This document shows positions 1 to 64,000 of a DNA stretch of 64,000 bases, piece by piece. The notes beneath the pieces were generated by a model. That model was not told the origin of the DNA, did no database searches, and saw nothing but the letters and a program-made list of their open reading frames with translations. The position numbers and the translations under genes are program-made. Each line of letters starts with the position of its first letter. Position 1 is the first letter of the stretch. The stretch comes from Rhodovibrio salinarum DSM 9154 (GTDB taxonomy: Bacteria; Pseudomonadota; Alphaproteobacteria; Kiloniellales; Rhodovibrionaceae): NCBI RefSeq assembly GCF_000515255.1, contig NZ_KI911559.1:3971347-4035346 (forward strand), read 5' to 3'.

Positions 1-144
1 TTCGAAGTACCAGTAGTCTCTTCCCTTTACGGGAACCCGGACAAAGTTCCCTTCTGGCGTGAATTCGCTTTCGAATGATGCGTCCAGGCATCGTTGCGCC
101 AATTCGGCGAACATCGTTCGGTATGCGAGGTCGATGGTCTTCAT
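1..144 (-). CDS. N-terminus of GSU2403-like nucleotidyltransferase-fold protein (runs off left edge)
   Basis: The reverse strand encodes a 48-residue N-terminal piece starting MKTIDLAYRTMFAELAQRCLD and continuing to a VKGRDYWYFE segment, where the window ends. The Met-Lys-Thr start, the MFAEL helix and the KGRDYWYF strand resemble, from memory, the beginning of GSU2403-family nucleotidyltransferase-fold proteins. The catalytic region would lie outside the window. A GGAG sits 8 bases before the ATG, which supports this start. The upstream DNA carries a strong dyad that may autoregulate it. Being an open reading frame with a good ribosome site is seen; the family is a recollection. Confidence 0.5.
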   Translation of the reverse strand, partial: MKTIDLAYRTMFAELAQRCLDASFESEFTPEGNFVRVPVKGRDYWYFE

Positions 145-154
145 GTGAGGCACT

Positions 155-188
155 CCGTTATAAGCGTTTCTCAACGTTCTTATAACGG
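155..188. promoter_or_regulatory. Dyad-symmetric operator candidate
   Basis: Two perfect 10-base arms, CCGTTATAAG (155-164) and CTTATAACGG (179-188), flank a 14-base spacer just upstream of the leftward gene starting at 144. A further GTTATAAG copy occurs near 214. The position between start codon and upstream DNA fits a repressor site for that gene; the binding protein is not known. Confidence 0.45.
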
Positions 189-234
189 CTCCGCGGGCAT
201 ACGGCAAGTCGAAGTTATAAGCAAAATGCGAGAG

Positions 235-810
235 TCATATAACTGCGCTGATGGTCCGGGGTTGGCCGCGAGGCCATAGCGCCTGATACACGGCAGGTTC
301 TGCGTAATGCCGCAATTTCTCAACGAGCTCTGAAGCGGGGTGACCCCGACACCTGTCCATGCGCGCGACCGCCCGGTGGACGTAGAACAGCACCACCCGC
401 CAAAGACGCTTGTCGGTGACGGTCATCTGCCGCGCGGCCGCTGCGACCGGCATCTCGCGCACGATCGCAAGGGCGGCTTGCTCGAACAGCAGCGTGAAGC
501 TGCTGCCCTCCCGCGCCCAGGGGACCTGGATCCGTTTGACGCCGTGCTCGGGGCAATCCACCCGCGGCACCGGGGCGGTGAGATAGCAGTGATGCTGGAA
601 AAAGTTCAGATGCCGCCAGGTCATCTCCTTGAAGTCGTGCGCCTTGCACGACCGCCCGCAGGTCGGACACGGGAGCTGCGCCCCGCGGCGCGTGCCCACG
701 CGCAGGTGCAGCTCGTGCGGCTGCTTGCTGGTGTCGAGGTGCTGATCGAGGAGCGTCCAGGGCTCATCCAGACCAAGACCGAGCGCGAAGATGTCCTGAC
801 TGCTGCTCAC
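235..810 (-). pseudogene. ISL3-family transposase, N-terminal fragment
   Basis: The 191-residue frame has the N-terminal zinc-ribbon of ISL3 transposases (CPTCGRSC near residue 50), the tryptophan-rich MTWRHLNFF segment, a second Cys/His region (DCPEHGVKRIQVPWA) and the helix-turn-helix linker. Family members are about 400 residues and carry a C-terminal DDE domain, which is missing here. The frame ends in unrelated sequence after RAVARMD, so the element is 3'-truncated and not functional. No terminal repeat pair is visible. Confidence 0.75.
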
Positions 811-1087
811 TGGAACCCCCAGACCGCTGCCGCCGTTGGCCGCCGCGGCTGGCGGGCTCCGCCTTATGGAGGGGCTCCGCCCGCCAGCCGCGGCTCCACC
901 CGTTCAACTCGGAAACCAACCTGCCGTGCAGCCGGGGCGAAGCGCCACCCGAAATCCATTCGCAGCGTCGGGGAGCCAGAAAAGCCGCAGCTTGACCGAT
1001 ACGCATTCCCATCCCGACCATCCTCCATCACCGGATGATCAGGTTTTATCATCTATCTCGCCTGCTGCTGCGTGCCCATGCGTGCCC

Positions 1088-1564
1088 GTGGCCGAGCACC
1101 GACCGGCCCGGCTACACGGCTATCACCGCGACTTCCGCCTGCGCATGACCCACGGCCGCGGCTCGCCCGAGGCGCCCGGGCTGATGCTCGCTCTCACGGG
1201 TGGTGGGAGTTGCCGGGGTGTGGCGCTGCGTTTGCCGCCCCAGAACTTGCGCGCGGAACTCCTACTGATTTGGCGGCGCGAGATGCTCACGGGCGTGTAC
1301 GTCCCGCGTTGGGTCGCCCTCGCCACGCCCGGCGAGCGCGTGTGGGCGCTCGCGTTCGTCGCCAACAAGCGCAGCGAGCGCTACATTCCGCGCCCAGACG
1401 AGGCGACCGCGGCCGAGTACCTGCGTACAGGCCGGGGCGCGCTGGGTACCTGCGCGGTCTATCTGGACAAAACGGTTCAGGACCTGCGCGCCTGGGGCCT
1501 GCATGACCGTCGGCTCGAACGCCTCCACCGACGTGTTTTCGCGCAAGCTGAACCGGGCGAATGA
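1088..1564 (+). pseudogene. chaC: ChaC-like gamma-glutamylcyclotransferase, 5'-truncated
   Basis: From about 1088 the frame reads PARLHGYHRDFRLRMTHGRG, followed by PEAPGLMLAL, GGSCRGVALRLP, LLLIWRREMLTGVY and a C-terminal DRRLERLHRRV. This is the collinear body of ChaC-type glutathione-specific gamma-glutamylcyclotransferases. The N-terminal strand with the substrate-loop motif (YGSLMW type) is absent, and upstream codons are low-complexity Ala/Pro sequence, so the 5' third has been lost, probably with the ISL3 rearrangement next to it. A fused start further upstream would give a protein without the active-site loop. Confidence 0.7.
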
Positions 1565-1793
1565 CCGTCCAGCTGTCGATCGGCAGCAAGATAGACGATG
1601 GCCGATGTCACAGGCTCTTGGATACGAAAGATTTTGAGGGGGCAGGTGCTGACGCCCAGCGGCCACCTTCGACGGTAGACGAGCGAAGCCCTGCGTAACC
1701 GGGACCCAACGACGTAATCGTCGGTATCAGCCTCTGGCCCAAACCAGAACATTATGCGAACCTGCGCTCGGTCTCCAGGGGAAGCAGCAGGTC

Positions 1794-3887
1794 ATGTCCA
1801 AGCCGGCCGAACGCGATCAAGAGCTCTTCACCGACCTCAACGATCAGCAGCGCGCGGCGGTCTTTCACGGCCTCGATGCCGTCGCTGTCGGAGAGGTCCC
1901 CTCCCCGCTCCTGATCGTCGCCGGTGCTGGAACCGGCAAGACGAAGACGCTGACCGCCCGGGTGGCCAACCTGATCCTCAACGGCGCCGATCCGGGACGG
2001 ATCCTGTTGTGCACCTTCACGCGCCGGGCCGCCGCCGACATGACCCGTCGGGCCCAGGCGATTTGTGCGGAGGCGCTCGGCCCGCGTGCCGTGCTGGCCG
2101 ACGGGCTGGACTGGGCCGGCACCTTCCATGCCACGGCCAACCGCTTGCTGCGGGCCTACGCCCACGTCATCGGGCTGGCGCCGAATTTCACGGTCCTCGA
2201 CCGGGGCGACGCCGAGGATCTGATGAACCTCGTGCGGGAGGACCTGGGTTTCTCCGGTCAGCACAAGCGCTTCCCCAAAAAGGGTGCCTGCCTCGCCATC
2301 TATTCCAGAACCGTCAACAAAGACGAAGACCTGGAGACGGTCCTGCACCACGCCTTCCCGCAGTATGCGGATTGGGTGGACGAGCTCCGCGGCCTATTCC
2401 GGGCCTACGCGGACACGAAGGAACGCCGCGATCTGCTCGACTATGACGACCTCCTTCAGCTGTGGGCGGCGATGATGGCCGAGCCCGACATCGCCGAGGA
2501 GCTTCGGGGCGCCTTCGATCACGTCCTTGTTGACGAGTATCAGGACACCAACCCGCTTCAAGCGCGGATCCTCCAGGGCCTTTGCCCGAATGGTCGCGGT
2601 CTTACCGTGGTGGGCGACGACGCACAAAGCATCTTCGCCTTTCGCGGCGCCGAGGTTCGCAACATCCTGGACTTCGCCCATCAGTTCGATCCGCCGGCAC
2701 AGGTCGTGACGCTTGAGGAGAACTACCGCTCAAGCCAGCCGATCCTGACGGCCACCAACGCGATCATCGCTCAGGCCGCCGAGGGACATCGCAAGGAGCT
2801 ACGGTCCACGAAGTGCGGCGGCGACCGACCCAAGCTGGTCACCGCTCGGGACGAGCGGGCGCAAGTGGACTACGTCTGCGGCCAGATCCTGGCCGCCTTC
2901 GAAGCCGGCACGCGGCTGCAGGACCAAGCCGTCCTGGTTCGCACCGGCTGGCATAGCGGCCCCCTCGAGATCGAGCTCGCCCGGCGCAACATCCCATTCG
3001 TGAAGTATGGCGGTCTCAAGTTCCTGGAAGCGGCGCACGTGAAGGACCTCGTCGCCCTGCTTCGGTGGGCTGAGAACCCGCGGGACGAAGTCGCGGGTTT
3101 CCGGACGCTCCAGCTGCTGCCAGGGATCGGTCCGACAACCGCCCGCAAGGCGCTTGCCGGCATCCAGCAACACGCGACGGCACCGATCGCAGACACGCTC
3201 GATGCCTTCACGCCCCCGCCCGCGGCCCGCGATGCCTGGCCGGATCTTCTGGCGACCATCCACACTCTCGAGAGCGGCGCCACGCCGTGGCCGTCGCAAC
3301 CCGGGATCGCCCGCGACTGGTACGCCACGCATCTGGAGCGCCTTCACGAGAATCCCGCCGCCCGCATGCGGGACCTCGAACAGCTCGAACAGATTGCCGC
3401 CGGCTACCCGTCACGCGGTCAGTTCCTGAGCGAGGTCGCGCTCGACCCGCCGGAGGCGACCGGTGACGACGCGGGCGCGCCCAACATCGACGACGACTAC
3501 CTGATCCTCTCCACGATCCACTCGGCGAAGGGCCAGGAATGGTCGTGCGTTTATGTCCTCAACTGCACGGACGGCTGTATCCCCTCGGACATGAGCACGG
3601 GCACCGTCGCGGACATCGAGGAAGAACGCCGGCTCCTCTACGTCGCGGCGACGCGGGCGAAGAACGATCTCCACCTGATTCACCCGCAGCGCTTTTACCG
3701 CACGCAGCAGGCCAAGCATGGTGACGGCTACGTCACCGCGCCCGTGAGCCGCTTTTTGCCGGCCAGCGTTCAGGACCATTTCAGCCGGAAGGCCGTCGGC
3801 ACGCCATCGGCCACAGCAAAGGCGTCGGAAGTAAGTTCGGCCCGATCCCGTAACCTGCGTGCCGTCGTGAAGAGCCGGTGGTCGTGA
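1794..3887 (+). CDS. UvrD/Rep/PcrA-family ATP-dependent DNA helicase
   Basis: A 697-residue superfamily 1A helicase, 3'-5' DNA unwinding expected. Visible motifs in order: Q-motif (LNDQQRAAV, about 16-23), Walker A GAGTGKT (44-50), motif Ia CTFTRRAA, Walker B VDEYQDTN (about 246-253), motif III GDDAQSIFAFRGA (about 275), motif IV ENYRSS, motif V STIHSAKGQEW (about 574) and motif VI VAATRAK (about 617). The start at 1794 follows a purine-rich GGGAAGCAGCAGG. It is compact relative to UvrD (about 720) and the last 30 residues are low-complexity. A UDG-like gene follows 280 bases downstream on the same strand, suggesting a repair or defence pairing. Confidence 0.93.
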   Translation: MSKPAERDQELFTDLNDQQRAAVFHGLDAVAVGEVPSPLLIVAGAGTGKTKTLTARVANLILNGADPGRILLCTFTRRAAADMTRRAQAICAEALGPRAVLADGLDWAGTFHATANRLLRAYAHVIGLAPNFTVLDRGDAEDLMNLVREDLGFSGQHKRFPKKGACLAIYSRTVNKDEDLETVLHHAFPQYADWVDELRGLFRAYADTKERRDLLDYDDLLQLWAAMMAEPDIAEELRGAFDHVLVDEYQDTNPLQARILQGLCPNGRGLTVVGDDAQSIFAFRGAEVRNILDFAHQFDPPAQVVTLEENYRSSQPILTATNAIIAQAAEGHRKELRSTKCGGDRPKLVTARDERAQVDYVCGQILAAFEAGTRLQDQAVLVRTGWHSGPLEIELARRNIPFVKYGGLKFLEAAHVKDLVALLRWAENPRDEVAGFRTLQLLPGIGPTTARKALAGIQQHATAPIADTLDAFTPPPAARDAWPDLLATIHTLESGATPWPSQPGIARDWYATHLERLHENPAARMRDLEQLEQIAAGYPSRGQFLSEVALDPPEATGDDAGAPNIDDDYLILSTIHSAKGQEWSCVYVLNCTDGCIPSDMSTGTVADIEEERRLLYVAATRAKNDLHLIHPQRFYRTQQAKHGDGYVTAPVSRFLPASVQDHFSRKAVGTPSATAKASEVSSARSRNLRAVVKSRWS

Positions 3888-4166
3888 ACCTTTTCTCGGC
3901 GGGTTCAGACGTAAACCAGTCTTTCAATACGGGACCTTTCCAACGTTGCAGGGCGGGTGTGAAATTGCGCAGGATCATGGTGTCGATCAGCCGGGGAAAA
4001 CGATGGTACGTCTTGAACGCGCTGGCGTCGCCACGGCTGCATAGCAGCCACCGCAGTTCGCGCTCCTGGCGTAGCTGGCTGAGTTTGCTACAAAGCTTTA
4101 GGCGATCGCCTAAGGGGATGAAGAACGGAGGCGACGATCGACGAGGTTCTTCCGAACGCAAGATTC

Positions 4167-4790
4167 GTGGAGCTTCTGGGGCGACGCATCGAGTCCAAGT
4201 ACCGCAAACGCGGCGACGCGCGGAAATGGGCGTTGCTGTATAGCCCGGCGTACACTCTCGATGGATCCCCCGTGGCCTTCATCAGCCTCAATCCGGGCGG
4301 TGACAAGGCGCCGGAGGGCCCGTCCGACGTGGCGCGCGAAAAGGGCAGCGCCTACTGCGATACGAACTGGCGCGAGGACGGAAAGCTAGCCCCGCTTCAA
4401 ATACAGGTGTGTCTACTCTTCGAGCAGCTGGGCATCAAACCGGAGAATGTGCTGGCCGGTAATCTCGTGCCCTTCCGATCCGCGAACTGGAAAACACTCC
4501 AGAAACGGCGAGATGCTCTGGAGTTTGGCAAGGCCTTATGGCTAGAGCTCCTAGATCGCGCAGAGCCTAGGCACGTCATCGTCAACGGCGTCATCGAACC
4601 GGCATCCACCCTCGCCCGTGCCCTCGAGGTTAAGGAGCGGGTCGATGTGCCGATCAACTGGGGTCGCGTCCATGGCTGGCGGGGCCGTTGCCGCTACGGA
4701 ACTTTCACCGCTCTTCCGCACCTATCCCACTACAAGATCATGGCGCGCCCGAAAAGCAGGGACGCTCTTAATCAGCTCCTCGTGCCCTGA
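4167..4790 (+). CDS. Uracil-DNA glycosylase-like superfamily protein
   Basis: A 207-residue protein with features placed as in the UDG fold: FISLNPGGDK near residue 37 (water-activating loop type), GNLVPFRS near 92, the strand HVIVNGV near 132 and a C-terminal LPHLSHYKI segment (LPHPS-type loop). Start is GTG at 4167; the frame is open upstream to a TGA at 4119 and would add VLPNARF-like residues, so a non-standard earlier start near a GGAGG at 4127 is possible. It follows the helicase on the same strand. UDG-like assignment is from motif pattern only; no substrate can be stated. Confidence 0.55.
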   Translation: MELLGRRIESKYRKRGDARKWALLYSPAYTLDGSPVAFISLNPGGDKAPEGPSDVAREKGSAYCDTNWREDGKLAPLQIQVCLLFEQLGIKPENVLAGNLVPFRSANWKTLQKRRDALEFGKALWLELLDRAEPRHVIVNGVIEPASTLARALEVKERVDVPINWGRVHGWRGRCRYGTFTALPHLSHYKIMARPKSRDALNQLLVP

Positions 4791-4860
4791 AAGCGGCCCT
4801 TCCAAGGCTAACGGGAATCACGCCCCTCCTGCCCCTGCGCTGGTCCCAGCGAGGACCGTA

Positions 4861-5472
4861 TCAACGCATCCCGAGCGCGTTGGAAAGTCGTTGGAAATCT
4901 TGGTCCCGTTGTCCCTGGTTCTGGTAGCCGATCGTCTTCACCGGGGTGGTGCCGGACGTCAGGGAGACACGGATTTTTGCTAAGTTTCGCGCGTTCTCGG
5001 TGTGCATCGACGATACCTCGTCGAAGCCACAGATGGTGCCGCTGACAAAGAGCATGCGGCGATCCGCGTCGACTATGCCGATGCCGTTGCCGGTGAAATC
5101 GCCCAACACGAGCGACGGCGTGAAACCCTTCTCCACAGTCTCGACGGCGGGACGGTACTGGGAGCGCGCGTTCACCATGGAGGCGATCAGCAGGCCGCCG
5201 TAAAAGGCAGCCAGGAAGAAGCCGATCAGAGTTGCGATCATGAAAGCGATCATGAGCACCATCCACTGGGTCGCCACCGCTGCGGCGCCCAGCGCGACGT
5301 AGATCACCAACAGGACCATCCCGGAACCGAAGACCACCAGAACCGGGTGTCCGCCGATCCCGGCTGACTTGCCACGCGCATGCAGGCGCGTCGACCGGCT
5401 GGCGAAGCGAACCGCGATGGCGATGGCGGTAAGGGTAATCGCGGTCGCGAGTTGAGAGGGCCAACCGGCCAT
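4861..5472 (-). CDS. Multi-pass membrane protein, unknown function (downstream part of amber-split gene)
   Basis: A 203-residue protein with hydrophobic segments at about 7-23 (TAITLTAIAIAV), 45-65 (VLVVFGSGMVLLVIYVALGA) and 70-95 (WMVLMIAFMIATLIGFFLA), followed by a soluble C-terminal 100 residues with a GDFTGNGIGIVD stretch. No family recognised. The same reading frame continues upstream through an in-frame TAG (5518-5520) into a 34-residue membrane segment at 5518-5622; the sequence just after that stop (NPIYIPYALLNGNIF) is protein-like. The current ATG at 5472 has no good ribosome site, so this is probably the 3' portion of a single gene broken by a nonsense change. Confidence 0.5.
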   Translation of the reverse strand: MAGWPSQLATAITLTAIAIAVRFASRSTRLHARGKSAGIGGHPVLVVFGSGMVLLVIYVALGAAAVATQWMVLMIAFMIATLIGFFLAAFYGGLLIASMVNARSQYRPAVETVEKGFTPSLVLGDFTGNGIGIVDADRRMLFVSGTICGFDEVSSMHTENARNLAKIRVSLTSGTTPVKTIGYQNQGQRDQDFQRLSNALGMR

Positions 5473-5517
5473 GAAGATGTTGCCATTTAGAAGCGCATAC
5501 GGAATGTAGATCGGATT

Positions 5518-5622
5518 CTAACCCGCGATCGCGAAATGCAGCCCCACGGCCGGGCCGACCAGCACGATGCTGGCGATCAGCAAGAAGGTCCCGAATGCGA
5601 GGCTGCGATTGGCGAGGGTCAT
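5518..5622 (-). CDS. Small membrane segment, 5' part of amber-interrupted membrane protein gene
   Basis: Thirty-four codons, MTLANRSLAFGTFLLIASIV and on to a terminal FAIAG, form one transmembrane helix. A CGGAG lies 5 bases before the ATG, a better ribosome site than any near 5472. The stop TAG is in frame with the 203-residue protein that follows, so the two parts look like one membrane protein of about 250 residues. A frame upstream of this ATG is open to about 5763 but reads low-complexity. Confidence 0.45.
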   Translation of the reverse strand: MTLANRSLAFGTFLLIASIVLVGPAVGLHFAIAG

Positions 5623-5759
5623 GAAAACTCCGAGAAGCTTTGTGTTTCCATCAAAAGTGGTATCTTCTGCTTCGCCCGTAGCAGATCGGGCGTCAAGCGC
5701 GGAATCCTGAAACCGACTGTGCATCGGCGTGGGGTCTCGACGCCGATCGACGCGACAAA

Positions 5760-6002
5760 TCATTGATTGAGAAATGGTTTGTTAGCATGACCCCGGCGCC
5801 GATCTACACGCTCCAGCTCTTTCAGCCGCCGCGCTTGGTCGACCTTGAGGCCGCCATACTCGTTGCGCCAACGGTAGTAGGTTTGCTCCGTGACGCCGAT
5901 GGATCGGCAGACCTCGCCGACTTTCTTGCCCTGCGCCAGCAGCACCTCGGCCTCGCGCAGCTTGCCGATGATCTCCTCCCGGGAACGCTTCCGTCGTGCC
6001 AT
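5760..6002 (-). pseudogene. IS3-family OrfA transposase fragment
   Basis: The 80-residue frame begins MARRKRSREEIIGKLREAEV, carries the HTH_Tnp_1 helix-turn-helix (GVTEQTYYRWRNEYGG) and stops at RRLKELER, where OrfA proteins continue into a leucine zipper. The next 15 residues are unrelated. The OrfB catalytic subunit is absent. It is a dead 5' remnant. Confidence 0.8.
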
Positions 6003-6045
6003 CTCCGATCTCCTCGAAAACCAGACGCCCTATGATAGCGCCTGG

Positions 6046-6528
6046 AGCGGTCTGAGGGGATCAGGCCACGGCTGGCAGAACGGCAATATGTTCACCTGGC
6101 CGACGATCTCATCCAGATCGCCCGAAAACGCCACCTCCATAAGCGCTTTGTCCGACATTCAGGCCCCCATGGTTCGGAGCCGAGATAGGGATATCGGATG
6201 ACTTCAAAAGCACTGGCCGCCTTTCCCGCTTCTTGGGCTGCGGATCATGCACGGACGGGCCGGCGCCCCCTCCGCCCCGGCGATCCGCTCCGGGCGATCG
6301 CCGGGGCGGAGGATCGCGGCGACGTCATTCCGGTCGGGATCTGCCGGTGTCGGGTTTTCTTACAGATGATGGGGATCGCAGCGCGGAGATGTAAAAAACG
6401 GTGAAAACGCTGAACCACGCCTGAACGCCAAGATTGAGCTTCGCGCTTGGAATCAACCCACTACCAAGGTTGGCACATAACTTGCGCTTGGTGGTCACCT
6501 GCTTCATGGCTGCACAACGGAGACGTCG
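6046..6528. other. Intergenic stretch, no gene seen
   Basis: No credible coding frame. It holds the left-end remnant of the IS3 fragment and a strong hairpin (6270-6311). The leader of the exported protein starting at 6529 presumably carries its promoter, but no clear -35/-10 pair was identified. Confidence 0.4.
6270..6311. repeat. Perfect 16-bp inverted repeat, GC-rich hairpin
   Basis: Arms 6270-6285 (CTCCGCCCCGGCGATC) and 6296-6311 are exact reverse complements with a 10-base loop. There is no U-tract, so it is not a classical intrinsic terminator. It lies between the IS3 scrap and the VPLPA-CTERM gene; it could be a transcription barrier or an element end. Confidence 0.5.
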
Positions 6529-7347
6529 ATGCACCGCACCTTTTCCGCTTTGGCGATGGCGACAGTGATGCTTGCGCCCTTCGGGGCGGCGCATGCCGCG
6601 GCAATCACCCTCTACGACCAGGACTTCGAGAACCCGGCGAGCTACAATAACGACGGCGGCGACGTAAACATCTTCGACACAGTCAACGACAACTACGGCA
6701 ACCAGCCCGCCGGCTTTGCCTTCGCGCAGACCAACACGGTGGAGACCCTCAACGTCTCGGGGTCGCACAGGGGCGCCGGGTCGGCAGCGTTCGGGACCGG
6801 CTGGTCCGATCCCGCCGGTGTGGCCGGAGACTTCGCGATCGGCATGCTGTCGGATGCCGAGGACGACCGTCTCGGGCTGTCGTTCGATGTCGGCGCCTTT
6901 CCGTTCTTCAACGTCTTCATCGACATCTCGAGCATTGACCTCACGACCTTCGGCGGGCCGTTTGTCCCGAGCGGCGTGGAACCGATCTTCCGCTTCACCC
7001 TGTTCGACAACCCGACGGGGACCGTTGGCATCGGCGGCGGCATGATCCTCGACAGCTTCGATCTCGCCGGGACGCCGTCAGCCCCCGATACATTCGACTT
7101 CACGTCCGGCGCCTTCGGCTTGTCGACGACCGGCAACAGCAACGGCAACGTGACCCTGCAGATCGATCTGCTGCAGGGCGGTTATGCGGCGTTCGACAAT
7201 CTCACGCTGCAGGCGTCCAGTGCGCCGCCGCCGCAGAACATTCCCCTGCCTCCCAGTCTCTTGCTGCTTCTCAGCGGCCTGGCCGCGGTCGGGATCGCCC
7301 GCGTGCGCACCCGCAGGCCCGATGCGCAACGGGTGAGCGCGCACTAG
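6529..7347 (+). CDS. VPLPA-CTERM-type exported/sorted protein
   Basis: A 272-residue secreted protein. Residues 1-24 form a Sec signal peptide (ALAMATVMLAPFGAAHA cleavage pattern). The middle is beta-rich, acidic and Gly/Asp/Asn-rich with no Cys. The C-terminus has the tripartite sorting signal: IPLPPS, a hydrophobic helix LLLLLSGLAAVGIA and a basic tail RVRTRR. Such VPLPA/PEP-CTERM-like tails are processed by exosortase-type enzymes and are typical of exopolysaccharide-producing bacteria. No exosortase is in the window. The stop codon TAG lies inside the CTAG target of IS copy A, so the insertion did not alter the protein. Confidence 0.8.
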   Translation: MHRTFSALAMATVMLAPFGAAHAAAITLYDQDFENPASYNNDGGDVNIFDTVNDNYGNQPAGFAFAQTNTVETLNVSGSHRGAGSAAFGTGWSDPAGVAGDFAIGMLSDAEDDRLGLSFDVGAFPFFNVFIDISSIDLTTFGGPFVPSGVEPIFRFTLFDNPTGTVGIGGGMILDSFDLAGTPSAPDTFDFTSGAFGLSTTGNSNGNVTLQIDLLQGGYAAFDNLTLQASSAPPPQNIPLPPSLLLLLSGLAAVGIARVRTRRPDAQRVSAH

Positions 7348-7502
7348 CAGGCTACTGAAGAAATCTCGCGTTGGGCGGTAAGGGTGGGCTCGTCGCCGTC
7401 GACGAAGTGGATTTCGATCTCCAACGTGCCGTCGTCCGCGATCTCGGCGCTCCTGTCGCCGCGGCCGGCATCGTCGAGGGTCCAGTGCGCCGGATCGCTC
7501 AT
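7344..7502 (-). CDS. Shortened passenger ORF of IS copy A (52 aa)
   Basis: Starts with ATG overlapping the transposase stop by four bases (ATGA at 7499-7502) and ends with a TAG provided by the flanking CTAG. It reads MSDPAHWTLDDAGRGDRSAE then the same C-terminal 30 residues as the 114-residue versions in copies B and C (EIEIHFVDGDEPTL). It is 62 codons (186 bases) shorter, yet frame and overlap are kept. The loss removes the central beta-rich part, so function is doubtful, but the conserved frame argues against simple decay. Confidence 0.5.
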   Translation of the reverse strand: MSDPAHWTLDDAGRGDRSAEIADDGTLEIEIHFVDGDEPTLTAQREISSVAC

Positions 7503-8715
7503 GCCGCGCCTCCGATCAGTTTGGGCAAGCGGATCAGGTTGTAGGTTGTCGCGGCGAGCGTGACCTGCGCTCCGACGCGGTTCAACCCGCGATGGTGAAC
7601 CTGATGCAGACCGCCGGCGCTCTTGGCCCAGCCGAAGACCTCCTCGATGCGTTTGCGCACGCGCTGGCTGACCGTATAGCCGGGATGGCGGGTGGTTCGT
7701 CGATCGATCGCGGAGCGTCGTCGGGCCTTGTCGGTGACGTAGCTGTTCTGGGCGACGTGCGGGGTGATGCCCATCTCCCGCAGTTCCATGACGAAGTCGC
7801 CCGTGTCGAAGCCCTTGTCGGCGGCCAGCGTCTGGCCGGCGCGTGTCGGTAAGTCGGCGACCATCTCCAGGGCCGCCATCCGCTCGGCCGATCCGTGAGC
7901 CCGGGTCGTCCGCGTGCTGACGACCAGGCCATTGCAGTTCTCCATGAGCACGTGCCCCATGTAGGCGAGCCGCGCCTCCTTGCCCGGTCCCTTGCGGAAC
8001 AACCGGGCGTCCGGGTCCGTGGTCGATGCGTGGGTCTGGTTGGACCGCCGTTCGCCCCGGAAGTTGCGCGACGGGTTCCGGCCCTGGTCCCGGTTGGAAC
8101 CTCCAGAGCTTTGGTCGTCGTCATCGCCGCTGCCGCCACCCTGACCCTCGCGCGGGTGGAAGCTTTTCATTGAGGCCCAGGCGTCGATTAGGCTGCCGTC
8201 CACCGAGAAGTGCTCCCCGCTCAACAGCGGCTTGACCTTGGGATGGTCGAGCACGGCGTTAAGCAGGCGCTCGGCAACGTCACTCTCGAACAGGCGGTCC
8301 CGGTTCTTGGCGTAAACCGTCGAATGCCAGACCGGATCGTCGATCCCGAGCCCGACGAACCAGCGGAACAGCAGGTCAAACTCCAGCCGCTCCATCATCT
8401 GCCGCTCAGAGCGCAGACCGTGCAGGATCTGCAGCAGCAGCGCGCGCAAGAGCCGCTCCGGTGGAATGCTCGGGCGGCCGCGCTTGCTGTAGATCTCGGA
8501 AAAGGTCGGCGACAGCTCTTGGAGCGCGTCGTCGACGACCGTCCGGATCACCCGCAGCGGATGATCCGACGGGACGCGCTGCTCCAGGTCGACGTAGCTG
8601 AACAAGCTTCCGGAACGTCGGTCGTCCCCGCGCAACTCGGCACCTCCGTGATCGTGCTGAAAGCAGGGAATCACGGCCGGAGGGGCCGCGTCAGCCGGGA
8701 TTTTTCGGCAGCCTG
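7348..8715 (-). mobile_element. IS5/IS1182-type insertion sequence, copy A (1368 bp)
   Basis: Ends are CAGGCTACTGAA (7348) and the reverse complement of CAGGCTGCCGAA (ending 8715), imperfect versions of the 12-base ends of copies B and C. CTAG flanks the left end but TTGA the right, so no target duplication remains. It is 186 bp shorter than B and C, entirely explained by the shorter passenger ORF. It is the diverged member of the set. Confidence 0.75.
7499..8674 (-). CDS. IS5/IS1182-type DDE transposase (copy A)
   Basis: A 391-residue transposase starting at GTG 8674, which aligns with the ATG start of copies B and C; an upstream ATG at 8731 would start outside the element and read through its terminal repeat. 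Domains: DUF772-type N-terminus (LFSYVDLEQRVPSDHPLRVI), FSVDGSLIDAWASMKSF with the first catalytic Asp, ADKGFDTGDF with the second Asp, and a C-terminal RIEEVFGWAK with the catalytic Glu. The linker after SFHPREGQ is Gly/Ser/Asp rich. It appears intact. Confidence 0.88.
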   Translation of the reverse strand: MIPCFQHDHGGAELRGDDRRSGSLFSYVDLEQRVPSDHPLRVIRTVVDDALQELSPTFSEIYSKRGRPSIPPERLLRALLLQILHGLRSERQMMERLEFDLLFRWFVGLGIDDPVWHSTVYAKNRDRLFESDVAERLLNAVLDHPKVKPLLSGEHFSVDGSLIDAWASMKSFHPREGQGGGSGDDDDQSSGGSNRDQGRNPSRNFRGERRSNQTHASTTDPDARLFRKGPGKEARLAYMGHVLMENCNGLVVSTRTTRAHGSAERMAALEMVADLPTRAGQTLAADKGFDTGDFVMELREMGITPHVAQNSYVTDKARRRSAIDRRTTRHPGYTVSQRVRKRIEEVFGWAKSAGGLHQVHHRGLNRVGAQVTLAATTYNLIRLPKLIGGAA

Positions 8716-8801
8716 TTGAAACGAGGCTCACGAAATCCCCTTGGTGTGAACAGACCCAGTTCAGCGGCGCTGCCGACGACTCCCCCCGTTACTACGTGAC
8801 T

Positions 8802-8984
8802 GTGGAATCGCCAACGACAGGTGCCGGAATCGGCAACGCGTGCCAGTTTTCATAATTCATATTCTTATAATGATAAGTTTTGGTTGGCGATTCCACACTT
8901 GTTCGTACTTGATTCCATGAACCGTGGTTGCCGATTCCACCGGTTCCGTCGGCGATTCCACGAGCACCCGTTCGCGATTCCAGC
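8802..8984. repeat. Iteron-like repeat array with AT-rich core, putative replication origin
   Basis: Seven copies of a core GGCGATTCCAC occur in 183 bases: two as GTGGAATCGCC-type on the plus strand (8802, 8824) and five in the opposite orientation (about 8882, 8906, 8926, 8948, 8971), several extended by GTT or GTC. An A+T-rich stretch (8847-8881) separates the inverted pair from the five direct copies. Spacing of the last five is about 20-25 bases, near two helical turns. This arrangement is typical of theta-plasmid iteron origins and lies 560 bases before a polymerase-like candidate initiator. Binding is inferred. Confidence 0.6.
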
Positions 8985-9542
8985 TTCCCAATTGTCCGGC
9001 CATTTCCGGAAGTTAAATTGTACGGTGCGGCGCCGTCATTCCGACCGCTTCTGACGGTCGGGCGACCGTTCAATCTTTAAGCTGGCAGCTGAGTGTAAAC
9101 CTGGAGAGCTCCGTCACTCCAGCGCTCAAGAGCCCGGTCAGTTTCGCGAACCGGTGCCGAGCACGCTGCAGTCTGACAAGACCCCCGAATGTCCTGGAAA
9201 TAACGGGTACCAAGACGACTACGACGACCCCGATGAACCGGACATCAACGGCCCGAAAATGTAAACAAAATATCAGACCCGACTTGCGCTTGTGCTCCGT
9301 TTCTTGAACCCAGCCAAGCTTTCGTTCACCATGGTTCAGACAACGAAAGAGCCCGCACCGCGCCAACGGTACGGGCTCTTCAAGTAAGTTAGACATAGCC
9401 GCCGGGCGGTTGGGGCCACCACGGCAGCGAATCGCAATATTTGCATGGCTACATTAGGAGTCTGCGGACTCTAGATCAAGGCCAAATCTCTAGATTCCTG
9501 CCGGTTCACTCATCCGCTCGGCTCTGAAGGAGGAGTCGAGTC
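8985..9542. other. Non-coding leader between iteron array and initiator-like gene
   Basis: No convincing gene in 558 bases. A leftward 108-codon frame (9070-9396) has no recognisable protein features. The stretch holds one strong hairpin (9347-9380). AAGGAGGAG (9527-9535) lies 7 bases ahead of the ATG at 9543, a strong ribosome site. Confidence 0.4.
9347..9380. terminator. Terminator-like hairpin upstream of initiator gene
   Basis: Arms AAGAGCCCGCACCG (9347-9360) and CGGTACGGGCTCTT (9367-9380) pair over 14 bases with one C-A mismatch and a 6-base loop. On the minus strand the arm is followed by TCGTTGTC, on the plus strand by CAAGTAAG; neither has a long U-tract. It may insulate the origin region or attenuate the downstream gene. 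Confidence 0.4.
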
Positions 9543-11075
9543 ATGGGTGCCGTAACAGAATATGAGATTAATTTGAAAATTCAGGCCGCGTGCTTTGAAC
9601 ACGAAGACGCGGTGGGTCCGTTACAAACTCCGATCAGTCTGTCGTGGCGTCACAAGAATGCATGGCCTGCGATCAGACAGGAGTGGGGTCTAAGCGAGAC
9701 TGGTGCTGCGATCGCGATCTACTCACAGATTGCTTACCGACATGGTTTGTCGATTTCTTACAGTCGCCGGAAACAGCACTACGCGAACATTCCAGATCGC
9801 TATAAAAACCCATTGTATACCTACCGCAGCGTAACCCGCGCGGTTGATCACTTGGCCGAACTCGGCTTGATAATCCACGACAAACGTAATCCTGGCGACC
9901 TTGGTTGGCGCTCCGCGTTCCAGCCAACTCACGAGTTCGTTCAGCGAACTGAGGAGCTCTGCGCAGGTGAGAAGCCACATCCCGTAGCACCATCTGACCC
10001 CATCATTCTGCGCGACGGTGACGGCAACGCTGTCGACTACCGCGATAATCGCGACTTGGACCGCGCCCGCTCCCAGATCGATGGCCTGAATCAAGAGCTA
10101 AAGCGGCACGACGTCTGCGATGAAAACGGCAGCGTCGTGGCAGCGCCGATAGCCCGCATTTTCAACCAATCGTTTGCACGCGGCGGCCGTGCATACGCAC
10201 TCGGGGCGAGCTGGCAATCGATGCCAGGCGAAGATCGGCGTGAGATGCGCATTGATGGCGAACCGGTAATCGAGGTCGATTACAAAGCTCTACATCCGAC
10301 GCTTCTTTATGCGAAAGCCGGCCTCGAGCCGCCGGCGGATCCGTACGATATTCCCGGATGGACCGATGAAGATCGTGACTTGATCCCGCGAAGTTATCGC
10401 GGTCTGGTTAAGCTCGGTATGTTGATTGTGATCAACGCTAAGAACAAACAATCTGCACTCTCAGCGATCGCGAAAAACGAAGAAATGGCTTCATTGACCA
10501 GTCGGCAGCTCATGAAGAAGATCGGTGCTTTGATAGCGTCGTCTGGTGTGGACGCCGATACGTTGATAGCGAAAACAGCACACGAGCTTAACTGCCGCGA
10601 AGAACCGGTTTGGGCCGTATTGAATGGTGGCAACCACTGCCCACCGAACGAATTGCTGCACGAGATTGCGCGGCAACTCGGTGTCGCAGCAGCGGATCTA
10701 ATCGAGTGCTCGAAGGCTGATGTTCGAGAAGCTTTCTCGATCGCGAACGAGCTCATTGAAGCGATCAAAAAGACTCACGACCGCATCCGCGGCTATTTTC
10801 ACAGCGACGCCGGGTCGTGGTTGATGAATGTAGATTCCAGGATGGCCATGCACGTGATGCGCCGGTTCGCGAAATCGAATGACCTCGCGCTGCCCGTACA
10901 CGATTCATTTATTGTCCGCGCGAGCAAGGTGGGTCAGCTCGAAGAGGCGATGTTCGAAGCCGCTCACAAAGCCGGCATCGAACGCGTCGGTTTAGAAGAG
11001 AAGCGCGGCCGCGCGGCGACGCGCGTCGACCCGGACACCCGGCCGCCACACTCATATAAATCCGCGATTAACTGA
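9543..11075 (+). CDS. Putative initiator: winged-helix-like N-terminus plus divergent family-A-like polymerase motifs
   Basis: A 510-residue protein not assigned to a named family. Residues about 40-125 look like a winged helix (YRSVTRAVDHLAELGLIIHD), the fold used by plasmid initiators. The C-terminal half has ordered motifs resembling family A polymerases: EVDYKALHPTLLYA (motif A-like, Asp246), SYRGLVKLGMLIVINAKNK (motif B-like Arg/Lys helix, about 284-302) and LPVHDSFIV (motif C-like His453-Asp454). IFNQSFARGGRAYA and SDAGSWLMNVDSRMAMHVMRRF are further conserved-looking blocks. The gene follows the iteron array with an AAGGAGGAG site 7 bases upstream. A dual role in origin binding and DNA synthesis is inference. 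Confidence 0.5.
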   Translation: MGAVTEYEINLKIQAACFEHEDAVGPLQTPISLSWRHKNAWPAIRQEWGLSETGAAIAIYSQIAYRHGLSISYSRRKQHYANIPDRYKNPLYTYRSVTRAVDHLAELGLIIHDKRNPGDLGWRSAFQPTHEFVQRTEELCAGEKPHPVAPSDPIILRDGDGNAVDYRDNRDLDRARSQIDGLNQELKRHDVCDENGSVVAAPIARIFNQSFARGGRAYALGASWQSMPGEDRREMRIDGEPVIEVDYKALHPTLLYAKAGLEPPADPYDIPGWTDEDRDLIPRSYRGLVKLGMLIVINAKNKQSALSAIAKNEEMASLTSRQLMKKIGALIASSGVDADTLIAKTAHELNCREEPVWAVLNGGNHCPPNELLHEIARQLGVAAADLIECSKADVREAFSIANELIEAIKKTHDRIRGYFHSDAGSWLMNVDSRMAMHVMRRFAKSNDLALPVHDSFIVRASKVGQLEEAMFEAAHKAGIERVGLEEKRGRAATRVDPDTRPPHSYKSAIN

Positions 11076-11196
11076 TTGGTTTCTCAGGAAGTTAACCCGG
11101 TTCGCGACCCACATATGAGAGACATGGGTCTGGGGTGGGTTGGTTTCCCCGGTGCTTGGTGGATTGAATGGGTGTGTCGGGGGAGCATCCGGGGGT

Positions 11197-11216
11197 GCGG
11201 GGGCTTTGGCCCCCGC
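11197..11216. terminator. GC hairpin after initiator gene
   Basis: GCGGGGGC (11197-11204) and GCCCCCGC (11209-11216) form a perfect 8-base stem with a 4-base loop TTTG, followed by TTCGTTCCTCTT. It lies about 120 bases after the stop at 11075 and could terminate that transcript, though the T-tract is interrupted. Confidence 0.45.
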
Positions 11217-11398
11217 TTCGTTCCTCTTGATAAATAATCCTCTTGGATGTGTCGGGTGATTAAAGGGCGTGTTGGGCGTGATTGGTGCAACTGGGAGAGG
11301 GGGGTTATAAAGGGGGGAGAGGACCACTCAAAATCGGTCTATTGAGCTGTTTTTTTGGGTCACTGGCGACTGCTCCGGTTCTTTATCCGGCCCCCTCA

Positions 11399-11414
11399 CG
11401 CACGTGCACGTGCG
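11399..11414. repeat. 16-bp perfect palindrome
   Basis: CGCACGTGCACGTGCG is its own reverse complement and contains two overlapping CACGTG boxes. It lies in the non-coding stretch of the plasmid-like module, just before the terminator-like stem. A protein-binding dyad is plausible. Confidence 0.4.
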
Positions 11415-11424
11415 CGCGTACGAG

Positions 11425-11485
11425 AACCCTTAATCTGAACGTTTTACTGTGTCCGTCACAACGGGGCGATTTTAAGGGTTTTTTT
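11425..11485 (+). terminator. Terminator-like long-loop stem with T7 tail (possible small RNA end)
   Basis: AACCCTTAA (11425-11433) pairs exactly with TTAAGGGTT (11472-11480), and the second arm runs into a seven-T tract. The 38-base loop contains its own partial complementarity (CCGT...ACGG). This resembles the 3' end of a small structured transcript. No promoter was identified. Confidence 0.35.
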
Positions 11486-11967
11486 GGTCTTTCCGTGGGG
11501 GCGGCCTTCTTCGTAGATTTTTTTTCGGCATATACGGCGACGCATTGGTGTCTCAGATCGATTGTTAATCTGTGGTCGCGTTGGTCGTGTTCCGCGAGCC
11601 GGAAAGCTGTCTCGACAGCTCGACGTCCGTTGAAAAAATCGGTATCAGAGTTATCGTTTGATAAACCTCCTACTGTGTGCTTCAGAATCGGCCGCTTTGA
11701 GCGTTTGGATCTTCAGATGATCCGCGGGACGTCAGGCCTTCGAAAACGCTACTGTGTAGATCTGCAGGAAGGTCTCAGACCGAACGACACATGAGATGCG
11801 GTGATTGAATTTTTTAACGGTCTCTACCCCGACGGGCCGGATGGCCTCGCCGGACCTTTCGGCGCCCCGCCGCCGACGACCAGCGAAATCTGAGCGGTCG
11901 AAATTCAGATTTACCCCATATCCGGCGTGAACCGTAACGAACCGATCGTGACGAACGGAGAACGCCG

Positions 11968-12213
11968 ATGTGTAACACCCAGACATACTCGGACCCCCGC
12001 CCGCCTTTTCTCGACGTCGACGGCGCAACCGAAAAGCTCGGTGAACTCGGGTTGGCTATGTCACCACGCCAGGTGCGGAGATATTTCGACGAGCGCTCGA
12101 TTCCGTGGTTCCGGGGACCTGACGGAAAACGCTACGTCGCCGCGAACACGCTGGAAGAATGGTTGGTCAATCGTCAGCGGGAAGCGATCCATGGGGGCCG
12201 GAAATACAAGTGA
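11968..12213 (+). CDS. Excisionase/MerR-like helix-turn-helix protein
   Basis: An 81-residue DNA-binding protein: FLDVDGATEKLGELGLAMSP, then RQVRRYFDERSIPWFRGPDG (HTH_17/excisionase wing pattern) and KRYVAANTLEEWLVNRQRE. This architecture matches excisionases and small MerR-like regulators carried by mobile elements. A GGAG lies 9 bases before the ATG. It sits 277 bases before a serine recombinase, consistent with a mobile or plasmid module. Whether it controls excision or transcription is unknown. Confidence 0.6.
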   Translation: MCNTQTYSDPRPPFLDVDGATEKLGELGLAMSPRQVRRYFDERSIPWFRGPDGKRYVAANTLEEWLVNRQREAIHGGRKYK

Positions 12214-12369
12214 ATGGCCCGGCTGGGTCTAACCACGGCGCGCACCTGCAGAGTATGCTCTAGCTCTCCAGGCTATTGAGACCCATCGAAGAGATTCCAC
12301 GTAGTCGACTGTGAAGGCTCTAGTTTCGCAATTAATTTATGCCCTTCCAAAGCCCCGAAAGAATAACCA

Positions 12370-12461
12370 TTTGGGTGTACCCTTTTGGGTGTTGCGAGGA
12401 GACGCATCACAAGGGTCCCAAAACGCTATTCTGGTGCACCTGCACCACCGGGTCATGACCC
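12370..12461. promoter_or_regulatory. Dyad cluster upstream of serine recombinase, candidate res/operator site
   Basis: The 120 bases before the recombinase start hold direct repeats TTTGGGTGT (12370-12378, 12384-12392) with an inverted CCCAAAA (12417-12423), a dyad GGTGCA-cc-TGCACC (12433-12446) and a perfect palindrome GGGTCATGACCC (12450-12461). Resolvase genes usually have such multi-dyad sites next to them, serving as recombination site and operator. Confidence 0.4.
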
Positions 12462-12489
12462 TGGCGAGGCAGTTACAAGGTTTGCGCGC

Positions 12490-13077
12490 ATGAAAGTCGG
12501 CTATGCACGCACAAGCACAATCGACCAAAAAGGCTCGCTCGAGAGCCAGAAAGAGCGTCTGAAGAGCGAAGCTGGTTGCGAGAAGGTTTTCGCCGAGCAG
12601 ATTTCCGGCGCGGCTGAAGACCGCCCCCAGCTGAACGCGGCTTTAGATTACATCCGTGACGGCGACGAACTCATCGTCACCAAGCTCGACCGCGCCGCCC
12701 GGTCGACCGGGCACCTCCACCGGATCATCGAGTACGTCCATCAGAAGGGCGCGACGTTGCGGGTCCTGGACATGGGTCTGGATACGTCGACGAGCCACGG
12801 CCGACTCGTTGTTGGGATCCTGGGCGAGATCGCACAGTTCGAACGCGACCTTCTTCGCGAACGTCAGCAGGAAGGCATTGAGCGCACGAAGCGCGAGGAG
12901 CCCCACAAGTACCCCGGCCGGAAGGCGACGGCGCGTCAGAAGGCGCCGGACGTGATCCGGCTCCACGAAGCGCGCTGGAAGAACACGGACATCGCCCGGC
13001 ATCTGGGGATCTCGCGGAACTCCGTGCAGCGGATCCTGGTGGATTACCGGGTCGGTCGACAGCCACAAGACGTCTAG
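12490..13077 (+). CDS. Serine recombinase (resolvase/invertase family)
   Basis: A 195-residue small serine recombinase. The start at 12490 gives the canonical N-terminus MKVGYARTSTIDQ with Arg7 and nucleophile Ser9; a longer frame from 12385 adds only low-complexity residues. Further motifs: KLDRAARS (about 61), GILGEIAQFERDLLRERQQEGI (about 109, catalytic helix E) and a C-terminal HTH (NTDIARHLGISRNSVQRIL, about 164-182). Length equals Tn3-type resolvases and Hin invertases. It is followed 12 bases later by an unknown gene in the same module. Likely resolves multimers of the plasmid-like element. Confidence 0.9.
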   Translation: MKVGYARTSTIDQKGSLESQKERLKSEAGCEKVFAEQISGAAEDRPQLNAALDYIRDGDELIVTKLDRAARSTGHLHRIIEYVHQKGATLRVLDMGLDTSTSHGRLVVGILGEIAQFERDLLRERQQEGIERTKREEPHKYPGRKATARQKAPDVIRLHEARWKNTDIARHLGISRNSVQRILVDYRVGRQPQDV

Positions 13078-13089
13078 GAGGCCTCGACT

Positions 13090-13680
13090 ATGGCAAACAC
13101 CGAAGACCTCCCCGTGAAAGTCCCCGTCGACGCCGCATTCGAAGACGTTGTTCAGGCTTACGAACGGCTCTGGGCGATCGCGAACCCAGGGTCGACCGAT
13201 AACGTGACCCTTGCCGTGGCAAATATGCGGCCCGACGTGGCGCTGCGCTTGATCGATCGGTTCGGCGACAACGGCTCGGACGTGCTTTTCACGTCCTCGC
13301 TCAGCGGCCGCCGTGTGAAGCAAGAGCCGCGTGACACCGCCGAGCGCCAGGCGCGGCATTTGGTCCAGATGCTCGAGTATATGGGTTGGCGTGAGCCCGG
13401 GTCGGTTCCAACGCCGCCGCTCGAACCCGGGCGTTTGGAAGCCGCCCGGCGCATCGCCGACACGGCGCGGCATACAGACCCAGCCGAGTGGCCGGGCTGG
13501 TCGACAAGCGAGCAAATTGTCGCCGCCCTGGCGGCTAACAGGTCGGACCGACTGCCGGCGTCCTATCAGGATGCCGGCGAGGCTTGGGCCCGGCTCGATA
13601 ACAATCAACGCGCGGCCGTGCGCGAAGCCGATCCGTGGATGGCGCGCTTCTGCAAAGAAAAAGTGGATGAGGCGACCTGA
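13090..13680 (+). CDS. Hypothetical protein of the plasmid-like module
   Basis: A 196-residue, acidic, mostly helical protein starting 12 bases after the recombinase, with AGGAGG just upstream of its ATG, so the two are probably co-transcribed. No domain recognised. It contains RRVKQEPRDTAERQARHLVQMLEYMGW, a helix rich in Arg and Gln, and a C-terminal PWMARFCKEK. A regulatory or partition role would be a guess. Confidence 0.6.
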   Translation: MANTEDLPVKVPVDAAFEDVVQAYERLWAIANPGSTDNVTLAVANMRPDVALRLIDRFGDNGSDVLFTSSLSGRRVKQEPRDTAERQARHLVQMLEYMGWREPGSVPTPPLEPGRLEAARRIADTARHTDPAEWPGWSTSEQIVAALAANRSDRLPASYQDAGEAWARLDNNQRAAVREADPWMARFCKEKVDEAT

Positions 13681-13706
13681 AGCTCCGGGGATGGAGTCAT
13701 CGACCG

Positions 13707-14486
13707 ATGAGTGATGGCAACTTCGACGATGGTCCGGGTTCGATCGGGCTCGAAAATCTCTTCGACGACCCGGGAAACCCGGATTACGTGCTGCCGGGTT
13801 TGATGGCCGGAACGAACGGCCTCGTGACCGTCGACACCGAAGTTCACGGCCGTTGGTTCGGCGGACAAGCCGGGATCAGCCTTGCGATGGGCCACGATTA
13901 CACCGGGATCCTAGGCAGCGATCCGGTGAAGCGGGGCTCAACACTCGTTGTAACCGCCAGCGACGACCTGACCACCTTCCTGGACTATGACGTCCTGTCC
14001 TCTCTGACCCTGGATTGGGACCACGACACCGAGAGCCGGGACCGCCTGGCGGCCGGATTCTTCGTCGTGCGTCTTCACGATCAGCTGTCTGTGCAGAACC
14101 GCCACGACGTCAGGTCCGTCGCCGCGTTCATTGCCGATGAGCTTCTGCCGGTCGTCCAGCGGCGCGGCGACCGTCTTGTCTGGTTCGAGGGTCTCGAGCG
14201 GATGATGCCCGATCTGAGCCAGCGGAATCACCTGCCCTGGTTCCTGGACGCCCTGGACAAGCTCGGCAGGGCAACCGGCGCCGCGACCATGTCGACGACG
14301 ACCGATCCGCTTCTCATGGACGCCGGGCACTGGGCCTATCGGGCTCATATCCACGATCGGCCCGATCCCTCCGATGCCGAGAAGGTGGGCGTGATGGAAG
14401 GACCCGATAGTACCGTCACCGGTCCGGTGGCCCACGAACGCGTTCTGCATCGGACCGACCACGGGTCGCTGTATGTAACCGGGTAG
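13707..14486 (+). CDS. RepA-helicase-like (AAA_25) protein with degenerate Walker motifs
   Basis: A 259-residue protein whose layout resembles RSF1010-type RepA/AAA_25 ATPases: YVLPGLMAGTNG (25-38) sits where these proteins have the P-loop, GSTLVVTASDD (77-87) matches the strand usually reading L.LSAEDD, RLVWFEGLERM (156-166) occupies the Walker B strand (LVVIDPL type), and LDALDKLGRATGAATMSTTTD (180-200) matches the helix and sensor strand before the HHxxK motif. The P-loop Lys, the Walker B Asp and the HH are all missing, so it is probably not an active ATPase. It follows the resolvase operon. Family link is inferred from pattern alone. Confidence 0.45.
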   Translation: MSDGNFDDGPGSIGLENLFDDPGNPDYVLPGLMAGTNGLVTVDTEVHGRWFGGQAGISLAMGHDYTGILGSDPVKRGSTLVVTASDDLTTFLDYDVLSSLTLDWDHDTESRDRLAAGFFVVRLHDQLSVQNRHDVRSVAAFIADELLPVVQRRGDRLVWFEGLERMMPDLSQRNHLPWFLDALDKLGRATGAATMSTTTDPLLMDAGHWAYRAHIHDRPDPSDAEKVGVMEGPDSTVTGPVAHERVLHRTDHGSLYVTG

Positions 14487-14608
14487 GCAAGCCCCTACCA
14501 TACAGCCCACATGAGCGCCGATATGCCGGTTATGGCAGTCCACACATTGCCCGGAAGCTGCTGATCTGGTGCCATTTTCTGGCAGCCGTCTATGGGGGGG
14601 GATCGCTG

Positions 14609-15487
14609 ATGAAGGGCGCGATGCCCGCAAAACTTGTTCTCACCGTCTCTCTTTTGGCGTTCGGGCTCACCAGTTGCGCAGGCGTCGGTCAGGTCGATCA
14701 GCGGATCCCGCGCGAGGTCGCCGGCCAGACCTACGGCGACGCCCCGGACGCCCTGCCCGTTCGCACCTGGGGCTTCCCGGATCAACCGGCCGATGGCGCT
14801 GGCGAGAAGCGACCCGCGGCGATCCTGCTCCACGGCTGCAGCGGCTGGTACGGCGACCGGATCCCGGACTGGGGCGAGCGGCTCTCCGAGGCCGGCTGGG
14901 TCGCCGTTGCGGTCGACAGTCATGCCGTTCGCGGCGCACCGGACTGCGACTTCGATCATCCGGCCTATCCGAGCAACCTCGAGCGGCGCATCGACGCCTA
15001 CGCGGCCCTGAGTTGGTTGAGCCAGAAACCCTTCGTCGATGCAAGCCGTGTCGCCGCGATCGGGTTTTCCGACGGCGGCCGCACGGCGCTGGACGTGGTC
15101 TCCGGCGATACCCGGCAGTATTTCTTCGGCGACCGGCCGGATGCGCCGCGGTTCGCCGCGAGCGTGGCCTACTACCCGGGTTGCGACAGCTGGACCCGGC
15201 CGCAGCTGGCCGCGCCGACGCAGATCATCGTGGGCGCCGAAGACGACTGGACGCCAGCGCCGCCTTGCCGTCACTGGCGAGATATTCCGGCTGGCGACAC
15301 GACGGTCGAGGTGCACATCATCGAGAACGCCACGCACGGCTTCAACCTGCATACCTGGGAGGGTCACCGGCTGGGCCCGCGGACGTACGACGGCCATCGC
15401 CTGATCCCGAACGGCCAGGCGGAGGCCAAGGCGGAAACCTACGCGACGGATTTCCTGACCGAGCATGTGGCGCCGGTTGAGCCGTGA
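14609..15487 (+). CDS. Dienelactone-hydrolase-family lipoprotein
   Basis: A 292-residue alpha/beta hydrolase with a lipoprotein signal (LLAFGLTSCAG, lipobox Cys about residue 23). Catalytic elements: AAILLHGCSGW (oxyanion strand), nucleophile Ser in AAIGFSDGG (about 150), acid in IVGAEDDWTP and His in ATHGFNLH. The first ATG at 14609 follows a G-run and is preferred; a second Met lies five codons later. It lies between two unrelated modules and has no obvious partner. Substrate is unknown; dienelactone hydrolase-like enzymes cleave esters or lactones. Confidence 0.82.
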   Translation: MKGAMPAKLVLTVSLLAFGLTSCAGVGQVDQRIPREVAGQTYGDAPDALPVRTWGFPDQPADGAGEKRPAAILLHGCSGWYGDRIPDWGERLSEAGWVAVAVDSHAVRGAPDCDFDHPAYPSNLERRIDAYAALSWLSQKPFVDASRVAAIGFSDGGRTALDVVSGDTRQYFFGDRPDAPRFAASVAYYPGCDSWTRPQLAAPTQIIVGAEDDWTPAPPCRHWRDIPAGDTTVEVHIIENATHGFNLHTWEGHRLGPRTYDGHRLIPNGQAEAKAETYATDFLTEHVAPVEP

Positions 15488-15697
15488 CGGTCAGATGTGA
15501 TCGGGCACCTCCTGGTCGCTGTCTAAGCCTTACCGCGCTTTCGAACGTCGTCGGCCGCTTCGCTCTTTCCCTTCAACAGGAGTCTTTTTCACCGTGATGA
15601 TGCGCCTGAGGCGTAGCATCTCGGTAGACGGCACTCCCTGCGTGCGTATTCTGCCCGCATAGCCGTTCCGATTCTGTCATCAAGGAGGATCAGCATC

Positions 15698-15895
15698 ATG
15701 GCGGCGCAAGACACGCTTGAAGCCTTCGAGAGCGATGAAACCGACCCTATCAAATTGGCCCTATTAACTCGGTTTCGCGAAATGTTGAAGGACTCTGATA
15801 TACCGACTGACACGTATTCGCAGCGCCTTCGCGAAACACTTGAACAATACATTGAAGAGAATTCACATGCGCCTGATACGCCTGAAAGCCCGTAA
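15698..15895 (+). CDS. Small acidic protein, first gene of Rad50-like ATPase operon
   Basis: Sixty-five residues with 17 Asp/Glu, no Cys and mostly helical content (LALLTRFREMLKDSDI, YSQRLRETLEQYIEE). AAGGAGGA lies 8 bases before the ATG, a strong signal that it is translated. Its 3' end overlaps the ATPase start at 15867 by 29 bases, so the two are translationally coupled. No family recognised; it may be a partner or inhibitor of the ATPase. Confidence 0.6.
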   Translation: MAAQDTLEAFESDETDPIKLALLTRFREMLKDSDIPTDTYSQRLRETLEQYIEENSHAPDTPESP

Positions 15896-18311
15896 TTTCC
15901 GGGGTATCGGAGATACCGGCTTCGATATAAACGTGGCTGACGAACTCGTCCTATTTTACGGCCCGAACGGCTACGGTAAGACAAGCATTACTGAGGCAAT
16001 TGAATGGTTGTTCTACGGGGAAACCAAGCGACGTAAGCACGGCGAGCAGTATTGGGCGACTGAATATCAAAACACATACCGCAATGCTCACGACGGCTTC
16101 CCGGTACACGTCGAGGCCGATGTACGTTTCGAAAATGGGGAGACGTTCCGTCTCGCCCGAACGATGGATGGCAACGCCAGCAGTGAGGCCGGTCAGACCT
16201 TCGTTAACGATCAAGAAGCCCTTTTCAGCAGCATCGGATTAACGCCGAACGAAGCATCGTATCCGGTCGTAGCCCAACACGGCTTACAAACGTTCATCCA
16301 TACACGCCCCAAGGACCGCCGCGATGCGATCGCAGCCGCTCTAGGCCTGGATGATCTGATCGCTTTTCGGACGGCCCTGGAAGGTGCACGTCGCTCCTAC
16401 GCGAATTCGCCGCCGCGCGAACTCGTTCAAGCGCGTCAAAAGGTTACCGAACTCGGCAACGAGCTGGAGCAAACTGATATTGCCATCGACGTCGCGAAAA
16501 AATGGCAAAAAGGGAAGGCGGACGAACGTGATATCGATGCAATCAGGGCCGTTGCGCAGCGACTTACGGGCTGCGGTGCTGAGGATCTGAACACACTCCT
16601 TGATGCCCTTCGCGAACGTAGACGTGATGTTGGCAAGTCGGTTTTTGACCCGACGCGGCTCTCGCTTCGGGAACACCCAGGGCGCGGAATCGAGGAAATA
16701 GAGAAGGCCCAGCAAAAGGTCACCGAACAGCTGGACGCCCTTGCTCGGACGCTCGATGGCCTCATCACGAAAGCGGCGTCGGCCTACTCAACCGCGTACC
16801 TCAAGTTCTGGACAGAAGGTTTACGGCTGGCCGATGGGTCGACGACGTGCCCGATGTGCGAACACGATACCCTTCAGCCAGATCGTCAGGATGAACTGCG
16901 GCGCCGAATTGCGGAAAGCCAGAAAGCGCTCGAGCTTGACGCAGGCCTCCGTCAGGCAGTGCAAGAACTGAGCGAAGCCCTCCAGACACTGGAGCAAGCT
17001 GCGACGGAGATCGGTCCCGCGCCTCCGGACCCCGAGGAAAAACCGCTTCTTCGTTCGCTTTTCGATCCGGGCTCGCAGGAGGTCGAGGCGTTCTTGCATG
17101 CCTACGATCAACTCCATGACGCCAGGCGTGAGATGAACCAAGCTGGCCGAGCCGTCCAAGAGATGGTGGATAGCCTCCCTGCCAGACTTGGGACCACGGG
17201 CGCGGACTTTGCCGCAATAAAAGAGGCATACCGGGGCGCCCACGCGGCCCTGAAGCAGCATCTGACAACCTACCTCGGTGCGCTAAAGTCATACTACGAG
17301 GTGTGGGCCGACTTCTCACAAGCTCTCGATAAGCGGATCGCAACTGGTCTGGAGATCCGACGCGTCGACGCTGTCGGGAGAGCGTTAAGGTCTTCAGATG
17401 AAGTGCGGCGTATACGCGTCTCCGACCAAGCCCTGAACTCGGCCGGCGAGTTGCTGCAACGTGTCGAGAAAACGTTGCAAACCAGCCAACGCGAAAGGTT
17501 GGATTCAAGAGGAGCTGAGGTCCGGAATCTCTACGATATGCTGAACCCCGGCGCCGATGTTGGATTTGAGACAATGGAGCCGGGCACCAATAAGCTCAAC
17601 CTCCACGCCCGGTCCTTCGGAAAACGAATGCCAGCGGCGCCCAATCTAAGCCAGTGTCAATTGAACTGCTTGGGCTTGGCCGTCTGGTTAATGCGGGCAA
17701 CGACGCCGACATCACCATTCGGGTTTATCGTTCTCGACGATCCCGTCCAATCCATGGACGACGAGCACTACGAGGCATTGTTATCTGAACTTATCCCATG
17801 CCTTTTGGATCAGTATGGGAAGCAGGTTATTATCTTGTCTCACTTTCAGAACCTCGTTGAACGGACACGAAGTCTTAACCCCGCTCGTGAAAGCCGAGTC
17901 TATAATATCGAGCAATATGGCATCCACGGACCCGAAATCGTGGAACAGGCAGCCATCAAGCAAAGGCTTTCAAGCATTAAACACCTGGTCAAAGGTAACC
18001 AACATAACCGTGACATGGCGGTGGATCGTCTTCGCGTTCTCGTCGAGACGTTCATTCGCGAGCTTTACGTACAGAAATGTGGCGGCCCCACCCCGGCAGA
18101 ATACGACCGGGCAACAGCACGTCAGCTTCTTCAACTTTTTCAGAACATACCTGGCACCACACCGAAAGAACATAACCTTCTGAGTGACACGGTCGGTTTT
18201 GCCGACCCGGCGCATCACACGGACCAAAAATACACGACCCCGAGCAAAGAACGCATTCAGCCGCACATCAGCCGGCTAGAACAACTCATGCGAACCCACG
18301 GCTTGCTGTAA
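15867..18311 (+). CDS. Rad50/SbcC-like AAA ATPase with zinc hook
   Basis: An 814-residue SMC/Rad50-type ATPase. Walker A GPNGYGKTS at 32-40, coiled-coil regions on either side of a CPMC zinc-hook motif (Cys328, Cys331), signature LSQCQLNCLGLAVWL, Walker B and D-loop FIVLDDPVQSMDDEH, then a His switch region (LSHFQ). About 130 further residues form a C-terminal helical domain with RLRVLVETFIRELY and GFADPAHHTD. The start at 15867 puts MRLIRLKARNFRG first, as in RecF/Rad50 proteins; 15840 would add nine unlikely residues. No Mre11-like nuclease is adjacent, so it is not a standard SbcCD. Genes of this type often belong to defence systems. Confidence 0.85.
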   Translation: MRLIRLKARNFRGIGDTGFDINVADELVLFYGPNGYGKTSITEAIEWLFYGETKRRKHGEQYWATEYQNTYRNAHDGFPVHVEADVRFENGETFRLARTMDGNASSEAGQTFVNDQEALFSSIGLTPNEASYPVVAQHGLQTFIHTRPKDRRDAIAAALGLDDLIAFRTALEGARRSYANSPPRELVQARQKVTELGNELEQTDIAIDVAKKWQKGKADERDIDAIRAVAQRLTGCGAEDLNTLLDALRERRRDVGKSVFDPTRLSLREHPGRGIEEIEKAQQKVTEQLDALARTLDGLITKAASAYSTAYLKFWTEGLRLADGSTTCPMCEHDTLQPDRQDELRRRIAESQKALELDAGLRQAVQELSEALQTLEQAATEIGPAPPDPEEKPLLRSLFDPGSQEVEAFLHAYDQLHDARREMNQAGRAVQEMVDSLPARLGTTGADFAAIKEAYRGAHAALKQHLTTYLGALKSYYEVWADFSQALDKRIATGLEIRRVDAVGRALRSSDEVRRIRVSDQALNSAGELLQRVEKTLQTSQRERLDSRGAEVRNLYDMLNPGADVGFETMEPGTNKLNLHARSFGKRMPAAPNLSQCQLNCLGLAVWLMRATTPTSPFGFIVLDDPVQSMDDEHYEALLSELIPCLLDQYGKQVIILSHFQNLVERTRSLNPARESRVYNIEQYGIHGPEIVEQAAIKQRLSSIKHLVKGNQHNRDMAVDRLRVLVETFIRELYVQKCGGPTPAEYDRATARQLLQLFQNIPGTTPKEHNLLSDTVGFADPAHHTDQKYTTPSKERIQPHISRLEQLMRTHGLL

Positions 18312-18831
18312 AAGGTAATGTCCAACGATGTTTGTCGTGCCCTCACCATGCTGACCGATTAAGCCGCCATCTGGAGCTATTCGAGGCATGGCGAACACAG
18401 GAGCTCCGTCCCCCGTGATTTATCGATAAATCAAATTCGCCCTGATCTATACGTAACGCCAAGCCTGATAGGCACCCCGATGCTTTTTGTGATAGTGCGC
18501 CATGGGATAAGCTGGAAGCTATCACACGTAATATCTTTGACGATTTGTTGGTGAATATCGAGGACATCCTGAGCCATCAGAACTAGACGCGACGAGTCAC
18601 CACTTGTCGCCACCCCCATGCCCGGCGGCACAAAGGCATCACCATTGATGATAACGTAACTTGAAATACCTTTCTTTCATAGCTTTAGCTAATCAGCGTC
18701 CGACTTCGGCATTCCGGGTTGAGCGCCCTTCATTCTATTTGGCTGTAGTTCGGCCGGCTTTTCCCGGTATAGGATCGAGAGGAGGTTTTGATTTGCCCAT
18801 GGGGACCGGCCATGCCCGTGAGGCAACACAT
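18312..18831. other. Intergenic stretch with a possible gene remnant
   Basis: No confident gene. The reverse strand from 18631 to 18431 encodes 66 codons that read like a protein piece (FVPPGMGVATSGDSSRLVL just upstream and through the ATG), but there is no ribosome site and no family I recognise. It is probably a remnant of a gene cut by IS copy B. Confidence 0.25.
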
Positions 18832-19176
18832 CTAGCAGGCTGCTGAAGAAATCTCGCGTTGGGCGGTAAGGGTGGGCTCGTCGCCGTCGACGAAGTGGAT
18901 TTCGATCTCCAACGTGCCATCGTCGGTGATCTCTGCGTTCCCGTCGCCCCAGACCTCGTCACCCTCGTCGAAGCCTGCGAACCGGAAGAACACGATCTGG
19001 CGGCCGTACTCGACGTCCAGGTCGAGGTGCACGGCCCCGAATTCCATCTCGCCGTGGCCGGCATCGTCGAGGGTGAAGTGCGCCGGGTTGGCGAGGTCCA
19101 GGAAGTCCCGGTTCCACATGTCGGAGCCGGTGATCCGCCAGCGGCCGACCACCTCGCAATGCACCGGATCGGTCAT
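18832..19176 (-). CDS. Passenger protein of IS copy B (114 aa)
   Basis: Begins with ATG overlapping the transposase stop (ATGA, 19173-19176). The protein reads VVGRWRITGSDMWNRDFLDL, then alternating beta strands and acidic turns (EYGRQIVFFRFAGFDEGDEV, LEIEIHFVDGDEP). From memory it resembles small stand-alone hypothetical proteins with a GRWRI-MDLWD start and a C-terminal GDDS turn, so the IS appears to have captured a cellular gene. The last codons ISSAAC run through the terminal repeat, and the TAG stop comes from the CTAG target site. The protein is the same as in copy C. Confidence 0.65.
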   Translation of the reverse strand: MTDPVHCEVVGRWRITGSDMWNRDFLDLANPAHFTLDDAGHGEMEFGAVHLDLDVEYGRQIVFFRFAGFDEGDEVWGDGNAEITDDGTLEIEIHFVDGDEPTLTAQREISSAAC

Positions 19177-20389
19177 GCCGCGCCCCCGATCAGCTTGGGC
19201 AAGCGCACCAGGTTGTAGGCGGTCGCAGCGAGCGTGACCTGCGCCCCGACACGGTTCAGGCCGCGATGGCGGACCTGATGCAGACCGCCGGCGCTCTTGG
19301 CCCAGCCGAAGACCTCCTCGATGCGTTTGCGCACGCGCTGGCTGACCGTATAGCCGGGATGGCGGGTGGTTCGTCGATCGATCGCGGAGCGTCGTCGGGC
19401 CTTGTCGGTGACGTAGCTGTTCTGGGCGACGTGCGGGGTGATGCCCATCTCCCGCAGTTCCATGACGAAGTCGCCCGTGTCGAAGCCCTTGTCGGCGGCC
19501 AGCGTCTGGCCGGCGCGTGTCGGTAAGTCGGCGACCATCTCCAGGGCCGCCATCCGCTCGGCCGATCCGTGAGCCCGGGTCGTCCGCGTGCTGACGACCA
19601 GGCCATTGCAGTTCTCCATGAGCACGTGCCCCATGTAGGCGAGCCGCGCCTCCTTGCCCGGTCCCTTGCGGAACAACCGGGCGTCCGGGTCCGTGGTCGA
19701 TGCGTGGGTCTGGTTGGACCGCCGTTCGCCCCGGAAGTTGCGCGACGGGTTCCGGCCCTGGTCCCGGTTGGAACCTCCAGAGCTTTGGTCGTCGTCATCG
19801 CCGCTGCCGCCACCCTGACCCTCGCGCGGGTGGAAGCTTTTCATTGAGGCCCAGGCGTCGATTAGGCTGCCGTCCACCGAGAAGTGCTCCCCGCTCAACA
19901 GCGGCTTGACCTTGGGATGGTCGAGCACGGCGTTAAGCAGGCGCTCGGCAACGTCACTCTCGAACAGGCGGTCCCGGTTCTTGGCGTAAACCGTCGAATG
20001 CCAGACCGGATCGTCGATCCCGAGCCCGACGAACCAGCGGAACAGCAGGTCAAACTCCAGCCGCTCCATCATCTGCCGCTCAGAGCGCAGACCGTGCAGG
20101 ATCTGCAGCAGCAGCGCGCGCAAGAGCCGCTCCGGTGGAATGCTCGGGCGGCCGCGCTTGCTGTAGATCTCGGAAAAGGTCGGCGACAGCTCTTGGAGCG
20201 CGTCATCGACGACCGTTCGGATCACCCGCAGCGGATGATCCGGCGGGACACGCTGCTCCAGGTCCACGTAGCTGAACAGGCTTCCGGAACGGCGGTCATC
20301 CCCGCGCAACTCGCTACCTCCATGACCGTGATGCCAGCACAGAATCATGGCCGGAGGAGCCGCGTCAGCCCGGATTTTTCAGCAGCCTG
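18836..20389 (-). mobile_element. IS5/IS1182-type insertion sequence, copy B (1554 bp)
   Basis: Terminal inverted repeats CAGGCTGCTGAA (18836) and its complement ending at 20389, flanked on both sides by CTAG (18832-18835, 20390-20393), a 4-base target duplication. Contains transposase and passenger gene. Encodes the same proteins as copy C, in opposite orientation, so the two moved recently. Confidence 0.92.
19173..20348 (-). CDS. IS5/IS1182-type DDE transposase (copy B)
   Basis: A 391-residue transposase starting MILCWHHGHGGSELRGDD, with the same domain order as copy A: LFSYVDLEQRVPPDHP N-terminal domain, FSVDGSLIDAW (catalytic Asp), ADKGFDTGD (Asp), RKRIEEVFGWAK (Glu). It differs from copy A at a few residues (for example LHQVRHRG against LHQVHHRG). 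ATG lies 41 bases inside the right end. The stop overlaps the passenger start. Predicted active. Confidence 0.92.
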   Translation of the reverse strand: MILCWHHGHGGSELRGDDRRSGSLFSYVDLEQRVPPDHPLRVIRTVVDDALQELSPTFSEIYSKRGRPSIPPERLLRALLLQILHGLRSERQMMERLEFDLLFRWFVGLGIDDPVWHSTVYAKNRDRLFESDVAERLLNAVLDHPKVKPLLSGEHFSVDGSLIDAWASMKSFHPREGQGGGSGDDDDQSSGGSNRDQGRNPSRNFRGERRSNQTHASTTDPDARLFRKGPGKEARLAYMGHVLMENCNGLVVSTRTTRAHGSAERMAALEMVADLPTRAGQTLAADKGFDTGDFVMELREMGITPHVAQNSYVTDKARRRSAIDRRTTRHPGYTVSQRVRKRIEEVFGWAKSAGGLHQVRHRGLNRVGAQVTLAATAYNLVRLPKLIGGAA

Positions 20390-20476
20390 CTAGAGCGTTT
20401 CAGTGATTGATTGAATCGAGAGGGATTGAACGAACCCGCTATCGCTGGGGTTAGCGGATAACATGTGCGAGCGGGT

Positions 20477-20526
20477 CTCCTGCCTGAGACGATGGGGTTG
20501 CCTACCACCACCTCTCAGGACAGGAG
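20477..20526 (+). promoter_or_regulatory. Stem-loop masking the ribosome site of the IS91-associated recombinase
   Basis: CTCCTGCCTGAGA (20477-20489) pairs with TCTCAGGACAGGAG (20513-20526) with a single bulge and a 23-base loop. The 3' arm contains the AGGAG ribosome site 7 bases before the ATG at 20534. Folding would hide it, so translation is likely reduced, a known strategy in transposable elements. It could also serve as a subterminal hairpin of the IS91 element. Confidence 0.5.
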
Positions 20527-20533
20527 TCCCCAG

Positions 20534-21393
20534 ATGGCTGAACTCAGCCCTCTGCGCCGGCGCATGATCGAGGACATGACGGTCCGCAATCTCGCGCCAA
20601 CCACGCAGCGATCCTACATCTCCGCGGTCGCTCGGTTCAGCCGATTTTTTGGCCGATCGCCGGATCGTCTGGATCTCGACGATGTCCGGAGCTTCCAGGT
20701 TCATCTGGTCAGCCAGGGTGTGTCTTGGGGCAATCTCAATCAGACCGTTGCGGCGCTGCGCTTTTTCTACGGCGTCACGCTCGGACACGCTGAGGTTCCT
20801 GAGCGCATCCCTTACGCGCGGGCGCCGCGGAGTTTGCCCGAGATCCTCAGCCCGGAGGAGGTCATCCGGTTCCTCGAGGCCGTAGCCGGTTTCAAGTGCC
20901 GGATTGCGCTGGCCACAGCCTACGGTGCCGGCCTGCGCGCCTCGGAGGTCGCCACGCTCCAGATCAGCGACATCGACAGCACGCGCAAGCTGATCCGTGT
21001 CCGTCAAGGTAAAGGCGGCCGCGATCGGCACGCCATGCTGTCCGACCAGTTACTCGGTATTCTGCGGGCATACTGGCGGCTGACCCGGCCGGACCCCTGG
21101 CTGTTTCCAGGACGCGACCGCGCGACGCCGATCCATCCGACGGCATTGAACGCGGCCTGCCGCTCTGCGCGCGCCGCGGCCGGCTTGAGCAAGCGCGTCA
21201 CCGTGCACACGCTGCGCCACAGCTTCGCGACGCATCTGCTGGAGGCCGGCACCGACATCCGGATCATCCAGGTGCTGCTCGGCCACAGTCATCTCAGCAC
21301 GACCGCCCCTATACCCAGGTCGCCCGCACCACGATCCAGCAGACGCAGAGCCCGCTGGACCGGCTTGAGCTGATGATCGCGCCGTCGGGCTGA
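20534..21393 (+). pseudogene. IS91-associated tyrosine recombinase, frameshifted before the catalytic Tyr
   Basis: An XerC/D-like recombinase: SAM-like N-terminal domain ([20 protein letters not shown]), catalytic Arg in [12 protein letters not shown], Lys in [26 protein letters not shown] (HxxR) and [11 protein letters not shown]. One base is missing after TTA (about 21305), so the frame runs into PIPRSPAP; restoring it gives [19 protein letters not shown], with the nucleophilic Tyr, and a stop at 21391-21393 overlapping the transposase ATG. The start at 20534 has AGGAG. As written the enzyme lacks its nucleophile. Confidence 0.8.
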
Positions 21394-22580
21394 TGCCCGT
21401 GACGACCTCGGTCGAGGTCGCTGACGTCTTTCGAGCGGCGGCGGACTGGCGCGTGGCCAACGACCAGCACCTCAGCCGCGATCAGCGCCGGGTCTACGGT
21501 GCCGTACGCGCTTGCCGGACCGCGGCCCTCGGCGGCCACAGCGAGCGCTGCGGCAGCTGCGGCTACAGCCGGATCGCCTACAACTCCTGCCGCAACCGGC
21601 ACTGCCCCAAGTGTCAGGGCGCCGCGCGTCGGCAATGGCTGGCCGACCGCCAGGCCGAACTCCTGCCGGTCGCGTACTTCCACGTCGTATTCACCCTGCC
21701 GCCCGCGCTCGCCGCGATCGCCCTGCAGAACAAGGCGGCCGTCTACGGCGCCCTGTTCCAGGCCGCGACCGAGACGTTGCGCACCATCGCCGCCGACCCC
21801 CGTCACCTCGGCGCCGAGATCGGCGGCGTCGCGGTCCTGCACACCTGGGGCCAGAACCTGCAGCATCATCCGCATCTGCATTGTATTGTGCCCGGCGGCG
21901 GGCCGAGCCCGTGCGGGACCCGCTGGATCGCCTGCCGTCCCGGCTTCTTCCTGCCGGTGCGCGTCCTGGGCGCGGTCTTCCGGCGCCTGTTCCTGGCGCG
22001 GCTTCGGGCTCTGCATGCCGCCGATGAACTCGCGTTCTTCGGCAACCTCGCGCCGCTCGCCGCTGCCGCCGCCTTCCGCGACCATCTGGCCCCGCTCCGC
22101 CAGCAGGCCTGGGTGGTCTACGCCAAGCCCCCATTCGGCGGGCCCGAGCAGGTGCTGGCCTACCTCGGCCGCTACACCCACCGCGTCGCGATCACCAACC
22201 ATCGCCTGGTCGCCCTACAGGACGGACGGGTGAGCTTCCGTTGGAAAGACTACCGCCACCACGACAAGATCAAAGTCATGCATCTCGACGCCGGGGAGTT
22301 CACCCGGCGCTTCCTGATGCACACCCTACCGAGCGGTTTTCATCGGATCCGGCACTTCGGTCTGCTCGCCAACGGTCACCGCGCCGCCAAGCTGCGCCAG
22401 TGCCGCGATCTCCTCGCCGTGGCGGCGACATCCATCACAGACACGCGCACCACCGGGACCACGGACATAGAGGTTCCAGCGCACACCGTCTGTCCGCACT
22501 GCAACGGGCCGATGGCCTTCGATGCCCTGGTCCCCGCGACACCAGAGCCGGCCGAGATCGTCGGGCTGGACAGTTCGTGA
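21393..22580 (+). CDS. IS91-family transposase (HUH rolling-circle type)
   Basis: A 395-residue rolling-circle transposase. N-terminal zinc-binding domain (CGSCGYSRIAYNSCRNRHCPKCQ, Cys/His ligands around residue 50-70), HUH motif HPHLHCIVPGG (about 163), and the catalytic Tyr in YLGRYTHRVAITN (about 255). A C-terminal CPHCNGPM adds a second zinc site. The start overlaps the stop of the recombinase (TGATG). IS91 elements have no terminal repeats or target duplications. The pair recombinase plus IS91 transposase is a common arrangement. Confidence 0.92.
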   Translation: MPVTTSVEVADVFRAAADWRVANDQHLSRDQRRVYGAVRACRTAALGGHSERCGSCGYSRIAYNSCRNRHCPKCQGAARRQWLADRQAELLPVAYFHVVFTLPPALAAIALQNKAAVYGALFQAATETLRTIAADPRHLGAEIGGVAVLHTWGQNLQHHPHLHCIVPGGGPSPCGTRWIACRPGFFLPVRVLGAVFRRLFLARLRALHAADELAFFGNLAPLAAAAAFRDHLAPLRQQAWVVYAKPPFGGPEQVLAYLGRYTHRVAITNHRLVALQDGRVSFRWKDYRHHDKIKVMHLDAGEFTRRFLMHTLPSGFHRIRHFGLLANGHRAAKLRQCRDLLAVAATSITDTRTTGTTDIEVPAHTVCPHCNGPMAFDALVPATPEPAEIVGLDSS

Positions 22581-22993
22581 CCGCACGACCCGACGCCACC
22601 TCTCATCACCAACGAGATCAGCAGCCGTCGACGACGGGTGTCTCAGCGTGGGCAATCCTCAGAGGGGCGCACCGAGCTCCGCTCACTCGGACCGGACGAC
22701 TCGCTGCCATACGCCCTCGCTGCCCACTCGGCTCGGCCGCTGACCGTGTCAGCTACCCGACCGACCACGCTCGGCACCGCCATGCCGACCGCCCTTCTCT
22801 GCGCCCCGAGCCGGCGTCGACACAATCCCCATAGACCCGCCTCGCTGCCCGCGGGCCCGTTCAATCCACGTTCACGAGCGGTCCGGCGAAAGCCGTCCCG
22901 CCCCGGCAAACTGCCGTTCCCGGACCCTCGAGAACGCTCCAGATTCCCTTTGAGGTGGCGGTATGATTCCTGGCCTCCGAAAGGAGACCGATT
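22581..22993. other. IS91 right flank to IS5 remnant, no gene
   Basis: About 410 bases of GC-rich sequence without a credible gene. It must hold the 3' end of the IS91 element and the left end of the IS5 remnant; exact borders are not visible because IS91 makes no target duplication. AAAGGAGA precedes the ATG at 22994. Confidence 0.35.
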
Positions 22994-23205
22994 ATGGACC
23001 AGGGCTGTTTTTGGCTGAGTGACGAGCAGTTTGCGCGGCTTGAACCTCACTTGCCGCGGGATACGCGGGGTAAGCCGCGGGTGGACGACCGGCGGGTGAT
23101 CAGCGGGATCATCCATGTGCTGATCTCCGGCTGCCGCTGGAAGGACGCGCCCGCCGTCTACGGGCCGCGCAAGACCTTGTACAACCGGTTCCAGCGGTGG
23201 TCGAC
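22994..23205 (+). pseudogene. IS5-family transposase N-terminal fragment (DUF4096 type)
   Basis: [43 protein letters not shown] and [11 protein letters not shown] are the N-terminal third of IS5 (IS427-like) transposases. After RWS the sequence switches within a codon or two to the cysN-derived frame, so the element is truncated at about 23205 and its catalytic part is missing. Confidence 0.8.
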
Positions 23206-23925
23206 CTGGAATTCGACCGGCCGGTGCCGTTCGACCCGTACGCGGAGAACCCGGCGACCGGGTCGTTCATCGTGATCGACCGGATGACCAACGCCACCGT
23301 GGGCGCGGGGATGATCGACTACGCGCTCAGGCGGGCGACCAACGTGCACTGGCACGACACCAAGGTGGACAAGGCGGTGCGCGCGCAGGCGAAGGCGCAG
23401 CGGCCGTGCGTGCTCTGGTTCACCGGGCTGTCGGGGGCGGGCAAGTCGGTGGTCTCCGACCTGGTGGAGCAGCGCCTGGCGGGGATGGGCAAGCACACGA
23501 TGATGCTGGACGGCGACAACGTCCGGCACGGGCTGAACCGGGACCTGGGCTTTACCGACGAGGACCGGGTGGAGAACATCCGCCGGGTGGCGGAGGTGTC
23601 CCGGCTGCTGACCGACGCCGGTCTGATCACGCTGGTGTCGTTCATCTCGCCGTTCCGCAGCGAACGGCGGATGGCGCGCGACATGCTGCCCGAGGGCGAG
23701 TTCCTGGAGGTGTTCGTCGACGCGCCGCTGGAGGTGTGCGAGCAGCGCGATCCCAAGGGGCTGTACAAGAAGGCGCGGGCCGGGGAGCTCCCGAACTTCA
23801 CCGGCATCGGCTCCAGCTACGAGCCGCCCGAGGCCCCGGAGCTGCACCTGCGCTCCGACCAGGCCAGCCCCGACGCCCTCGCCCAGCAGGTCATCGCCCT
23901 GCTCGAAGCGCGGGGGATGTTGTAG
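23197..23925 (+). CDS. cysC: Adenylyl-sulfate kinase; truncated CysNC (NodQ-like) fusion
   Basis: The first 40 residues ([20 protein letters not shown], then [17 protein letters not shown]) are the C-terminal end of the CysN/NodQ sulfate adenylyltransferase GTPase. The rest is a full APS kinase: P-loop GLSGAGKS (about 77), [43 protein letters not shown] and [14 protein letters not shown] kinase makes PAPS, the donor for the sulfotransferases found at 52.6 and 60.5 kb. The GTPase is gone, replaced by an IS5 remnant, so no native promoter is visible. Very GC-rich codons suggest a different source. The kinase could still be active. Confidence 0.82.
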
Positions 23926-24474
23926 GTCGAGGCAAGAGGATCGTTTGCGTTGGTTGGGTGAGCCACAACGGGCCGTGAGCCGACCGGCGACTACCGATTG
24001 CGGGTGACAGGACCGTGACCGCTGGTCCATGCGGTGTCTGATGGCGCTTGCGGGTCGGGCGCGTCGGCGAGGATCCCGGTGCGATGGAGTAACGTGCCGA
24101 GATTGCTGGAAGAAATCTCACCGATCCGAGCGTCCCGGCCCAGGTGTAAGGCAAGGTCGGCCCGTCGCTCCCCGGCCTGGAGGCGTTGCTGGATTTCCAG
24201 GCGGCGCGCGTCCAGGGCTCGTCGCCGACCTGATCTGCGGTCGTGCTGCCTAGGCTCGGGTAAGTTTCGGGCCAGGATCTGAATAGCGGTATAGAGGCTC
24301 ATATGGGGGCGCTGAGGCATGGCGCCAGGCTCCGTCTGTCCTGCTCGGCCGCGGAAGTGTCGCTGTTACACGATCCGACAATGTGCGGAGGAAACCGAAT
24401 TTTTAGGGCGCGTTTGCCCACTGCAGGCGTTACCGCCCATCTTAAGGAACGGGATACGTTCAAAGGACGTGATC
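23926..24474. other. Intergenic stretch, no recognisable gene
   Basis: About 550 bases. A leftward 109-codon frame (23991-24320) and short rightward frames are compositionally odd and match no family I know. The recombinase-like frame is open from 24319 but its upstream part is Cys/Arg-rich and lacks a ribosome site, so it is treated as non-coding. Confidence 0.35.
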
Positions 24475-25506
24475 ATGGCAAACATGGGTCCGCACAATAC
24501 TGCTAAGACGGTTTCGCTTGCTCTCGACCGCGTCCAGATACCGATCGACGATACCACCTATCGGGTCTACTACCATATCGTTCGTCGTCTCGCCGAAGGC
24601 GGGGCTGACGGACCGCCGAGCGGACTCGCTCAGAAAACCTACGATCAATACGTCAGCGCGCTGACTTATGTCGCCGGACATCTCGTCGAGCGCCTTTGGG
24701 AGCGGGTTGAAAGTTGCGACCGACAATTCACGGCCAGCGAACTGGAGCTGATTGCGGCGTCCGAGCGGATCCTCCAGGCCTACGAGCCCTCTGGCGAGTT
24801 GCGCGCTGTTGCCGAGCCTCATCATGGGCGTGTTGGCCCGAACCCGGATCGGCCGAAAAGGAATGCAGCGCCGACCGAGGGGGCCTATCGCGCCGCCGCC
24901 GCGCGGATGCGGCGGTCGCCGCGTTATCGGGACAACGGCTTCTTTCGGGTCAGCCGAGATCATACCGTAGCCCCCGACGCAATCGCGCTTTGTCTGATCA
25001 CAGGCGTGCGCAATCGCGAGTTGGCGAATGGCGTTACGGTTCGCGAGCCACCTTACTGGCGAGGAACGATCGAGATCGGCATCAGCGGCGCCAAAGTATC
25101 GCCAGCCCATGGGCGGGGGATCCCACACCGCACTCTGATATTCGATCCACCTTGCGATCCCGATACCCCGCTGGGCTATCTGGCCAGCCGGCTCGCCGTT
25201 GAAGGTCCACATACCGTGTGCATTGGCGAGGGCAGCCTGCGCTCGGCGGTCACCCAGGCTGCGTTTGCAACGTTCCGAACGCCGCTCGCGAACCGAATCA
25301 CGCCCTATGTGCTGCGCCATCTGGCAGCGGGCCGGCTGCGGAAGCGCACGGACAAACGCACTGTCATGCGCGCGCTCGGTCACCAAGGTCAACGCTCCCT
25401 CTACGCGTATTACAATGGTGATGACGCTGGGCCTCTCCCGCTAGCTGTCTACGCGCAAGAGCTCGAGCCAGGGCTAGACTTTGATCCCGTGGGCCCCGCG
25501 CTCTGA
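24475..25506 (+). CDS. Tyrosine recombinase/integrase-like protein
   Basis: A 343-residue protein (start 24475 with AAAGGA 8 bases upstream; the open frame extends back to 24319 without support). The C-terminal half has a tyrosine-recombinase pattern: ALCLITGVRNRELANGVTV (catalytic Arg), a central strand GTIEIGISGAKV (Lys region), TPYVLRHLAAGRL (HxxR-like, as LRH), RALGHQGQRSLYAYYN with the GH and a Tyr. Residues are less regular than in phage integrases. It lies beside the cysNC fragment and an IS630, so it may belong to a lost genomic island. Function is moderately sure, site unknown. Confidence 0.55.
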   Translation: MANMGPHNTAKTVSLALDRVQIPIDDTTYRVYYHIVRRLAEGGADGPPSGLAQKTYDQYVSALTYVAGHLVERLWERVESCDRQFTASELELIAASERILQAYEPSGELRAVAEPHHGRVGPNPDRPKRNAAPTEGAYRAAAARMRRSPRYRDNGFFRVSRDHTVAPDAIALCLITGVRNRELANGVTVREPPYWRGTIEIGISGAKVSPAHGRGIPHRTLIFDPPCDPDTPLGYLASRLAVEGPHTVCIGEGSLRSAVTQAAFATFRTPLANRITPYVLRHLAAGRLRKRTDKRTVMRALGHQGQRSLYAYYNGDDAGPLPLAVYAQELEPGLDFDPVGPAL

Positions 25507-25784
25507 GATCGGCCTGCTGATGCTTAGAGATATTGCCAAGTATACGGAACGCAACTGGCTCATGTGTCCGCTATTTCTCAGGTCATTGGGCGGCGCCAAG
25601 CCATTTCTTCAGTCAAGTCTGATAGAGCGAAATGGAGGTCTGCCACGGCTGCGGAGCGGGATTCCGACGTCCGGCGGGTCACCGCACCGTGCCTTGCTGC
25701 GGCATGGGGCTCCCAGCCGTCCGCGGTCTGACACCGATCCATGGCAGTCGGCTTCATTCTTGGAGTCATACCAACGCGCGTTGA
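25507..25784. other. Spacer before IS630, no gene
   Basis: No gene or signal recognised. A terminal repeat of the IS630 element should lie near 25770-25800 but a convincing pair of ends was not found by eye. Confidence 0.3.
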
Positions 25785-26516
25785 TCACGACCGATGGGCC
25801 CAATCGCGCAGGCCGATGGACATGATGGTCCAGGGCTGATCGGCGAGGCGCTTCCACGCGTCGGCGCAGTGGTCGAGGATGTTCTTGTAGGAGGTGAACA
25901 CGCGGTTGGAGAGCCAGTTGTCGCGCATGTACTGCCAGACGTTCTCCACCGGGTTCAGCTCCGGGCTGCGCGGCGGCAGCGGCAATAGGCTGATGTTGGC
26001 CGGGATGTTGAGGTCCTTGGCCTTGTGCCAGCCGGCTTGATCCAGCAGCACGATGGCATGGGCACCGGGATCGACGACTTCGGCGATCTCCGCCAAGTGG
26101 AGGTTCATCGCCGCGGTGTCGCAGCGGGGTAGGACCAGGCCGGCGGCCTTACCGAGAGCCGGACAGATCGCACCGAAAATGTAGGCCGAGCGGGTGCGCT
26201 GGTCATGCGGAGCGCGGGGTCGGGTGCCTTTGCGCGCCCAGCGGCGGGTGATCTTGTTCTTCTGGCCGACTCTGGCCTCATCCTGGAACCAGACCTCGAT
26301 CATCTTGCCGCGCGCGAACCTCTTGGCGATCGCATCCATCTCGGCGAAGAATTTTTTTTGAAGGTCTCGGCGGCTTGCGGGTCCTGAGCGTAGTGGCGCG
26401 GACGCGCCGACAGCTTGCGCATGCCCATCTCGTTGAGGATCCGACCGAGCGCCTGGCGACTGATCGAGATCCGGTACTCGTCCCAGACCCACTGGACGAG
26501 GTCGACCAAGCGCCAC
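25785..26516 (-). CDS. IS630-family transposase, catalytic part (frame 2)
   Basis: The C-terminal DDE domain: KMIEVWFQDEARVGQKNK (first Asp), HAIVLLDQAGWHKAKDLNIP (second Asp) and LPPRSPELNPVENVWQYMR (Glu). Coding sense begins at about LQKKFFAEMDAI, where it overlaps the upstream frame at an A8 run (26349-26356). Residues before that are a shadow. A -1 slip on the A-run joins the two frames into a transposase of about 340 residues, normal for the family. Confidence 0.85.
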   Translation of the reverse strand: MALGRPRPVGLGRVPDLDQSPGARSDPQRDGHAQAVGASAPLRSGPASRRDLQKKFFAEMDAIAKRFARGKMIEVWFQDEARVGQKNKITRRWARKGTRPRAPHDQRTRSAYIFGAICPALGKAAGLVLPRCDTAAMNLHLAEIAEVVDPGAHAIVLLDQAGWHKAKDLNIPANISLLPLPPRSPELNPVENVWQYMRDNWLSNRVFTSYKNILDHCADAWKRLADQPWTIMSIGLRDWAHRS

Positions 26517-26845
26517 CGGACCACGCCGTGGATCGCCGGTGTCGGGCCTTCCTCGACGATCTCCTTGAGCGCCTCGCGCTGCTCGGTCGTCAGCTTGGGC
26601 GTCTGGCCTGGCGCCTTTCCGTCGATCAGGCCCGATGGACCGTTGGCGTTGAAGGCCAGCACCCAGTCGCGCACCGTCTGCACCCCGACCCCGCCAATCC
26701 GCGCGGCCTCGCCGCGCGATGCGCCGTCGTAGATTGCCGCCAAGGCGAGCAACCGCCGCGTTTGGGCGGCATCCTTCGCCTGTTTGGCGGCCTTTCTCAC
26801 ATCATCCGCTGTGTAGTCGTCCCGAAGCCGAACCGGCGCTGCCAT
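26300..26845 (-). CDS. IS630-family transposase, helix-turn-helix part (frame 1)
   Basis: The N-terminal part: RRLLALAAIYDGASRGEAAR with IGGVGVQTVRDWVLAFNANG (HTH), KLTTEQREALKEIVEEGP and WDEYRISISRQALGRILNEM (second HTH). After TFKK the frame leaves homology at an A8 run and ends at 26300. The gene is normally expressed through a frameshift at such runs, so this looks like programmed frameshifting. Start ATG at 26845 lies close to the right end of the element. Confidence 0.85.
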   Translation of the reverse strand: MAAPVRLRDDYTADDVRKAAKQAKDAAQTRRLLALAAIYDGASRGEAARIGGVGVQTVRDWVLAFNANGPSGLIDGKAPGQTPKLTTEQREALKEIVEEGPTPAIHGVVRWRLVDLVQWVWDEYRISISRQALGRILNEMGMRKLSARPRHYAQDPQAAETFKKNSSPRWMRSPRGSRAAR

Positions 26846-26947
26846 GGCAAACCTCCCCAGTTTGCCATCTTATGGGATGGCCCGCCCCCTCCCGCCCGTA
26901 AGCGGTAAGATACGGGTGCGTGAAACCGTCTTTCAGGGAGCGGACCG

Positions 26948-27985
26948 ATGGAGATTGTCATCCTGGGCGTGGATCTGGGCAAGACCGATTGCAGCGTGGC
27001 CGGGCTAGACGCGTGCGGGCGGGTGGTGACGCGCCGGCGGATCAAACGCGCCAAGCTGGCCCAGTTCCTGGTCAACCTGCCGCGCTGTGTCGTGGCGATG
27101 GAGGCGTGCTGTGGCGCCCATCAGATGGGCCGGATCGCAGAAGATCATGGCCACGAAGTGCGCCTGATGCCGCCGGAATACGTCCGGCCCTACGTCAAGG
27201 CGCAGAAAAACGACGACCGGGACGCCGAGGGGATCGCCGAGGCGGCGACGCGCCCGACGATGCGGTTCGTCACCTTGAAGACCGCCGAGCAGCTCGACCT
27301 GCAGAGCCTGCACAGGCTACGCGAGCGCCTGGTCAACTCGCGTACGCGCACCATCAACCAGCTCCGGGCCTTCTTGCTGGAGCGCGGCATCGCTGTCGCC
27401 AAGAGCCCGGCCAAACTGCGTGCGGCCGTGCCAGGCATTCTCGCCAACGAGAGTAACGGCCTGCGCCCGCGCATGCGCACCATGGTCGATGAGATGATGC
27501 GCGAGGTCCGGGACCTCGACGAACGGATCGGCCGGCTCGACCGCGAGATCCTGGAGATCGGCTACGCCGACCCGGACGCACAGCGCTTGATGGCGATCCC
27601 CGGTATCGGAGCGCTTTCCGCCACGGCGATCGTGGCAGCTGTAGGCGATGCCAGTGCGTTCAAGAGCGGTCGCGATCTCGCGGCCTGGCTCGGGCTCGTC
27701 CCCAGGCAAGTCACGACCGGCGGCAAGCCGCGGCTGCTGGGCATTACCAAGCGCGGCAACAAGTACATCCGGCGCCTGCTGGTGCACGGCGCGCGCACGG
27801 CGAAGAGCGGCCTGCTGAAAAGTGAGACGCCGCGCGGGCGCTGGCTCACCGGCGTCGTTGAGCGGCGACACGGTAACGTCGCCACGGTCGCGCTGGCGCA
27901 GAAGATGGCCCGCACCGTCTGGGCGCTGCTGGCCCACGGCCGCCGCTACGACCCGGCGTACGTGCCCGCACCGCCTGTCGCGTGA
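26948..27985 (+). CDS. IS110-family transposase (DEDD RuvC-like)
   Basis: A 345-residue transposase: GVDLGKTDCSVAGLD (first Asp), CVVAMEACCGAHQMGR (Glu), VKAQKNDDRDAEGIAEA (Asp pair), then a coiled linker and the Transposase_20 domain with MAIPGIGALSATAIVAAVGD, DLAAWLGLVPRQVTTGGK and GITKRGNKYIRRLLVHGAR, which holds the catalytic Ser region of IS110 enzymes. GGGAG lies 7 bases before the ATG. The 5' non-coding end is short (about 60 bases) and the 3' end long, the IS1111-like layout. A partial inverted copy is at 47.6-48.0 kb. Confidence 0.92.
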   Translation: MEIVILGVDLGKTDCSVAGLDACGRVVTRRRIKRAKLAQFLVNLPRCVVAMEACCGAHQMGRIAEDHGHEVRLMPPEYVRPYVKAQKNDDRDAEGIAEAATRPTMRFVTLKTAEQLDLQSLHRLRERLVNSRTRTINQLRAFLLERGIAVAKSPAKLRAAVPGILANESNGLRPRMRTMVDEMMREVRDLDERIGRLDREILEIGYADPDAQRLMAIPGIGALSATAIVAAVGDASAFKSGRDLAAWLGLVPRQVTTGGKPRLLGITKRGNKYIRRLLVHGARTAKSGLLKSETPRGRWLTGVVERRHGNVATVALAQKMARTVWALLAHGRRYDPAYVPAPPVA

Positions 27986-28321
27986 GCAAGCAGCGCGGCT
28001 TAACAGAATAGGAGGCCGAAGAGCCCCTACCGATGTCTGCGAACGGAGACCACCAAGACGGACCAACAGTCGATCGGCGAACCGGTAGCCTGGTGATTCA
28101 TCTGGCTTAAAAGCCGTCCATCTTATCAGGACCGGATCGCGCGAACCCCGTCTCGGCCAGGGCCGCAAGCGCCCATCACAAAGGCCGGATAGATTGCAGC
28201 AGACTGCCCTGGACCGTCAGTGAATTTTCGCCTTGCAGACCGGGGGCGGGCCATAGATTGAATCACGAAACGATTCCAGCCGGAAGACCCTTTCGAGAGT
28301 CGCGCTCAGCGGGCGCTGGTA
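27986..28321 (+). ncRNA. Candidate bridge/seek RNA region in the 3' end of the IS110 element
   Basis: A non-coding stretch of about 335 bases follows the transposase and is conserved, at roughly 90 percent by eye, in the inverted remnant at 47610-47943, far better than expected for random spacer. It contains dyads such as CAGCG-cc-CGCTG near its end. In IS1111-like members of the IS110 family the long 3' end encodes the guide RNA that pairs with target and donor. That this stretch encodes one is an inference. Confidence 0.45.
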
Positions 28322-28358
28322 TTACGGGGCACGATCTGAGAAAATAGGTCGATCACGA

Positions 28359-29786
28359 TCAATCGATGATAGCCTTTACTTCGAGGAATGCTTCCAGTCC
28401 GAAAATCCCCCATTCACGTCCGTTTCCGGACTGTTTGTATCCTCCGAAAGGGGCAAGAGGGGTCTGCGGTGCGCCATTAATGAAGACGCGGCCGGCCTTC
28501 ATCTGATTTGCGACGCATACCGCCCTGTTACGATCCGCAGACGACACGTATCCGGCAAGGCCGTAAGTCGTATCGTTGGCGATCCTGACGGCATCGGCGT
28601 CGTCGCTATAAGCAAGGATCGAAAGTACTGGCCCGAAGATTTCCTCTCGCGCGATGGCCATGTCCGACATCACACGGCTGAATACGGTCGGCTTGATGTA
28701 ATAACCGCTATCAACGCCTTCGGGGTGCCCCGGCCCGCCCGCGACAAGCTTTGCTCCGGCGTCAATGCCCGACTGGATGAACCCCTGAACACGTTCGAAC
28801 TGCGCTGCGTTGGCGACTGGGCCGAGCGTTCCGGGGACATTCTCGTCTCTGCCGACAACGATTGCACTGGCGGTCTCGCCGGCCACCCGCTCGGCATCTA
28901 CCAGCTGATCCTCGTGCACCAGCATTCGAGTCGGCGCGATACAGCTTTGGCCAGAATTGATGAAGGCACGGCGCACGCCGTCGGCGACCGCCGTTGCTAA
29001 GTCGGTATCGGGCAGAATGATGTTCGCCGACTTTCCGCCAAGCTCCAGGTGTACCATCTTGACCGTCTCGGCAGCCGCCTGGGTAATCGCGACGCCTGCG
29101 CGTTTCGAGCCAGTGAACGACACAAGATCGATATCAGGGTGGCTGGAAATTGCCGCCCCCACGCCAGGGCCATCGCCGAGGACCAGATTGAAGACGCCGG
29201 GGGAGATTCCCGCTGCATCGAGGATTTCTGTAAGAACCCTCGCCGATTGCGGCGAAAATTCGCTGGGCTTGAGGATGACCGTGCATCCCGCTGCAAGCGC
29301 GGGCGCAACCTTAGCGGTAACCAGCATGACCGGCCAATTCCAAGCCGTAATCAGGCCGCAGACGCCGAATGCCTCGCGCCGCACGAGACTGTCGCCAAGC
29401 CTATATTCGAAGGGATAGTCCACAAGCAGCCTGCGCGCTTCGATAAAATGATCGAGCGCCATTTGGGTCTGGTAGCCGTTAGCGAACCAGGCAGGGGTGC
29501 CGAGGTCGGCCGAAATGGCGCGCCCGATATCGGCTCGGCGGTTCTCGAATGAGTCGATAATACGATCGAAAAGAGCGATGCGGTCCTTTCTTGATGAATA
29601 CTGGTAGGTTTCGAATGCGACCTTGGCCGCACGCACCGCTCGATCCACGTCGGCTGCTGAGCCAAGGGCGACCTGGCCCGTCGTCTCCTCGGTCGCGGGG
29701 TTGACGCGATCCATGGTGCGGGTCTCGACCGGATCGACCCAGCGTCCGTCAATATAGAATTTCACGCAGTCCTGCATAGCACTCAC
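28359..29786 (-). CDS. NAD(P)-dependent aldehyde dehydrogenase family protein
   Basis: A 475-residue ALDH superfamily enzyme that oxidises an aldehyde to the acid. Visible: ITAWNWPVMLVTAKVAPALAAG (cofactor-binding, Asn149), KPSEFSPQSARVL (Lys173), SFTGSKRAGVAI, general base Glu248 in HLELGGKS, catalytic Cys282 in NSGQSCIAPTR, EEIFGPVLSI and FGGYKQSGNGREWG. It lies downstream of an SDR remnant and divergent from a TetR gene, which together resemble an aromatic or xenobiotic degradation locus. The 3' end is 40 bases from the IS110 right end. Substrate not deducible. Confidence 0.92.
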   Translation of the reverse strand: MSAMQDCVKFYIDGRWVDPVETRTMDRVNPATEETTGQVALGSAADVDRAVRAAKVAFETYQYSSRKDRIALFDRIIDSFENRRADIGRAISADLGTPAWFANGYQTQMALDHFIEARRLLVDYPFEYRLGDSLVRREAFGVCGLITAWNWPVMLVTAKVAPALAAGCTVILKPSEFSPQSARVLTEILDAAGISPGVFNLVLGDGPGVGAAISSHPDIDLVSFTGSKRAGVAITQAAAETVKMVHLELGGKSANIILPDTDLATAVADGVRRAFINSGQSCIAPTRMLVHEDQLVDAERVAGETASAIVVGRDENVPGTLGPVANAAQFERVQGFIQSGIDAGAKLVAGGPGHPEGVDSGYYIKPTVFSRVMSDMAIAREEIFGPVLSILAYSDDADAVRIANDTTYGLAGYVSSADRNRAVCVANQMKAGRVFINGAPQTPLAPFGGYKQSGNGREWGIFGLEAFLEVKAIID

Positions 29787-29820
29787 TTTCTTGTATGAAG
29801 GGCGAAACCGATCCTATTCC

Positions 29821-29961
29821 TCAGCTTCGCCTACTGTTCGCGTTGTAGCTGGCGGATACTTCGGCCAGGCGGTCCTCCTGTTCGACGAACCGTTCCGCGA
29901 CGGCGCGGCCAATACCGGTGTTGCCGCCTGTGACGATGGTCTTGTTTCCAGATAAACGCAT
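29821..29961 (-). pseudogene. Short-chain dehydrogenase remnant with internal deletion
   Basis: Forty-six codons start MRLSGNKTIVTGGNTGIGRA, the Rossmann glycine-rich motif of SDR enzymes, then jump after RFVEQED to a tail. Complete SDRs have about 250 residues including the YxxxK active site, which is absent. It lies between the ALDH and the TetR operator, so it was probably the first gene of the ALDH operon and is now a deletion scar. Confidence 0.65.
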
Positions 29962-30025
29962 CACCTACTCCTAGCTTGGTTGCCGCGCCGCTGATGAGCC
30001 GTTGCAACGGGCCATTCTTCAATTT

Positions 30026-30042
30026 CGCTACATATTGTAGCG
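30026..30042. promoter_or_regulatory. TetR-type operator palindrome
   Basis: CGCTACA-tat-TGTAGCG is a perfect 7-base dyad with a 3-base centre, in the divergent promoter between the SDR/ALDH genes and the TetR gene. Size and position fit an operator for the adjacent regulator, controlling both directions. Confidence 0.65.
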
Positions 30043-30096
30043 CAATGGAATTTTGCAAGATGTGTGATGATTGATGCGCACAAGGAGATCTGTGGG

Positions 30097-30708
30097 ATGA
30101 CGCGAGGTGTGAAGCGAACGGGACGCCGACAGGCCGGACGACCGCGCAACGAGACGTCACGCAAGGCAATCCTCGACGCGTCCTTCGAAATCCTTTTAGG
30201 CAATGGTCTGAAAGGGTTTTCGATCGATGCGGTGTCGACCCGAGCCGGCGTCCCGCGGTCGACGATCTATCGCTGGTGGCCAAGCAAGGGCCTTCTCGCC
30301 TTCGAAAGCTTTCGCGAGGCCTTTGGTGCCGAGCTACGGTTCGCCCAAAGCGAAGACTCCAAGCGTGACATGATCGAACTCGTCCGGTCGCTCGCCAGTG
30401 CATTGAGCGGAGACGCGGGTCGACTGGCGGCGTCGATCATCGCCGAAGCGCAACAGGACCCCGCCTTGCAGGCCCAGTTCCTGGAAGAGTTTTCCAATCC
30501 GCTTCGCGAACGATCGGCGTCCGTTCTGCGCAGAGGCATCGTCACCGGCAGGTTCCGGCACGATCTGGACGTCGACCGGGTAATTGACGCGTTCGTCGGC
30601 GCCACCTACCTCCGCCTGCTCTTCGGACTCGAACTGGACTTCACCTGGGCCGATGCCTTGGCCGACACCCTGCTCAGGGGATGCGTTCAGGATGACGAGA
30701 CACCTTAG
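30097..30708 (+). CDS. TetR/AcrR-family transcriptional regulator
   Basis: A 203-residue repressor; start at 30097 with AAGGAG 9 bases upstream (earlier GTG/ATG at 30064/30067 lack a site). N-terminal HTH: ETSRKAILDASFEILLGNGL, then FSIDAVSTRAGVPRSTIYRWWPSKGLL. The C-terminal ligand domain is of the TetR_C_11-like type (LAASIIAEAQQDPALQAQFLEEF, RGIVTGRFRHDLDVDRVIDAF). Divergent from the SDR/ALDH genes with a palindrome between, so it probably represses them until an aldehyde or precursor binds. Confidence 0.9.
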   Translation: MTRGVKRTGRRQAGRPRNETSRKAILDASFEILLGNGLKGFSIDAVSTRAGVPRSTIYRWWPSKGLLAFESFREAFGAELRFAQSEDSKRDMIELVRSLASALSGDAGRLAASIIAEAQQDPALQAQFLEEFSNPLRERSASVLRRGIVTGRFRHDLDVDRVIDAFVGATYLRLLFGLELDFTWADALADTLLRGCVQDDETP

Positions 30709-30739
30709 TTCGCATCATCACCCGATCTCTTAGAAATGG

Positions 30740-31013
30740 GCACCCCACCCTCACGCCATAGGTGCGTGGCGGTTCGAACGTGCCGATGTAGGGGAAACCG
30801 ACCGGCCCGGTTCCAATCAGGGCCGACGCCAGAACGCGCTTATTCGTGATGTTGCGAATGAACGCGCTCGCCGTCAGCCTACTGTCACCGTGCCAACTGG
30901 GGAATGCATCGAACAGCGCATAGGCCGATTGTGAGGTCGTATCGAGTTTGTAGAAGCTGAACCCGCCTCATACAGCCGGTAAAGCTCATAGCGCTCGTCG
31001 ATATCAAACTGAT
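30740..31013 (-). pseudogene. TonB-dependent receptor, C-terminal remnant
   Basis: The reverse strand, with frameshifts, encodes YKLDTTSQSAYALFDAFPS, then SRLTASAFIRNITNKRVLAS and GPVGFPYIGTFEPPRTYGVRV. This is the last four or five beta strands of a TonB-dependent outer-membrane receptor (NITNKR and PRTYGVRV are typical of the C-terminus). The rest of the gene is missing. It suggests that the ALDH/TetR locus once had its own uptake receptor, as in sphingomonad catabolic loci. Confidence 0.6.
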
Positions 31014-31116
31014 CATGCTTCCGTCTCATCGCAACTCCGGACCATACCGGTGTCGCACTTCAAATGAGAATGTAGCGGCGGCGGAACGACCGGGGCATGC
31101 CAGCAGGAGGGACCAG

Positions 31117-31851
31117 TCACCAGGGAAGGTCACCCTGCGCATCGGCAAAGCGCCCCTGCAGGGCGGTTTCGGCAAGTGTGGCATGTGCCGGCGCCGTGGC
31201 GGCTTCGGCGGGCAGGCGGTCGCCGGTATGGCCGGTCAGGTCTGTCGCCGTGAGCCCGGGGCAGATGGACTGAACGATGATAGGGCTGTCACGCAGTTCC
31301 GCCGCGAGTTGCACCGTCAGCATGTTCAGCGCGGTCTTCGACGCGTTGTAGCCGATCAGTTTCACGTCATAGGCTTCCCAGGACGGATCCCCGTTTAGCT
31401 TGAGCGAGCCGAGGCTGCTCGACAAATTGACGATCCGGCCAGCCCCGGAGCGGTGCAGCAGCGGAAGCATCGCCTGCGTAACGGCGAGAGCGCCGAAGAA
31501 GTTCGTCTCGAACACTTGCCGCACAGCGTCGAGCGAAGCCTTGCTGGGCGCGCCGTCTCCAGCGGCCCCGATGCCCGCATTGTTCACGAGGATGTCGAGC
31601 CGGCCGCGCTCCTCCGCGATGCGGGTCACCGCGCTTTCGATGCTTTGCGCCTCCGTGACATCCAGCGGCAACCAGGAGGCTGCGATGCCCTCCTCGGCGA
31701 GAGCGTGGGCGGCGGCCTGACCGCGATCGGGGTTCCGCGCGCCGACCAGCACGATGGCGCCGGTCTGGCCGATCTGCCGTGCGATCTCATATCCGATGCC
31801 CTTGTTGGCACCGGTCACGAGGGCGATCTTGGTTTCCTCTTGAGTGCTCAT
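31117..31851 (-). CDS. Short-chain dehydrogenase/reductase (carbonyl-reductase-like)
   Basis: A 244-residue SDR. Start at 31851 has AGGA 8 bases upstream; a 5' extension of the frame runs through the LysR gene on the other strand and is a shadow. NADP-type motif TGANKGIG (about 13-20), DVT in the adenine pocket, NNAGIG (about 90), Ser in NLSSSLGS and the YxxxK triad in YDVKLIGYNASKTALN, then CPGLTATDLTG. This motif set fits NADPH carbonyl reductases. It is divergent from a LysR gene 99 bases away, which is likely its regulator. Confidence 0.9.
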   Translation of the reverse strand: MSTQEETKIALVTGANKGIGYEIARQIGQTGAIVLVGARNPDRGQAAAHALAEEGIAASWLPLDVTEAQSIESAVTRIAEERGRLDILVNNAGIGAAGDGAPSKASLDAVRQVFETNFFGALAVTQAMLPLLHRSGAGRIVNLSSSLGSLKLNGDPSWEAYDVKLIGYNASKTALNMLTVQLAAELRDSPIIVQSICPGLTATDLTGHTGDRLPAEAATAPAHATLAETALQGRFADAQGDLPW

Positions 31852-31950
31852 GGTTTTCATCCTGTCGTTGTGAATTCCTGATGGCACCCAATATAAAGTT
31901 TGCAAAAATGGATAGAATGCAGCCGTTTTGCACGGACTATGCATCTTTAT

Positions 31951-32898
31951 ATGGATAATCTCATGCGATCGGATCTGATCCGGGACTATGAAGCCTTTCT
32001 CTGCGTGGCAGAGGCCGGCAGTTTTGTCGGTGGAGCGCGCGCCCTGGGGGTTAGCGCTTCGGCGATGAGCGCGATGATCCGGCGACTGGAGGCGCGCGTC
32101 GGCGTGCAGCTGTTGCACCGCACCACGCGCAGCGTGTCGCTGACGAATCAAGGCAGCGCGCTGAAGTCGCGGCTTCAGGGTGCTTTCGACGAGATCGACG
32201 CCGCCACCCAGCATCTCCTGGAACATCGGGAGGCGCCTTCGGGCACCGTGCGTATTGTGATATCGCGCGACGCTTACGACGACGTCATCGCGCCCTGCCT
32301 GGCAGATTTGCACGCGACCTTCCCGCAGATCCTGCTCGACATCCATCTTGAGGAGGTCTGCGTCGACATCGTGAGCGAACGCTATGATCTGGGGTTCCGG
32401 CTGGGCGAATACCTCCATCCCGATACGGTCGCCGTGCCGGTCGGACCAGATTTGCGCCATCTGGCCGTGGCCTCGCCCGGCTATGCCGCAGCGCACGGGC
32501 TCCCTTCTCATCCGAGGGAATTGACACATCATTCCTGTCTCAACTGGCGCAAGCAGGTGGATGGCGAACCCTATGCCTGGGAATTCGAGAAGGACGGCAC
32601 CCCCCTGTCGATTGCCGTGCAGGGACCGATGATCTTCAACGACCGCAGCGCGGCCGTGCGGGCGGCAATGGACGGAATCGGGATTGCCATGTGGCTCGAG
32701 CACCGCCTGCGGCCGATGATCGACGACGGCTCGCTTGTGCCAGTCCTGGAGGAGTGGGCCCCCTCCAATCGCGGGGTCTTCGCCTACTACTACCGTAATC
32801 GGCACATGAGCCCCGCCACCCGTGCGGTGGTTCAATTCCTGCGGCGGAGGGCTGCGGGCGAGCGATGGGCAAAGCCTGCAAGAACCGCGGCGGAATAG
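31951..32898 (+). CDS. LysR-family transcriptional regulator
   Basis: A 315-residue regulator from ATG 31951 (open frame begins at 31900; 31963 is another option). N-terminal winged HTH: IRDYEAFLCVAEAGSFVGGA, LGVSASAMSAMIRRLEARVG, QLLHRTTRSVSLTNQG. The C-terminal substrate domain includes GTVRIVISRDAYDDV, RYDLGFRLGEYLHPD and DGIGIAMWLEHRL, as in the LysR subgroup with AaeR/DmlR-like proteins. Divergent from the SDR gene at 31117-31851, which it probably controls. Confidence 0.9.
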   Translation: MDNLMRSDLIRDYEAFLCVAEAGSFVGGARALGVSASAMSAMIRRLEARVGVQLLHRTTRSVSLTNQGSALKSRLQGAFDEIDAATQHLLEHREAPSGTVRIVISRDAYDDVIAPCLADLHATFPQILLDIHLEEVCVDIVSERYDLGFRLGEYLHPDTVAVPVGPDLRHLAVASPGYAAAHGLPSHPRELTHHSCLNWRKQVDGEPYAWEFEKDGTPLSIAVQGPMIFNDRSAAVRAAMDGIGIAMWLEHRLRPMIDDGSLVPVLEEWAPSNRGVFAYYYRNRHMSPATRAVVQFLRRRAAGERWAKPARTAAE

Positions 32899-33301
32899 GC
32901 CCTGGCCCCTCTGGCGCGGCCAGGTCATCGGTCCGCCACGCGAGCATGATTGCTCGCGGATATTCCTGTGGGACCGCGATGTAGGTTCGGAAGAGAAAAC
33001 CGCCTTGCGCCGCGAAGGCAGGCTCCCCTTCAAGTATCCTGCCGCCCGGAGCCTTGGCCGAAGCGGATGCGCCACCACCACGCCCGGGTAGACAGGGCGC
33101 GGCGTCAATGGACCCACCCCTCGCTTGGTCTCTGCTTAGCCCTGAAGCGGCTCTGTGGTCCTGCTTGGGCATGGTGGCTGCAAGTAGGGCACTACCATCA
33201 AACAAGTGCCGGCGCGTGGTCACGGTGGTCGCGTGCCAGAGACAAGCCTCATTAACGAAGCGTCACTGCGCGAAACTCGGATCCGGCAAATCCTTGCTTA
33301 G
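32899..33301. other. Spacer between LysR gene and IS701, no gene
   Basis: About 400 bases. A leftward frame contains protein-like text (GGFLFRTYIAVPQEYPRAIM near 33000) but lacks start and family; it may be a gene remnant. It does not continue the methyltransferase interrupted on the other side of the IS701, so the IS flanks come from different places. Confidence 0.35.
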
Positions 33302-34718
33302 TACTACAGTTGCAGCTATAGAGTGACGGTGATTCCCTCGCCTCAACGACGATCCAAGTTGAGGCGAGGCACGATGAGCGTAGCGGACTGGAGCGGGACG
33401 CAGCTCGCCTGGGCCGAAGAGTTGGAGACGGTGAAGGCTCGGCTCGGTCGGCTGTTCAGGCGTAGCGAGTCACGGCAGGCAGCGTTCGCCTACCTTGATG
33501 GCCTGCTTGCCGGCGTCGAACGCAAGAATGGGTGGATCCTGGCGGAACATGCTGGTTATGCCGGTCCCTGGAACATACAGGCCGTGCTTGGACGGTCGCG
33601 GTGGGATGCGGCGGCCGCCCAGGATCTCGTTCGGGATTACGTGGTCGAGCAGTTGGGCGACCAGGACGGTGTCCTCGTCGTGGACGAGGCCGGTTTCCTG
33701 AAAAAGGGCGACAAGTCGGCGGGCGTGGCGCGGCAGTATTCTGGAACCGCGGGTCGCATCGAGAACTGCCAGATCGGCGTGTTCCTGAGCTATGCCAGCC
33801 GCTACGGCCGCGCTCTGATCGATCGGCGTCTCTACCTGCCGCAATCTTGGACAGAGGCGCTGGATCGCCGGCGTGAAGCGGGCATTCCGGATGACGTGAG
33901 CTTTGCCAGCAAGCCCCAGCTGGCCCGTGAGATGATCGCGGATGCGTTGGACGCCGGGGTGCCTTGCAGCTGGGTTCTCGGCGACGCGGTGTACGGCGCG
34001 GACAAGCGCCTGCGCGTGATGCTGGAAGAACGGGAACAGCCCTACGTTCTTGCCGTGCGCAGCAACGAGAAGCTGATGACGCCGCGCGGCACGATCACCG
34101 CAGAGGCGATGGCCGACGCCGTGCCGGAAGATGCCTGGGAACGGTTGTCGGCCGGGACTGGCGCCAAAGGGCTGCGCCTCTACGATTGGACGCGCGTTCG
34201 CCTGATGCGGTTCCAGCGTTCGCCGTGGGACCACTGGCTCTTGGTTCGCCGCAACCGGTACGATCCGACGGACTTGGCTTACTTCGTGGTGTTTGGCCCG
34301 GAGACAGCCACATTGGCCGATCTCGCAGGGGTGGCTGGGCAGCGTTGGACGATCGAGGAATGCTTCCTGCAGGCCAAGAGCGAGGTCGGGCTCGACGACT
34401 ACGAGGTGCGGAACTGGCACGGCTGGTACCGGCACGTCACCTTGGCGATGCTTGCCCTGGCATACCTCGCGGCGCTGCGGGCCAAGCATCTCGCCATGGC
34501 CCACGGCAAAGCGAACATAACGAGTCCTCAGGCAGCCATGGCATGAACATCGTCGCGCTGACCGTGGCGGAAATCAGGCGCCTGGTCGCTGCCATCGTCA
34601 GGCAAACGCCGCACTCGCTAACCTTCATCCTCTACTGGAGCTACTGGCGCCGGCGCCATCAGGCGGAGGCGAAACGGGCCCACTACCGGGCACGAGGTGT
34701 GCAGCTGCAACTGTAGTA
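33302..34718 (+). mobile_element. IS701-family insertion sequence (1417 bp)
   Basis: Ends are inverted repeats TACTACAGTTGCAGCT (33302-33317) and its complement ending at 34718. Flanks are TTAG (33298-33301) and CTAG (34719-34722), a YTAG target pattern but not an exact duplication. The right end interrupts a methyltransferase gene. The transposase is frameshifted near its end. Confidence 0.85.
33374..34546 (+). CDS. IS701-family transposase, C-terminally frameshifted
   Basis: A 390-residue DDE transposase from ATG 33374: WAEELETVKARLGRLFRRSE N-terminal region, DGVLVVDEAGFLKKGDKSAG (catalytic Asp), VLGDAVYGADKRLR (Asp), GQRWTIEECFLQAKSEVGLDDYEVRNWHGWYRH (Glu). The frame ends with ITSPQAAMA, while the normal IS701 C-terminus (ALTVAEIRRLV, YWSYWRRRHQAEAKR) is present in the +1-related frame at 34540-34716. 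A frameshift therefore removes about 55 residues, or two overlapping frames are expressed with recoding at the ATGA. Confidence 0.85.
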   Translation: MSVADWSGTQLAWAEELETVKARLGRLFRRSESRQAAFAYLDGLLAGVERKNGWILAEHAGYAGPWNIQAVLGRSRWDAAAAQDLVRDYVVEQLGDQDGVLVVDEAGFLKKGDKSAGVARQYSGTAGRIENCQIGVFLSYASRYGRALIDRRLYLPQSWTEALDRRREAGIPDDVSFASKPQLAREMIADALDAGVPCSWVLGDAVYGADKRLRVMLEEREQPYVLAVRSNEKLMTPRGTITAEAMADAVPEDAWERLSAGTGAKGLRLYDWTRVRLMRFQRSPWDHWLLVRRNRYDPTDLAYFVVFGPETATLADLAGVAGQRWTIEECFLQAKSEVGLDDYEVRNWHGWYRHVTLAMLALAYLAALRAKHLAMAHGKANITSPQAAMA

Positions 34719-36762
34719 CTAGAAAGCGTTCCTCGCGGATCAGGCCGAAGCAGCGGTCCAGGAGATCCCGGAAGACGCGGAATTTCTCGTGCGCCGGTAT
34801 TTGCCCGCGCATGACCTCGTCGTCCCGGCGTTCGGCGGGCTGTCTGGGCGTTTGCCGGCCGCCGGCGATCGCAACGGGGTCTCCGAATTCGCCGTCGAAG
34901 AAGGCCCGCAAAGCGGTCCGTTGCGTCTGCTCGCGCGGGTCGAGCCAGTCGAGCGCGTGGATCAGAGACAGGAAGCCGTCAAGCGGGGCCGTCATCTCTT
35001 GGACTTCAGCGAAGACATCGGCTGATCGATGGGCCTCGGCGATCTCCGCGTCCGTCAGCCCTTCGATGATCTGCATCTTCGACGCCGCCCGCAGAGCGCG
35101 GTCGATCGGGTCGTGCAGATGCAGAGGCGTGCCGTAGCGTTCAGCCTTGTCGAGGGCTTCCCGGACCCAGCAGCCGAAAAGACTGTTGCCGCACCGCAAA
35201 TGGTGGTCGAGGAAGCTCAGCGGCGCACCCACCGTAAACGTGTGTAGCCAAAGCGATACCTTCGCCAGTTCCACGGCCATCGGGTTCTTGTCGACGCCGT
35301 AAACGCAGCGCTTGAGGATCATGCGACGGATCACGTGTCGGTCGTCGAGCTGGGCCGGATCGATCGTCCAGCCGGCCTCTTCCGCGTGATCCAGGATCGT
35401 GTTGCGGATTCGCTCGATGCGGTCCCCCAGCGGCGAGACGTAGTTTTCCACCGTCGCCTCGGCCTCGGCGACCGCGTTGATGAGCTGATCTGCGAGGTAG
35501 TCTACGAGGCTCACCAGGAAGTGCCCCGACCCCATCGCAGGGTCGCAAACCTTCAGCTCCAGGATCTTCTCCGCGGGGTCGATCGCTTTGAGCCGACCAA
35601 GCCGCCGATCCTCGGCGATATCCTGACCGGCTAATTCCTCAGCCTTGCGGTTGAACGCCGCGCGCCGCTCTTCGACCAAAGGCGCGATGGTCTCCTCGAT
35701 GATCAACTTCACAAGATCGTCAGGCGTGTAGTAGCTACCGGAACCCCGTCGGGCGAACGGGTTCGGGCGGACGACGATGTCGTCGTCTTCACGGACAACC
35801 TCTTGTTCCAGGAGACGCTCGTAGATCGAGCCGAGCTGCTGGACGCTCAGGTCGCGATAGTTGATGTATTTCCGGCCATCGGGTGTTGGCTCGAAAGACA
35901 ACGCGTCGATGACGTCGGCCAGCGTCTGGTCGTCGATGCGAACGTCCTCGAGCAAGGGCGTTCGATCGGGGTTGAAAAGCCCGCCGTTGTAAGGCGGCAA
36001 ACCGATCGATGGGTCCCCCGCGTTGATGGCCTGGCAGAGATCCTTGATCGCGGACCAGTAGCGGGTTGCCCGAGTGGAGAAGACGTCGCGGTTATCCTTC
36101 CGGCGACCGACATCGAGACGGACGTGCTGGCGTAGCGCGTAGTCGTCGTAGCGGTGATCGTTGACGGGGAGAAGGTCGCGGTCTTCGGCGTAGAAGATAA
36201 ACAGCAACCGGTACAGAAAGATGAGCGCAGCCTCGCGCGCGTCTTCCAGCTCCGCCGATGGCACCGATGCACTGATCGTTCGCACCAGTGCCGGAAAGAC
36301 GTCCTGGAAGACGACGTTTGCTAGATTCCCGGCGACGCGCTGCTCGTAATATCGCGCCTCGGCCAGCGCCCGCTGGTGGAAGGTTCGCTCGTCGGTCGAC
36401 GAGGCCAGGAAAGCCTCACGCCGGAACACGAGCAGGAAGACCCGGAGCCAGTGACGACGCTGGTCGTCGGAGAGCGCGAACAGGCCGTCGCCGTGCCCCG
36501 GTAAGCCGAGAACGGCGGCCAGGTCGATCTCAAAGAATTGCTCCGAGACCGAGCGCGCACCCTGGTAGTACAGGCGCCACCGCGTTCCGTTCGTCAGGAT
36601 GCCCCAGCGCAGGTTTCCCGTCGTGAGATCCTCGATGCGCCGGAGGTAGCGGAGCATCTGCGTTGACGGTGCGGTTTCTTCGCCGCGGCGGCCGGACCGC
36701 TGGTCGAGGGGGCGGTTCCACCGCTTCGACTCCACGGCGGCGAGGCCGAACTGATACCGACG
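34719..36762 (-). pseudogene. Eco57I/PglX-like N6-adenine DNA methyltransferase (type IIG/BREX-like), body
   Basis: About 680 codons in the frame of the 36763-37098 piece, separated from it by one TGA. Order: FGLAAVESKRWNRPLDQ (nuclease-like E-x-K segment), LRWGILTNGTRWRLYY, helical middle with FYAEDRDLLPV, SVQQLGSIYERLLE, GSGSYYTPDDLVKLI, motif I KVCDPAMGSGHFLVSLVDYL, and RCVYGVDKNPMAVELAKVSLWLHTF. The NPPY catalytic motif and target-recognition domain should follow but the IS701 right end cuts the gene at REERFL. Nonsense plus truncation make it inactive. Frame continues 100 bases into the IS before stopping. Confidence 0.85.
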
Positions 36763-37098
36763 TCATTCTTCCGGGAATGCGTTGGCCCGCGCCTTCTCAT
36801 CCGCGTCTGCGAACAGCACACCGTCCGGTACGTCCTCGCGTCCGCGGGGGCTCAAATTCTGCTGCCTGAGGTACTGGGTCCAGCCGAGCCGTTGCAGGAC
36901 CGGCCAGATCAGGTCTTCCTCGGTCTGCGCCTCGTTGGGCGATCCAGACGCAGGAAAGGCATCAAAGATCGTCCTCAGACTGGCTTCGAGCGTATCGACG
37001 TCCGCATCCGAGATCGTCGCCCAATCCGGGAACTCCGCGATGGACGGGGTGAGAAAGTCGCCGGAGAAAAGGCTGCCGTTGAAGACGAAGTCGGACAT
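36763..37098 (-). pseudogene. N-terminal piece of the broken methyltransferase gene
   Basis: 111 codons: MSDFVFNGSLFSGDFLTPSI, AEFPDWATISDADVDTLEAS, DLIWPVLQRLGWTQYLRQQN, RGREDVPDGVLFADAD. TEEDLIWPVL-LGW is typical of the N-terminus of Eco57I-like restriction-modification enzymes. It ends at TGA (36763-36765), after which the same frame continues RRYQFGLAAVESKRWN. A single base change is enough to explain the split. Confidence 0.8.
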
Positions 37099-37269
37099 GG
37101 CGGGCTTTACTGATCGGTGATCCGGAAGGTGCGGCTGAAGCTACATTGCCGCACCCTTGATGCACGCTCGCCGCGTGGTTCACAAGCCACTCTACGCGCA
37201 TGAACGACGGTTCGTGCGGTGCTCAGGTCGCGCGTCCAGCGTAACGGCGACGCTTGAAAGGCTGTAGCG

Positions 37270-38130
37270 ATGACCGGCAACTCAAGCTTTTACGGGCGTG
37301 TCGACGGCCTGAAGACCAAGGTTCCGGATGCCTTTTCGCAAACCGTGCTCGAAGGTGCTCAGCACGCGTTGCAGGACACAAAGAATCCGCTGCGGATCAC
37401 CTTCTTCGCGACGTCGATGCGGATGCTTTTTGAGCATCTCATGGATACCCTCGCCTCGCATGACGACGTGCAAACATGTGCTTGGTTCCAACCAGCATCT
37501 GACACCGCCAAGCCGACGCGGCGACAACGCATCACCTACGCTATCCAGGGCGGACTGACGGACACCTTCGTAACCCAGAAACTCGATGTCGACCCCGAGC
37601 CCCTCAAGGGGGCCCTAACGAGGGCCGTCGATGCCCTTAGCAAGCATGTTCACGGCCGGCAAAACACTGTCATCACAGATCCTGCCGAGCAGGACCGGTT
37701 CGTTGCCGCCACGCTTCGCGACATGGAAGCATTCCTGGATGCCATACGAGATTGCCGGGAGGCTGTCCTCGATCCGATCGCGGAAGAACTGGACGGGGCA
37801 GCCGTCCAGGCACTCTTGTGTGAGACGATCCTGGCAATCGACGAGCTTGCGACGCATCACGCAATCGAAGAAATCTACGTCGCTGAGATCAGAGTAAACG
37901 ATATCGACGCGCATGCAGTGACTTACCGGGCCACCGGGTCGATTTCCGTTGTGCTGCAATGGGGGTCCAATTCCGACATGAGGCGTGGCGACGGTGCCGA
38001 GCTGCCTCAGGATTTTCCCTTTTGGTGCGATATCTCGACGCCGATCGCCGCCCCATGGGACCTCTGGTTTGCGGAGGTGAATTACGGCGTCGATACCCGG
38101 CAATGGCACAGTAACAGGTACGACGAATAA
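37270..38130 (+). CDS. pPIWI-associated-nuclease-like hypothetical protein
   Basis: A 286-residue protein. NPLRITFFATSMRMLFEHLM (about 37-56), CAWFQPASDTAKPTRRQRIT with YAIQGGLTDTFV (about 77-104), ALTRAVDALSKHVHGRQNTV (about 116) and a C-terminal beta-rich domain VTYRATGSISVVLQWGSNSD. From memory this matches the predicted pPIWI-associating nuclease family (pP_pnuc type), whose function is not established. Start ATG 37270 has AAAGG upstream. It stands next to a methyltransferase and a small HhH protein. An HEPN-like helical N-terminus is an alternative reading. Confidence 0.5.
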   Translation: MTGNSSFYGRVDGLKTKVPDAFSQTVLEGAQHALQDTKNPLRITFFATSMRMLFEHLMDTLASHDDVQTCAWFQPASDTAKPTRRQRITYAIQGGLTDTFVTQKLDVDPEPLKGALTRAVDALSKHVHGRQNTVITDPAEQDRFVAATLRDMEAFLDAIRDCREAVLDPIAEELDGAAVQALLCETILAIDELATHHAIEEIYVAEIRVNDIDAHAVTYRATGSISVVLQWGSNSDMRRGDGAELPQDFPFWCDISTPIAAPWDLWFAEVNYGVDTRQWHSNRYDE

Positions 38131-38210
38131 CCCTGACGTCACCTGTCGGTCTTAGCTATGCCTGTTGGCTAGAAGCGACCCAGCCGAAGCGCTCTCGCTT
38201 GACGACATGT

Positions 38211-38288
38211 TGGTCGGGAAGCCGGGACTCGAACCCGGAACGACAGGCCTTATAAGGACCACGCTCTCACCGCTTGAGCTACTTCCCG
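38211..38288 (-). tRNA. tRNA-Ile(UAU)-like gene
   Basis: Reverse strand folds as a tRNA: acceptor CGGGAAG/CTTCCCG, D-stem GCTC/GAGC with GG in the loop, anticodon arm TGGTC-CTTATAA-GGCCT (one T-T mismatch at the base) giving anticodon TAT, T-arm CCGGG-TTCGAGT-CCCGG, and an encoded CCA (38211-38213). The variable loop is 6 bases, slightly long. Anticodon UAU would read the rare AUA Ile codon directly. The C1-G72 pair is unusual for Ile. An accessory tRNA of this type is typical of mobile DNA, and tRNAs are integration sites. Confidence 0.75.
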
Positions 38289-38504
38289 CTGGACGAACGC
38301 GTTCCGGCACGGTCGCAGTCGACGCGACCGATACCCGGTATTCGTCCAGCGGTTGGCACGCGGTAGAGAACCATGCCCCGGATTCTAGCAAAACGCCGTT
38401 CGGGACGTCAAAGTACCTCCACGACCCCGACTTCGACCGGTGGATGATGGGTTTCCTCGCGGCAGGTCTGATACGCTGATCGGACCCATGATGAGAGGTG
38501 TCTC

Positions 38505-38906
38505 ATGTTTGAGGAATGGCTGAAATTCTGGCGTTACTGGATGTTCTGGTGGCTGCCGGGCGGCGATGAGCCAGCGGATACCGCAAGAACCCAGGAAAAG
38601 ACCGATCAACAAACAACGGCAGCCAAAACCGCCGCTGAAACGACCGACGTCGACGTCGCTGCAACACGGCAGCCGGGTCAAGACGCGGAACCGAGACGCC
38701 AGACATCGGTGGAAGCGGATGATCTGACAGCGATCAAGGGCATCGGCCCCGCGATCGCGGGCAAACTCAATACGCACGGCGTCAGATCATTCGATGACCT
38801 AGCGCGGGCGGACCCGGTGGATCTCGCCGAGAAGATCGCGAGCCGGCCCGTCACGGTCACCCGGGTACGCGAATGGATCGCGGACGCGAAGAAGCGGGCG
38901 TCGTGA
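38505..38906 (+). CDS. Small protein with C-terminal helix-hairpin-helix domain
   Basis: 133 residues. N-terminus MFEEWLKFWRYWMFWWLPGG is aromatic and amphipathic or membrane-associated; the middle is a Thr/Ala/Gln-rich linker; residues about 75-133 are an HhH_5 domain (LTAIKGIGPAIAGKLNTHGV, FDDLARADPVDLAEKI), which binds DNA non-specifically. Similar Trp-rich N-terminus plus HhH proteins occur as small hypothetical genes. GAGAGG precedes the ATG. Role unknown. Confidence 0.7.
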   Translation: MFEEWLKFWRYWMFWWLPGGDEPADTARTQEKTDQQTTAAKTAAETTDVDVAATRQPGQDAEPRRQTSVEADDLTAIKGIGPAIAGKLNTHGVRSFDDLARADPVDLAEKIASRPVTVTRVREWIADAKKRAS

Positions 38907-38956
38907 CAGCGTACTGAGTGTAGACGAGACGGAAGAAGGCGCATGGATCACGAGCT

Positions 38957-39391
38957 ATGCAGGTGATCGACGAAGTACGAGAGGACTTCACCCATCTCAT
39001 AAAGGCAGACCTCGGCTCCACGCCGTCAGCGAACCAGTGTCTGCACGGTCCGCTAGTTAGCTGGCTGCACCTGAAAGCCCGCCAAGTACCGCAACGACCC
39101 AGACAAGTGCATACCTCGCCAGAGGTCGAGGCTAAGAAACGCCAGTTTCCAGCGATCACCCAGGTGATTTCGTCCCTTGAACGTGGGGACGATATGACCC
39201 CGTATCTGGGAAGTAGCGTTCGTGGTTCAAAAGCCACGGAAAGTACAGCGGATCAGCTCTTCAACGATTGGAAGATAAATCACTTCCACCTTGGAAGGTT
39301 TTTCGAGAAACCCGACAAGGTCGACCGGACCCAGCATCTATTGTTTGTGCTCGTTCGCGCGGACCATGCGATCGCCCTAGCAGGCTGCTGA
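38957..39391 (+). pseudogene. Conserved hypothetical protein interrupted by IS copy C
   Basis: Frame of 144 codons, of which about 140 are genuine: MQVIDEVREDFTHLIKADLG, QCLHGPLVSWLHLKARQVP, INHFHLGRFFEKPDKVDRTQ and HLLFVLVRADHAIAL. I recall a widespread family of hypothetical proteins with a HLHLG and a RTKHLLFV motif. The IS starts at 39381, so the last residues are element-derived. Beyond the IS at 40939 no continuing homology is evident. Probably inactive. Confidence 0.65.
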
Positions 39392-40934
39392 AAAATCCGG
39401 GCTGACGCGGCTCCTCCGGCCATGATTCTGTGCTGGCATCACGGTCATGGAGGTAGCGAGTTGCGCGGGGATGACCGCCGTTCCGGAAGCCTGTTCAGCT
39501 ACGTGGACCTGGAGCAGCGTGTCCCGCCGGATCATCCGCTGCGGGTGATCCGAACGGTCGTCGATGACGCGCTCCAAGAGCTGTCGCCGACCTTTTCCGA
39601 GATCTACAGCAAGCGCGGCCGCCCGAGCATTCCACCGGAGCGGCTCTTGCGCGCGCTGCTGCTGCAGATCCTGCACGGTCTGCGCTCTGAGCGGCAGATG
39701 ATGGAGCGGCTGGAGTTTGACCTGCTGTTCCGCTGGTTCGTCGGGCTCGGGATCGACGATCCGGTCTGGCATTCGACGGTTTACGCCAAGAACCGGGACC
39801 GCCTGTTCGAGAGTGACGTTGCCGAGCGCCTGCTTAACGCCGTGCTCGACCATCCCAAGGTCAAGCCGCTGTTGAGCGGGGAGCACTTCTCGGTGGACGG
39901 CAGCCTAATCGACGCCTGGGCCTCAATGAAAAGCTTCCACCCGCGCGAGGGTCAGGGTGGCGGCAGCGGCGATGACGACGACCAAAGCTCTGGAGGTTCC
40001 AACCGGGACCAGGGCCGGAACCCGTCGCGCAACTTCCGGGGCGAACGGCGGTCCAACCAGACCCACGCATCGACCACGGACCCGGACGCCCGGTTGTTCC
40101 GCAAGGGACCGGGCAAGGAGGCGCGGCTCGCCTACATGGGGCACGTGCTCATGGAGAACTGCAATGGCCTGGTCGTCAGCACGCGGACGACCCGGGCTCA
40201 CGGATCGGCCGAGCGGATGGCGGCCCTGGAGATGGTCGCCGACTTACCGACACGCGCCGGCCAGACGCTGGCCGCCGACAAGGGCTTCGACACGGGCGAC
40301 TTCGTCATGGAACTGCGGGAGATGGGCATCACCCCGCACGTCGCCCAGAACAGCTACGTCACCGACAAGGCCCGACGACGCTCCGCGATCGATCGACGAA
40401 CCACCCGCCATCCCGGCTATACGGTCAGCCAGCGCGTGCGCAAACGCATCGAGGAGGTCTTCGGCTGGGCCAAGAGCGCCGGCGGTCTGCATCAGGTCCG
40501 CCATCGCGGCCTGAACCGTGTCGGGGCGCAGGTCACGCTCGCTGCGACCGCCTACAACCTGGTGCGCTTGCCCAAGCTGATCGGGGGCGCGGCATGACCG
40601 ATCCGGTGCATTGCGAGGTGGTCGGCCGCTGGCGGATCACCGGCTCCGACATGTGGAACCGGGACTTCCTGGACCTCGCCAACCCGGCGCACTTCACCCT
40701 CGACGATGCCGGCCACGGCGAGATGGAATTCGGGGCCGTGCACCTCGACCTGGACGTCGAGTACGGCCGCCAGATCGTGTTCTTCCGGTTCGCAGGCTTC
40801 GACGAGGGTGACGAGGTCTGGGGCGACGGGAACGCAGAGATCACCGACGATGGCACGTTGGAGATCGAAATCCACTTCGTCGACGGCGACGAGCCCACCC
40901 TTACCGCCCAACGCGAGATTTCTTCAGCAGCCTG
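39381..40934 (+). mobile_element. IS5/IS1182-type insertion sequence, copy C (1554 bp)
   Basis: Terminal repeats CAGGCTGCTGAA at 39381 and its complement ending at 40934, flanked by CTAG on both sides (39377-39380, 40935-40938). Same length and same encoded proteins as copy B, but in the plus orientation. Confidence 0.92.
39422..40597 (+). CDS. IS5/IS1182-type DDE transposase (copy C)
   Basis: 391 residues, protein identical to that of copy B. Catalytic Asp in SVDGSLIDAW, Asp in ADKGFDTGD, Glu in RIEEVFGWAK. ATG 41 bases inside the left end. Stop codon overlaps the passenger start (ATGA at 40594-40597). Predicted active; it disrupts the conserved gene at 38957. Confidence 0.92.
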   Translation: MILCWHHGHGGSELRGDDRRSGSLFSYVDLEQRVPPDHPLRVIRTVVDDALQELSPTFSEIYSKRGRPSIPPERLLRALLLQILHGLRSERQMMERLEFDLLFRWFVGLGIDDPVWHSTVYAKNRDRLFESDVAERLLNAVLDHPKVKPLLSGEHFSVDGSLIDAWASMKSFHPREGQGGGSGDDDDQSSGGSNRDQGRNPSRNFRGERRSNQTHASTTDPDARLFRKGPGKEARLAYMGHVLMENCNGLVVSTRTTRAHGSAERMAALEMVADLPTRAGQTLAADKGFDTGDFVMELREMGITPHVAQNSYVTDKARRRSAIDRRTTRHPGYTVSQRVRKRIEEVFGWAKSAGGLHQVRHRGLNRVGAQVTLAATAYNLVRLPKLIGGAA

Positions 40935-40938
40935 CTAG
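40594..40938 (+). CDS. Passenger protein of IS copy C (114 aa)
   Basis: Identical to the copy B passenger: GRWRITGSDMWNRDFLDL N-terminus, beta-rich middle, acidic C-terminus reading through the terminal repeat, TAG stop in the CTAG target duplicate. The ATGA overlap makes it translationally coupled to the transposase. No catalytic motif is visible. Possible roles include regulation of transposition or a host benefit; neither is shown. Confidence 0.65.
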   Translation: MTDPVHCEVVGRWRITGSDMWNRDFLDLANPAHFTLDDAGHGEMEFGAVHLDLDVEYGRQIVFFRFAGFDEGDEVWGDGNAEITDDGTLEIEIHFVDGDEPTLTAQREISSAAC

Positions 40939-41249
40939 GAGCGACCGCAACAGAACGTATCTGCAAATAGGCGCAGGGGCCAAAACATGGTGCGAGAGTA
41001 GCTGGTTGGTGGACAGATATGTTTCTTGAACTTCCGCCGATCCACGCCCTACATCGGGTGATGATATGCCAACTCAGGCTCTCATCGTCTGAACATTTTA
41101 TGGTAGCGATACAGCCACCTCTTCCAAATAATAACATGAAGATGAGGGTCTCAAAACGGGATGAATTGGGTGCAGCATTTGTAGGATAGCCACTTGTGTC
41201 CTGAAGGCATAGCGGCAACCGGGCGAACGCAAGAAATGATAGTAGCGTG
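40939..41249. other. Spacer before the tartrate regulator, no gene
   Basis: About 310 bases of AT-richer sequence with stops in all frames. It should hold the promoter of the GntR gene at 41250. No continuation of the interrupted gene at 38957 is recognisable. Confidence 0.35.
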
Positions 41250-41969
41250 ATGAAATTACAGGCTGATCACAATAATGCACCGAATGAACCAAGATCGCCA
41301 AAATTGAGCGATCGAATCTACGCAGGCATATTCGAGCGAATAGTTAATGGTGAATTCGTACAAGGAGAACGCCTTCCCTCGGAGACCGCATTGGCCAGCG
41401 AATATCGCGTCTCACGGCCAATCGTACGGGAGGCGCTACGTCGGCTGCGAGAAGACGGACTCATCTTTTCGCAAAAGGGGGCTGGTTCCTTCGTCGAGAG
41501 GCCTCCGGATGCAGCGATGCTCAGATACGCTCCATTAGAGAGCATTGCTGACATCCAACGTTGCTTTGAGTTCAGAATAGCGCTTGAAGGGGAGGCTGCC
41601 AGGCTTGCAGCAGAACGCGCATCCTCCCAGGAACTCGCTGCGATCGAGCGGGCGGTGAATCTTCTGAAAGAGCGCATTACGGCACGTGAGCTTGGCGTAG
41701 ACGCGGACTTCGCTTTCCACCTCGCGATCAGCAAAGCGACAGGAAATAACTTCTTTTCGGACAGCCTGCTGTCGCTGGAAGGGCAAATCACGTTCGGGCA
41801 AAACCTCGCCCGGAACCTTGGCCTGAAGCACCCGAACACGCGCCTACCCGAAGTTCAAGCTGAGCACGAGAAAATCTTCGAGGCCATCAGGCGTCATGAG
41901 GGCGACCGTGCTCATGAGGCGATGCGTCAGCACATCTCCAATTCCCGTCGCCGCGTTTTCGAGGGGTAG
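41250..41969 (+). CDS. GntR-family (FadR subfamily) regulator of the tartrate operon
   Basis: 239 residues from ATG 41250 (an adjacent GTG at 41247 is possible). N-terminal winged HTH: KLSDRIYAGIFERIVNGEFV, QGERLPSETALASEYRVSRP, IVREALRRLREDGLI. C-terminal FCD domain: CFEFRIALEGEAARLAAERAS, DADFAFHLAISKATGN with the Asp and His of the metal/ligand site, and EHEKIFEAIRRHEGDRAHEAM. FadR-type regulators of this class bind hydroxy acids. It precedes the TTT transporter by 225 bases on the same strand and likely represses the operon. Confidence 0.9.
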   Translation: MKLQADHNNAPNEPRSPKLSDRIYAGIFERIVNGEFVQGERLPSETALASEYRVSRPIVREALRRLREDGLIFSQKGAGSFVERPPDAAMLRYAPLESIADIQRCFEFRIALEGEAARLAAERASSQELAAIERAVNLLKERITARELGVDADFAFHLAISKATGNNFFSDSLLSLEGQITFGQNLARNLGLKHPNTRLPEVQAEHEKIFEAIRRHEGDRAHEAMRQHISNSRRRVFEG

Positions 41970-42194
41970 TGTAGATAACAGATTTTACAAGTCTACGCCG
42001 CGCGGCAGGTTGCATCTAGGGCTCACCCGGTTAGTGGGTGGGGGCGCCCTGGGTATTATTTTACATCTTTTACAGGTTGAGCTCGGTATGGTACGGGATA
42101 ACGCCCCAGCGATGCATTTCACCAGCCGACGGTGCAGGCGTCGCGCCCGGAAATAAAAAGAAAAGCCTGTTCAGTACGATAGTGGGAGGGCCTC

Positions 42195-43151
42195 ATGAAG
42201 GCACAATTGCTGATCGCGTCCGTAGCTATCGCGGCGGCCTCCGTGAGTATCAGCGCGGGGAGCGCAAAAGCCGATTTTCCTGAAGGACCGATCACCTACA
42301 CGATCCCGTTTGACCCAGGCGGTGAGTCCGACGTCACGGCTCGTTTCCAGGAACAGCACCTCGAAGAAATCCTTGGGGTCAACGTCAACATCCGGCATCG
42401 CCCTGGCGGTGGCGGCGCTGTGGGCTGGAGTGAGTTTCAGAACAACGCCGAGCCGACCGGCCACGAGATTATCGGAATCAACATTCCGCACATCATCGCT
42501 CAGCCGATCCTCCGCGAGGATGCCGGCTACACGACCGATGGGTGGGAGATCGTCACGTTCTTTCACCAGACGCCGAACGCCCTGATCGTTCCGCAGGAGA
42601 GCCAATTTGAGTCACTAGAAGAGGTGGTATCGTACGCCGACGAAAACCCGCAGGCCGTGACGCTTGGCGGCAGCGGCACCTTCAGCGCGAACCATCTCGA
42701 GACACTTCGTCTGGAGCGCGAGGCCGACATCGATGTCACCTACATCCCGTTCACCGGCACCGGACCGCTGCCGGCAGCACTCCAGGGCGGTCACGTCTCC
42801 GGTATCATGAACTACACCATGCTGGGCGTTCAGCTTGAGGATAAGGGCCGGGTTCTGGCCGTCTCTTCGGAAGATCGCGTGTCCGCCCTGCCCGATGCGC
42901 CGACTTTCCGAGAGCTTGGTTACGACATCGTTGGCGGCGCCTACCGTGGCGTGGCCGTACCGGAAGACACACCACAGGAGGCCATCGACACGCTGCGCGA
43001 GGCGTTTGCCAAGACCAACAAGCGCATCGCCGAGAAGCAGCGGCCGCTCGGTTTCGTGATGACCGATATCACCGGCGATGACGCCGACGAGCTGGTCAAT
43101 CAGCTGCGCGAAGCCTACGGGCCGATCCTCGAGGCCCAGCAGTCCAACTAG
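42195..43151 (+). CDS. tctC: Tripartite tricarboxylate transporter substrate-binding protein (TctC-like)
   Basis: 318 residues with a Sec signal peptide (LLIASVAIAAASVSISAGSAKA), then the TctC/BugD fold: GPITYTIPFDPGGESDVTAR, HRPGGGGAVGWSEF, ADIDVTYIPFTGTGPLPAALQGGHVSG, YRGVAVPEDTPQEAIDTL. Periplasmic binding protein that delivers the acid to the TctAB membrane complex. GGGAGG precedes the ATG. First gene of the tartrate operon; the substrate is inferred from the two enzymes downstream. Confidence 0.92.
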   Translation: MKAQLLIASVAIAAASVSISAGSAKADFPEGPITYTIPFDPGGESDVTARFQEQHLEEILGVNVNIRHRPGGGGAVGWSEFQNNAEPTGHEIIGINIPHIIAQPILREDAGYTTDGWEIVTFFHQTPNALIVPQESQFESLEEVVSYADENPQAVTLGGSGTFSANHLETLRLEREADIDVTYIPFTGTGPLPAALQGGHVSGIMNYTMLGVQLEDKGRVLAVSSEDRVSALPDAPTFRELGYDIVGGAYRGVAVPEDTPQEAIDTLREAFAKTNKRIAEKQRPLGFVMTDITGDDADELVNQLREAYGPILEAQQSN

Positions 43152-43277
43152 CCTACAACTTGGAGCCGGCCGGGACGCTGCGCTGATACAGCGCCCGGCC
43201 GGCGCCCGTAACAGCGTCGCCGCGCGCGCGTAGACGTGCGCCGGCTGCGCTCGCACGAGTTCGTTAGGTCGCCGACG

Positions 43278-44807
43278 ATGGAATCGTCTCTCTACGAAGC
43301 CTTCGTGGCCATCCTAGATCCGGTTATGTTGCTGACCTCCCTCGTGGGGGTTACGGCTGGCCTATTCATTGGCGCGTTACCGGGCCTGACGGCCACAATG
43401 GCGCTGGCTGTGCTGCTTCCGTTTACGTTTTCTATGCCGCCGCTGCAGGGCCTGATCGCGCTGGGCGCGGTCTATATGGGTTCGATCTATGGCGGCGCGT
43501 TCACGGCCATCTTGATCAACACCCCGGGAACGCCGTCATCAATTGCGACGACATTCGACGGCTATCCGATGGCGCGACAGGGGCGCGCCTACGAAGGGAT
43601 CGCCTCGGCGACGATCGCTTCGGTGGTTGGCGGCCTGGTCGGTGTGACTGCGCTGCTCCTACTGGCGCCCCCGCTGGCCAGGCTCGCCGTGGCTTTCGGG
43701 CCTGCCGAGATGTTCTGGGTGGCCCTTCTGGGCCTGACTTTGGTGGCAAGCTTGTCCGCGGGATCCCTGCTGAAAGGGCTAACGGGCGGCTGTATCGGAA
43801 TCATGCTCGGGACAATCGGCGTGGCGCCGGTCGGGGGCGAAACCCGTTTCACCTTCGGTCTACCAGCCATGCAGGGCGGTGTAGAGCTGATCGTCGCCTT
43901 GATCGGGCTTTTCGTGATCCCAGAAATCCTGTCGATGGCTGCAACTGTGCGCGGGGCCGTTCCAGAGGAGGTCGCCAAGCTGCGCCAGAACGTGTCGATC
44001 GTGAGCGTGGCCAAGCGAATTTTCACGCGCCCGGTCAACCTCATCCGTTCCTGCATCATCGGCCAGCTTGTGGCCCTTGTTCCAGGTGCGGGCGGCAACG
44101 TGACCAGCCTCGTTGCCTATAACGAGGCTCGGCGTTTCTCGGACGATCCGGACAGTTTCGGCAAGGGCAACGTCGACGGCATCGTTGCATCAGAATCCAG
44201 CAACAACGTCATGGTTGCCGGTAGCATGGTGCCACTCTTGACGCTCGGCATTCCGGGCGCACCACCCGACGCCATCATTCTCGGCGTTCTACTGCTCCAT
44301 GGTTTGCGTCCAGGGCTCGATCTCTTCACCGAAACCGGGACGCTCACGAACGGATTCATACTCTCGATGGGGTTGGGCGCGCTGCTACTCCTGCCCGTAG
44401 GCCTGCTCGGCGGTCGCCTCATTCAGCGCGCGGTCGTACGCACGCCGGTCTACTTCCTGGTGCCAAGCATCGTCATGGTCACGATCTTGGGCACCTTCGC
44501 GCTCCGCAACAGCATGCTGGACGTGCTCATCATGCTGGTGCTTGGGACAGCCGGCTATTTCCTACGGTTGCTGGGCATAACGGCGCCGCCGATCGTTCTG
44601 GGACTAATTCTGGGCGGAATCGCTGAACAGGGCTATGTCCAGGCCGTACTTACGGGCGCGGCCTATGAAGTGCCCCAGCTCGCCCTTGTGAAGAACCCAC
44701 TGTCGATCGTGCTTGCCGTGCTTGTGGTGCTCAGTGCCCTCACGGCCCTGCTTCCGCAATGGCTGGAAAGGCGCGGGGCAACTAAATCCCCTAGCCCGAG
44801 GGAATAA
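43278..44807 (+). CDS. tctA: Tripartite tricarboxylate transporter large permease (TctA-like)
   Basis: 509 residues from ATG 43278, with about twelve hydrophobic segments and the TctA signatures LFIGALPGLTATMALAVLLP, MGSIYGGAFTAILINTPGTP and a second GIPGAPPDAIILGVLLLHGL. Upstream GTG at 43236 adds a basic tail without support. Large membrane subunit of the sodium- or proton-driven transporter. Follows tctC by 126 bases and precedes tctB by 6 bases. Confidence 0.93.
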   Translation: MESSLYEAFVAILDPVMLLTSLVGVTAGLFIGALPGLTATMALAVLLPFTFSMPPLQGLIALGAVYMGSIYGGAFTAILINTPGTPSSIATTFDGYPMARQGRAYEGIASATIASVVGGLVGVTALLLLAPPLARLAVAFGPAEMFWVALLGLTLVASLSAGSLLKGLTGGCIGIMLGTIGVAPVGGETRFTFGLPAMQGGVELIVALIGLFVIPEILSMAATVRGAVPEEVAKLRQNVSIVSVAKRIFTRPVNLIRSCIIGQLVALVPGAGGNVTSLVAYNEARRFSDDPDSFGKGNVDGIVASESSNNVMVAGSMVPLLTLGIPGAPPDAIILGVLLLHGLRPGLDLFTETGTLTNGFILSMGLGALLLLPVGLLGGRLIQRAVVRTPVYFLVPSIVMVTILGTFALRNSMLDVLIMLVLGTAGYFLRLLGITAPPIVLGLILGGIAEQGYVQAVLTGAAYEVPQLALVKNPLSIVLAVLVVLSALTALLPQWLERRGATKSPSPRE

Positions 44808-44813
44808 GCGGCC

Positions 44814-45269
44814 ATGCGTATCCCAATCAATACCGACCTGGCCACGGCCGTCATCGGCTTCACGTTCGCTGGCGTCTTGTGGTTCGGGACAAGCTTACCC
44901 GGACGCTTGAGTCTGATTTTTCCGCAGGCCGTGTTGATCATCATGTGCGTTCTATGCACCGGGCTCGTGATCAAGGGGGTCGCCAAGCCAGCGGAGCGCG
45001 AGGTGGTCATCGAAGGCAACCCCAAGCGACTTTTCGCCATGATCGCGGTGCTGCTGATCTGGTGGTTTGGCATTCGCATCCTCGGATTCATCGTCGCGAC
45101 CAGCATCGTCTTTGTCTCGGTGACGAGCTACCTCGCTTACGCACACGGAAGCCTGACCCGGAAGATGTTCGCAACATCCCTGCCGATCATCGCCGCACTG
45201 ATTACGATCTTCTACCTGGCATTCACCTACATCCTGAACGTCGACTTGCCGGAAGGCATGTTCATCTAG
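44814..45269 (+). CDS. tctB: Tripartite tricarboxylate transporter small permease (TctB-like)
   Basis: 151 residues with four hydrophobic helices (AVIGFTFAGVLWFG, AVLIIMCVLCTGLVI, MIAVLLIWWFGIRILGFIVATSIVFV, IIAALITIFYLAFTYIL), the TctB layout. Gene order C-A-B differs from the usual C-B-A, as seen in part of the family. Partner of the tctA product. Confidence 0.88.
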   Translation: MRIPINTDLATAVIGFTFAGVLWFGTSLPGRLSLIFPQAVLIIMCVLCTGLVIKGVAKPAEREVVIEGNPKRLFAMIAVLLIWWFGIRILGFIVATSIVFVSVTSYLAYAHGSLTRKMFATSLPIIAALITIFYLAFTYILNVDLPEGMFI

Positions 45270-45309
45270 CCGAAGAGACGGATCGGCTGCAGCAAGAGGG
45301 AGGACTTGG

Positions 45310-46371
45310 ATGAGCTATAAGGTCGCGGTGATTCCCGGTGATGGGATCGGCAGCGAAGTTACACAGGAAGCCGTCCGGGCCCTGCAGCAGCTGTCCAGCC
45401 GTCCCGGCCTCTCGATCGACTTCGAGGAGTATCCCTACTCCTGCGGCTACTACCTGGAACACGGCGTCATGATGCCGGATGGCGCGCTCGAGGCGCTCGA
45501 CGAGAGTGATGCGATCCTTCTGGGTGCGGTGGGCTATCCAGGCGTACCCGATCATGTCTCGCTGTGGGGCCTGTTGATCCCCATCCGACGCACCTTCCGG
45601 CAGTACGTGAACCTGCGTCCGGTGCGGCTGCTGCGCGGCCTGTCATCTCCCCTCCGCGATCGTGGACCAGAGGATATCGACTTCCTCATTGTCCGGGAGA
45701 ACAACGAAGGCGAGTACTCAGAGATTGGCGGCCGGTTATACGACGGTACGGACGAGGCGATTGCTATGCAGTCCACGGTCTTCACCCAGAAGGGCGTGGA
45801 GCGGGTTCTGCAGTTCGCCTTCGACCAAGCTCGCAGGCGACCGAAGCAGCACGTTACCTCAGCAACTAAGTCAAATGGCATCAAGCATACGATGCCGTTC
45901 TGGGACGAGGCCGTCGCTAAATTCGCTGAACACTACCCGGACGTGACAACCGACCAGTATCACATCGACATCCTTGCGGCACACTTTGTAGCGCACCCGG
46001 ATTGGTTCGACGTGGTGGTGGGCAGCAACCTGTTCGGCGACATCCTCTCTGACCTCGGACCCGCGGTGGCCGGGGGTATCGGCGTTGCCCCCTCGGCTAA
46101 CCTGAACCCTACTCGTGAGAAGCCGTCGATGTTCGAGCCAGTGCATGGATCGGCGCCCGACATCGCCGGCAAGGGTATCGCCAACCCGATCGCCGCGCTC
46201 TGGTCAGCGTCCATGCTGCTGGACCACCTAGGAGAGACAACGCCGGCGGCGGACCTCCTCAATGCGATCGAGGCCGTGAGTGGCGAAGGCAAGGTGGTGA
46301 CGCCGGACCTTGGCGGTACGGCGACGACGCGCTCCTTAACCAACCGCGTTCTGGCTGAACTCAAGAGCTAG
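45310..46371 (+). CDS. ttuC: Tartrate/D-malate dehydrogenase, isopropylmalate dehydrogenase family
   Basis: 353 residues of the beta-decarboxylating dehydrogenase family: VAVIPGDGIGSEVTQEAVRAL, DAILLGAVGYPGVPDHVSLWG, RPVRLLRG, VRENNEGEYSEIGGRLYDGT, the catalytic Tyr/Lys region KSNGIKHTMPFWDE, DILAAHFVAHPDWFDVVVGSNLFGDILSDL with metal-binding Asp residues, and EPVHGSAPDIAGKGIANP. The VPDHVSLWGLLIPIRR stretch marks tartrate/D-malate enzymes rather than LeuB. It oxidises tartrate or D-malate with NAD. Forty bases after tctB. Confidence 0.9.
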   Translation: MSYKVAVIPGDGIGSEVTQEAVRALQQLSSRPGLSIDFEEYPYSCGYYLEHGVMMPDGALEALDESDAILLGAVGYPGVPDHVSLWGLLIPIRRTFRQYVNLRPVRLLRGLSSPLRDRGPEDIDFLIVRENNEGEYSEIGGRLYDGTDEAIAMQSTVFTQKGVERVLQFAFDQARRRPKQHVTSATKSNGIKHTMPFWDEAVAKFAEHYPDVTTDQYHIDILAAHFVAHPDWFDVVVGSNLFGDILSDLGPAVAGGIGVAPSANLNPTREKPSMFEPVHGSAPDIAGKGIANPIAALWSASMLLDHLGETTPAADLLNAIEAVSGEGKVVTPDLGGTATTRSLTNRVLAELKS

Positions 46372-46413
46372 GCTCCGACACCCCCATTCGGAATCTTCCG
46401 GAAAGGCTCGACG

Positions 46414-47583
46414 ATGAAACTCACAGACGCGCGCGAGCAGCGTGTCTCGATCGCCTCCGAGATCGAGAACGCCTTCATCAGTTTCGCCTCTATGGACGTC
46501 TCCGTCCTGGCGCTTGAAACGGACGTCACGATCGGTGGCCGCAAGGTGATCGGCTACGGCTTCAACTCGAACGGTCGCTACGCGCAGAGTGGACTGCTCC
46601 GGGAGCGGTTTCTCCCCCGGCTCATGGAAGCCGATCCGACGAGTCTGTGCGATGAAACCGGACGCAACCTGGACCCGTTCCGGGTCTGGGACACCGTCAT
46701 GAAAAACGAGAAGCCGGGTGGTCATGGCGAGCGCTCGGTCGCAGTCGGCATTATCGACATGGCCGTCTGGGACATCGTCGCCAAGATCGAAGGCAAACCG
46801 TTGGCCGTTCTCTTGGCTGAGCGCTATGGCGATGGAACGCCGGATCCAACGGTCTCGGTTTATGCTGCCGGCGGATATTACTACCCGCAGGAGGATCACC
46901 GCAGCCTGCAAGAAGAGATGCGCAACTATCTCGATGCGGGCTACACTGCGACCAAAATGAAGATCGGCGCCGCGCCGTTGGAAGGGGACCTGCGCCGGAT
47001 CGACGCAGCTCTCGAAGTGGTCGGCAACAATGCCTGCTTGGCTGTTGATGCGAATGGCCGGTTCGATACCGAGACGGCGCTCGCCTACGCTCGTGGCCTC
47101 AACCCCTATCAGCTCAAATGGTACGAGGAGGCAGGCGACCCACTCGATTACGAGGTCCAACGACGGGTTTGCGAGACTTACGCCGGCTCGACGGCGACCG
47201 GCGAGAACCTGTTCTCGCATCAGGACGTACGCAATCTGCTCCGCTATGGCGGCATGCGTGCCGATCGCGATGTTTTGCAGATGGACCCTGTCCTGTCCTA
47301 TGGGCTGGTCGAGTATATGCGGATGCTCGAGGAGCTGAAGATCCGGGGTTTCTCGCCGCGCAACTGCGTTCCGCATGGCGGGCACCAATTCGCTCTAAAC
47401 ATCTGCGCGGGCTTGAAGCTCGGGGGTAATGAGTCCTACCCGAAAGTCTTTGCACCCTTTGGTGGCTTCGCGGACTCTACGCCGATTGAACAGGGGCGCG
47501 TCGCAATCCCTGACGCTATCGGTATCGGGTTTGAGGACAAGCGAAACCTGATGCAGGTGTTTGATCAATCTCTAGGAAAATAG
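46414..47583 (+). CDS. tarD: D(-)-tartrate dehydratase, enolase superfamily
   Basis: 389 residues closely resembling Bradyrhizobium TarD as I recall it. N-terminal lid: ALETDVTIGGRKVIGYGFNS and NEKPGGHGERSVAVGIIDMA. Barrel: KMKIG with Lys181 and Lys183, metal ligands Asp212 (VDANGRF), Glu238 (WYEEAGD) and Glu264 (ATGENLFSHQD), and His321 in CVPHGGHQ as the partner base. It converts D-tartrate to oxaloacetate. Last gene of the operon, 43 bases after the dehydrogenase. GGAAAGG precedes the ATG. Confidence 0.92.
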   Translation: MKLTDAREQRVSIASEIENAFISFASMDVSVLALETDVTIGGRKVIGYGFNSNGRYAQSGLLRERFLPRLMEADPTSLCDETGRNLDPFRVWDTVMKNEKPGGHGERSVAVGIIDMAVWDIVAKIEGKPLAVLLAERYGDGTPDPTVSVYAAGGYYYPQEDHRSLQEEMRNYLDAGYTATKMKIGAAPLEGDLRRIDAALEVVGNNACLAVDANGRFDTETALAYARGLNPYQLKWYEEAGDPLDYEVQRRVCETYAGSTATGENLFSHQDVRNLLRYGGMRADRDVLQMDPVLSYGLVEYMRMLEELKIRGFSPRNCVPHGGHQFALNICAGLKLGGNESYPKVFAPFGGFADSTPIEQGRVAIPDAIGIGFEDKRNLMQVFDQSLGK

Positions 47584-47609
47584 AACGGACGTTTTAGCAC
47601 AGTGGCTTA

Positions 47610-48030
47610 TACCAGCGCCCGCTGAGCGGGACTCTCGCAAGGGTCTTTCCGCTGGAAGCGTTTCGTGATTCAATCTATGGCCCGCCCCGGCCTGCAAGAC
47701 GGAAATTCACTGACAGTCCAGGGCAGTCTGCTGCAATCTATTCGGCCTTTCAGATGGGCGCTTTCGGCCCTGGCCGAGACGGGATCCGCGCGAACTGGTC
47801 CTGATAAGATGGGCGGCTTTCAAGCCAGATGAATCATCAGGCTACCGGTTCGCCAGTCGACTGTTGGTCCGTCTTAGTGCTCTCCGTTCGCAGACATCGG
47901 TGGGTCTCGTCGGTCTCGTGTTTTGTTCAACCGGACTGCTTGCTCACGCGACAGGCGGAGCGGGTACGAACGCCGGGTTGTAGCGTCGGCCGTGGGCCAG
48001 CAACGCCGTACCCATCCGGTGAGGACCGCG
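47610..48030 (-). mobile_element. IS110-family 3'-end remnant (inverted partial copy)
   Basis: About 420 bases match, in reverse orientation and at roughly 90 percent, the 3' end of the IS110 element at 27.9-28.3 kb. It includes the last 25 codons of a transposase (ALLAHGRRYNPAFVPAPPVA, stop near 47944) and the whole 3' non-coding end. The rest of the transposase is replaced by IS66 sequence. Confidence 0.75.
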
Positions 48031-48075
48031 GTTTGAGCGCGTGACGGTGGGCCGGCGTCGGTTTGAACTGTCTCT

Positions 48076-48477
48076 ATGCCTAGTGATAGCTACAGTATCG
48101 GGCCCCGCCGAATGGAGGTCGTCGACACCGGCCGGCGGCATCGTTGGAGCGACGCGGAGAAGCTCCGGATCGTTGAGGAGAGCTACCGCGGCCACCGCCA
48201 AGCATCCGCAACGGCTCGCCGGCACGGGATCTCGGGAGCCCTGCTGCACCGCTGGCGGCGCGATGCCCGCGAAGGCGTGCTGACGGATGGCGAGCAGACA
48301 CCCTCCTTCATCCAGGCGACCGTGGTCGAGACACCGCAGCAGGACCGCCGAGAAGGCGGCGCCCATCCAATGGGGCAGATGAAGATCGCGCTGACGAACG
48401 GCCGGCGGGTCACGGTCGGCCCGGATGTCGATGCCGAGGCGCTGCGGCGCGTGCTGGCCGTGGTGGACGGACGATGA
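48076..48477 (+). CDS. IS66-family TnpA (HTH) protein
   Basis: 133 residues: RRHRWSDAEKLRIVEESYRG, RQASATARRHGISGALLHRW RRDAR-type HTH of IS66 OrfA, and a C-terminal MKIALTNGRRVTVGPDVDAEALRRVLAVVDG. The stop overlaps TnpB by four bases. TnpB is broken and TnpC absent, so the element is dead though this frame is complete. Confidence 0.82.
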   Translation: MPSDSYSIGPRRMEVVDTGRRHRWSDAEKLRIVEESYRGHRQASATARRHGISGALLHRWRRDAREGVLTDGEQTPSFIQATVVETPQQDRREGGAHPMGQMKIALTNGRRVTVGPDVDAEALRRVLAVVDGR

Positions 48478-48705
48478 TCCCGGTTCCGATGGACGTGAAG
48501 GTCTGGCTGGCCGGCGGGGTCACGGACATGCGCCGCGGCATGAACGGCCTGACCCGGCAGCTCCAGGAAGGGCTCGGTCGGGATCCGCACGCCGGGGATC
48601 TGTTCTGCTTTCGCGGGCGCACGGGTTCGCTTTTGAAGATCGTCTGGCACGACGGGGTGGGCCTGTCGCTCTACAGCAAGCGCCTCGAGCACGGCCGCTT
48701 TATCG
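48474..48705 (+). pseudogene. IS66-family TnpB, 3'-truncated
   Basis: MIPVPMDVKVWLAGGVTDMR, RGMNGLTRQLQEGLGRDPHA, LFCFRGRTGSLLKIVWHDG and LSLYSKRLEHGRF are the IS66 Orf2 body. After GRF the normal C-terminus is lost and the frame runs on to 48845 in unrelated sequence ahead of the IS5 element. Nonfunctional. Confidence 0.8.
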
Positions 48706-48809
48706 TAAGCGCCCTGTACGCCCCATTGGCCCTGGGCGTTGACGCGCGGCCGCTGAACTCCGAGCGCATACGACGCCACCGAGAACTGTGGCCAACAAAC
48801 ATTGCAAAT

Positions 48810-50111
48810 GGACACCTCCGGAAACCGGCTCCCCGGCGCGCCTGATGCGATGATCGCGGCTGCGTAGATTTGCTGGGTGCGCTGCCGGCGGGGGTTTTGG
48901 TTCGGCTTCGGTTCAACGGTCAGGCGTCTTGCCAGGATCGGCCGTCATGCGGTCGCACTTCGCCTGTCAAGCCAGCACCATCGCTTCATGTTGTAGACCA
49001 TGTTGGCGAGTGTGATCGCGGCCTCGGCGCGGGCGAGGCCGATGGTGCGGATCACCAGCCTCATCGGCCCCTTCTGGTGGGCGAACGGATGCTCGATGGC
49101 CGCGCGCACCGCTGACTTCCTGGCGTTGGCCTTGGCCATCTGTCGTGGCATGGGCTTGCCCTTCGGCTTGCGCCGATGGATCCGGCTGACTTTGCCGATC
49201 CCGGCGAGGTAGCTCTCGTTCTCCACCGACCGGTAGGCGCTGTCTGCCCAGACGTCCGATGCCGTGTTGGTCGTATCGATCAGGCCCTCGCGCAAGCGGG
49301 CGCCGTCATGCGCGGCGGCATCCGTGACCTTCTGCCGGCGGATGATGCCGTGCCGGCGGTCCATGGAGATGTGCGACTTATAGCCAAAGGTCGGGATCGC
49401 GATGTCGATCCGCGGCGTGCCGTCCTCGGCTGGCTTGGCCTTGGAGACCTTCACCGTCCAGCGCGCATCGACGTCCTTCTGCCGCGCCTTTGCGGGCTTC
49501 TCCGGCCAGATCTCGCGAGCGCGCTTGCCCGCCTTGATCGCGGCCTTCTCCCCGTCGGTGTTGCGCTGGCGTGGGGCGGCGACGAGCGTCGCGTCGATGA
49601 TCTGACCCGACATCGGCAGGTAACCCGCCTCCGTGATCGCTTTGTCCAGGCGCGCGAACAACGCGTCGAGGGCACCGGCGGCAATCAGTAGCTCGCGGAA
49701 ATCCCAGAGCGTGTTGGCGTCCGGTACAACGTCGCCAGGTCCCAGCCGGCAGAAGCGCATCCAGCTCAGCCGGTCGCGCACCAGGTACTCGGTCTGGTCC
49801 AGCGACAGGCCATGAAGCGCCTGGAGCACAAGCATCCGGAACTTCAGCACGATATCGAATGGCGGGCGGCCGCCCTTGCTCACATCGCGCGGCCCAACGG
49901 CGGCCTTCAAATCAGGGCGAAAAAGCTCGAAGTCGACGGTCGCACTGAGCTTCTCCAGCGGATCACCACGCGCCGATAGCTGCCGCAAGCGATCCTCGAC
50001 GTCCCAGAAACCCGGCTGTCCCGCCATTCATTGCCCCTGAACCTTATCCAGCCTCAGGAGCCATGGAATCACGCCCAGCGCTTCCGCGCCAGCGGGTTTC
50101 CGGAGGTGTCC
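48810..50111 (-). mobile_element. IS5-family insertion sequence with 17-bp terminal repeats
   Basis: GGACACCTCCGGAAACC (48810-48826) and its exact complement ending at 50111 enclose one intact transposase. Length 1302 bp. No target duplication is evident by eye. A decayed relative is at 58.9-59.15 kb. Confidence 0.82.
48945..50027 (-). CDS. IS5-family DDE transposase
   Basis: 360 residues: DVEDRLRQLSARGDPLEKL, DVSKGGRPPFDIVLKFRMLV, SLDQTEYLVRDRLSWMRFC (DUF772 domain), GQIIDATLVAAPRQRNT (catalytic Asp), DVWADSAYRS (Asp) and RAAIEHPFAHQKGPM (Glu). Full length and intact. Confidence 0.92.
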   Translation of the reverse strand: MAGQPGFWDVEDRLRQLSARGDPLEKLSATVDFELFRPDLKAAVGPRDVSKGGRPPFDIVLKFRMLVLQALHGLSLDQTEYLVRDRLSWMRFCRLGPGDVVPDANTLWDFRELLIAAGALDALFARLDKAITEAGYLPMSGQIIDATLVAAPRQRNTDGEKAAIKAGKRAREIWPEKPAKARQKDVDARWTVKVSKAKPAEDGTPRIDIAIPTFGYKSHISMDRRHGIIRRQKVTDAAAHDGARLREGLIDTTNTASDVWADSAYRSVENESYLAGIGKVSRIHRRKPKGKPMPRQMAKANARKSAVRAAIEHPFAHQKGPMRLVIRTIGLARAEAAITLANMVYNMKRWCWLDRRSATA

Positions 50112-50277
50112 ACCTTACGGCGCAAGGACTTCCATGGAAGGCGGCCCTGAGCGGCCGCTTACTCCTGAACCTGGAGCAGCCAGCCATGCCGTGCTCAGGC
50201 GGCTGGAGAAAACCGACGATCAAATGGTCCGTAGGAGGCGCTTACCTTACGCCGGTGGTGCGCTCGCGCCGCTTACC

Positions 50278-51600
50278 TTACACCGGCCTGCAGCGCTGGT
50301 GGGAAAGCCGGGCTAACACGCCGAATAACGACAGCATCATACAACATTCCGCCACAAGTAGGCTGAGCGGCAGACTGGCTGCCCCAAACCCAGCCTCCAA
50401 TAGGGCCGCGAGCGCCACAGCCTTAATTATAAACTTAACCACTGCCACACCCAATAAATAGCCCTGCATGTCTCGAAGAATCACGATTTGAGTTAAGATC
50501 AAAGAGCACACCAGAGGGCCAAGTGCTAGTGCGTGCAAAGATAATATTTCAGCTGTTAATATCGTATCACTCTCTGTGAATGCACCACGCTCTAATACGC
50601 AACTAACTACTGGCCTCGCCAAAAACGTCAAGCTGAGACCAATAAGTACAGCGCACGCGCAGATGCCAAAAATTGCTAATTTAAATTGTCTTGGAATATT
50701 CGGATGCATACCTGATCTCGAAATATTTTTCGCGATTTTTGGAGCGAGAACAATATTACTTGAAGTTGCTAATATTGCAGCAGCTGCCATCAAAATTGCG
50801 TAACTATACTCAACAGCAGCCAAGGTTCCTGGATGCATTGTACTCGCCACTGCGCGATCAATCATCCGCCCACCGGAAAGGAACAACTGGGTGACAATTA
50901 CCGACATAACCGCCGCTGGGATTGTATACATCTCGTCCAACGATGGTCTCTTAAAAAATGTCAGGGCTATACGCCTACGATCGGTTGGAGCTAGTGCAAG
51001 CGCATGCAAAACAAGAACCGCCAGCCCTCCGGCGACGGCCCCTGACGCTGCGAAACTGATGGCCGTTTCGCCGGCTGCGGTTATCAGAGCGATCATCACG
51101 ATGCCGAAAGCAGCAGACCGAACAAACGTGCTACTGGCGCCGGGCCATACGCGCCCTCGCACACTCATTAGCGCCCGCAAGGGCAAAGCCATGATGACAA
51201 AAAGGCTCATAACCCAACAAATCCGCCCGATCATCACAAGGAGTTCGCGCTGCGCTCCGCTGATGCCTGGAGCCAACAGCAAGGCCTGAGCAGGCATCGA
51301 CACAATCCCCAGGAGCGTCACACCTGTCGCTATAAGCCCTCCTCCCCAAACTACCTGCCGCAGACCTGACATGAACGATCCACGTCGCATCGGAACTAAA
51401 TTTCTAATGAGTACCGAAACCACAGATACCGCTATGGATTCCGACAAGATGCTCGGCAATGCAAACGCTACCCGAAATATTTCTACTTCGCGTGACGTAC
51501 CGAAATAATATGCAATAAGGATTTCCCTAAAAAATCCGGCAACCAATCCCATAGTTACCAGGATCGGAACGAAAAAGCTTTTCTTTATCCGCACACTCAT
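50278..51600 (-). CDS. MurJ/MviN-like lipid-linked glycan flippase
   Basis: 440 residues, about twelve hydrophobic segments. Typical MOP-superfamily features: SFFVPILVTMGLVAGFFREI, IAYYFGTSREVEIFRVAFAL and LERGAFTESDTILTAEILS, the last being the MurJ-type loop. Here it is more likely an exporter of the polysaccharide repeat unit than essential MurJ. Overlaps the next gene (ATGA). The trio 50.3-53.4 kb is clearly AT-richer than the surrounding genes, indicating recent transfer. Start 51600. Confidence 0.82.
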   Translation of the reverse strand: MSVRIKKSFFVPILVTMGLVAGFFREILIAYYFGTSREVEIFRVAFALPSILSESIAVSVVSVLIRNLVPMRRGSFMSGLRQVVWGGGLIATGVTLLGIVSMPAQALLLAPGISGAQRELLVMIGRICWVMSLFVIMALPLRALMSVRGRVWPGASSTFVRSAAFGIVMIALITAAGETAISFAASGAVAGGLAVLVLHALALAPTDRRRIALTFFKRPSLDEMYTIPAAVMSVIVTQLFLSGGRMIDRAVASTMHPGTLAAVEYSYAILMAAAAILATSSNIVLAPKIAKNISRSGMHPNIPRQFKLAIFGICACAVLIGLSLTFLARPVVSCVLERGAFTESDTILTAEILSLHALALGPLVCSLILTQIVILRDMQGYLLGVAVVKFIIKAVALAALLEAGFGAASLPLSLLVAECCMMLSLFGVLARLSHQRCRPV

Positions 51601-52640
51601 TCGCGAATCAAAGCCATAGTCGCGCGCACCCCTCTCACGGCCATACCGGTGACCGGGAGCGTATTTACCGGACTTTCCAACAACGGCAGCTTAAGCATAC
51701 CAAATTGAAAATATTTTTTAGGAAGACAATCTTTCTCAAATTTTATTACGGGACTCACGAAATTTGTGATAGCGTCAACGTAGTACAGAGCAGCATTTGG
51801 AGTGCATTGACTTGGGCACATCTCTGCTACAGACGCAAAAACCCAACCACTATTTAGGGCTGCTGAAAAAAATATAGGTCCATTCACCTTCGATAAAACA
51901 TGTGTATCTCGACTTTTTCTGTCATACCTATAAATATAATTCTGCTCATACTCCGCGTCGGTTCCAAAATATATAGAGTCGGGAGAAAATTCCAGACTTA
52001 TAGCCCGCCATGCCTCTGTGCCAGAGCCTATCGTTTCAAAATTTTTAAAATCGCTGTCAAACGCCACGATCCGGCACTCTAAACCGATATCACCAGTGGC
52101 CACGAACGCCCGTTCAGTATATGGGTCCCAGTTAATCGAATGTATGTGACGGATTTCACCTGGGGGAAATCTGTAAACAATCTCCACATTTAATTCTCCA
52201 GGCCTGACACGATATACATTGACCGCTTCTCGTGCATGATTTGAAAAATATTCGCCGAAAACAATGCTCCCGTCAGGCATCCTCGCACATCCGCCACGAA
52301 GCACTTTCGTAGCTCTTTCCCGACCGTTTATAAAATGCACATGGTTATTTTGAATCCAACCAACGCACGAGCCAAAACTAAAAAAAACACGTCCATCCGA
52401 TAATGGCAAGACGTTGTAAAAGGTTTCTCGCGACAGCCGTCGGAGCAACTGAGTCGATCCCAACAATCGACGGAGTGCTGGCCTTGGAACTACAGCAATT
52501 CGTCTAGAAGGCCCAAAAATTGTGTTACTATGAAACAAACATCGACCCGTGGACCAAAAATATCCGGATGGCCCGATGAATTCACATGTTTCAAACGGCC
52601 ACTCCTTGTGGTAAGTGACTGATGGGATCAAGTCAATCAT
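51597..52640 (-). CDS. Beta-propeller-like hypothetical protein in polysaccharide locus
   Basis: 347 residues, no catalytic family recognised. Repeating beta-strand units resemble a propeller: LPLSDGRVFFSFGSCVGWI, RMPDGSIVFGEYFSNHAREA, RHIHSINWDPYTERAFVATG, ISLEFSPDSIYFGTDAEYEQ and GPIFFSAALNSGWVFASVAE. No signal peptide. It overlaps the flippase and the sulfotransferase genes, so it belongs to their transcript. Could modify or sense the sugar chain; not provable from sequence. Confidence 0.6.
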   Translation of the reverse strand: MIDLIPSVTYHKEWPFETCEFIGPSGYFWSTGRCLFHSNTIFGPSRRIAVVPRPALRRLLGSTQLLRRLSRETFYNVLPLSDGRVFFSFGSCVGWIQNNHVHFINGRERATKVLRGGCARMPDGSIVFGEYFSNHAREAVNVYRVRPGELNVEIVYRFPPGEIRHIHSINWDPYTERAFVATGDIGLECRIVAFDSDFKNFETIGSGTEAWRAISLEFSPDSIYFGTDAEYEQNYIYRYDRKSRDTHVLSKVNGPIFFSAALNSGWVFASVAEMCPSQCTPNAALYYVDAITNFVSPVIKFEKDCLPKKYFQFGMLKLPLLESPVNTLPVTGMAVRGVRATMALIRE

Positions 52641-53379
52641 GAGCGCCCCTCAACATCCTCTCGCCAAACACTCTTTTTATTTCTTGCAACTCGTCATCCG
52701 TCAAATGATCTCGCCATATACCAATCGCGCCTTTGTGACCTGACACATGCTGCGGATGGAGCATAAGCTCTTCATCAGCAAAATTTGCTTTACGCCCAAG
52801 AACGAAATTTATACGTCGGCGGAGGTGTTCGAAAGGCACTTTCCGTTTACGTGACCGGCTATATGCCTCTTCAATATTTAACTCCTTCTCGATGTCTTGT
52901 ACAATGTTCGGATCTAAGTGGACATTTAAAAAATTAGCTACATTCTTGATTGCCAATGGTAGTGAGTTAAGAAGTTCTTCATAATTTTGGACTAGTATTT
53001 CTGATTGTGGTCGCGTCATCAACCATTCCTCAAGGTCCAAGGACTCAGAAACTCGGCGTAACGCATGCTTGAAGGAAAATTTAAATTTTATTTTTAGAGA
53101 CGCGACAACATCGCGAATATCGCGATGTACATATAGAAACTTCACGCTTTTAGTCTCGTCCGCAATATCGCGTGCCATCCCAGATGGCAGGTGCGTTTTT
53201 ATTATGTATATTTGATCCGACAACGCCATTTGACGAAGTTCTTCCCCGGCCTTGCGCCAATCCTCCTGGCTACGCCATGGGACACGTTGACCGCTTTGAA
53301 CTTCACAAACAACTCTAGACGCAATATTAAACTGAAGCGTTGAGCCAGACCTCGGCATTCCACAGCAGATCACTAACAT
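52633..53379 (-). CDS. Sulfotransferase-domain protein
   Basis: 248 residues: 5'-PSB loop CGMPRSGSTLQFNIA (residues 6-20), IIKTHLPSGMA, 3'-phosphate-binding KFLYVHRDIRDVVASL and a C-terminal KGAIGIWRDHLTDDELQEI, as in PAPS-dependent sulfotransferases. Probably transfers sulfate to the surface glycan or a small substrate. First gene of the low-GC trio; overlaps the next by eight bases. A cysC-type kinase at 23.2 kb could supply PAPS. Confidence 0.85.
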   Translation of the reverse strand: MLVICCGMPRSGSTLQFNIASRVVCEVQSGQRVPWRSQEDWRKAGEELRQMALSDQIYIIKTHLPSGMARDIADETKSVKFLYVHRDIRDVVASLKIKFKFSFKHALRRVSESLDLEEWLMTRPQSEILVQNYEELLNSLPLAIKNVANFLNVHLDPNIVQDIEKELNIEEAYSRSRKRKVPFEHLRRRINFVLGRKANFADEELMLHPQHVSGHKGAIGIWRDHLTDDELQEIKRVFGERMLRGAHD

Positions 53380-53589
53380 TGGGTTCGTCCGTTCGCAGTA
53401 ATATTTTTTACATTTCCACAGACATAGGTACTGCCTGCAAATCGAATTTAGAAGTGCACCGCTAACTCATGTGAATTTTGGCTACCCCTTCCCTGCAAAC
53501 GATTGGTTACGCACATTCGGCGACCATTACCTCTTAACTTTTTGGGGTTTGACGGCATTCCAAAGCAGGTCGCCCCCATGTTGGTTTGA

Positions 53590-54597
53590 TTAGAGTCGGA
53601 GATCGCGGCAGAGTTCCGGGATCTCACGTAGGACTGCCACGGCCTCATCAACGTCTAACTGCTCGGTGTTGTGCGAATGGTAGTCGTCCGGATGAGCGCC
53701 CTTCGTCACCCCTTCGTCGAAGAATGTCGTGTAGTTGAGGTCTCGCTCGTCCATCCCGATCCGCAAAAACTCGCCCATGTCCTCCGACCGCAACATTTCC
53801 TCTCCGGTGGCCAAGGTCTCGTACAGCTTCTCCCCGTGGCGGGTCCCGATGTACTTGAGCTCGGTCTCCGCGCCCGCCAGCTGCTGTAAGGCCCTCGCTA
53901 AGGTCTCGATGGTGCACGCCGGAGCTTTGCGGATGAACAGGTCGCCCGGCTGGGCGTTCTCGAACGCGAAGTCGACCAGCCGCACCGCATTCTCCAAGGA
54001 TAACAGGAAACGCGTCATCTTGGGGTTCGTGATCGTCAATGGCTTGTTCTCGTTGAGCAGACGCACGAACAACGGCATCACCGATCCGCGCGAATACAGG
54101 ACGTTGCCATAGCGCACACAGCACACGACCGTATCGGTGTGCCGGTATTCGCGCGCGGCCGCGATCGCCGTCTTCTCCATCAGCGCCTTGGACATGCCCA
54201 TCGCGTTGATCGGGTAGACGGCCTTGTCCGTGGACAAGCACACGACCCGTTTCACTCCTTGCGCCACGCTCGCTTCGATCACGTTCTGAGAACCCAGCAC
54301 GTTCGTCTGCACTGCCTCGGTCGGAAAGAACTCGCAGCTGGGCACCTGCTTAAGCGCGGCGGCGTGGAACACGTAGTCGACGCCCTCGACCGCCCGCGCG
54401 ACGCGTTCGCGGTCGCGGACGTCGCCCAGCATGAACTTGAGCGCGGGATGCGCCCATTCGCGCCGGCGTTCGTCCTGTTTGGCTTCGTCCCGGCTAAGTA
54501 TGCGGATCTCCCCGCAACCCTCGTCGATCAGGTGCCGGGTCATAGCACCGCCGAACGAACCCGTGCCACCAGTAATCAACACCACTTTATCCGCCAT
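53590..54597 (-). CDS. wbjB: UDP-GlcNAc 4,6-dehydratase/5-epimerase (WbjB/CapE/FnlA-like)
   Basis: 335 residues from ATG 54597 (the frame is open to 54672, but MADKVVLITGGTGSFG is the family start). Extended SDR: GGTGSFGGAM (NAD loop), HAAALKQVP, STDKAVYPINAMGMSKALME (active-site region where the Tyr is Met-replaced as in inverting dehydratases), RYGNVLYSRGSVMPLF and HGEKLYETL. First step of UDP-L-FucNAc synthesis. Divergent from wbjC. Confidence 0.9.
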   Translation of the reverse strand: MADKVVLITGGTGSFGGAMTRHLIDEGCGEIRILSRDEAKQDERRREWAHPALKFMLGDVRDRERVARAVEGVDYVFHAAALKQVPSCEFFPTEAVQTNVLGSQNVIEASVAQGVKRVVCLSTDKAVYPINAMGMSKALMEKTAIAAAREYRHTDTVVCCVRYGNVLYSRGSVMPLFVRLLNENKPLTITNPKMTRFLLSLENAVRLVDFAFENAQPGDLFIRKAPACTIETLARALQQLAGAETELKYIGTRHGEKLYETLATGEEMLRSEDMGEFLRIGMDERDLNYTTFFDEGVTKGAHPDDYHSHNTEQLDVDEAVAVLREIPELCRDLRL

Positions 54598-55003
54598 AGA
54601 TCCGCCGCGCACGTCGGACGCCCGGGCGATTGGGCCACGTTCTGCCAACTTCAGAGTTCTCCGTTCCGCCATGTCCGTAAGCGTTCGTCTCCCCGCGGGT
54701 GGCTAACGGCCGCCTGCTGAGCACTTCTCCCAGGAAGTACGGTCGTTCGCAACCGTACCGACCCGCTCAGCGCGCGGGATGCAGAACACACCGACGCACC
54801 ATGCAGGCCGCTGCGCGCAACGCCGGCACGCTATCTGGCGGTTGCATCTCCTAAAGCACATGTCGCCTTGCCAACAACCACCATGATCGGCAGCTTGGGC
54901 TCGCCGCCATCTCGGGGTAGGGTTCCCTTGGCGCGATGTCCACCGTACCAACGCTCCCGAACGCGCGCCCATGCGCCAAAATCGACAAGGCAACGATTAC
55001 TAA
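54598..55003. promoter_or_regulatory. Divergent intergenic region with one dyad
   Basis: About 400 bases between wbjB and wbjC, no gene. GTACGGT (54737-54743) and ACCGTAC (54752-54758) form a 7-base dyad with 8-base spacer that may bind a regulator of both arms. No clear promoter consensus was identified. Confidence 0.3.
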
Positions 55004-56125
55004 ATGGCAGAACAGTACGCCCCCCTGCGGATCGGAATCACTGGCGCGCGCGGCATGCTGGGCTGGCAGGCATACTGTCGGTTGAGCGCGTTGTCACACG
55101 TGGACGTCCGTACCGCCGACCGCAGCACGTTCGCCAGCGCCGACGCCCTGGCGGCGTTCTGCGCCGATCTAGATGCCGTGCTGCACTTTGCCTGCCGGAT
55201 TCGCGGCACGTCAGACGAGATCGCCTCTGAAAATGAGCAGATCACTGGCCAGTTGATTGCTGGGTTAGAACGCGCCGGCAGCCAGGCCCACGTCATTCTT
55301 GCGTCGTCGACCCAGGAAGCAACGGACACCCCGTACGGCGCGGCGAAACGGCGCGCTGGGGAACAGTTGGCCGCCTGGGCGGAGCGCGGCGGTGGTGCGC
55401 TGACGACGATGGTCCTGCCCAACGTCTTCGGCGAAGGCGGGCGGCCGTTTCACAACTCCGTCGTCCACACCTTCTGCCATCAGCTCGCTCAAGGTAAAGA
55501 GCCCGAGGTCAATCGCACAGGCGAGATTTCGCTTATCGACGCAGGCACGGTCGTCGAGACGATTCTGCAGCAAGTCCGGCGCGGCGAACGCAGCCGGATG
55601 GAGCTGCCGGGCCGCGCGCTTACGGTCGGCGAGCTGTACGACAAATTGCACAGTTTCGCCCAGCTGTACCGCGACCAGGCGATCATCCCAGACGTGCGCG
55701 ATGATCTAGACCTGTGCCTGTTCAACACATTGCGATACTTCCTGTTTCCCCAGGCATATCCGATCAATCCGCCGCTGCGCACCGACGAGCGCGGCACCCT
55801 GTTCGAGGCCGTGAAGGAGTTGAACGGCGGGCAGTGCTTCCTATCCACTACCGAGCCGGGTGTCACACGCGGCGATCACTACCATTTCGACAAGATCGAA
55901 CGTTTTCTAGTTATCGATGGCGAGGCGATCATCCGCATCCGCCGCGTCGGCGACGACGATGTCACCACCTTTCACGTCAGCGGCAGCCGGCCGCAATTCG
56001 TCGACATGCCCACCCTGCACACCCACCACATCGTGAACGTCGGCGGCCGTCCGCTCACAACGATGTTCTGGAGCCACGAGCTGTTCGACCCGAACCGGCC
56101 GGACACCTATGCCTGTCCCGTGTAG
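55004..56125 (+). CDS. wbjC: UDP-2-acetamido-2,6-dideoxy-hexos-4-ulose epimerase/reductase (WbjC/CapF/FnlB-like)
   Basis: 373 residues: N-terminal SDR domain (RIGITGARGMLGWQAYCRL, HFACRIRGTSDEI, STQEATDTPYGAAKRRAGE with YxxxK) and a C-terminal cupin (CFLSTTEPGVTRGDHYHFDK, DMPTLHTHHIVNVGGRPLTT). This fusion is diagnostic of CapF. It epimerises at C3 and reduces at C4, giving UDP-6-deoxy-L-talose-NAc. Second step to UDP-L-FucNAc. Confidence 0.92.
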   Translation: MAEQYAPLRIGITGARGMLGWQAYCRLSALSHVDVRTADRSTFASADALAAFCADLDAVLHFACRIRGTSDEIASENEQITGQLIAGLERAGSQAHVILASSTQEATDTPYGAAKRRAGEQLAAWAERGGGALTTMVLPNVFGEGGRPFHNSVVHTFCHQLAQGKEPEVNRTGEISLIDAGTVVETILQQVRRGERSRMELPGRALTVGELYDKLHSFAQLYRDQAIIPDVRDDLDLCLFNTLRYFLFPQAYPINPPLRTDERGTLFEAVKELNGGQCFLSTTEPGVTRGDHYHFDKIERFLVIDGEAIIRIRRVGDDDVTTFHVSGSRPQFVDMPTLHTHHIVNVGGRPLTTMFWSHELFDPNRPDTYACPV

Positions 56126-56259
56126 AAAGTCATGTATGAAGGTCGCTCAAAGCTCTTGAAGGTGCATCAGGATTCGGCTGAAAGGGGGCGTTACCGGTTC
56201 GGCTCCCGCGCCCGCCTAGGGCCGCGTGCTGCAATCTCGCCACGCAGAAAGACAAAGCC

Positions 56260-57405
56260 ATGAAGGTTATGACCATTGTGGGGACACGCCCGGAGATCAT
56301 CCGGCTGTCCCGTGTGATCGCGCGACTCGAGGCGGCCGTCGACCACGTTCTGGTGCACACCGGGCAGAACTACGACCGCGAACTCAATGAAATCTTCTTC
56401 GAAGACCTCGCAATCAATCCCCCCAAGCACATCATGGGAATCTCGCCCGACAGCCTCGGGGCGGCGTTGGGCGACGTGATGCGTCACACCGAACGTATCC
56501 TACTGGCTGAGCAACCGGACGCTTTGCTGATCCTCGGCGACACGAACAGCGCGCTGTCCGCCATTGTGGCAAAGCGCATGCGCGTCCCAGTCTACCACAT
56601 GGAAGCCGGCAATCGCTGCTTCGACCTCAATGTTCCCGAGGAAACCAACCGCCGGATCGTCGACCATACGGCGGATTTCAACTTGGTCTATACCGAGCAC
56701 GCTCGCCGGCATCTTTTGTCCGAAGGCATGGCGCACCGGCGCATCTACCTGACCGGCTCCCCGATGCGCGAGGTTTTGAACCACTACCGCGGCCAGATCG
56801 ACGGCTCGAACGTGCTCGAGCAACTGGGACTGCACCACCAAGAATACTTCATCGTCAGCGTACACCGGGAAGAGAACGTCGACGACCCAGCCAACCTGGA
56901 CCGGATCCTGCAAGCGCTAGAGCAATTGCAGGCCCATTTCGGCAAACAGATCATCGTCTCAACACATCCGCGCACGCGTAGCCGACTCGATGCCTGCAAT
57001 CGGCCGCTGCCCGAAAGCGTGCAGTTCATGAAGCCGTTCGGCTTCTTCGCTTACAACGCCCTGCAGATGCACGCGTTCTGCGCCATCTCGGACAGCGGAA
57101 CGATCGCTGAAGAATCCGCGATCCTCGGCTTCCCGGCAATCACCGTGCGCAACGCCATGGAGCGCCCGGAAGCGCTGGACACCGGAAGTATCTTGCTTAC
57201 GGGCCTTAACCCAGAAGGGGTGCTGAACGGCGTCCGCGCGGTCACTGAGCAGCACCGCGAAAGCGTGCCTGTCGACGACATCCCCGAGGACTACAAGATC
57301 GCCAACACCTCCCAGCGCGTGGTGAATCTGATCATCGGCACCGCCCACCTTAGCAACCACTGGAACAACGTCCGAGTCCCACAGACTTGGCGGCAGCAAA
57401 GCTGA
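56260..57405 (+). CDS. wbjD: UDP-N-acetylglucosamine 2-epimerase family (WbjD/CapG/FnlC-like)
   Basis: 381 residues: VMTIVGTRPEIIRLSRVI, VHTGQNYDRELNEIFFEDL, LGDTNSALSA, YHMEAGNRCFD, PEETNRRIVDH, SVHREENVDDP and SDSGTIAEESAILGFPAITVRNAMERPEAL, the full WecB set. In this context it catalyses the last step to UDP-L-FucNAc by C2 epimerisation. 134 bases after wbjC; GT gene follows after 9 bases. Confidence 0.93.
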   Translation: MKVMTIVGTRPEIIRLSRVIARLEAAVDHVLVHTGQNYDRELNEIFFEDLAINPPKHIMGISPDSLGAALGDVMRHTERILLAEQPDALLILGDTNSALSAIVAKRMRVPVYHMEAGNRCFDLNVPEETNRRIVDHTADFNLVYTEHARRHLLSEGMAHRRIYLTGSPMREVLNHYRGQIDGSNVLEQLGLHHQEYFIVSVHREENVDDPANLDRILQALEQLQAHFGKQIIVSTHPRTRSRLDACNRPLPESVQFMKPFGFFAYNALQMHAFCAISDSGTIAEESAILGFPAITVRNAMERPEALDTGSILLTGLNPEGVLNGVRAVTEQHRESVPVDDIPEDYKIANTSQRVVNLIIGTAHLSNHWNNVRVPQTWRQQS

Positions 57406-57414
57406 CCACCGGAC

Positions 57415-58641
57415 ATGCATATCCTCGCGATCTACCAGCACTACTGGCCAGACACCGCACCATACGGCACGATGCTACGCTGTATCCTGGGTCGGCTGGC
57501 CGCGGACGGCCACGATGTCACGGTCGTCACCGCCCAGCCGAACTACGCCGGCACCGGCGACGTGCGGGCCGCACCGCCGACTGAGTTGCTAGACGGAGTC
57601 GCGGTGCGCCGGATCGCCTTGCCCTGGCGCGCGCGGCGCGGGACGCTCGCACGGCTGACAAAGATTCTGGTGTTCCAGGCGCGCGCCTGCGCCTTGGTCT
57701 TGGCTGCGCCTAAGCCGGACGTCGTGTGGGTCAACACCACGCCACCGGTAGTGCAGGGGCTGATGGGTCAACTCCTCGCACGGCTTCGCGGCGGCGCGCT
57801 TCTCTACCACTGCCAGGACATTCACCCGGAACTTCTGGTCCACGCGGGATACCTGCGCAACCGATTCCTGATCCACGCCTTACGCCGACTCGACCAGTAC
57901 ACCTGCAGGCGCGCCGACACTGTTGTGACCTTGTCGTGCGACATGGCCCGGACGCTGGCCAAACGGTCGGACCGCCGCGGGCCGCCTGGGAATCTCTCAG
58001 TCATCAACAACTTCTGGCTTCAGGGCTTCATGCCAGACGCCGACGTGCCTGCGGACCTGCGCGAAAAGAGCGACCGATTCAGGTTCCTGTTCGCCGGCAA
58101 CCTTGGGCATTTCCAGAATCTCGAACTGGTCGTGGATGCCTTCGCGCGCCTGGCCAAGCGCCGCCATGACGTGGAACTCGTATTCGTGGGCAGCGGGGCG
58201 GCTGAGAGGAAACTGCAAGCACGCGCCGGCGCTCTGCTCGGCGACCGGATCCGCTTCCTCGGTCGCCATTCCCCTGAAGCCACCCTGGCTGCCATGGACA
58301 GAGCGGACATGGGCATCGTCTCGCTGGCGCCTGGGATCTACCGCTGCGCCTACCCGAGCAAGACGAGCAGCTACCTCTCGCGCGGGCTGCCGGTCTTGGT
58401 CGTGGTCGAGGAGGAGAGCGCGCTGGCGGAGGAGATCCGCGCGCAGCGTGTCGGCGCAATCCCGGACGCGCTCGACGCAGCGGGGCTGAGTGCGACGATG
58501 GACGCCAGCGCTGCGGGTGCCCTCGCTTTGAAGAGCCGAAGCGAGATCAAGTCCTATGCGACATCCCATTTCGCGCCCGAGCGAGTGCTGGAACACTGGA
58601 GCGACCTTGTGCACAACTTCGACCGAGCGACAGCGCGTTGA
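57415..58641 (+). CDS. Glycosyltransferase family 4 (WbuB/WbjE-like), probable L-FucNAc transferase
   Basis: 408 residues, GT-B fold. N-terminus HILAIYQHYWPDTAPYGTML, VTAQPNYAG, LLYHCQDIHPELLVHAGYL; C-terminus FLFAGNLGHFQNLELVVDAF, LVFVGSGAAERKLQ, RADMGIVSLAPGIYRCAYPSKTSSYLSRGLPVLVVV (EX7E-like position altered). Presence after the FucNAc genes suggests transfer of L-FucNAc. Start 9 bases after wbjD stop. Confidence 0.87.
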   Translation: MHILAIYQHYWPDTAPYGTMLRCILGRLAADGHDVTVVTAQPNYAGTGDVRAAPPTELLDGVAVRRIALPWRARRGTLARLTKILVFQARACALVLAAPKPDVVWVNTTPPVVQGLMGQLLARLRGGALLYHCQDIHPELLVHAGYLRNRFLIHALRRLDQYTCRRADTVVTLSCDMARTLAKRSDRRGPPGNLSVINNFWLQGFMPDADVPADLREKSDRFRFLFAGNLGHFQNLELVVDAFARLAKRRHDVELVFVGSGAAERKLQARAGALLGDRIRFLGRHSPEATLAAMDRADMGIVSLAPGIYRCAYPSKTSSYLSRGLPVLVVVEEESALAEEIRAQRVGAIPDALDAAGLSATMDASAAGALALKSRSEIKSYATSHFAPERVLEHWSDLVHNFDRATAR

Positions 58642-58904
58642 CATACCCTAGCCCGCATTTCTCACCAGCGGTGCCGACCTGTCGCCGCGGCTGGCGGTCA
58701 ATGGTTGCCGCGTGATCGGGCACGACACAGGCGCGCCGGATCACACAGCCGCCCTCAACCGCAGCCCAAAGCCACGACTCATGAGCCCTGGTGAGAAAAC
58801 CGGGCTAGTGCTGCTGTGTGGCGTCAGTCCGGCTCAATCGCGGCGGTACTGTTGAACTCGGGCAATGCGCGGTCGTCACGAGGCCTGAGCTGACTGTTCA
58901 ACTT

Positions 58905-59149
58905 GGGTCTCACGAAAGTCCCAGAGCGTGTTTGCATCCGGCACCGCGTCGCCCGGCCCGAGTCAGCAGAAGCGCATCCAGCTCAGCCGGTCACGCACCA
59001 GGTAAGCGGTCTGATCCAGCGACAGACCGTGCAGGGCCTGTAGCACCAGCATCCGAAACTTCAGCACCAGCTCGAATGGGGGCCTTGCTCATATCGCCCG
59101 GCCCGACGGCAGCCTTCAGATCAGGGCGAAACAGCTCGAAGTCGACCGT
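58905..59149 (-). pseudogene. Decayed IS5-family transposase fragment
   Basis: Reverse strand matches the 5' third of the 48945-50027 transposase at about 85 percent by eye (codons for FELFRPDLKAAVG, FRMLVLQAL, LSWMRFC), with internal frameshifts and stops. It is cut at its right end by the IS3 element. No ends seen. Confidence 0.75.
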
Positions 59150-59229
59150 TGACCTGCAGCCCGGAACTTGGACCGCGCGGAGTGAGAAAATTCTCGGTTA
59201 GCTTATTGGGCTGAACCGAGGAGGGTTGG

Positions 59230-59496
59230 ATGAAGCGGTCGAAGTTCACCGAGGCGCAGATGGCGTCGATCCTGCGGCAGGTTGAGGAGGGGACGTCGGT
59301 CGAGGAGGTCTGCCGCAAGGCCGGGATCTCGATCCAGACGTTTTACCGCTGGCGCAAGAAGTACGGCGGATTGATGCCGTCGGAGATGAAGCGCCTGAAG
59401 CAGCTGGAGGAGGAGAACCAGCGACTCAAGCGGCTGGTGGCGGACCTGTCGCTGGACCGAGACATGCTGCAGGACGTGATTCGCCGAAAGCTCTGA
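59230..59496 (+). CDS. IS3-family transposase OrfA
   Basis: 88 residues: MKRSKFTEAQMASILRQVEE, VEEVCRKAGISIQTFYRWRK (HTH) and the leucine zipper LKQLEEENQRLKRLVADL. Stop is 20 bases before orfB's ATG, but the orfB frame is open upstream (KALRPARRRAVVDYL), so a -1 shift near AAAG yields the fused transposase. Confidence 0.9.
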   Translation: MKRSKFTEAQMASILRQVEEGTSVEEVCRKAGISIQTFYRWRKKYGGLMPSEMKRLKQLEEENQRLKRLVADLSLDRDMLQDVIRRKL

Positions 59497-59516
59497 GGCC
59501 TGCGCGTCGCCGCGCG

Positions 59517-60329
59517 GTGGTGGATTATCTCCGCGCGGTCTGGCAGGTGAGCGCGCGCCGGGCGTGCGCGGTCATGCAGGCCGCCCGCTCGAGCTATTGC
59601 TACCAGGCCAGACGGGACACGCAGGCCGCACTCAGACGGCGGATCCGGGAGATTGCGGAGACGCGGGTGCGCTACGGCTACCGGCGGATCCACGTTCTGC
59701 TGCGGCGGGAGGGCTGGCAGGTGAACGCCAAGCGAGTGTATCGGCTGTACCGGCAGGAGGGCCTGCAGCTGCGCAACAAGACACCGAAGCGCAAGGTGTC
59801 GGCGAAGCTGCGTGAGGATCGTCAGGTCGCCACGGCGCCCAATCAGGTCTGGGCGATGGACTTCCTGTCGGACGCGTTGTTCGATGGCACGCGGATCCGG
59901 GTGCTGACGGTGATCGACGCGTTCACCCGGGTATCGCCGGCGATCGACGTGCGGGTCAGCTACCGCGGCGCCGACGTCGTCGCCACGCTGCAGCGGGTCT
60001 GTCGGATCCATGGCAAGCCGAAGCAGATCAGGGTCGACAACGGGCCCGAGTTCGTCTCGAAGGACCTGGACCTCTGGGTCTATCTGAACGGCGTGGAGCT
60101 GGATTTCTCCCGGCCCGGCAAGCCGACGGACAACGCGTTCGTCGAGAGCTTCAACGGGAAGTTCCGGGCCGAGTGCCTGAACCAGGCTTGGTTTCTGAGT
60201 CTGGAGGATGCACGCTCGACCTGTGAGGCGTGGCGGATCGAGTACAACGAGCTCCGTCCGCACAGCGCCATCGGCCAGAAAACCCCGGCCGACATGGCGC
60301 GCGCCTCAGGGCAGGCATGCCTGCCCTGA
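59517..60329 (+). CDS. IS3-family transposase OrfB (integrase core)
   Basis: 270 residues: HTH_21 (RYGYRRIHVLLRREGWQVNA), then DDE core: WAMDFLSDALFDGTRIRVLT (Asp), IRVDNGPEF (Asp), GKPTDNAFVESFNGKFRAECL (Glu). IS407-type. Normally expressed as an OrfAB fusion. Intact. Confidence 0.92.
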   Translation: MVDYLRAVWQVSARRACAVMQAARSSYCYQARRDTQAALRRRIREIAETRVRYGYRRIHVLLRREGWQVNAKRVYRLYRQEGLQLRNKTPKRKVSAKLREDRQVATAPNQVWAMDFLSDALFDGTRIRVLTVIDAFTRVSPAIDVRVSYRGADVVATLQRVCRIHGKPKQIRVDNGPEFVSKDLDLWVYLNGVELDFSRPGKPTDNAFVESFNGKFRAECLNQAWFLSLEDARSTCEAWRIEYNELRPHSAIGQKTPADMARASGQACLP

Positions 60330-60461
60330 GGCATCCGGAGCCGAGATTTCTCGCCTCGGCTGGTCCAGCATCGGGGGCAAGCTCAGTCACCGCTCTCATA
60401 CCGGTATCTTCGGGATGACGATATGACCGAAGGCCCTGATAGCCTTGGCCAATCAATTGGG

Positions 60462-61325
60462 TCATCCCAGATAGCCATGCCGGGCAAGCTCCGGTTCGAG
60501 GATCGGCCACAGACGCGCGCGGGTGGCCTCATCGAAGGCTTCTTGCCATTTACCCCCAGTATCTCGCCGGATGTCCTCGCGGTAGCGCCGCAGCACGGGC
60601 TCCGGGTCGGTGATTCCAATCGCAGTGCACAGACGGACAATCTCTGTCTCATCCCCGACGATGTCCTCGTAGTACGCGGTCAGCTGCCGTGCTTCGGGGA
60701 TCATTGACAGGCCGTCGTCGGCGGCACGCACTGTGCAAGCCCATTGGCGGGCACACACGCTCGCCAAGTCGGCACTTGCCAAGTCCTGCTCGATCCCTGG
60801 ATAACGGGGCCCCCAGATTCTCGCGCCACGGCCCTGGGCGAGCCCGACAACGAAGTTGCCGGCGAACCGGGTTAGATACCGCACGTTGCTGGTGGACGTG
60901 AATGCCAGCTTGCGGACGAGATAGCCGAAATCCGGTGGCGACTGCCACAAGCGATAAGCCGATTCGGTCACGTCGCGGCCGTCGCGCACCAGGTTCACGA
61001 ACTGCGCTTCGGGGAAGATTTCGTCCACGAAAGGAACCCGCAGCGGATTGGCGACCGTCTTCTCGACCATCAGTCTTACCGTCGGCGCGGCCGCGCCGTC
61101 GGACTTGCGCGCAAGTCGCGTGATCTCGTCGCGAATCTGCCCGATCTCGGAGCGCGACAGCTGGCCGGGTTGCAAGGCATCGTCCGGGTGCGCCTCCTGG
61201 CCGCGACGCCAGACGAAGTTGATATCGTAAGGCACGGCGACACACTCCGGCGACGCTGCTAGCAGGTCGCGTAGGATCTTAGTGCCCGACCGAGCGGCGC
61301 CGAGGATTATAACGGGTTCATACAT
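60462..61325 (-). CDS. Sulfotransferase family protein
   Basis: 287 residues. VIILGAARSGTKILRDLLAA (5' phosphosulfate loop, residues 5-24), QFVNLVRDGRDVTESAYRL (3' phosphate site, about 107), then ARQWACTVRAADDGL and YYEDIVGDETEIVRLCTAIG. Typical bacterial Sulfotransfer_3 layout. Unlike the 52.6 kb gene it has the GC content of the locus. Likely sulfates the polysaccharide. Separated from the FucNAc genes by the IS3. Confidence 0.88.
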   Translation of the reverse strand: MYEPVIILGAARSGTKILRDLLAASPECVAVPYDINFVWRRGQEAHPDDALQPGQLSRSEIGQIRDEITRLARKSDGAAAPTVRLMVEKTVANPLRVPFVDEIFPEAQFVNLVRDGRDVTESAYRLWQSPPDFGYLVRKLAFTSTSNVRYLTRFAGNFVVGLAQGRGARIWGPRYPGIEQDLASADLASVCARQWACTVRAADDGLSMIPEARQLTAYYEDIVGDETEIVRLCTAIGITDPEPVLRRYREDIRRDTGGKWQEAFDEATRARLWPILEPELARHGYLG

Positions 61326-61857
61326 TCGAACCGCACTCCTTCAAGCGATCGCCTGGGTGGCGTGCCGCGGCGCATCAACGGTTGTCGGCACTTGATCTCC
61401 TAACCGCCGCGTGGCTTGATCCGGGTGAAATCTGGGTAGGGGGTTTAGCTGCTCTCGACACCGGTATCAACCAGCGGGTCGGGTTATGCGCCGATGCCGA
61501 TGCGCGCCGCGGCCAGGCCCTACCAACCTGCGCTCCACCGTCGAGCCCCCCAGCCAACACCACTCTGCCGCGGGACTTTGACGGCGACACGCATGCCTTA
61601 GGCCAAGCACAAACAGAACGACGCGGGCGCACGGACGCCGCGATTGGAACGTAAACTCGATATGAGAAGTTTTGTTGCCTACCCACCGAGCCCGGCCGGC
61701 GCCCCTTTCTGCAAGGTGCCGCGTCCTGTCGCCCCAGATCAAGAGACGCCTGCCACCCGCCGCGCGGTACGACGCCTCATGACGCGGGTACCTGGTACAG
61801 GGCCTTGAGCGCGGGCACAGCCCGACGTCACCGTTAAGCATCGCATAGCCGAGGCCA
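61326..61857. other. Non-coding region before sugar transferase
   Basis: About 530 bases; open frames here are low-complexity and lack ribosome sites. It should hold divergent promoters for the sulfotransferase and the sugar transferase. I see no clear operator. Confidence 0.35.
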
Positions 61858-62556
61858 ATGCTAGGAGAGCGCGTGTTGACGAAACGTCTGTTCGATATTT
61901 TGTTCGCGGGTGCTGCGATGATCGCCGCAACCCCCTTGCTTTTGCTTGCCTATGTGGGCATCCGGCTATCCTCGCAAGGCCCGGTCGTCTTCCCGGCGCA
62001 ACGCACCGGGAAAGACGGCACGGTGTTTACGATGCCCAAATTCCGGACCATGCGCATCAACGATCGAAAACGCTCAGTGATCACAGCGCCGCGAGATAGC
62101 CGCGTCTTCCCCTTCGGAACGTTTCTGAGAAAAACCAAGATCGACGAACTGCCGCAGTTCTGGGCCGTTCTGGCAGGGCGCATGTCGATCGTCGGACCGC
62201 GGCCGGAAGACCCCAAGATCGTCGACAACCATTACACCGACTGGATGCTGGAAACCCTGCGCGTCAAACCGGGCATCACCAGTCCTGGCGCCCTCTTCGC
62301 CTATGCTTATCAGGACTACTTCCTGGAACAGACGACCCCCTATGAAAGCTACGTTGAGGCGTTGCTGCCGAGGAAGCTCTCGTTGGAGCGGGTTTACGTC
62401 GATCGCGTCGGGTTTGCCTACGACATGATGGTGATCGCGCGGACCCTCGTCACCATCCTGCAGATGCTGACCGGGCGGCACATCTTGGGGACTCCGCCGG
62501 AGAGCGAGGCAGCCCGTCACTGGCTGCCATCTGACATGCCGCTGCTCCCGAGGTAA
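61858..62556 (+). CDS. Undecaprenyl-phosphate sugar-phosphate transferase (WcaJ/PglC-type)
   Basis: 232 residues: one N-terminal re-entrant/membrane helix (LFDILFAGAAMIAATPLLLLA), GPVVFPAQRTGKDGTVFTMP, KFRTMR, KTKIDELPQFWAVLAGRMSI, VGPRPEDP and KPGITSPGALF. This is the minimal bacterial sugar transferase that starts repeat-unit assembly on undecaprenyl phosphate. FucNAc-containing glycans are often started by a GlcNAc/QuiNAc-type donor; which sugar is unknown here. Confidence 0.93.
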   Translation: MLGERVLTKRLFDILFAGAAMIAATPLLLLAYVGIRLSSQGPVVFPAQRTGKDGTVFTMPKFRTMRINDRKRSVITAPRDSRVFPFGTFLRKTKIDELPQFWAVLAGRMSIVGPRPEDPKIVDNHYTDWMLETLRVKPGITSPGALFAYAYQDYFLEQTTPYESYVEALLPRKLSLERVYVDRVGFAYDMMVIARTLVTILQMLTGRHILGTPPESEAARHWLPSDMPLLPR

Positions 62557-62603
62557 CGTTCTGCGTATGCGGGTGGGCTGATCGCTTGCAACTCACGACT
62601 TCC

Positions 62604-63776
62604 TCAAGCCTTCAACAGCAGCTTGCGAACAGTCACTATCACGCGCTCGACCTGGCTGTCGGTCATGCTGCTATATAGCGGCAGGCTGACGCAGGATCGA
62701 AAGACCGAGTCGCTGTGCGGGAACATCTCTGGGGTAAGACTGTACTTGTCGCTCCAGTAGGTGTGACGATGCAGTGGAATGTAGTGGACGCTGCAGCCGA
62801 TCCCTGCCTCGCTCATAAGCTCGATAAAGCGATCGCGGTCAACCGCCGCCTCAGTGGCCAGGCGCACATTGTATAGGTGCCAGGAATGCAGACCGTTCGC
62901 CTCGGGTTGCGGCGGCCGGACTAGCGGTAGATCCGCGAAGGCCCGATCATAGCGTTCGGCGACGGCGCGACGTTTCTCAAGGAGTTCCCAGGCACGGCGC
63001 AACTGAACCAGCGCGAGCGCGGCGGCGACGTCTGGCAGGTTATATTTGTAACCTACCGCCAGGATGTCGTAACGCCAAGACGGCTTGGTCGCCGAAAAGC
63101 GATTGAAGGCATCGCGGTCTATGCCGTGCAGCCGCATGAGGCGCGCGCGCCTGGCAATCTCGGGGTTACGAGTCACCAGCATGCCACCTTCGCCCGCTGC
63201 AAGTGTCTTGTTTGCATAGAAGCTGAAAACGCTCGCCTCGCTGTCCAGCGCCCCAACAAGCCGCCCATCGAGCTTGGTGGGGAAGGCGTGCGCCGCATCC
63301 TCGACCACAGCCAAGCCATTGCGCTTAGCGAAGCGTGAGAGTGCCTCCATGTCGCAGCCAAGACCGCCAAAGTGGACGGGCACGATCGCGCGAGTCCGCG
63401 GCGTGATTGCGGCCTCGACACAGGCAGGGTCGATGCAGACCGTTTCGGGGTCGATGTCCACAAACACCGGCGTGGCGCCGAGGTAGCAGATTGCTTCAGC
63501 GGTCGCGGTAAAAGTGTGGGTGGTGGTAATCACCTCGTCGCCGGCACCCACCCCGACCGCTTCGAGCGCGAGGTGCAGCCCCGCGGTCGCGCTATTGACT
63601 GCGACCGCCTCAACGTCGCCGCCAAGGAAGTCCGCAAACTCAGCTTCCAGGGTCCTCGCTTTGGGGCCCGTGGTCAACCAACCCGAGCGAAGCGAATGAA
63701 CGACCTCTTCGATCTCGGCCTCAGTGATGTCTGGGCGATAGAAATAAATGAAAGCATCGTCCGTCTGTACTGACAT
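62604..63776 (-). CDS. DegT/DnrJ/EryC1-family PLP-dependent sugar aminotransferase
   Basis: 390 residues: PDITEAEIEEVVHSLRSGWL, TGPKARTLEAEFADFLGG, NSATAGLHLALEAVGVGAGD, VFVDIDPETVCIDPA, VVEDAAHAFPTKLDGR (PLP-binding Asp), FSFYANKTLAAGEGGML (Schiff-base Lys) and VGYKYNLPDVAAALALVQL. Makes an amino sugar nucleotide, e.g. a 4-amino-4,6-dideoxyhexose. Its sugar dehydratase partner lies outside the window or is shared with WbjB products. Convergent with the sugar transferase. Confidence 0.93.
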   Translation of the reverse strand: MSVQTDDAFIYFYRPDITEAEIEEVVHSLRSGWLTTGPKARTLEAEFADFLGGDVEAVAVNSATAGLHLALEAVGVGAGDEVITTTHTFTATAEAICYLGATPVFVDIDPETVCIDPACVEAAITPRTRAIVPVHFGGLGCDMEALSRFAKRNGLAVVEDAAHAFPTKLDGRLVGALDSEASVFSFYANKTLAAGEGGMLVTRNPEIARRARLMRLHGIDRDAFNRFSATKPSWRYDILAVGYKYNLPDVAAALALVQLRRAWELLEKRRAVAERYDRAFADLPLVRPPQPEANGLHSWHLYNVRLATEAAVDRDRFIELMSEAGIGCSVHYIPLHRHTYWSDKYSLTPEMFPHSDSVFRSCVSLPLYSSMTDSQVERVIVTVRKLLLKA

Positions 63777-64000
63777 GACAACCTATCCAGTTTAACTCGC
63801 GACGGCATTAACCCAAGCACCACGTGATGCGCTCGGCTTGCGCGGGCGGATCAGTTCCATCGGTCCGAAAACATTCTACGAGGCTGCGTCACTATCAACG
63901 CCCACTGACCACTTAGCTGCCCGTTTTCCATCGTTTTTTCGCGAACCCGGCTCTTTCTGTAAATTCGGCGCTGAGCTTGCCGATATTTTAGCAGTAACTT

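Follow-up and report, generated by a model that had tools for sequence, protein, structure and literature searches.

A seven-unit repeat array around an A+T-rich core in Rhodovibrio salinarum: a candidate iteron-type cis-site of an integrated mobile module

Described systems with comparable repeats

Iteron-type theta origins carry direct repeats of ~17–22 bp, and DnaA boxes are usual, though not universal, among them. Plasmid Rep proteins bind iterons via winged helices and destabilise the adjoining A+T-rich region (PMC4081077). Short direct repeats are also found at the ends of IS21-family insertion sequences, which are described as having two or more of them, two being required, and a terminal CA (PMC10122671).

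The locus described here lies in a window (the whole 64,000-nucleotide stretch of DNA that was analysed) and recalls both systems. Like RK2 oriV and F oriS, it has a series of direct repeats, each about two helical turns long, beside an A+T-rich region, and a winged-helix-like domain is predicted in the product of a neighbouring gene. Unlike them, it has neither DnaA boxes nor a known Rep family, its copies are oppositely oriented on either side of the core and ~560 bp away from the gene, and it is known from sequence alone, as a candidate origin. With IS21 ends of the IS1491/ISPpu7 type (L179 and L180) and with those of a further element (L167) it shares units of 22–23 bp and an ATTCCA core, and with IS1491 an uneven layout in which one end has five units and the other has fewer, whereas it lacks istA/istB and has an inside-out orientation.

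The array

Direct reading, a repeat finder and anchored units agree on an array of seven copies of a 14-base unit with the consensus GTTGSCGATTCCAC at 8802–8983, two of them on the minus strand (8802–8837) and five on the plus strand (8883–8983). The first-pass annotation had reported seven copies, two inverted against five, around an A+T-rich tract; both the copies and the tract were borne out, two units being loose, and the repeat-finder check that it had suggested recovered the array.

8802–8815, minus strand: array unit, GTTGGCGATTCCAC on the minus strand (reading, repeat finder, anchored units)
8824–8837, minus strand: array unit, GTTGCCGATTCCGG on the minus strand (reading, anchored units)
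8845–8883, no strand: A+T-rich core, 79% A+T (composition scan)
8883–8896, plus strand: array unit, GTTGGCGATTCCAC (reading, repeat finder, anchored units)
8905–8918, plus strand: array unit, degenerate, GTACTTGATTCCAT (anchored units)
8927–8940, plus strand: array unit, GTTGCCGATTCCAC (repeat finder, anchored units)
8948–8961, plus strand: array unit, GTCGGCGATTCCAC (repeat finder, anchored units)
8970–8983, plus strand: array unit, GTTCGCGATTCCAG (repeat finder, anchored units)

When aligned on their GATTCC anchors (8889, 8911, 8933, 8954 and 8976 on the plus strand; 8804 and 8826, reading GGAATC, for the minus-strand units), the units display a contiguous conserved 14-bp block followed by eight bases without consensus, with anchor spacings of 22, 22, 21 and 22 bp in the plus set and 22 bp in the left pair. 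The 11-base core GGCGATTCCAC is exact in three of the seven units, and has one mismatch in one and two in another. A count by hand gives the unit at 8826 three mismatches and that at 8911 four, so 'seven copies of the core' is a loose description for these two. The array is non-coding, and the tract between its two sets stands out in a window of 38% A+T, the 38-mer at 8848 being the joint most A+T-rich 38-mer of the 64 kb. The locus thus has the helix-phased direct repeats (21–22 bp) of iteron-type theta origins and, by composition, their adjoining A+T-rich region, a candidate site of unwinding.

What is unusual is the clustering of the core, rather than the number of single matches. CGATTCC occurs six times in the 182 bp of the array, against a maximum of four copies in 60 second-order simulated windows and, again, of four in the real window once the array is removed. 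In the 900 bp before the gene at 9543–11075, 12-mers with at most two mismatches reach six copies, versus two to three in 10 first-order simulations. Single GGCGATTCCAC matches (at most two mismatches) are not enriched window-wide (19 observed versus 31.8 expected from shuffles), and a 7-mer scan found the array to be the window's sole cluster with at least five copies.

Beyond the window, a 231-bp query spanning the array had one match in its own genome and none in the other 57 of the 58 genomes searched. Of the eight copies of the 12-mer GGAATCGSCAAC in the genome, four lie inside the array and four stand alone. DNA-similarity searches with the array returned only short matches in plasmids (440 records; best E 2 among the 20 matches listed) and in phages (15 records; best E 0.2), and the three Rfam matches were all far under gathering scores. 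The pair pattern GSCGATTCCA-N9..13-GSCGATTCCA was found in one of 385 genomes of the class, the organism's own, and in two of 398 of the phylum, the second being a matching Magnetococcales stretch (L094) that sits inside a 392-codon open frame; the looser pair CGATTCCA..SGATTCCA was found in five of the 385 class genomes: that of the organism itself, one where the match is the IS21 element L167, and three that have two copies only. A three-copy pattern picked out 91 stretches in species genomes and two viral ones, all scored by script; three of the six that were read in context (L106, L110 and L111) read as IS21-like units. In viral sequences, GATTCCAC-N6..9-GTTGSCGATTCC had no match, while the pair pattern gave 100 stretches and the 14-mer at least 120. 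Among the 220 viral core-bearing loci listed, a long array is present in one (L203), and relatives of the 9543–11075 polymerase are encoded in none.

Setting in an IS-framed segment

The genome is a single contig of 4.18 Mb; the window is therefore chromosomal, and no plasmid state was seen in this assembly. The features that frame and accompany the array are the following.

7344–8715, minus strand: IS5-family insertion sequence, left frame of the segment (family matches, repeat comparison)
9347–9380, no strand: strong hairpin, a terminator-like stem without T run (-23.3 kcal/mol, z -4.3, equalled by 0 of 200 shuffles)
9543–11075, plus strand: gene for a 510-aa protein, candidate array binder, with a predicted winged-helix-like domain at residues ~37–128 and a predicted divergent family-A polymerase fold at ~150–500
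11968–12213, plus strand: 81-aa protein, weak HTH_17 match (16.2 bits, family cut-off 27)
12385–13077, plus strand: serine recombinase, resolvase domain and HTH (family matches)
18832–20397, minus strand: second IS copy, right frame, sharing 97% identity with the first across 1233 bp

The array starts 86 bp to the right of the first IS5-family element, which has the same orientation as the second; a third copy, at 39373–40938, is inverted. Between the first two lie the array, the hairpin (at which a terminator scan lists none), the 510-aa gene, the weak HTH protein, the serine recombinase, genes at 13090 and 13707 without noteworthy family matches, and an ATPase, as surveyed by family searches on a subset of the open reading frames between the IS copies. 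The GC content is ~55% in 8720–11967, 62–65% in the recombinase and the next two genes, and 62% in 20500–64000. We infer that the segment is mobile and perhaps of mixed origin.

Two of the genes within the segment and one beside it call for a remark of their own. The ATPase (15840–18311) is of the SMC/RecN type, 823 aa long and encoded by DNA of 56% GC. A likeness by eye of 13707–14486 to a plasmid RepA helicase was unsupported by Pfam, PHROGs, NCBIfam, a PDB sequence search and plasmid tblastn, and was dropped. To the left of the first IS copy, 6529–7347 encodes a protein with a weak PEP-CTERM-type match, far under the cut-off.

The neighbouring gene and its relatives

The product of 9543–11075 belongs to no Pfam family and matches phrog_4756 at 1.2e-63, a family listed as of unknown function, and a literature search found no paper naming it. 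It thus resembles proteins of large Vibrio and Aeromonas phages but, unlike these, is encoded in a bacterial chromosome. Relatives were found by tblastn in 102 phage records, mostly from Vibrio and Aeromonas, in three plasmid records and, with its own genome counted each time, in four of the 61 order genomes and 23 of the 385 class genomes. In the Thioclava plasmid pTElox9 (L147, 5701–8780), a relative of the gene (311 aa as annotated) starts 73 bp behind an IS21 istA/istB pair.

A model of the full protein (mean pLDDT 79.7) aligns in structure comparison with DNA polymerases of family A and with single-subunit RNA polymerases, the best VIA row having Z 10.8 over 238 residues at 4.7 Å. Foldseek against the PDB listed rows of the same polymerase families, none at E <=0.001, while against predicted phage proteins it reached E 5.8e-19. 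In a 28-sequence alignment, D246 is conserved in 28 of 28, R286 and K290 in 27 and H453 and D454 in 26; we take these, placed by eye, to be motifs A (Asp), B (R..K) and C (HD) of a family-A polymerase, so that both a predicted palm fold and candidate motif residues are present. About 70 residues (~318–390) stand between the second and third conserved motifs, a block that the closest homolog (L021) lacks, as do most of the 27 rows aligned with it.

MarR-type regulators are winged helices, and they make up, together with SarA-type ones, nearly all the rows that Foldseek listed for residues 28–145 folded alone (pLDDT 89.8), with none in the PDB at E <=0.001; the best structural alignment of this part (Z 7.8) is middling by the tool's own scale. 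The product may thus bind DNA and polymerise, and with a predicted winged-helix-like domain and a divergent family-A polymerase fold in one protein an origin-binding polymerase is conceivable.

If the array were an origin, it would be expected to travel with its initiator gene, and the first-pass annotation had proposed to judge the matter by its presence at loci with the same gene. We compared 27 bacterial loci whose homologs of 9543–11075 have 20–42% identity, taking 353–900 bp upstream and at most 900 bp downstream, and ran a whole-locus 7-mer scan on these and on two plasmid loci. An array of this motif was found at none of the 27, which speaks against the origin idea on the test chosen for it; ahead of the gene of the closest homolog (L021, 42%), too, none was seen by reading. 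Replication origins change fast, and the homologs are distant, so this absence lowers the origin reading but does not kill it.

Some of the relatives have their own nearby repeats, of other motifs. Upstream scores of more than three copies were seen at L027 (seven copies, an A/T hexamer run) and L029 (four copies, which read as a coding repeat); four-copy clusters precede the polymerase relative at L045 (CTACACC, two against two, 676–761) and L048 (CTCATCA, 2693–2868), and four-copy clusters of other motifs follow the gene at L021 and L048, where repeats appear in both scans. A repeat match at L025 proved to be a single real copy of GTTGGCGA. Upstream of the polymerase relative, L026 and L027 are origin-like in another way, with A+T-rich runs and words resembling TTATCCACA.

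A candidate iteron-type cis-site

The array is ordinary in kind. Our preferred reading, to which we would give a probability of about 0.4, is that it serves an integrated mobile module as an iteron-type cis-site to which a protein binds, most likely as origin or control region, and that it is possibly inactive. The seven units would be binding sites of one sequence-specific DNA-binding protein, either the product of 9543–11075 or another protein of the element. Their phasing by two helical turns would place the bound molecules on the same face of the DNA and allow cooperative binding, on both sides of an A+T-rich core that should melt easily. The site would then act in cis in initiation or its control, as an origin or something like it, with priming and replication starting there now or formerly, and the winged-helix/polymerase gene downstream would be another part of the same element. 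The reading is underpinned by the array, its phasing and its core, by its uniqueness among the genomes searched, and by the predicted folds of the neighbour.

The origin layout claimed in the first-pass annotation fared unevenly. The iteron-like spacing and the A+T core stand, and the array's place inside an IS-framed segment, near a gene with a predicted winged-helix-like domain and polymerase fold, is in accord with an origin of some sort, but no DnaA box (at most one mismatch) was found in 8500–10794 and no known Rep family was recognised among the genes tested in the segment. With core and spacing shared moreover by some IS21 ends, the specific label 'theta-type origin' is unsupported, and so is the notion of a former or present plasmid-like replicon. 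Also against an origin are the ~560 bp and the strong hairpin that lie between array and gene, and the lack of any polymerase relative among the 220 viral core-bearing loci.

A bolder version, which we consider improbable, has the 9543–11075 protein combine the roles of initiator and polymerase: the 22-bp repeats would be read by its winged helix, the core would open and its family-A palm would start the first strand. Replication would then start without DnaA or a classical Rep, and the phage relatives in phrog_4756 would also be origin-binding polymerases. With a winged-helix/polymerase gene as neighbour, the origin idea can be put directly to the test. An origin here would mark a type of mobile replicon whose initiator combines a DNA-binding winged helix with a small polymerase of family A, and the phage family would gain a function.

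Alternative explanations

The array might instead be of the operator or partition type, a set of repressor or segregation-protein sites that perhaps control a promoter in the core and have no role in replication. Operators flanking a promoter are a usual repressor layout, and the sites here do lie on both sides of a candidate promoter, TATAAT being readable in the A+T core at 8866–8871; candidate binders are at hand in the weak HTH protein and the HTH-bearing recombinase of the segment. However, a scan of 8700–9600 found no sigma-70-like site, no credible gene start was seen by reading just downstream of the array, and the hairpin at 9347–9380 might end a transcript ahead of the polymerase gene. 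We regard this explanation as rather unlikely.

A relic of IS21, in which the left pair would be a right end, the five copies a left end and the units IstA sites, the transposase genes having been lost, is one we find unlikely. Its appeal lies in the resemblance of the window's core, spacing and 5-and-2 layout to IS1491: IS1491-type ends in plasmids of the Pseudomonas group (L179 and L180) have five left and approximately three right 23-bp units, their cores being ATTCCA, and a hairpin was read ahead of istA, while a whole IS21 element in a class genome (L167, in G273) has three left and four right 23-bp units with the same core. Multiple terminal repeats of 22–23 bp are thus common to both, and an ATTYCR core was present in 11 of the 15 elements read. 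Between the would-be ends, however, the window has no istA and istB, and 72 IstA/IstB-like frames from IS21 loci left no trace in it (best match E 0.023). The cores at the two ends do not face inward as in IS21 but outward, so that the arrangement is inside-out and the would-be tips lie 49 bp apart, which means that two separately lost IS21 copies would be needed. By reading, there is no target duplication at 8801/8983, and the window's counterpart of the pre-istA hairpin (9040–9062) is a weak one (z -1.8, equalled by 9 of 200 shuffles).

IS21 repeats carry a second conserved block besides the 6-bp core. For the bases beyond that core, the window's units score a mean of -2.5, below each of ten IS21 elements (-1.99 to 6.8, leave-one-out; L167, L180–L185, L187, L189 and L191) and not clearly above window control sites (-3.56, p 0.18), although two of the ten elements also fall below 0. 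Twelve further IS21 regions had been taken from plasmids; L186, L188, L190 and L192 (no ATTYCR chain by reading) and L179 (a near-duplicate of L180) were left out of this comparison, in which the unit-picking script admits a few chance members and L185 is one base off register, its score being lowered. A scan of 30 IS21 loci for clustered GATTCC, the only core sought, returned L167 only, and the genome's own IS21 copy has no GATTCC repeat. For one stretch, in Telmatospirillum beside a RepA_C gene (L111), an initial reading as an iteron origin was dropped, as the left end of IS1491-type elements in plasmids of the Pseudomonas group matches it at 81% over 81 bases.

The core may be less diagnostic of IS21 than these likenesses suggest. 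A virus record of 70.8 kb (L203), a relative of mycobacteriophage DrLupo, has ten direct GATTCC repeats at 9076–9287, with a GCGATTCC core, ~22–24 bp spacing and, by reading, a non-coding position, as in the window; its copies are, in contrast, all of one orientation and its genes are other ones, the comparison taking in the locus up to its right flank. No IS21 gene was found among the open reading frames read to the left of that array, so that a GATTCC core alone may not diagnose IS21. Were the window's array an IS21 relic nonetheless, some IS21 terminal repeats would mimic the spacing, copy number and core of iteron arrays, a caution that a genome scan can take such repeats for hidden origins.

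A miniature transposon (MITE) or a chance cluster is very improbable: 8803–8982 does run from TG to CA with ends that match as inverted repeats at 12 of 13 positions by reading, but the array is single-copy, no target duplication was seen by reading, and the cluster of six 7-mers was unmatched in 60 simulations.

Further to the right in the window, the IS5-family copies at 18832–20397 and 39373–40938 are 99.9% identical and mutually inverted, so the stretch between them could flip.
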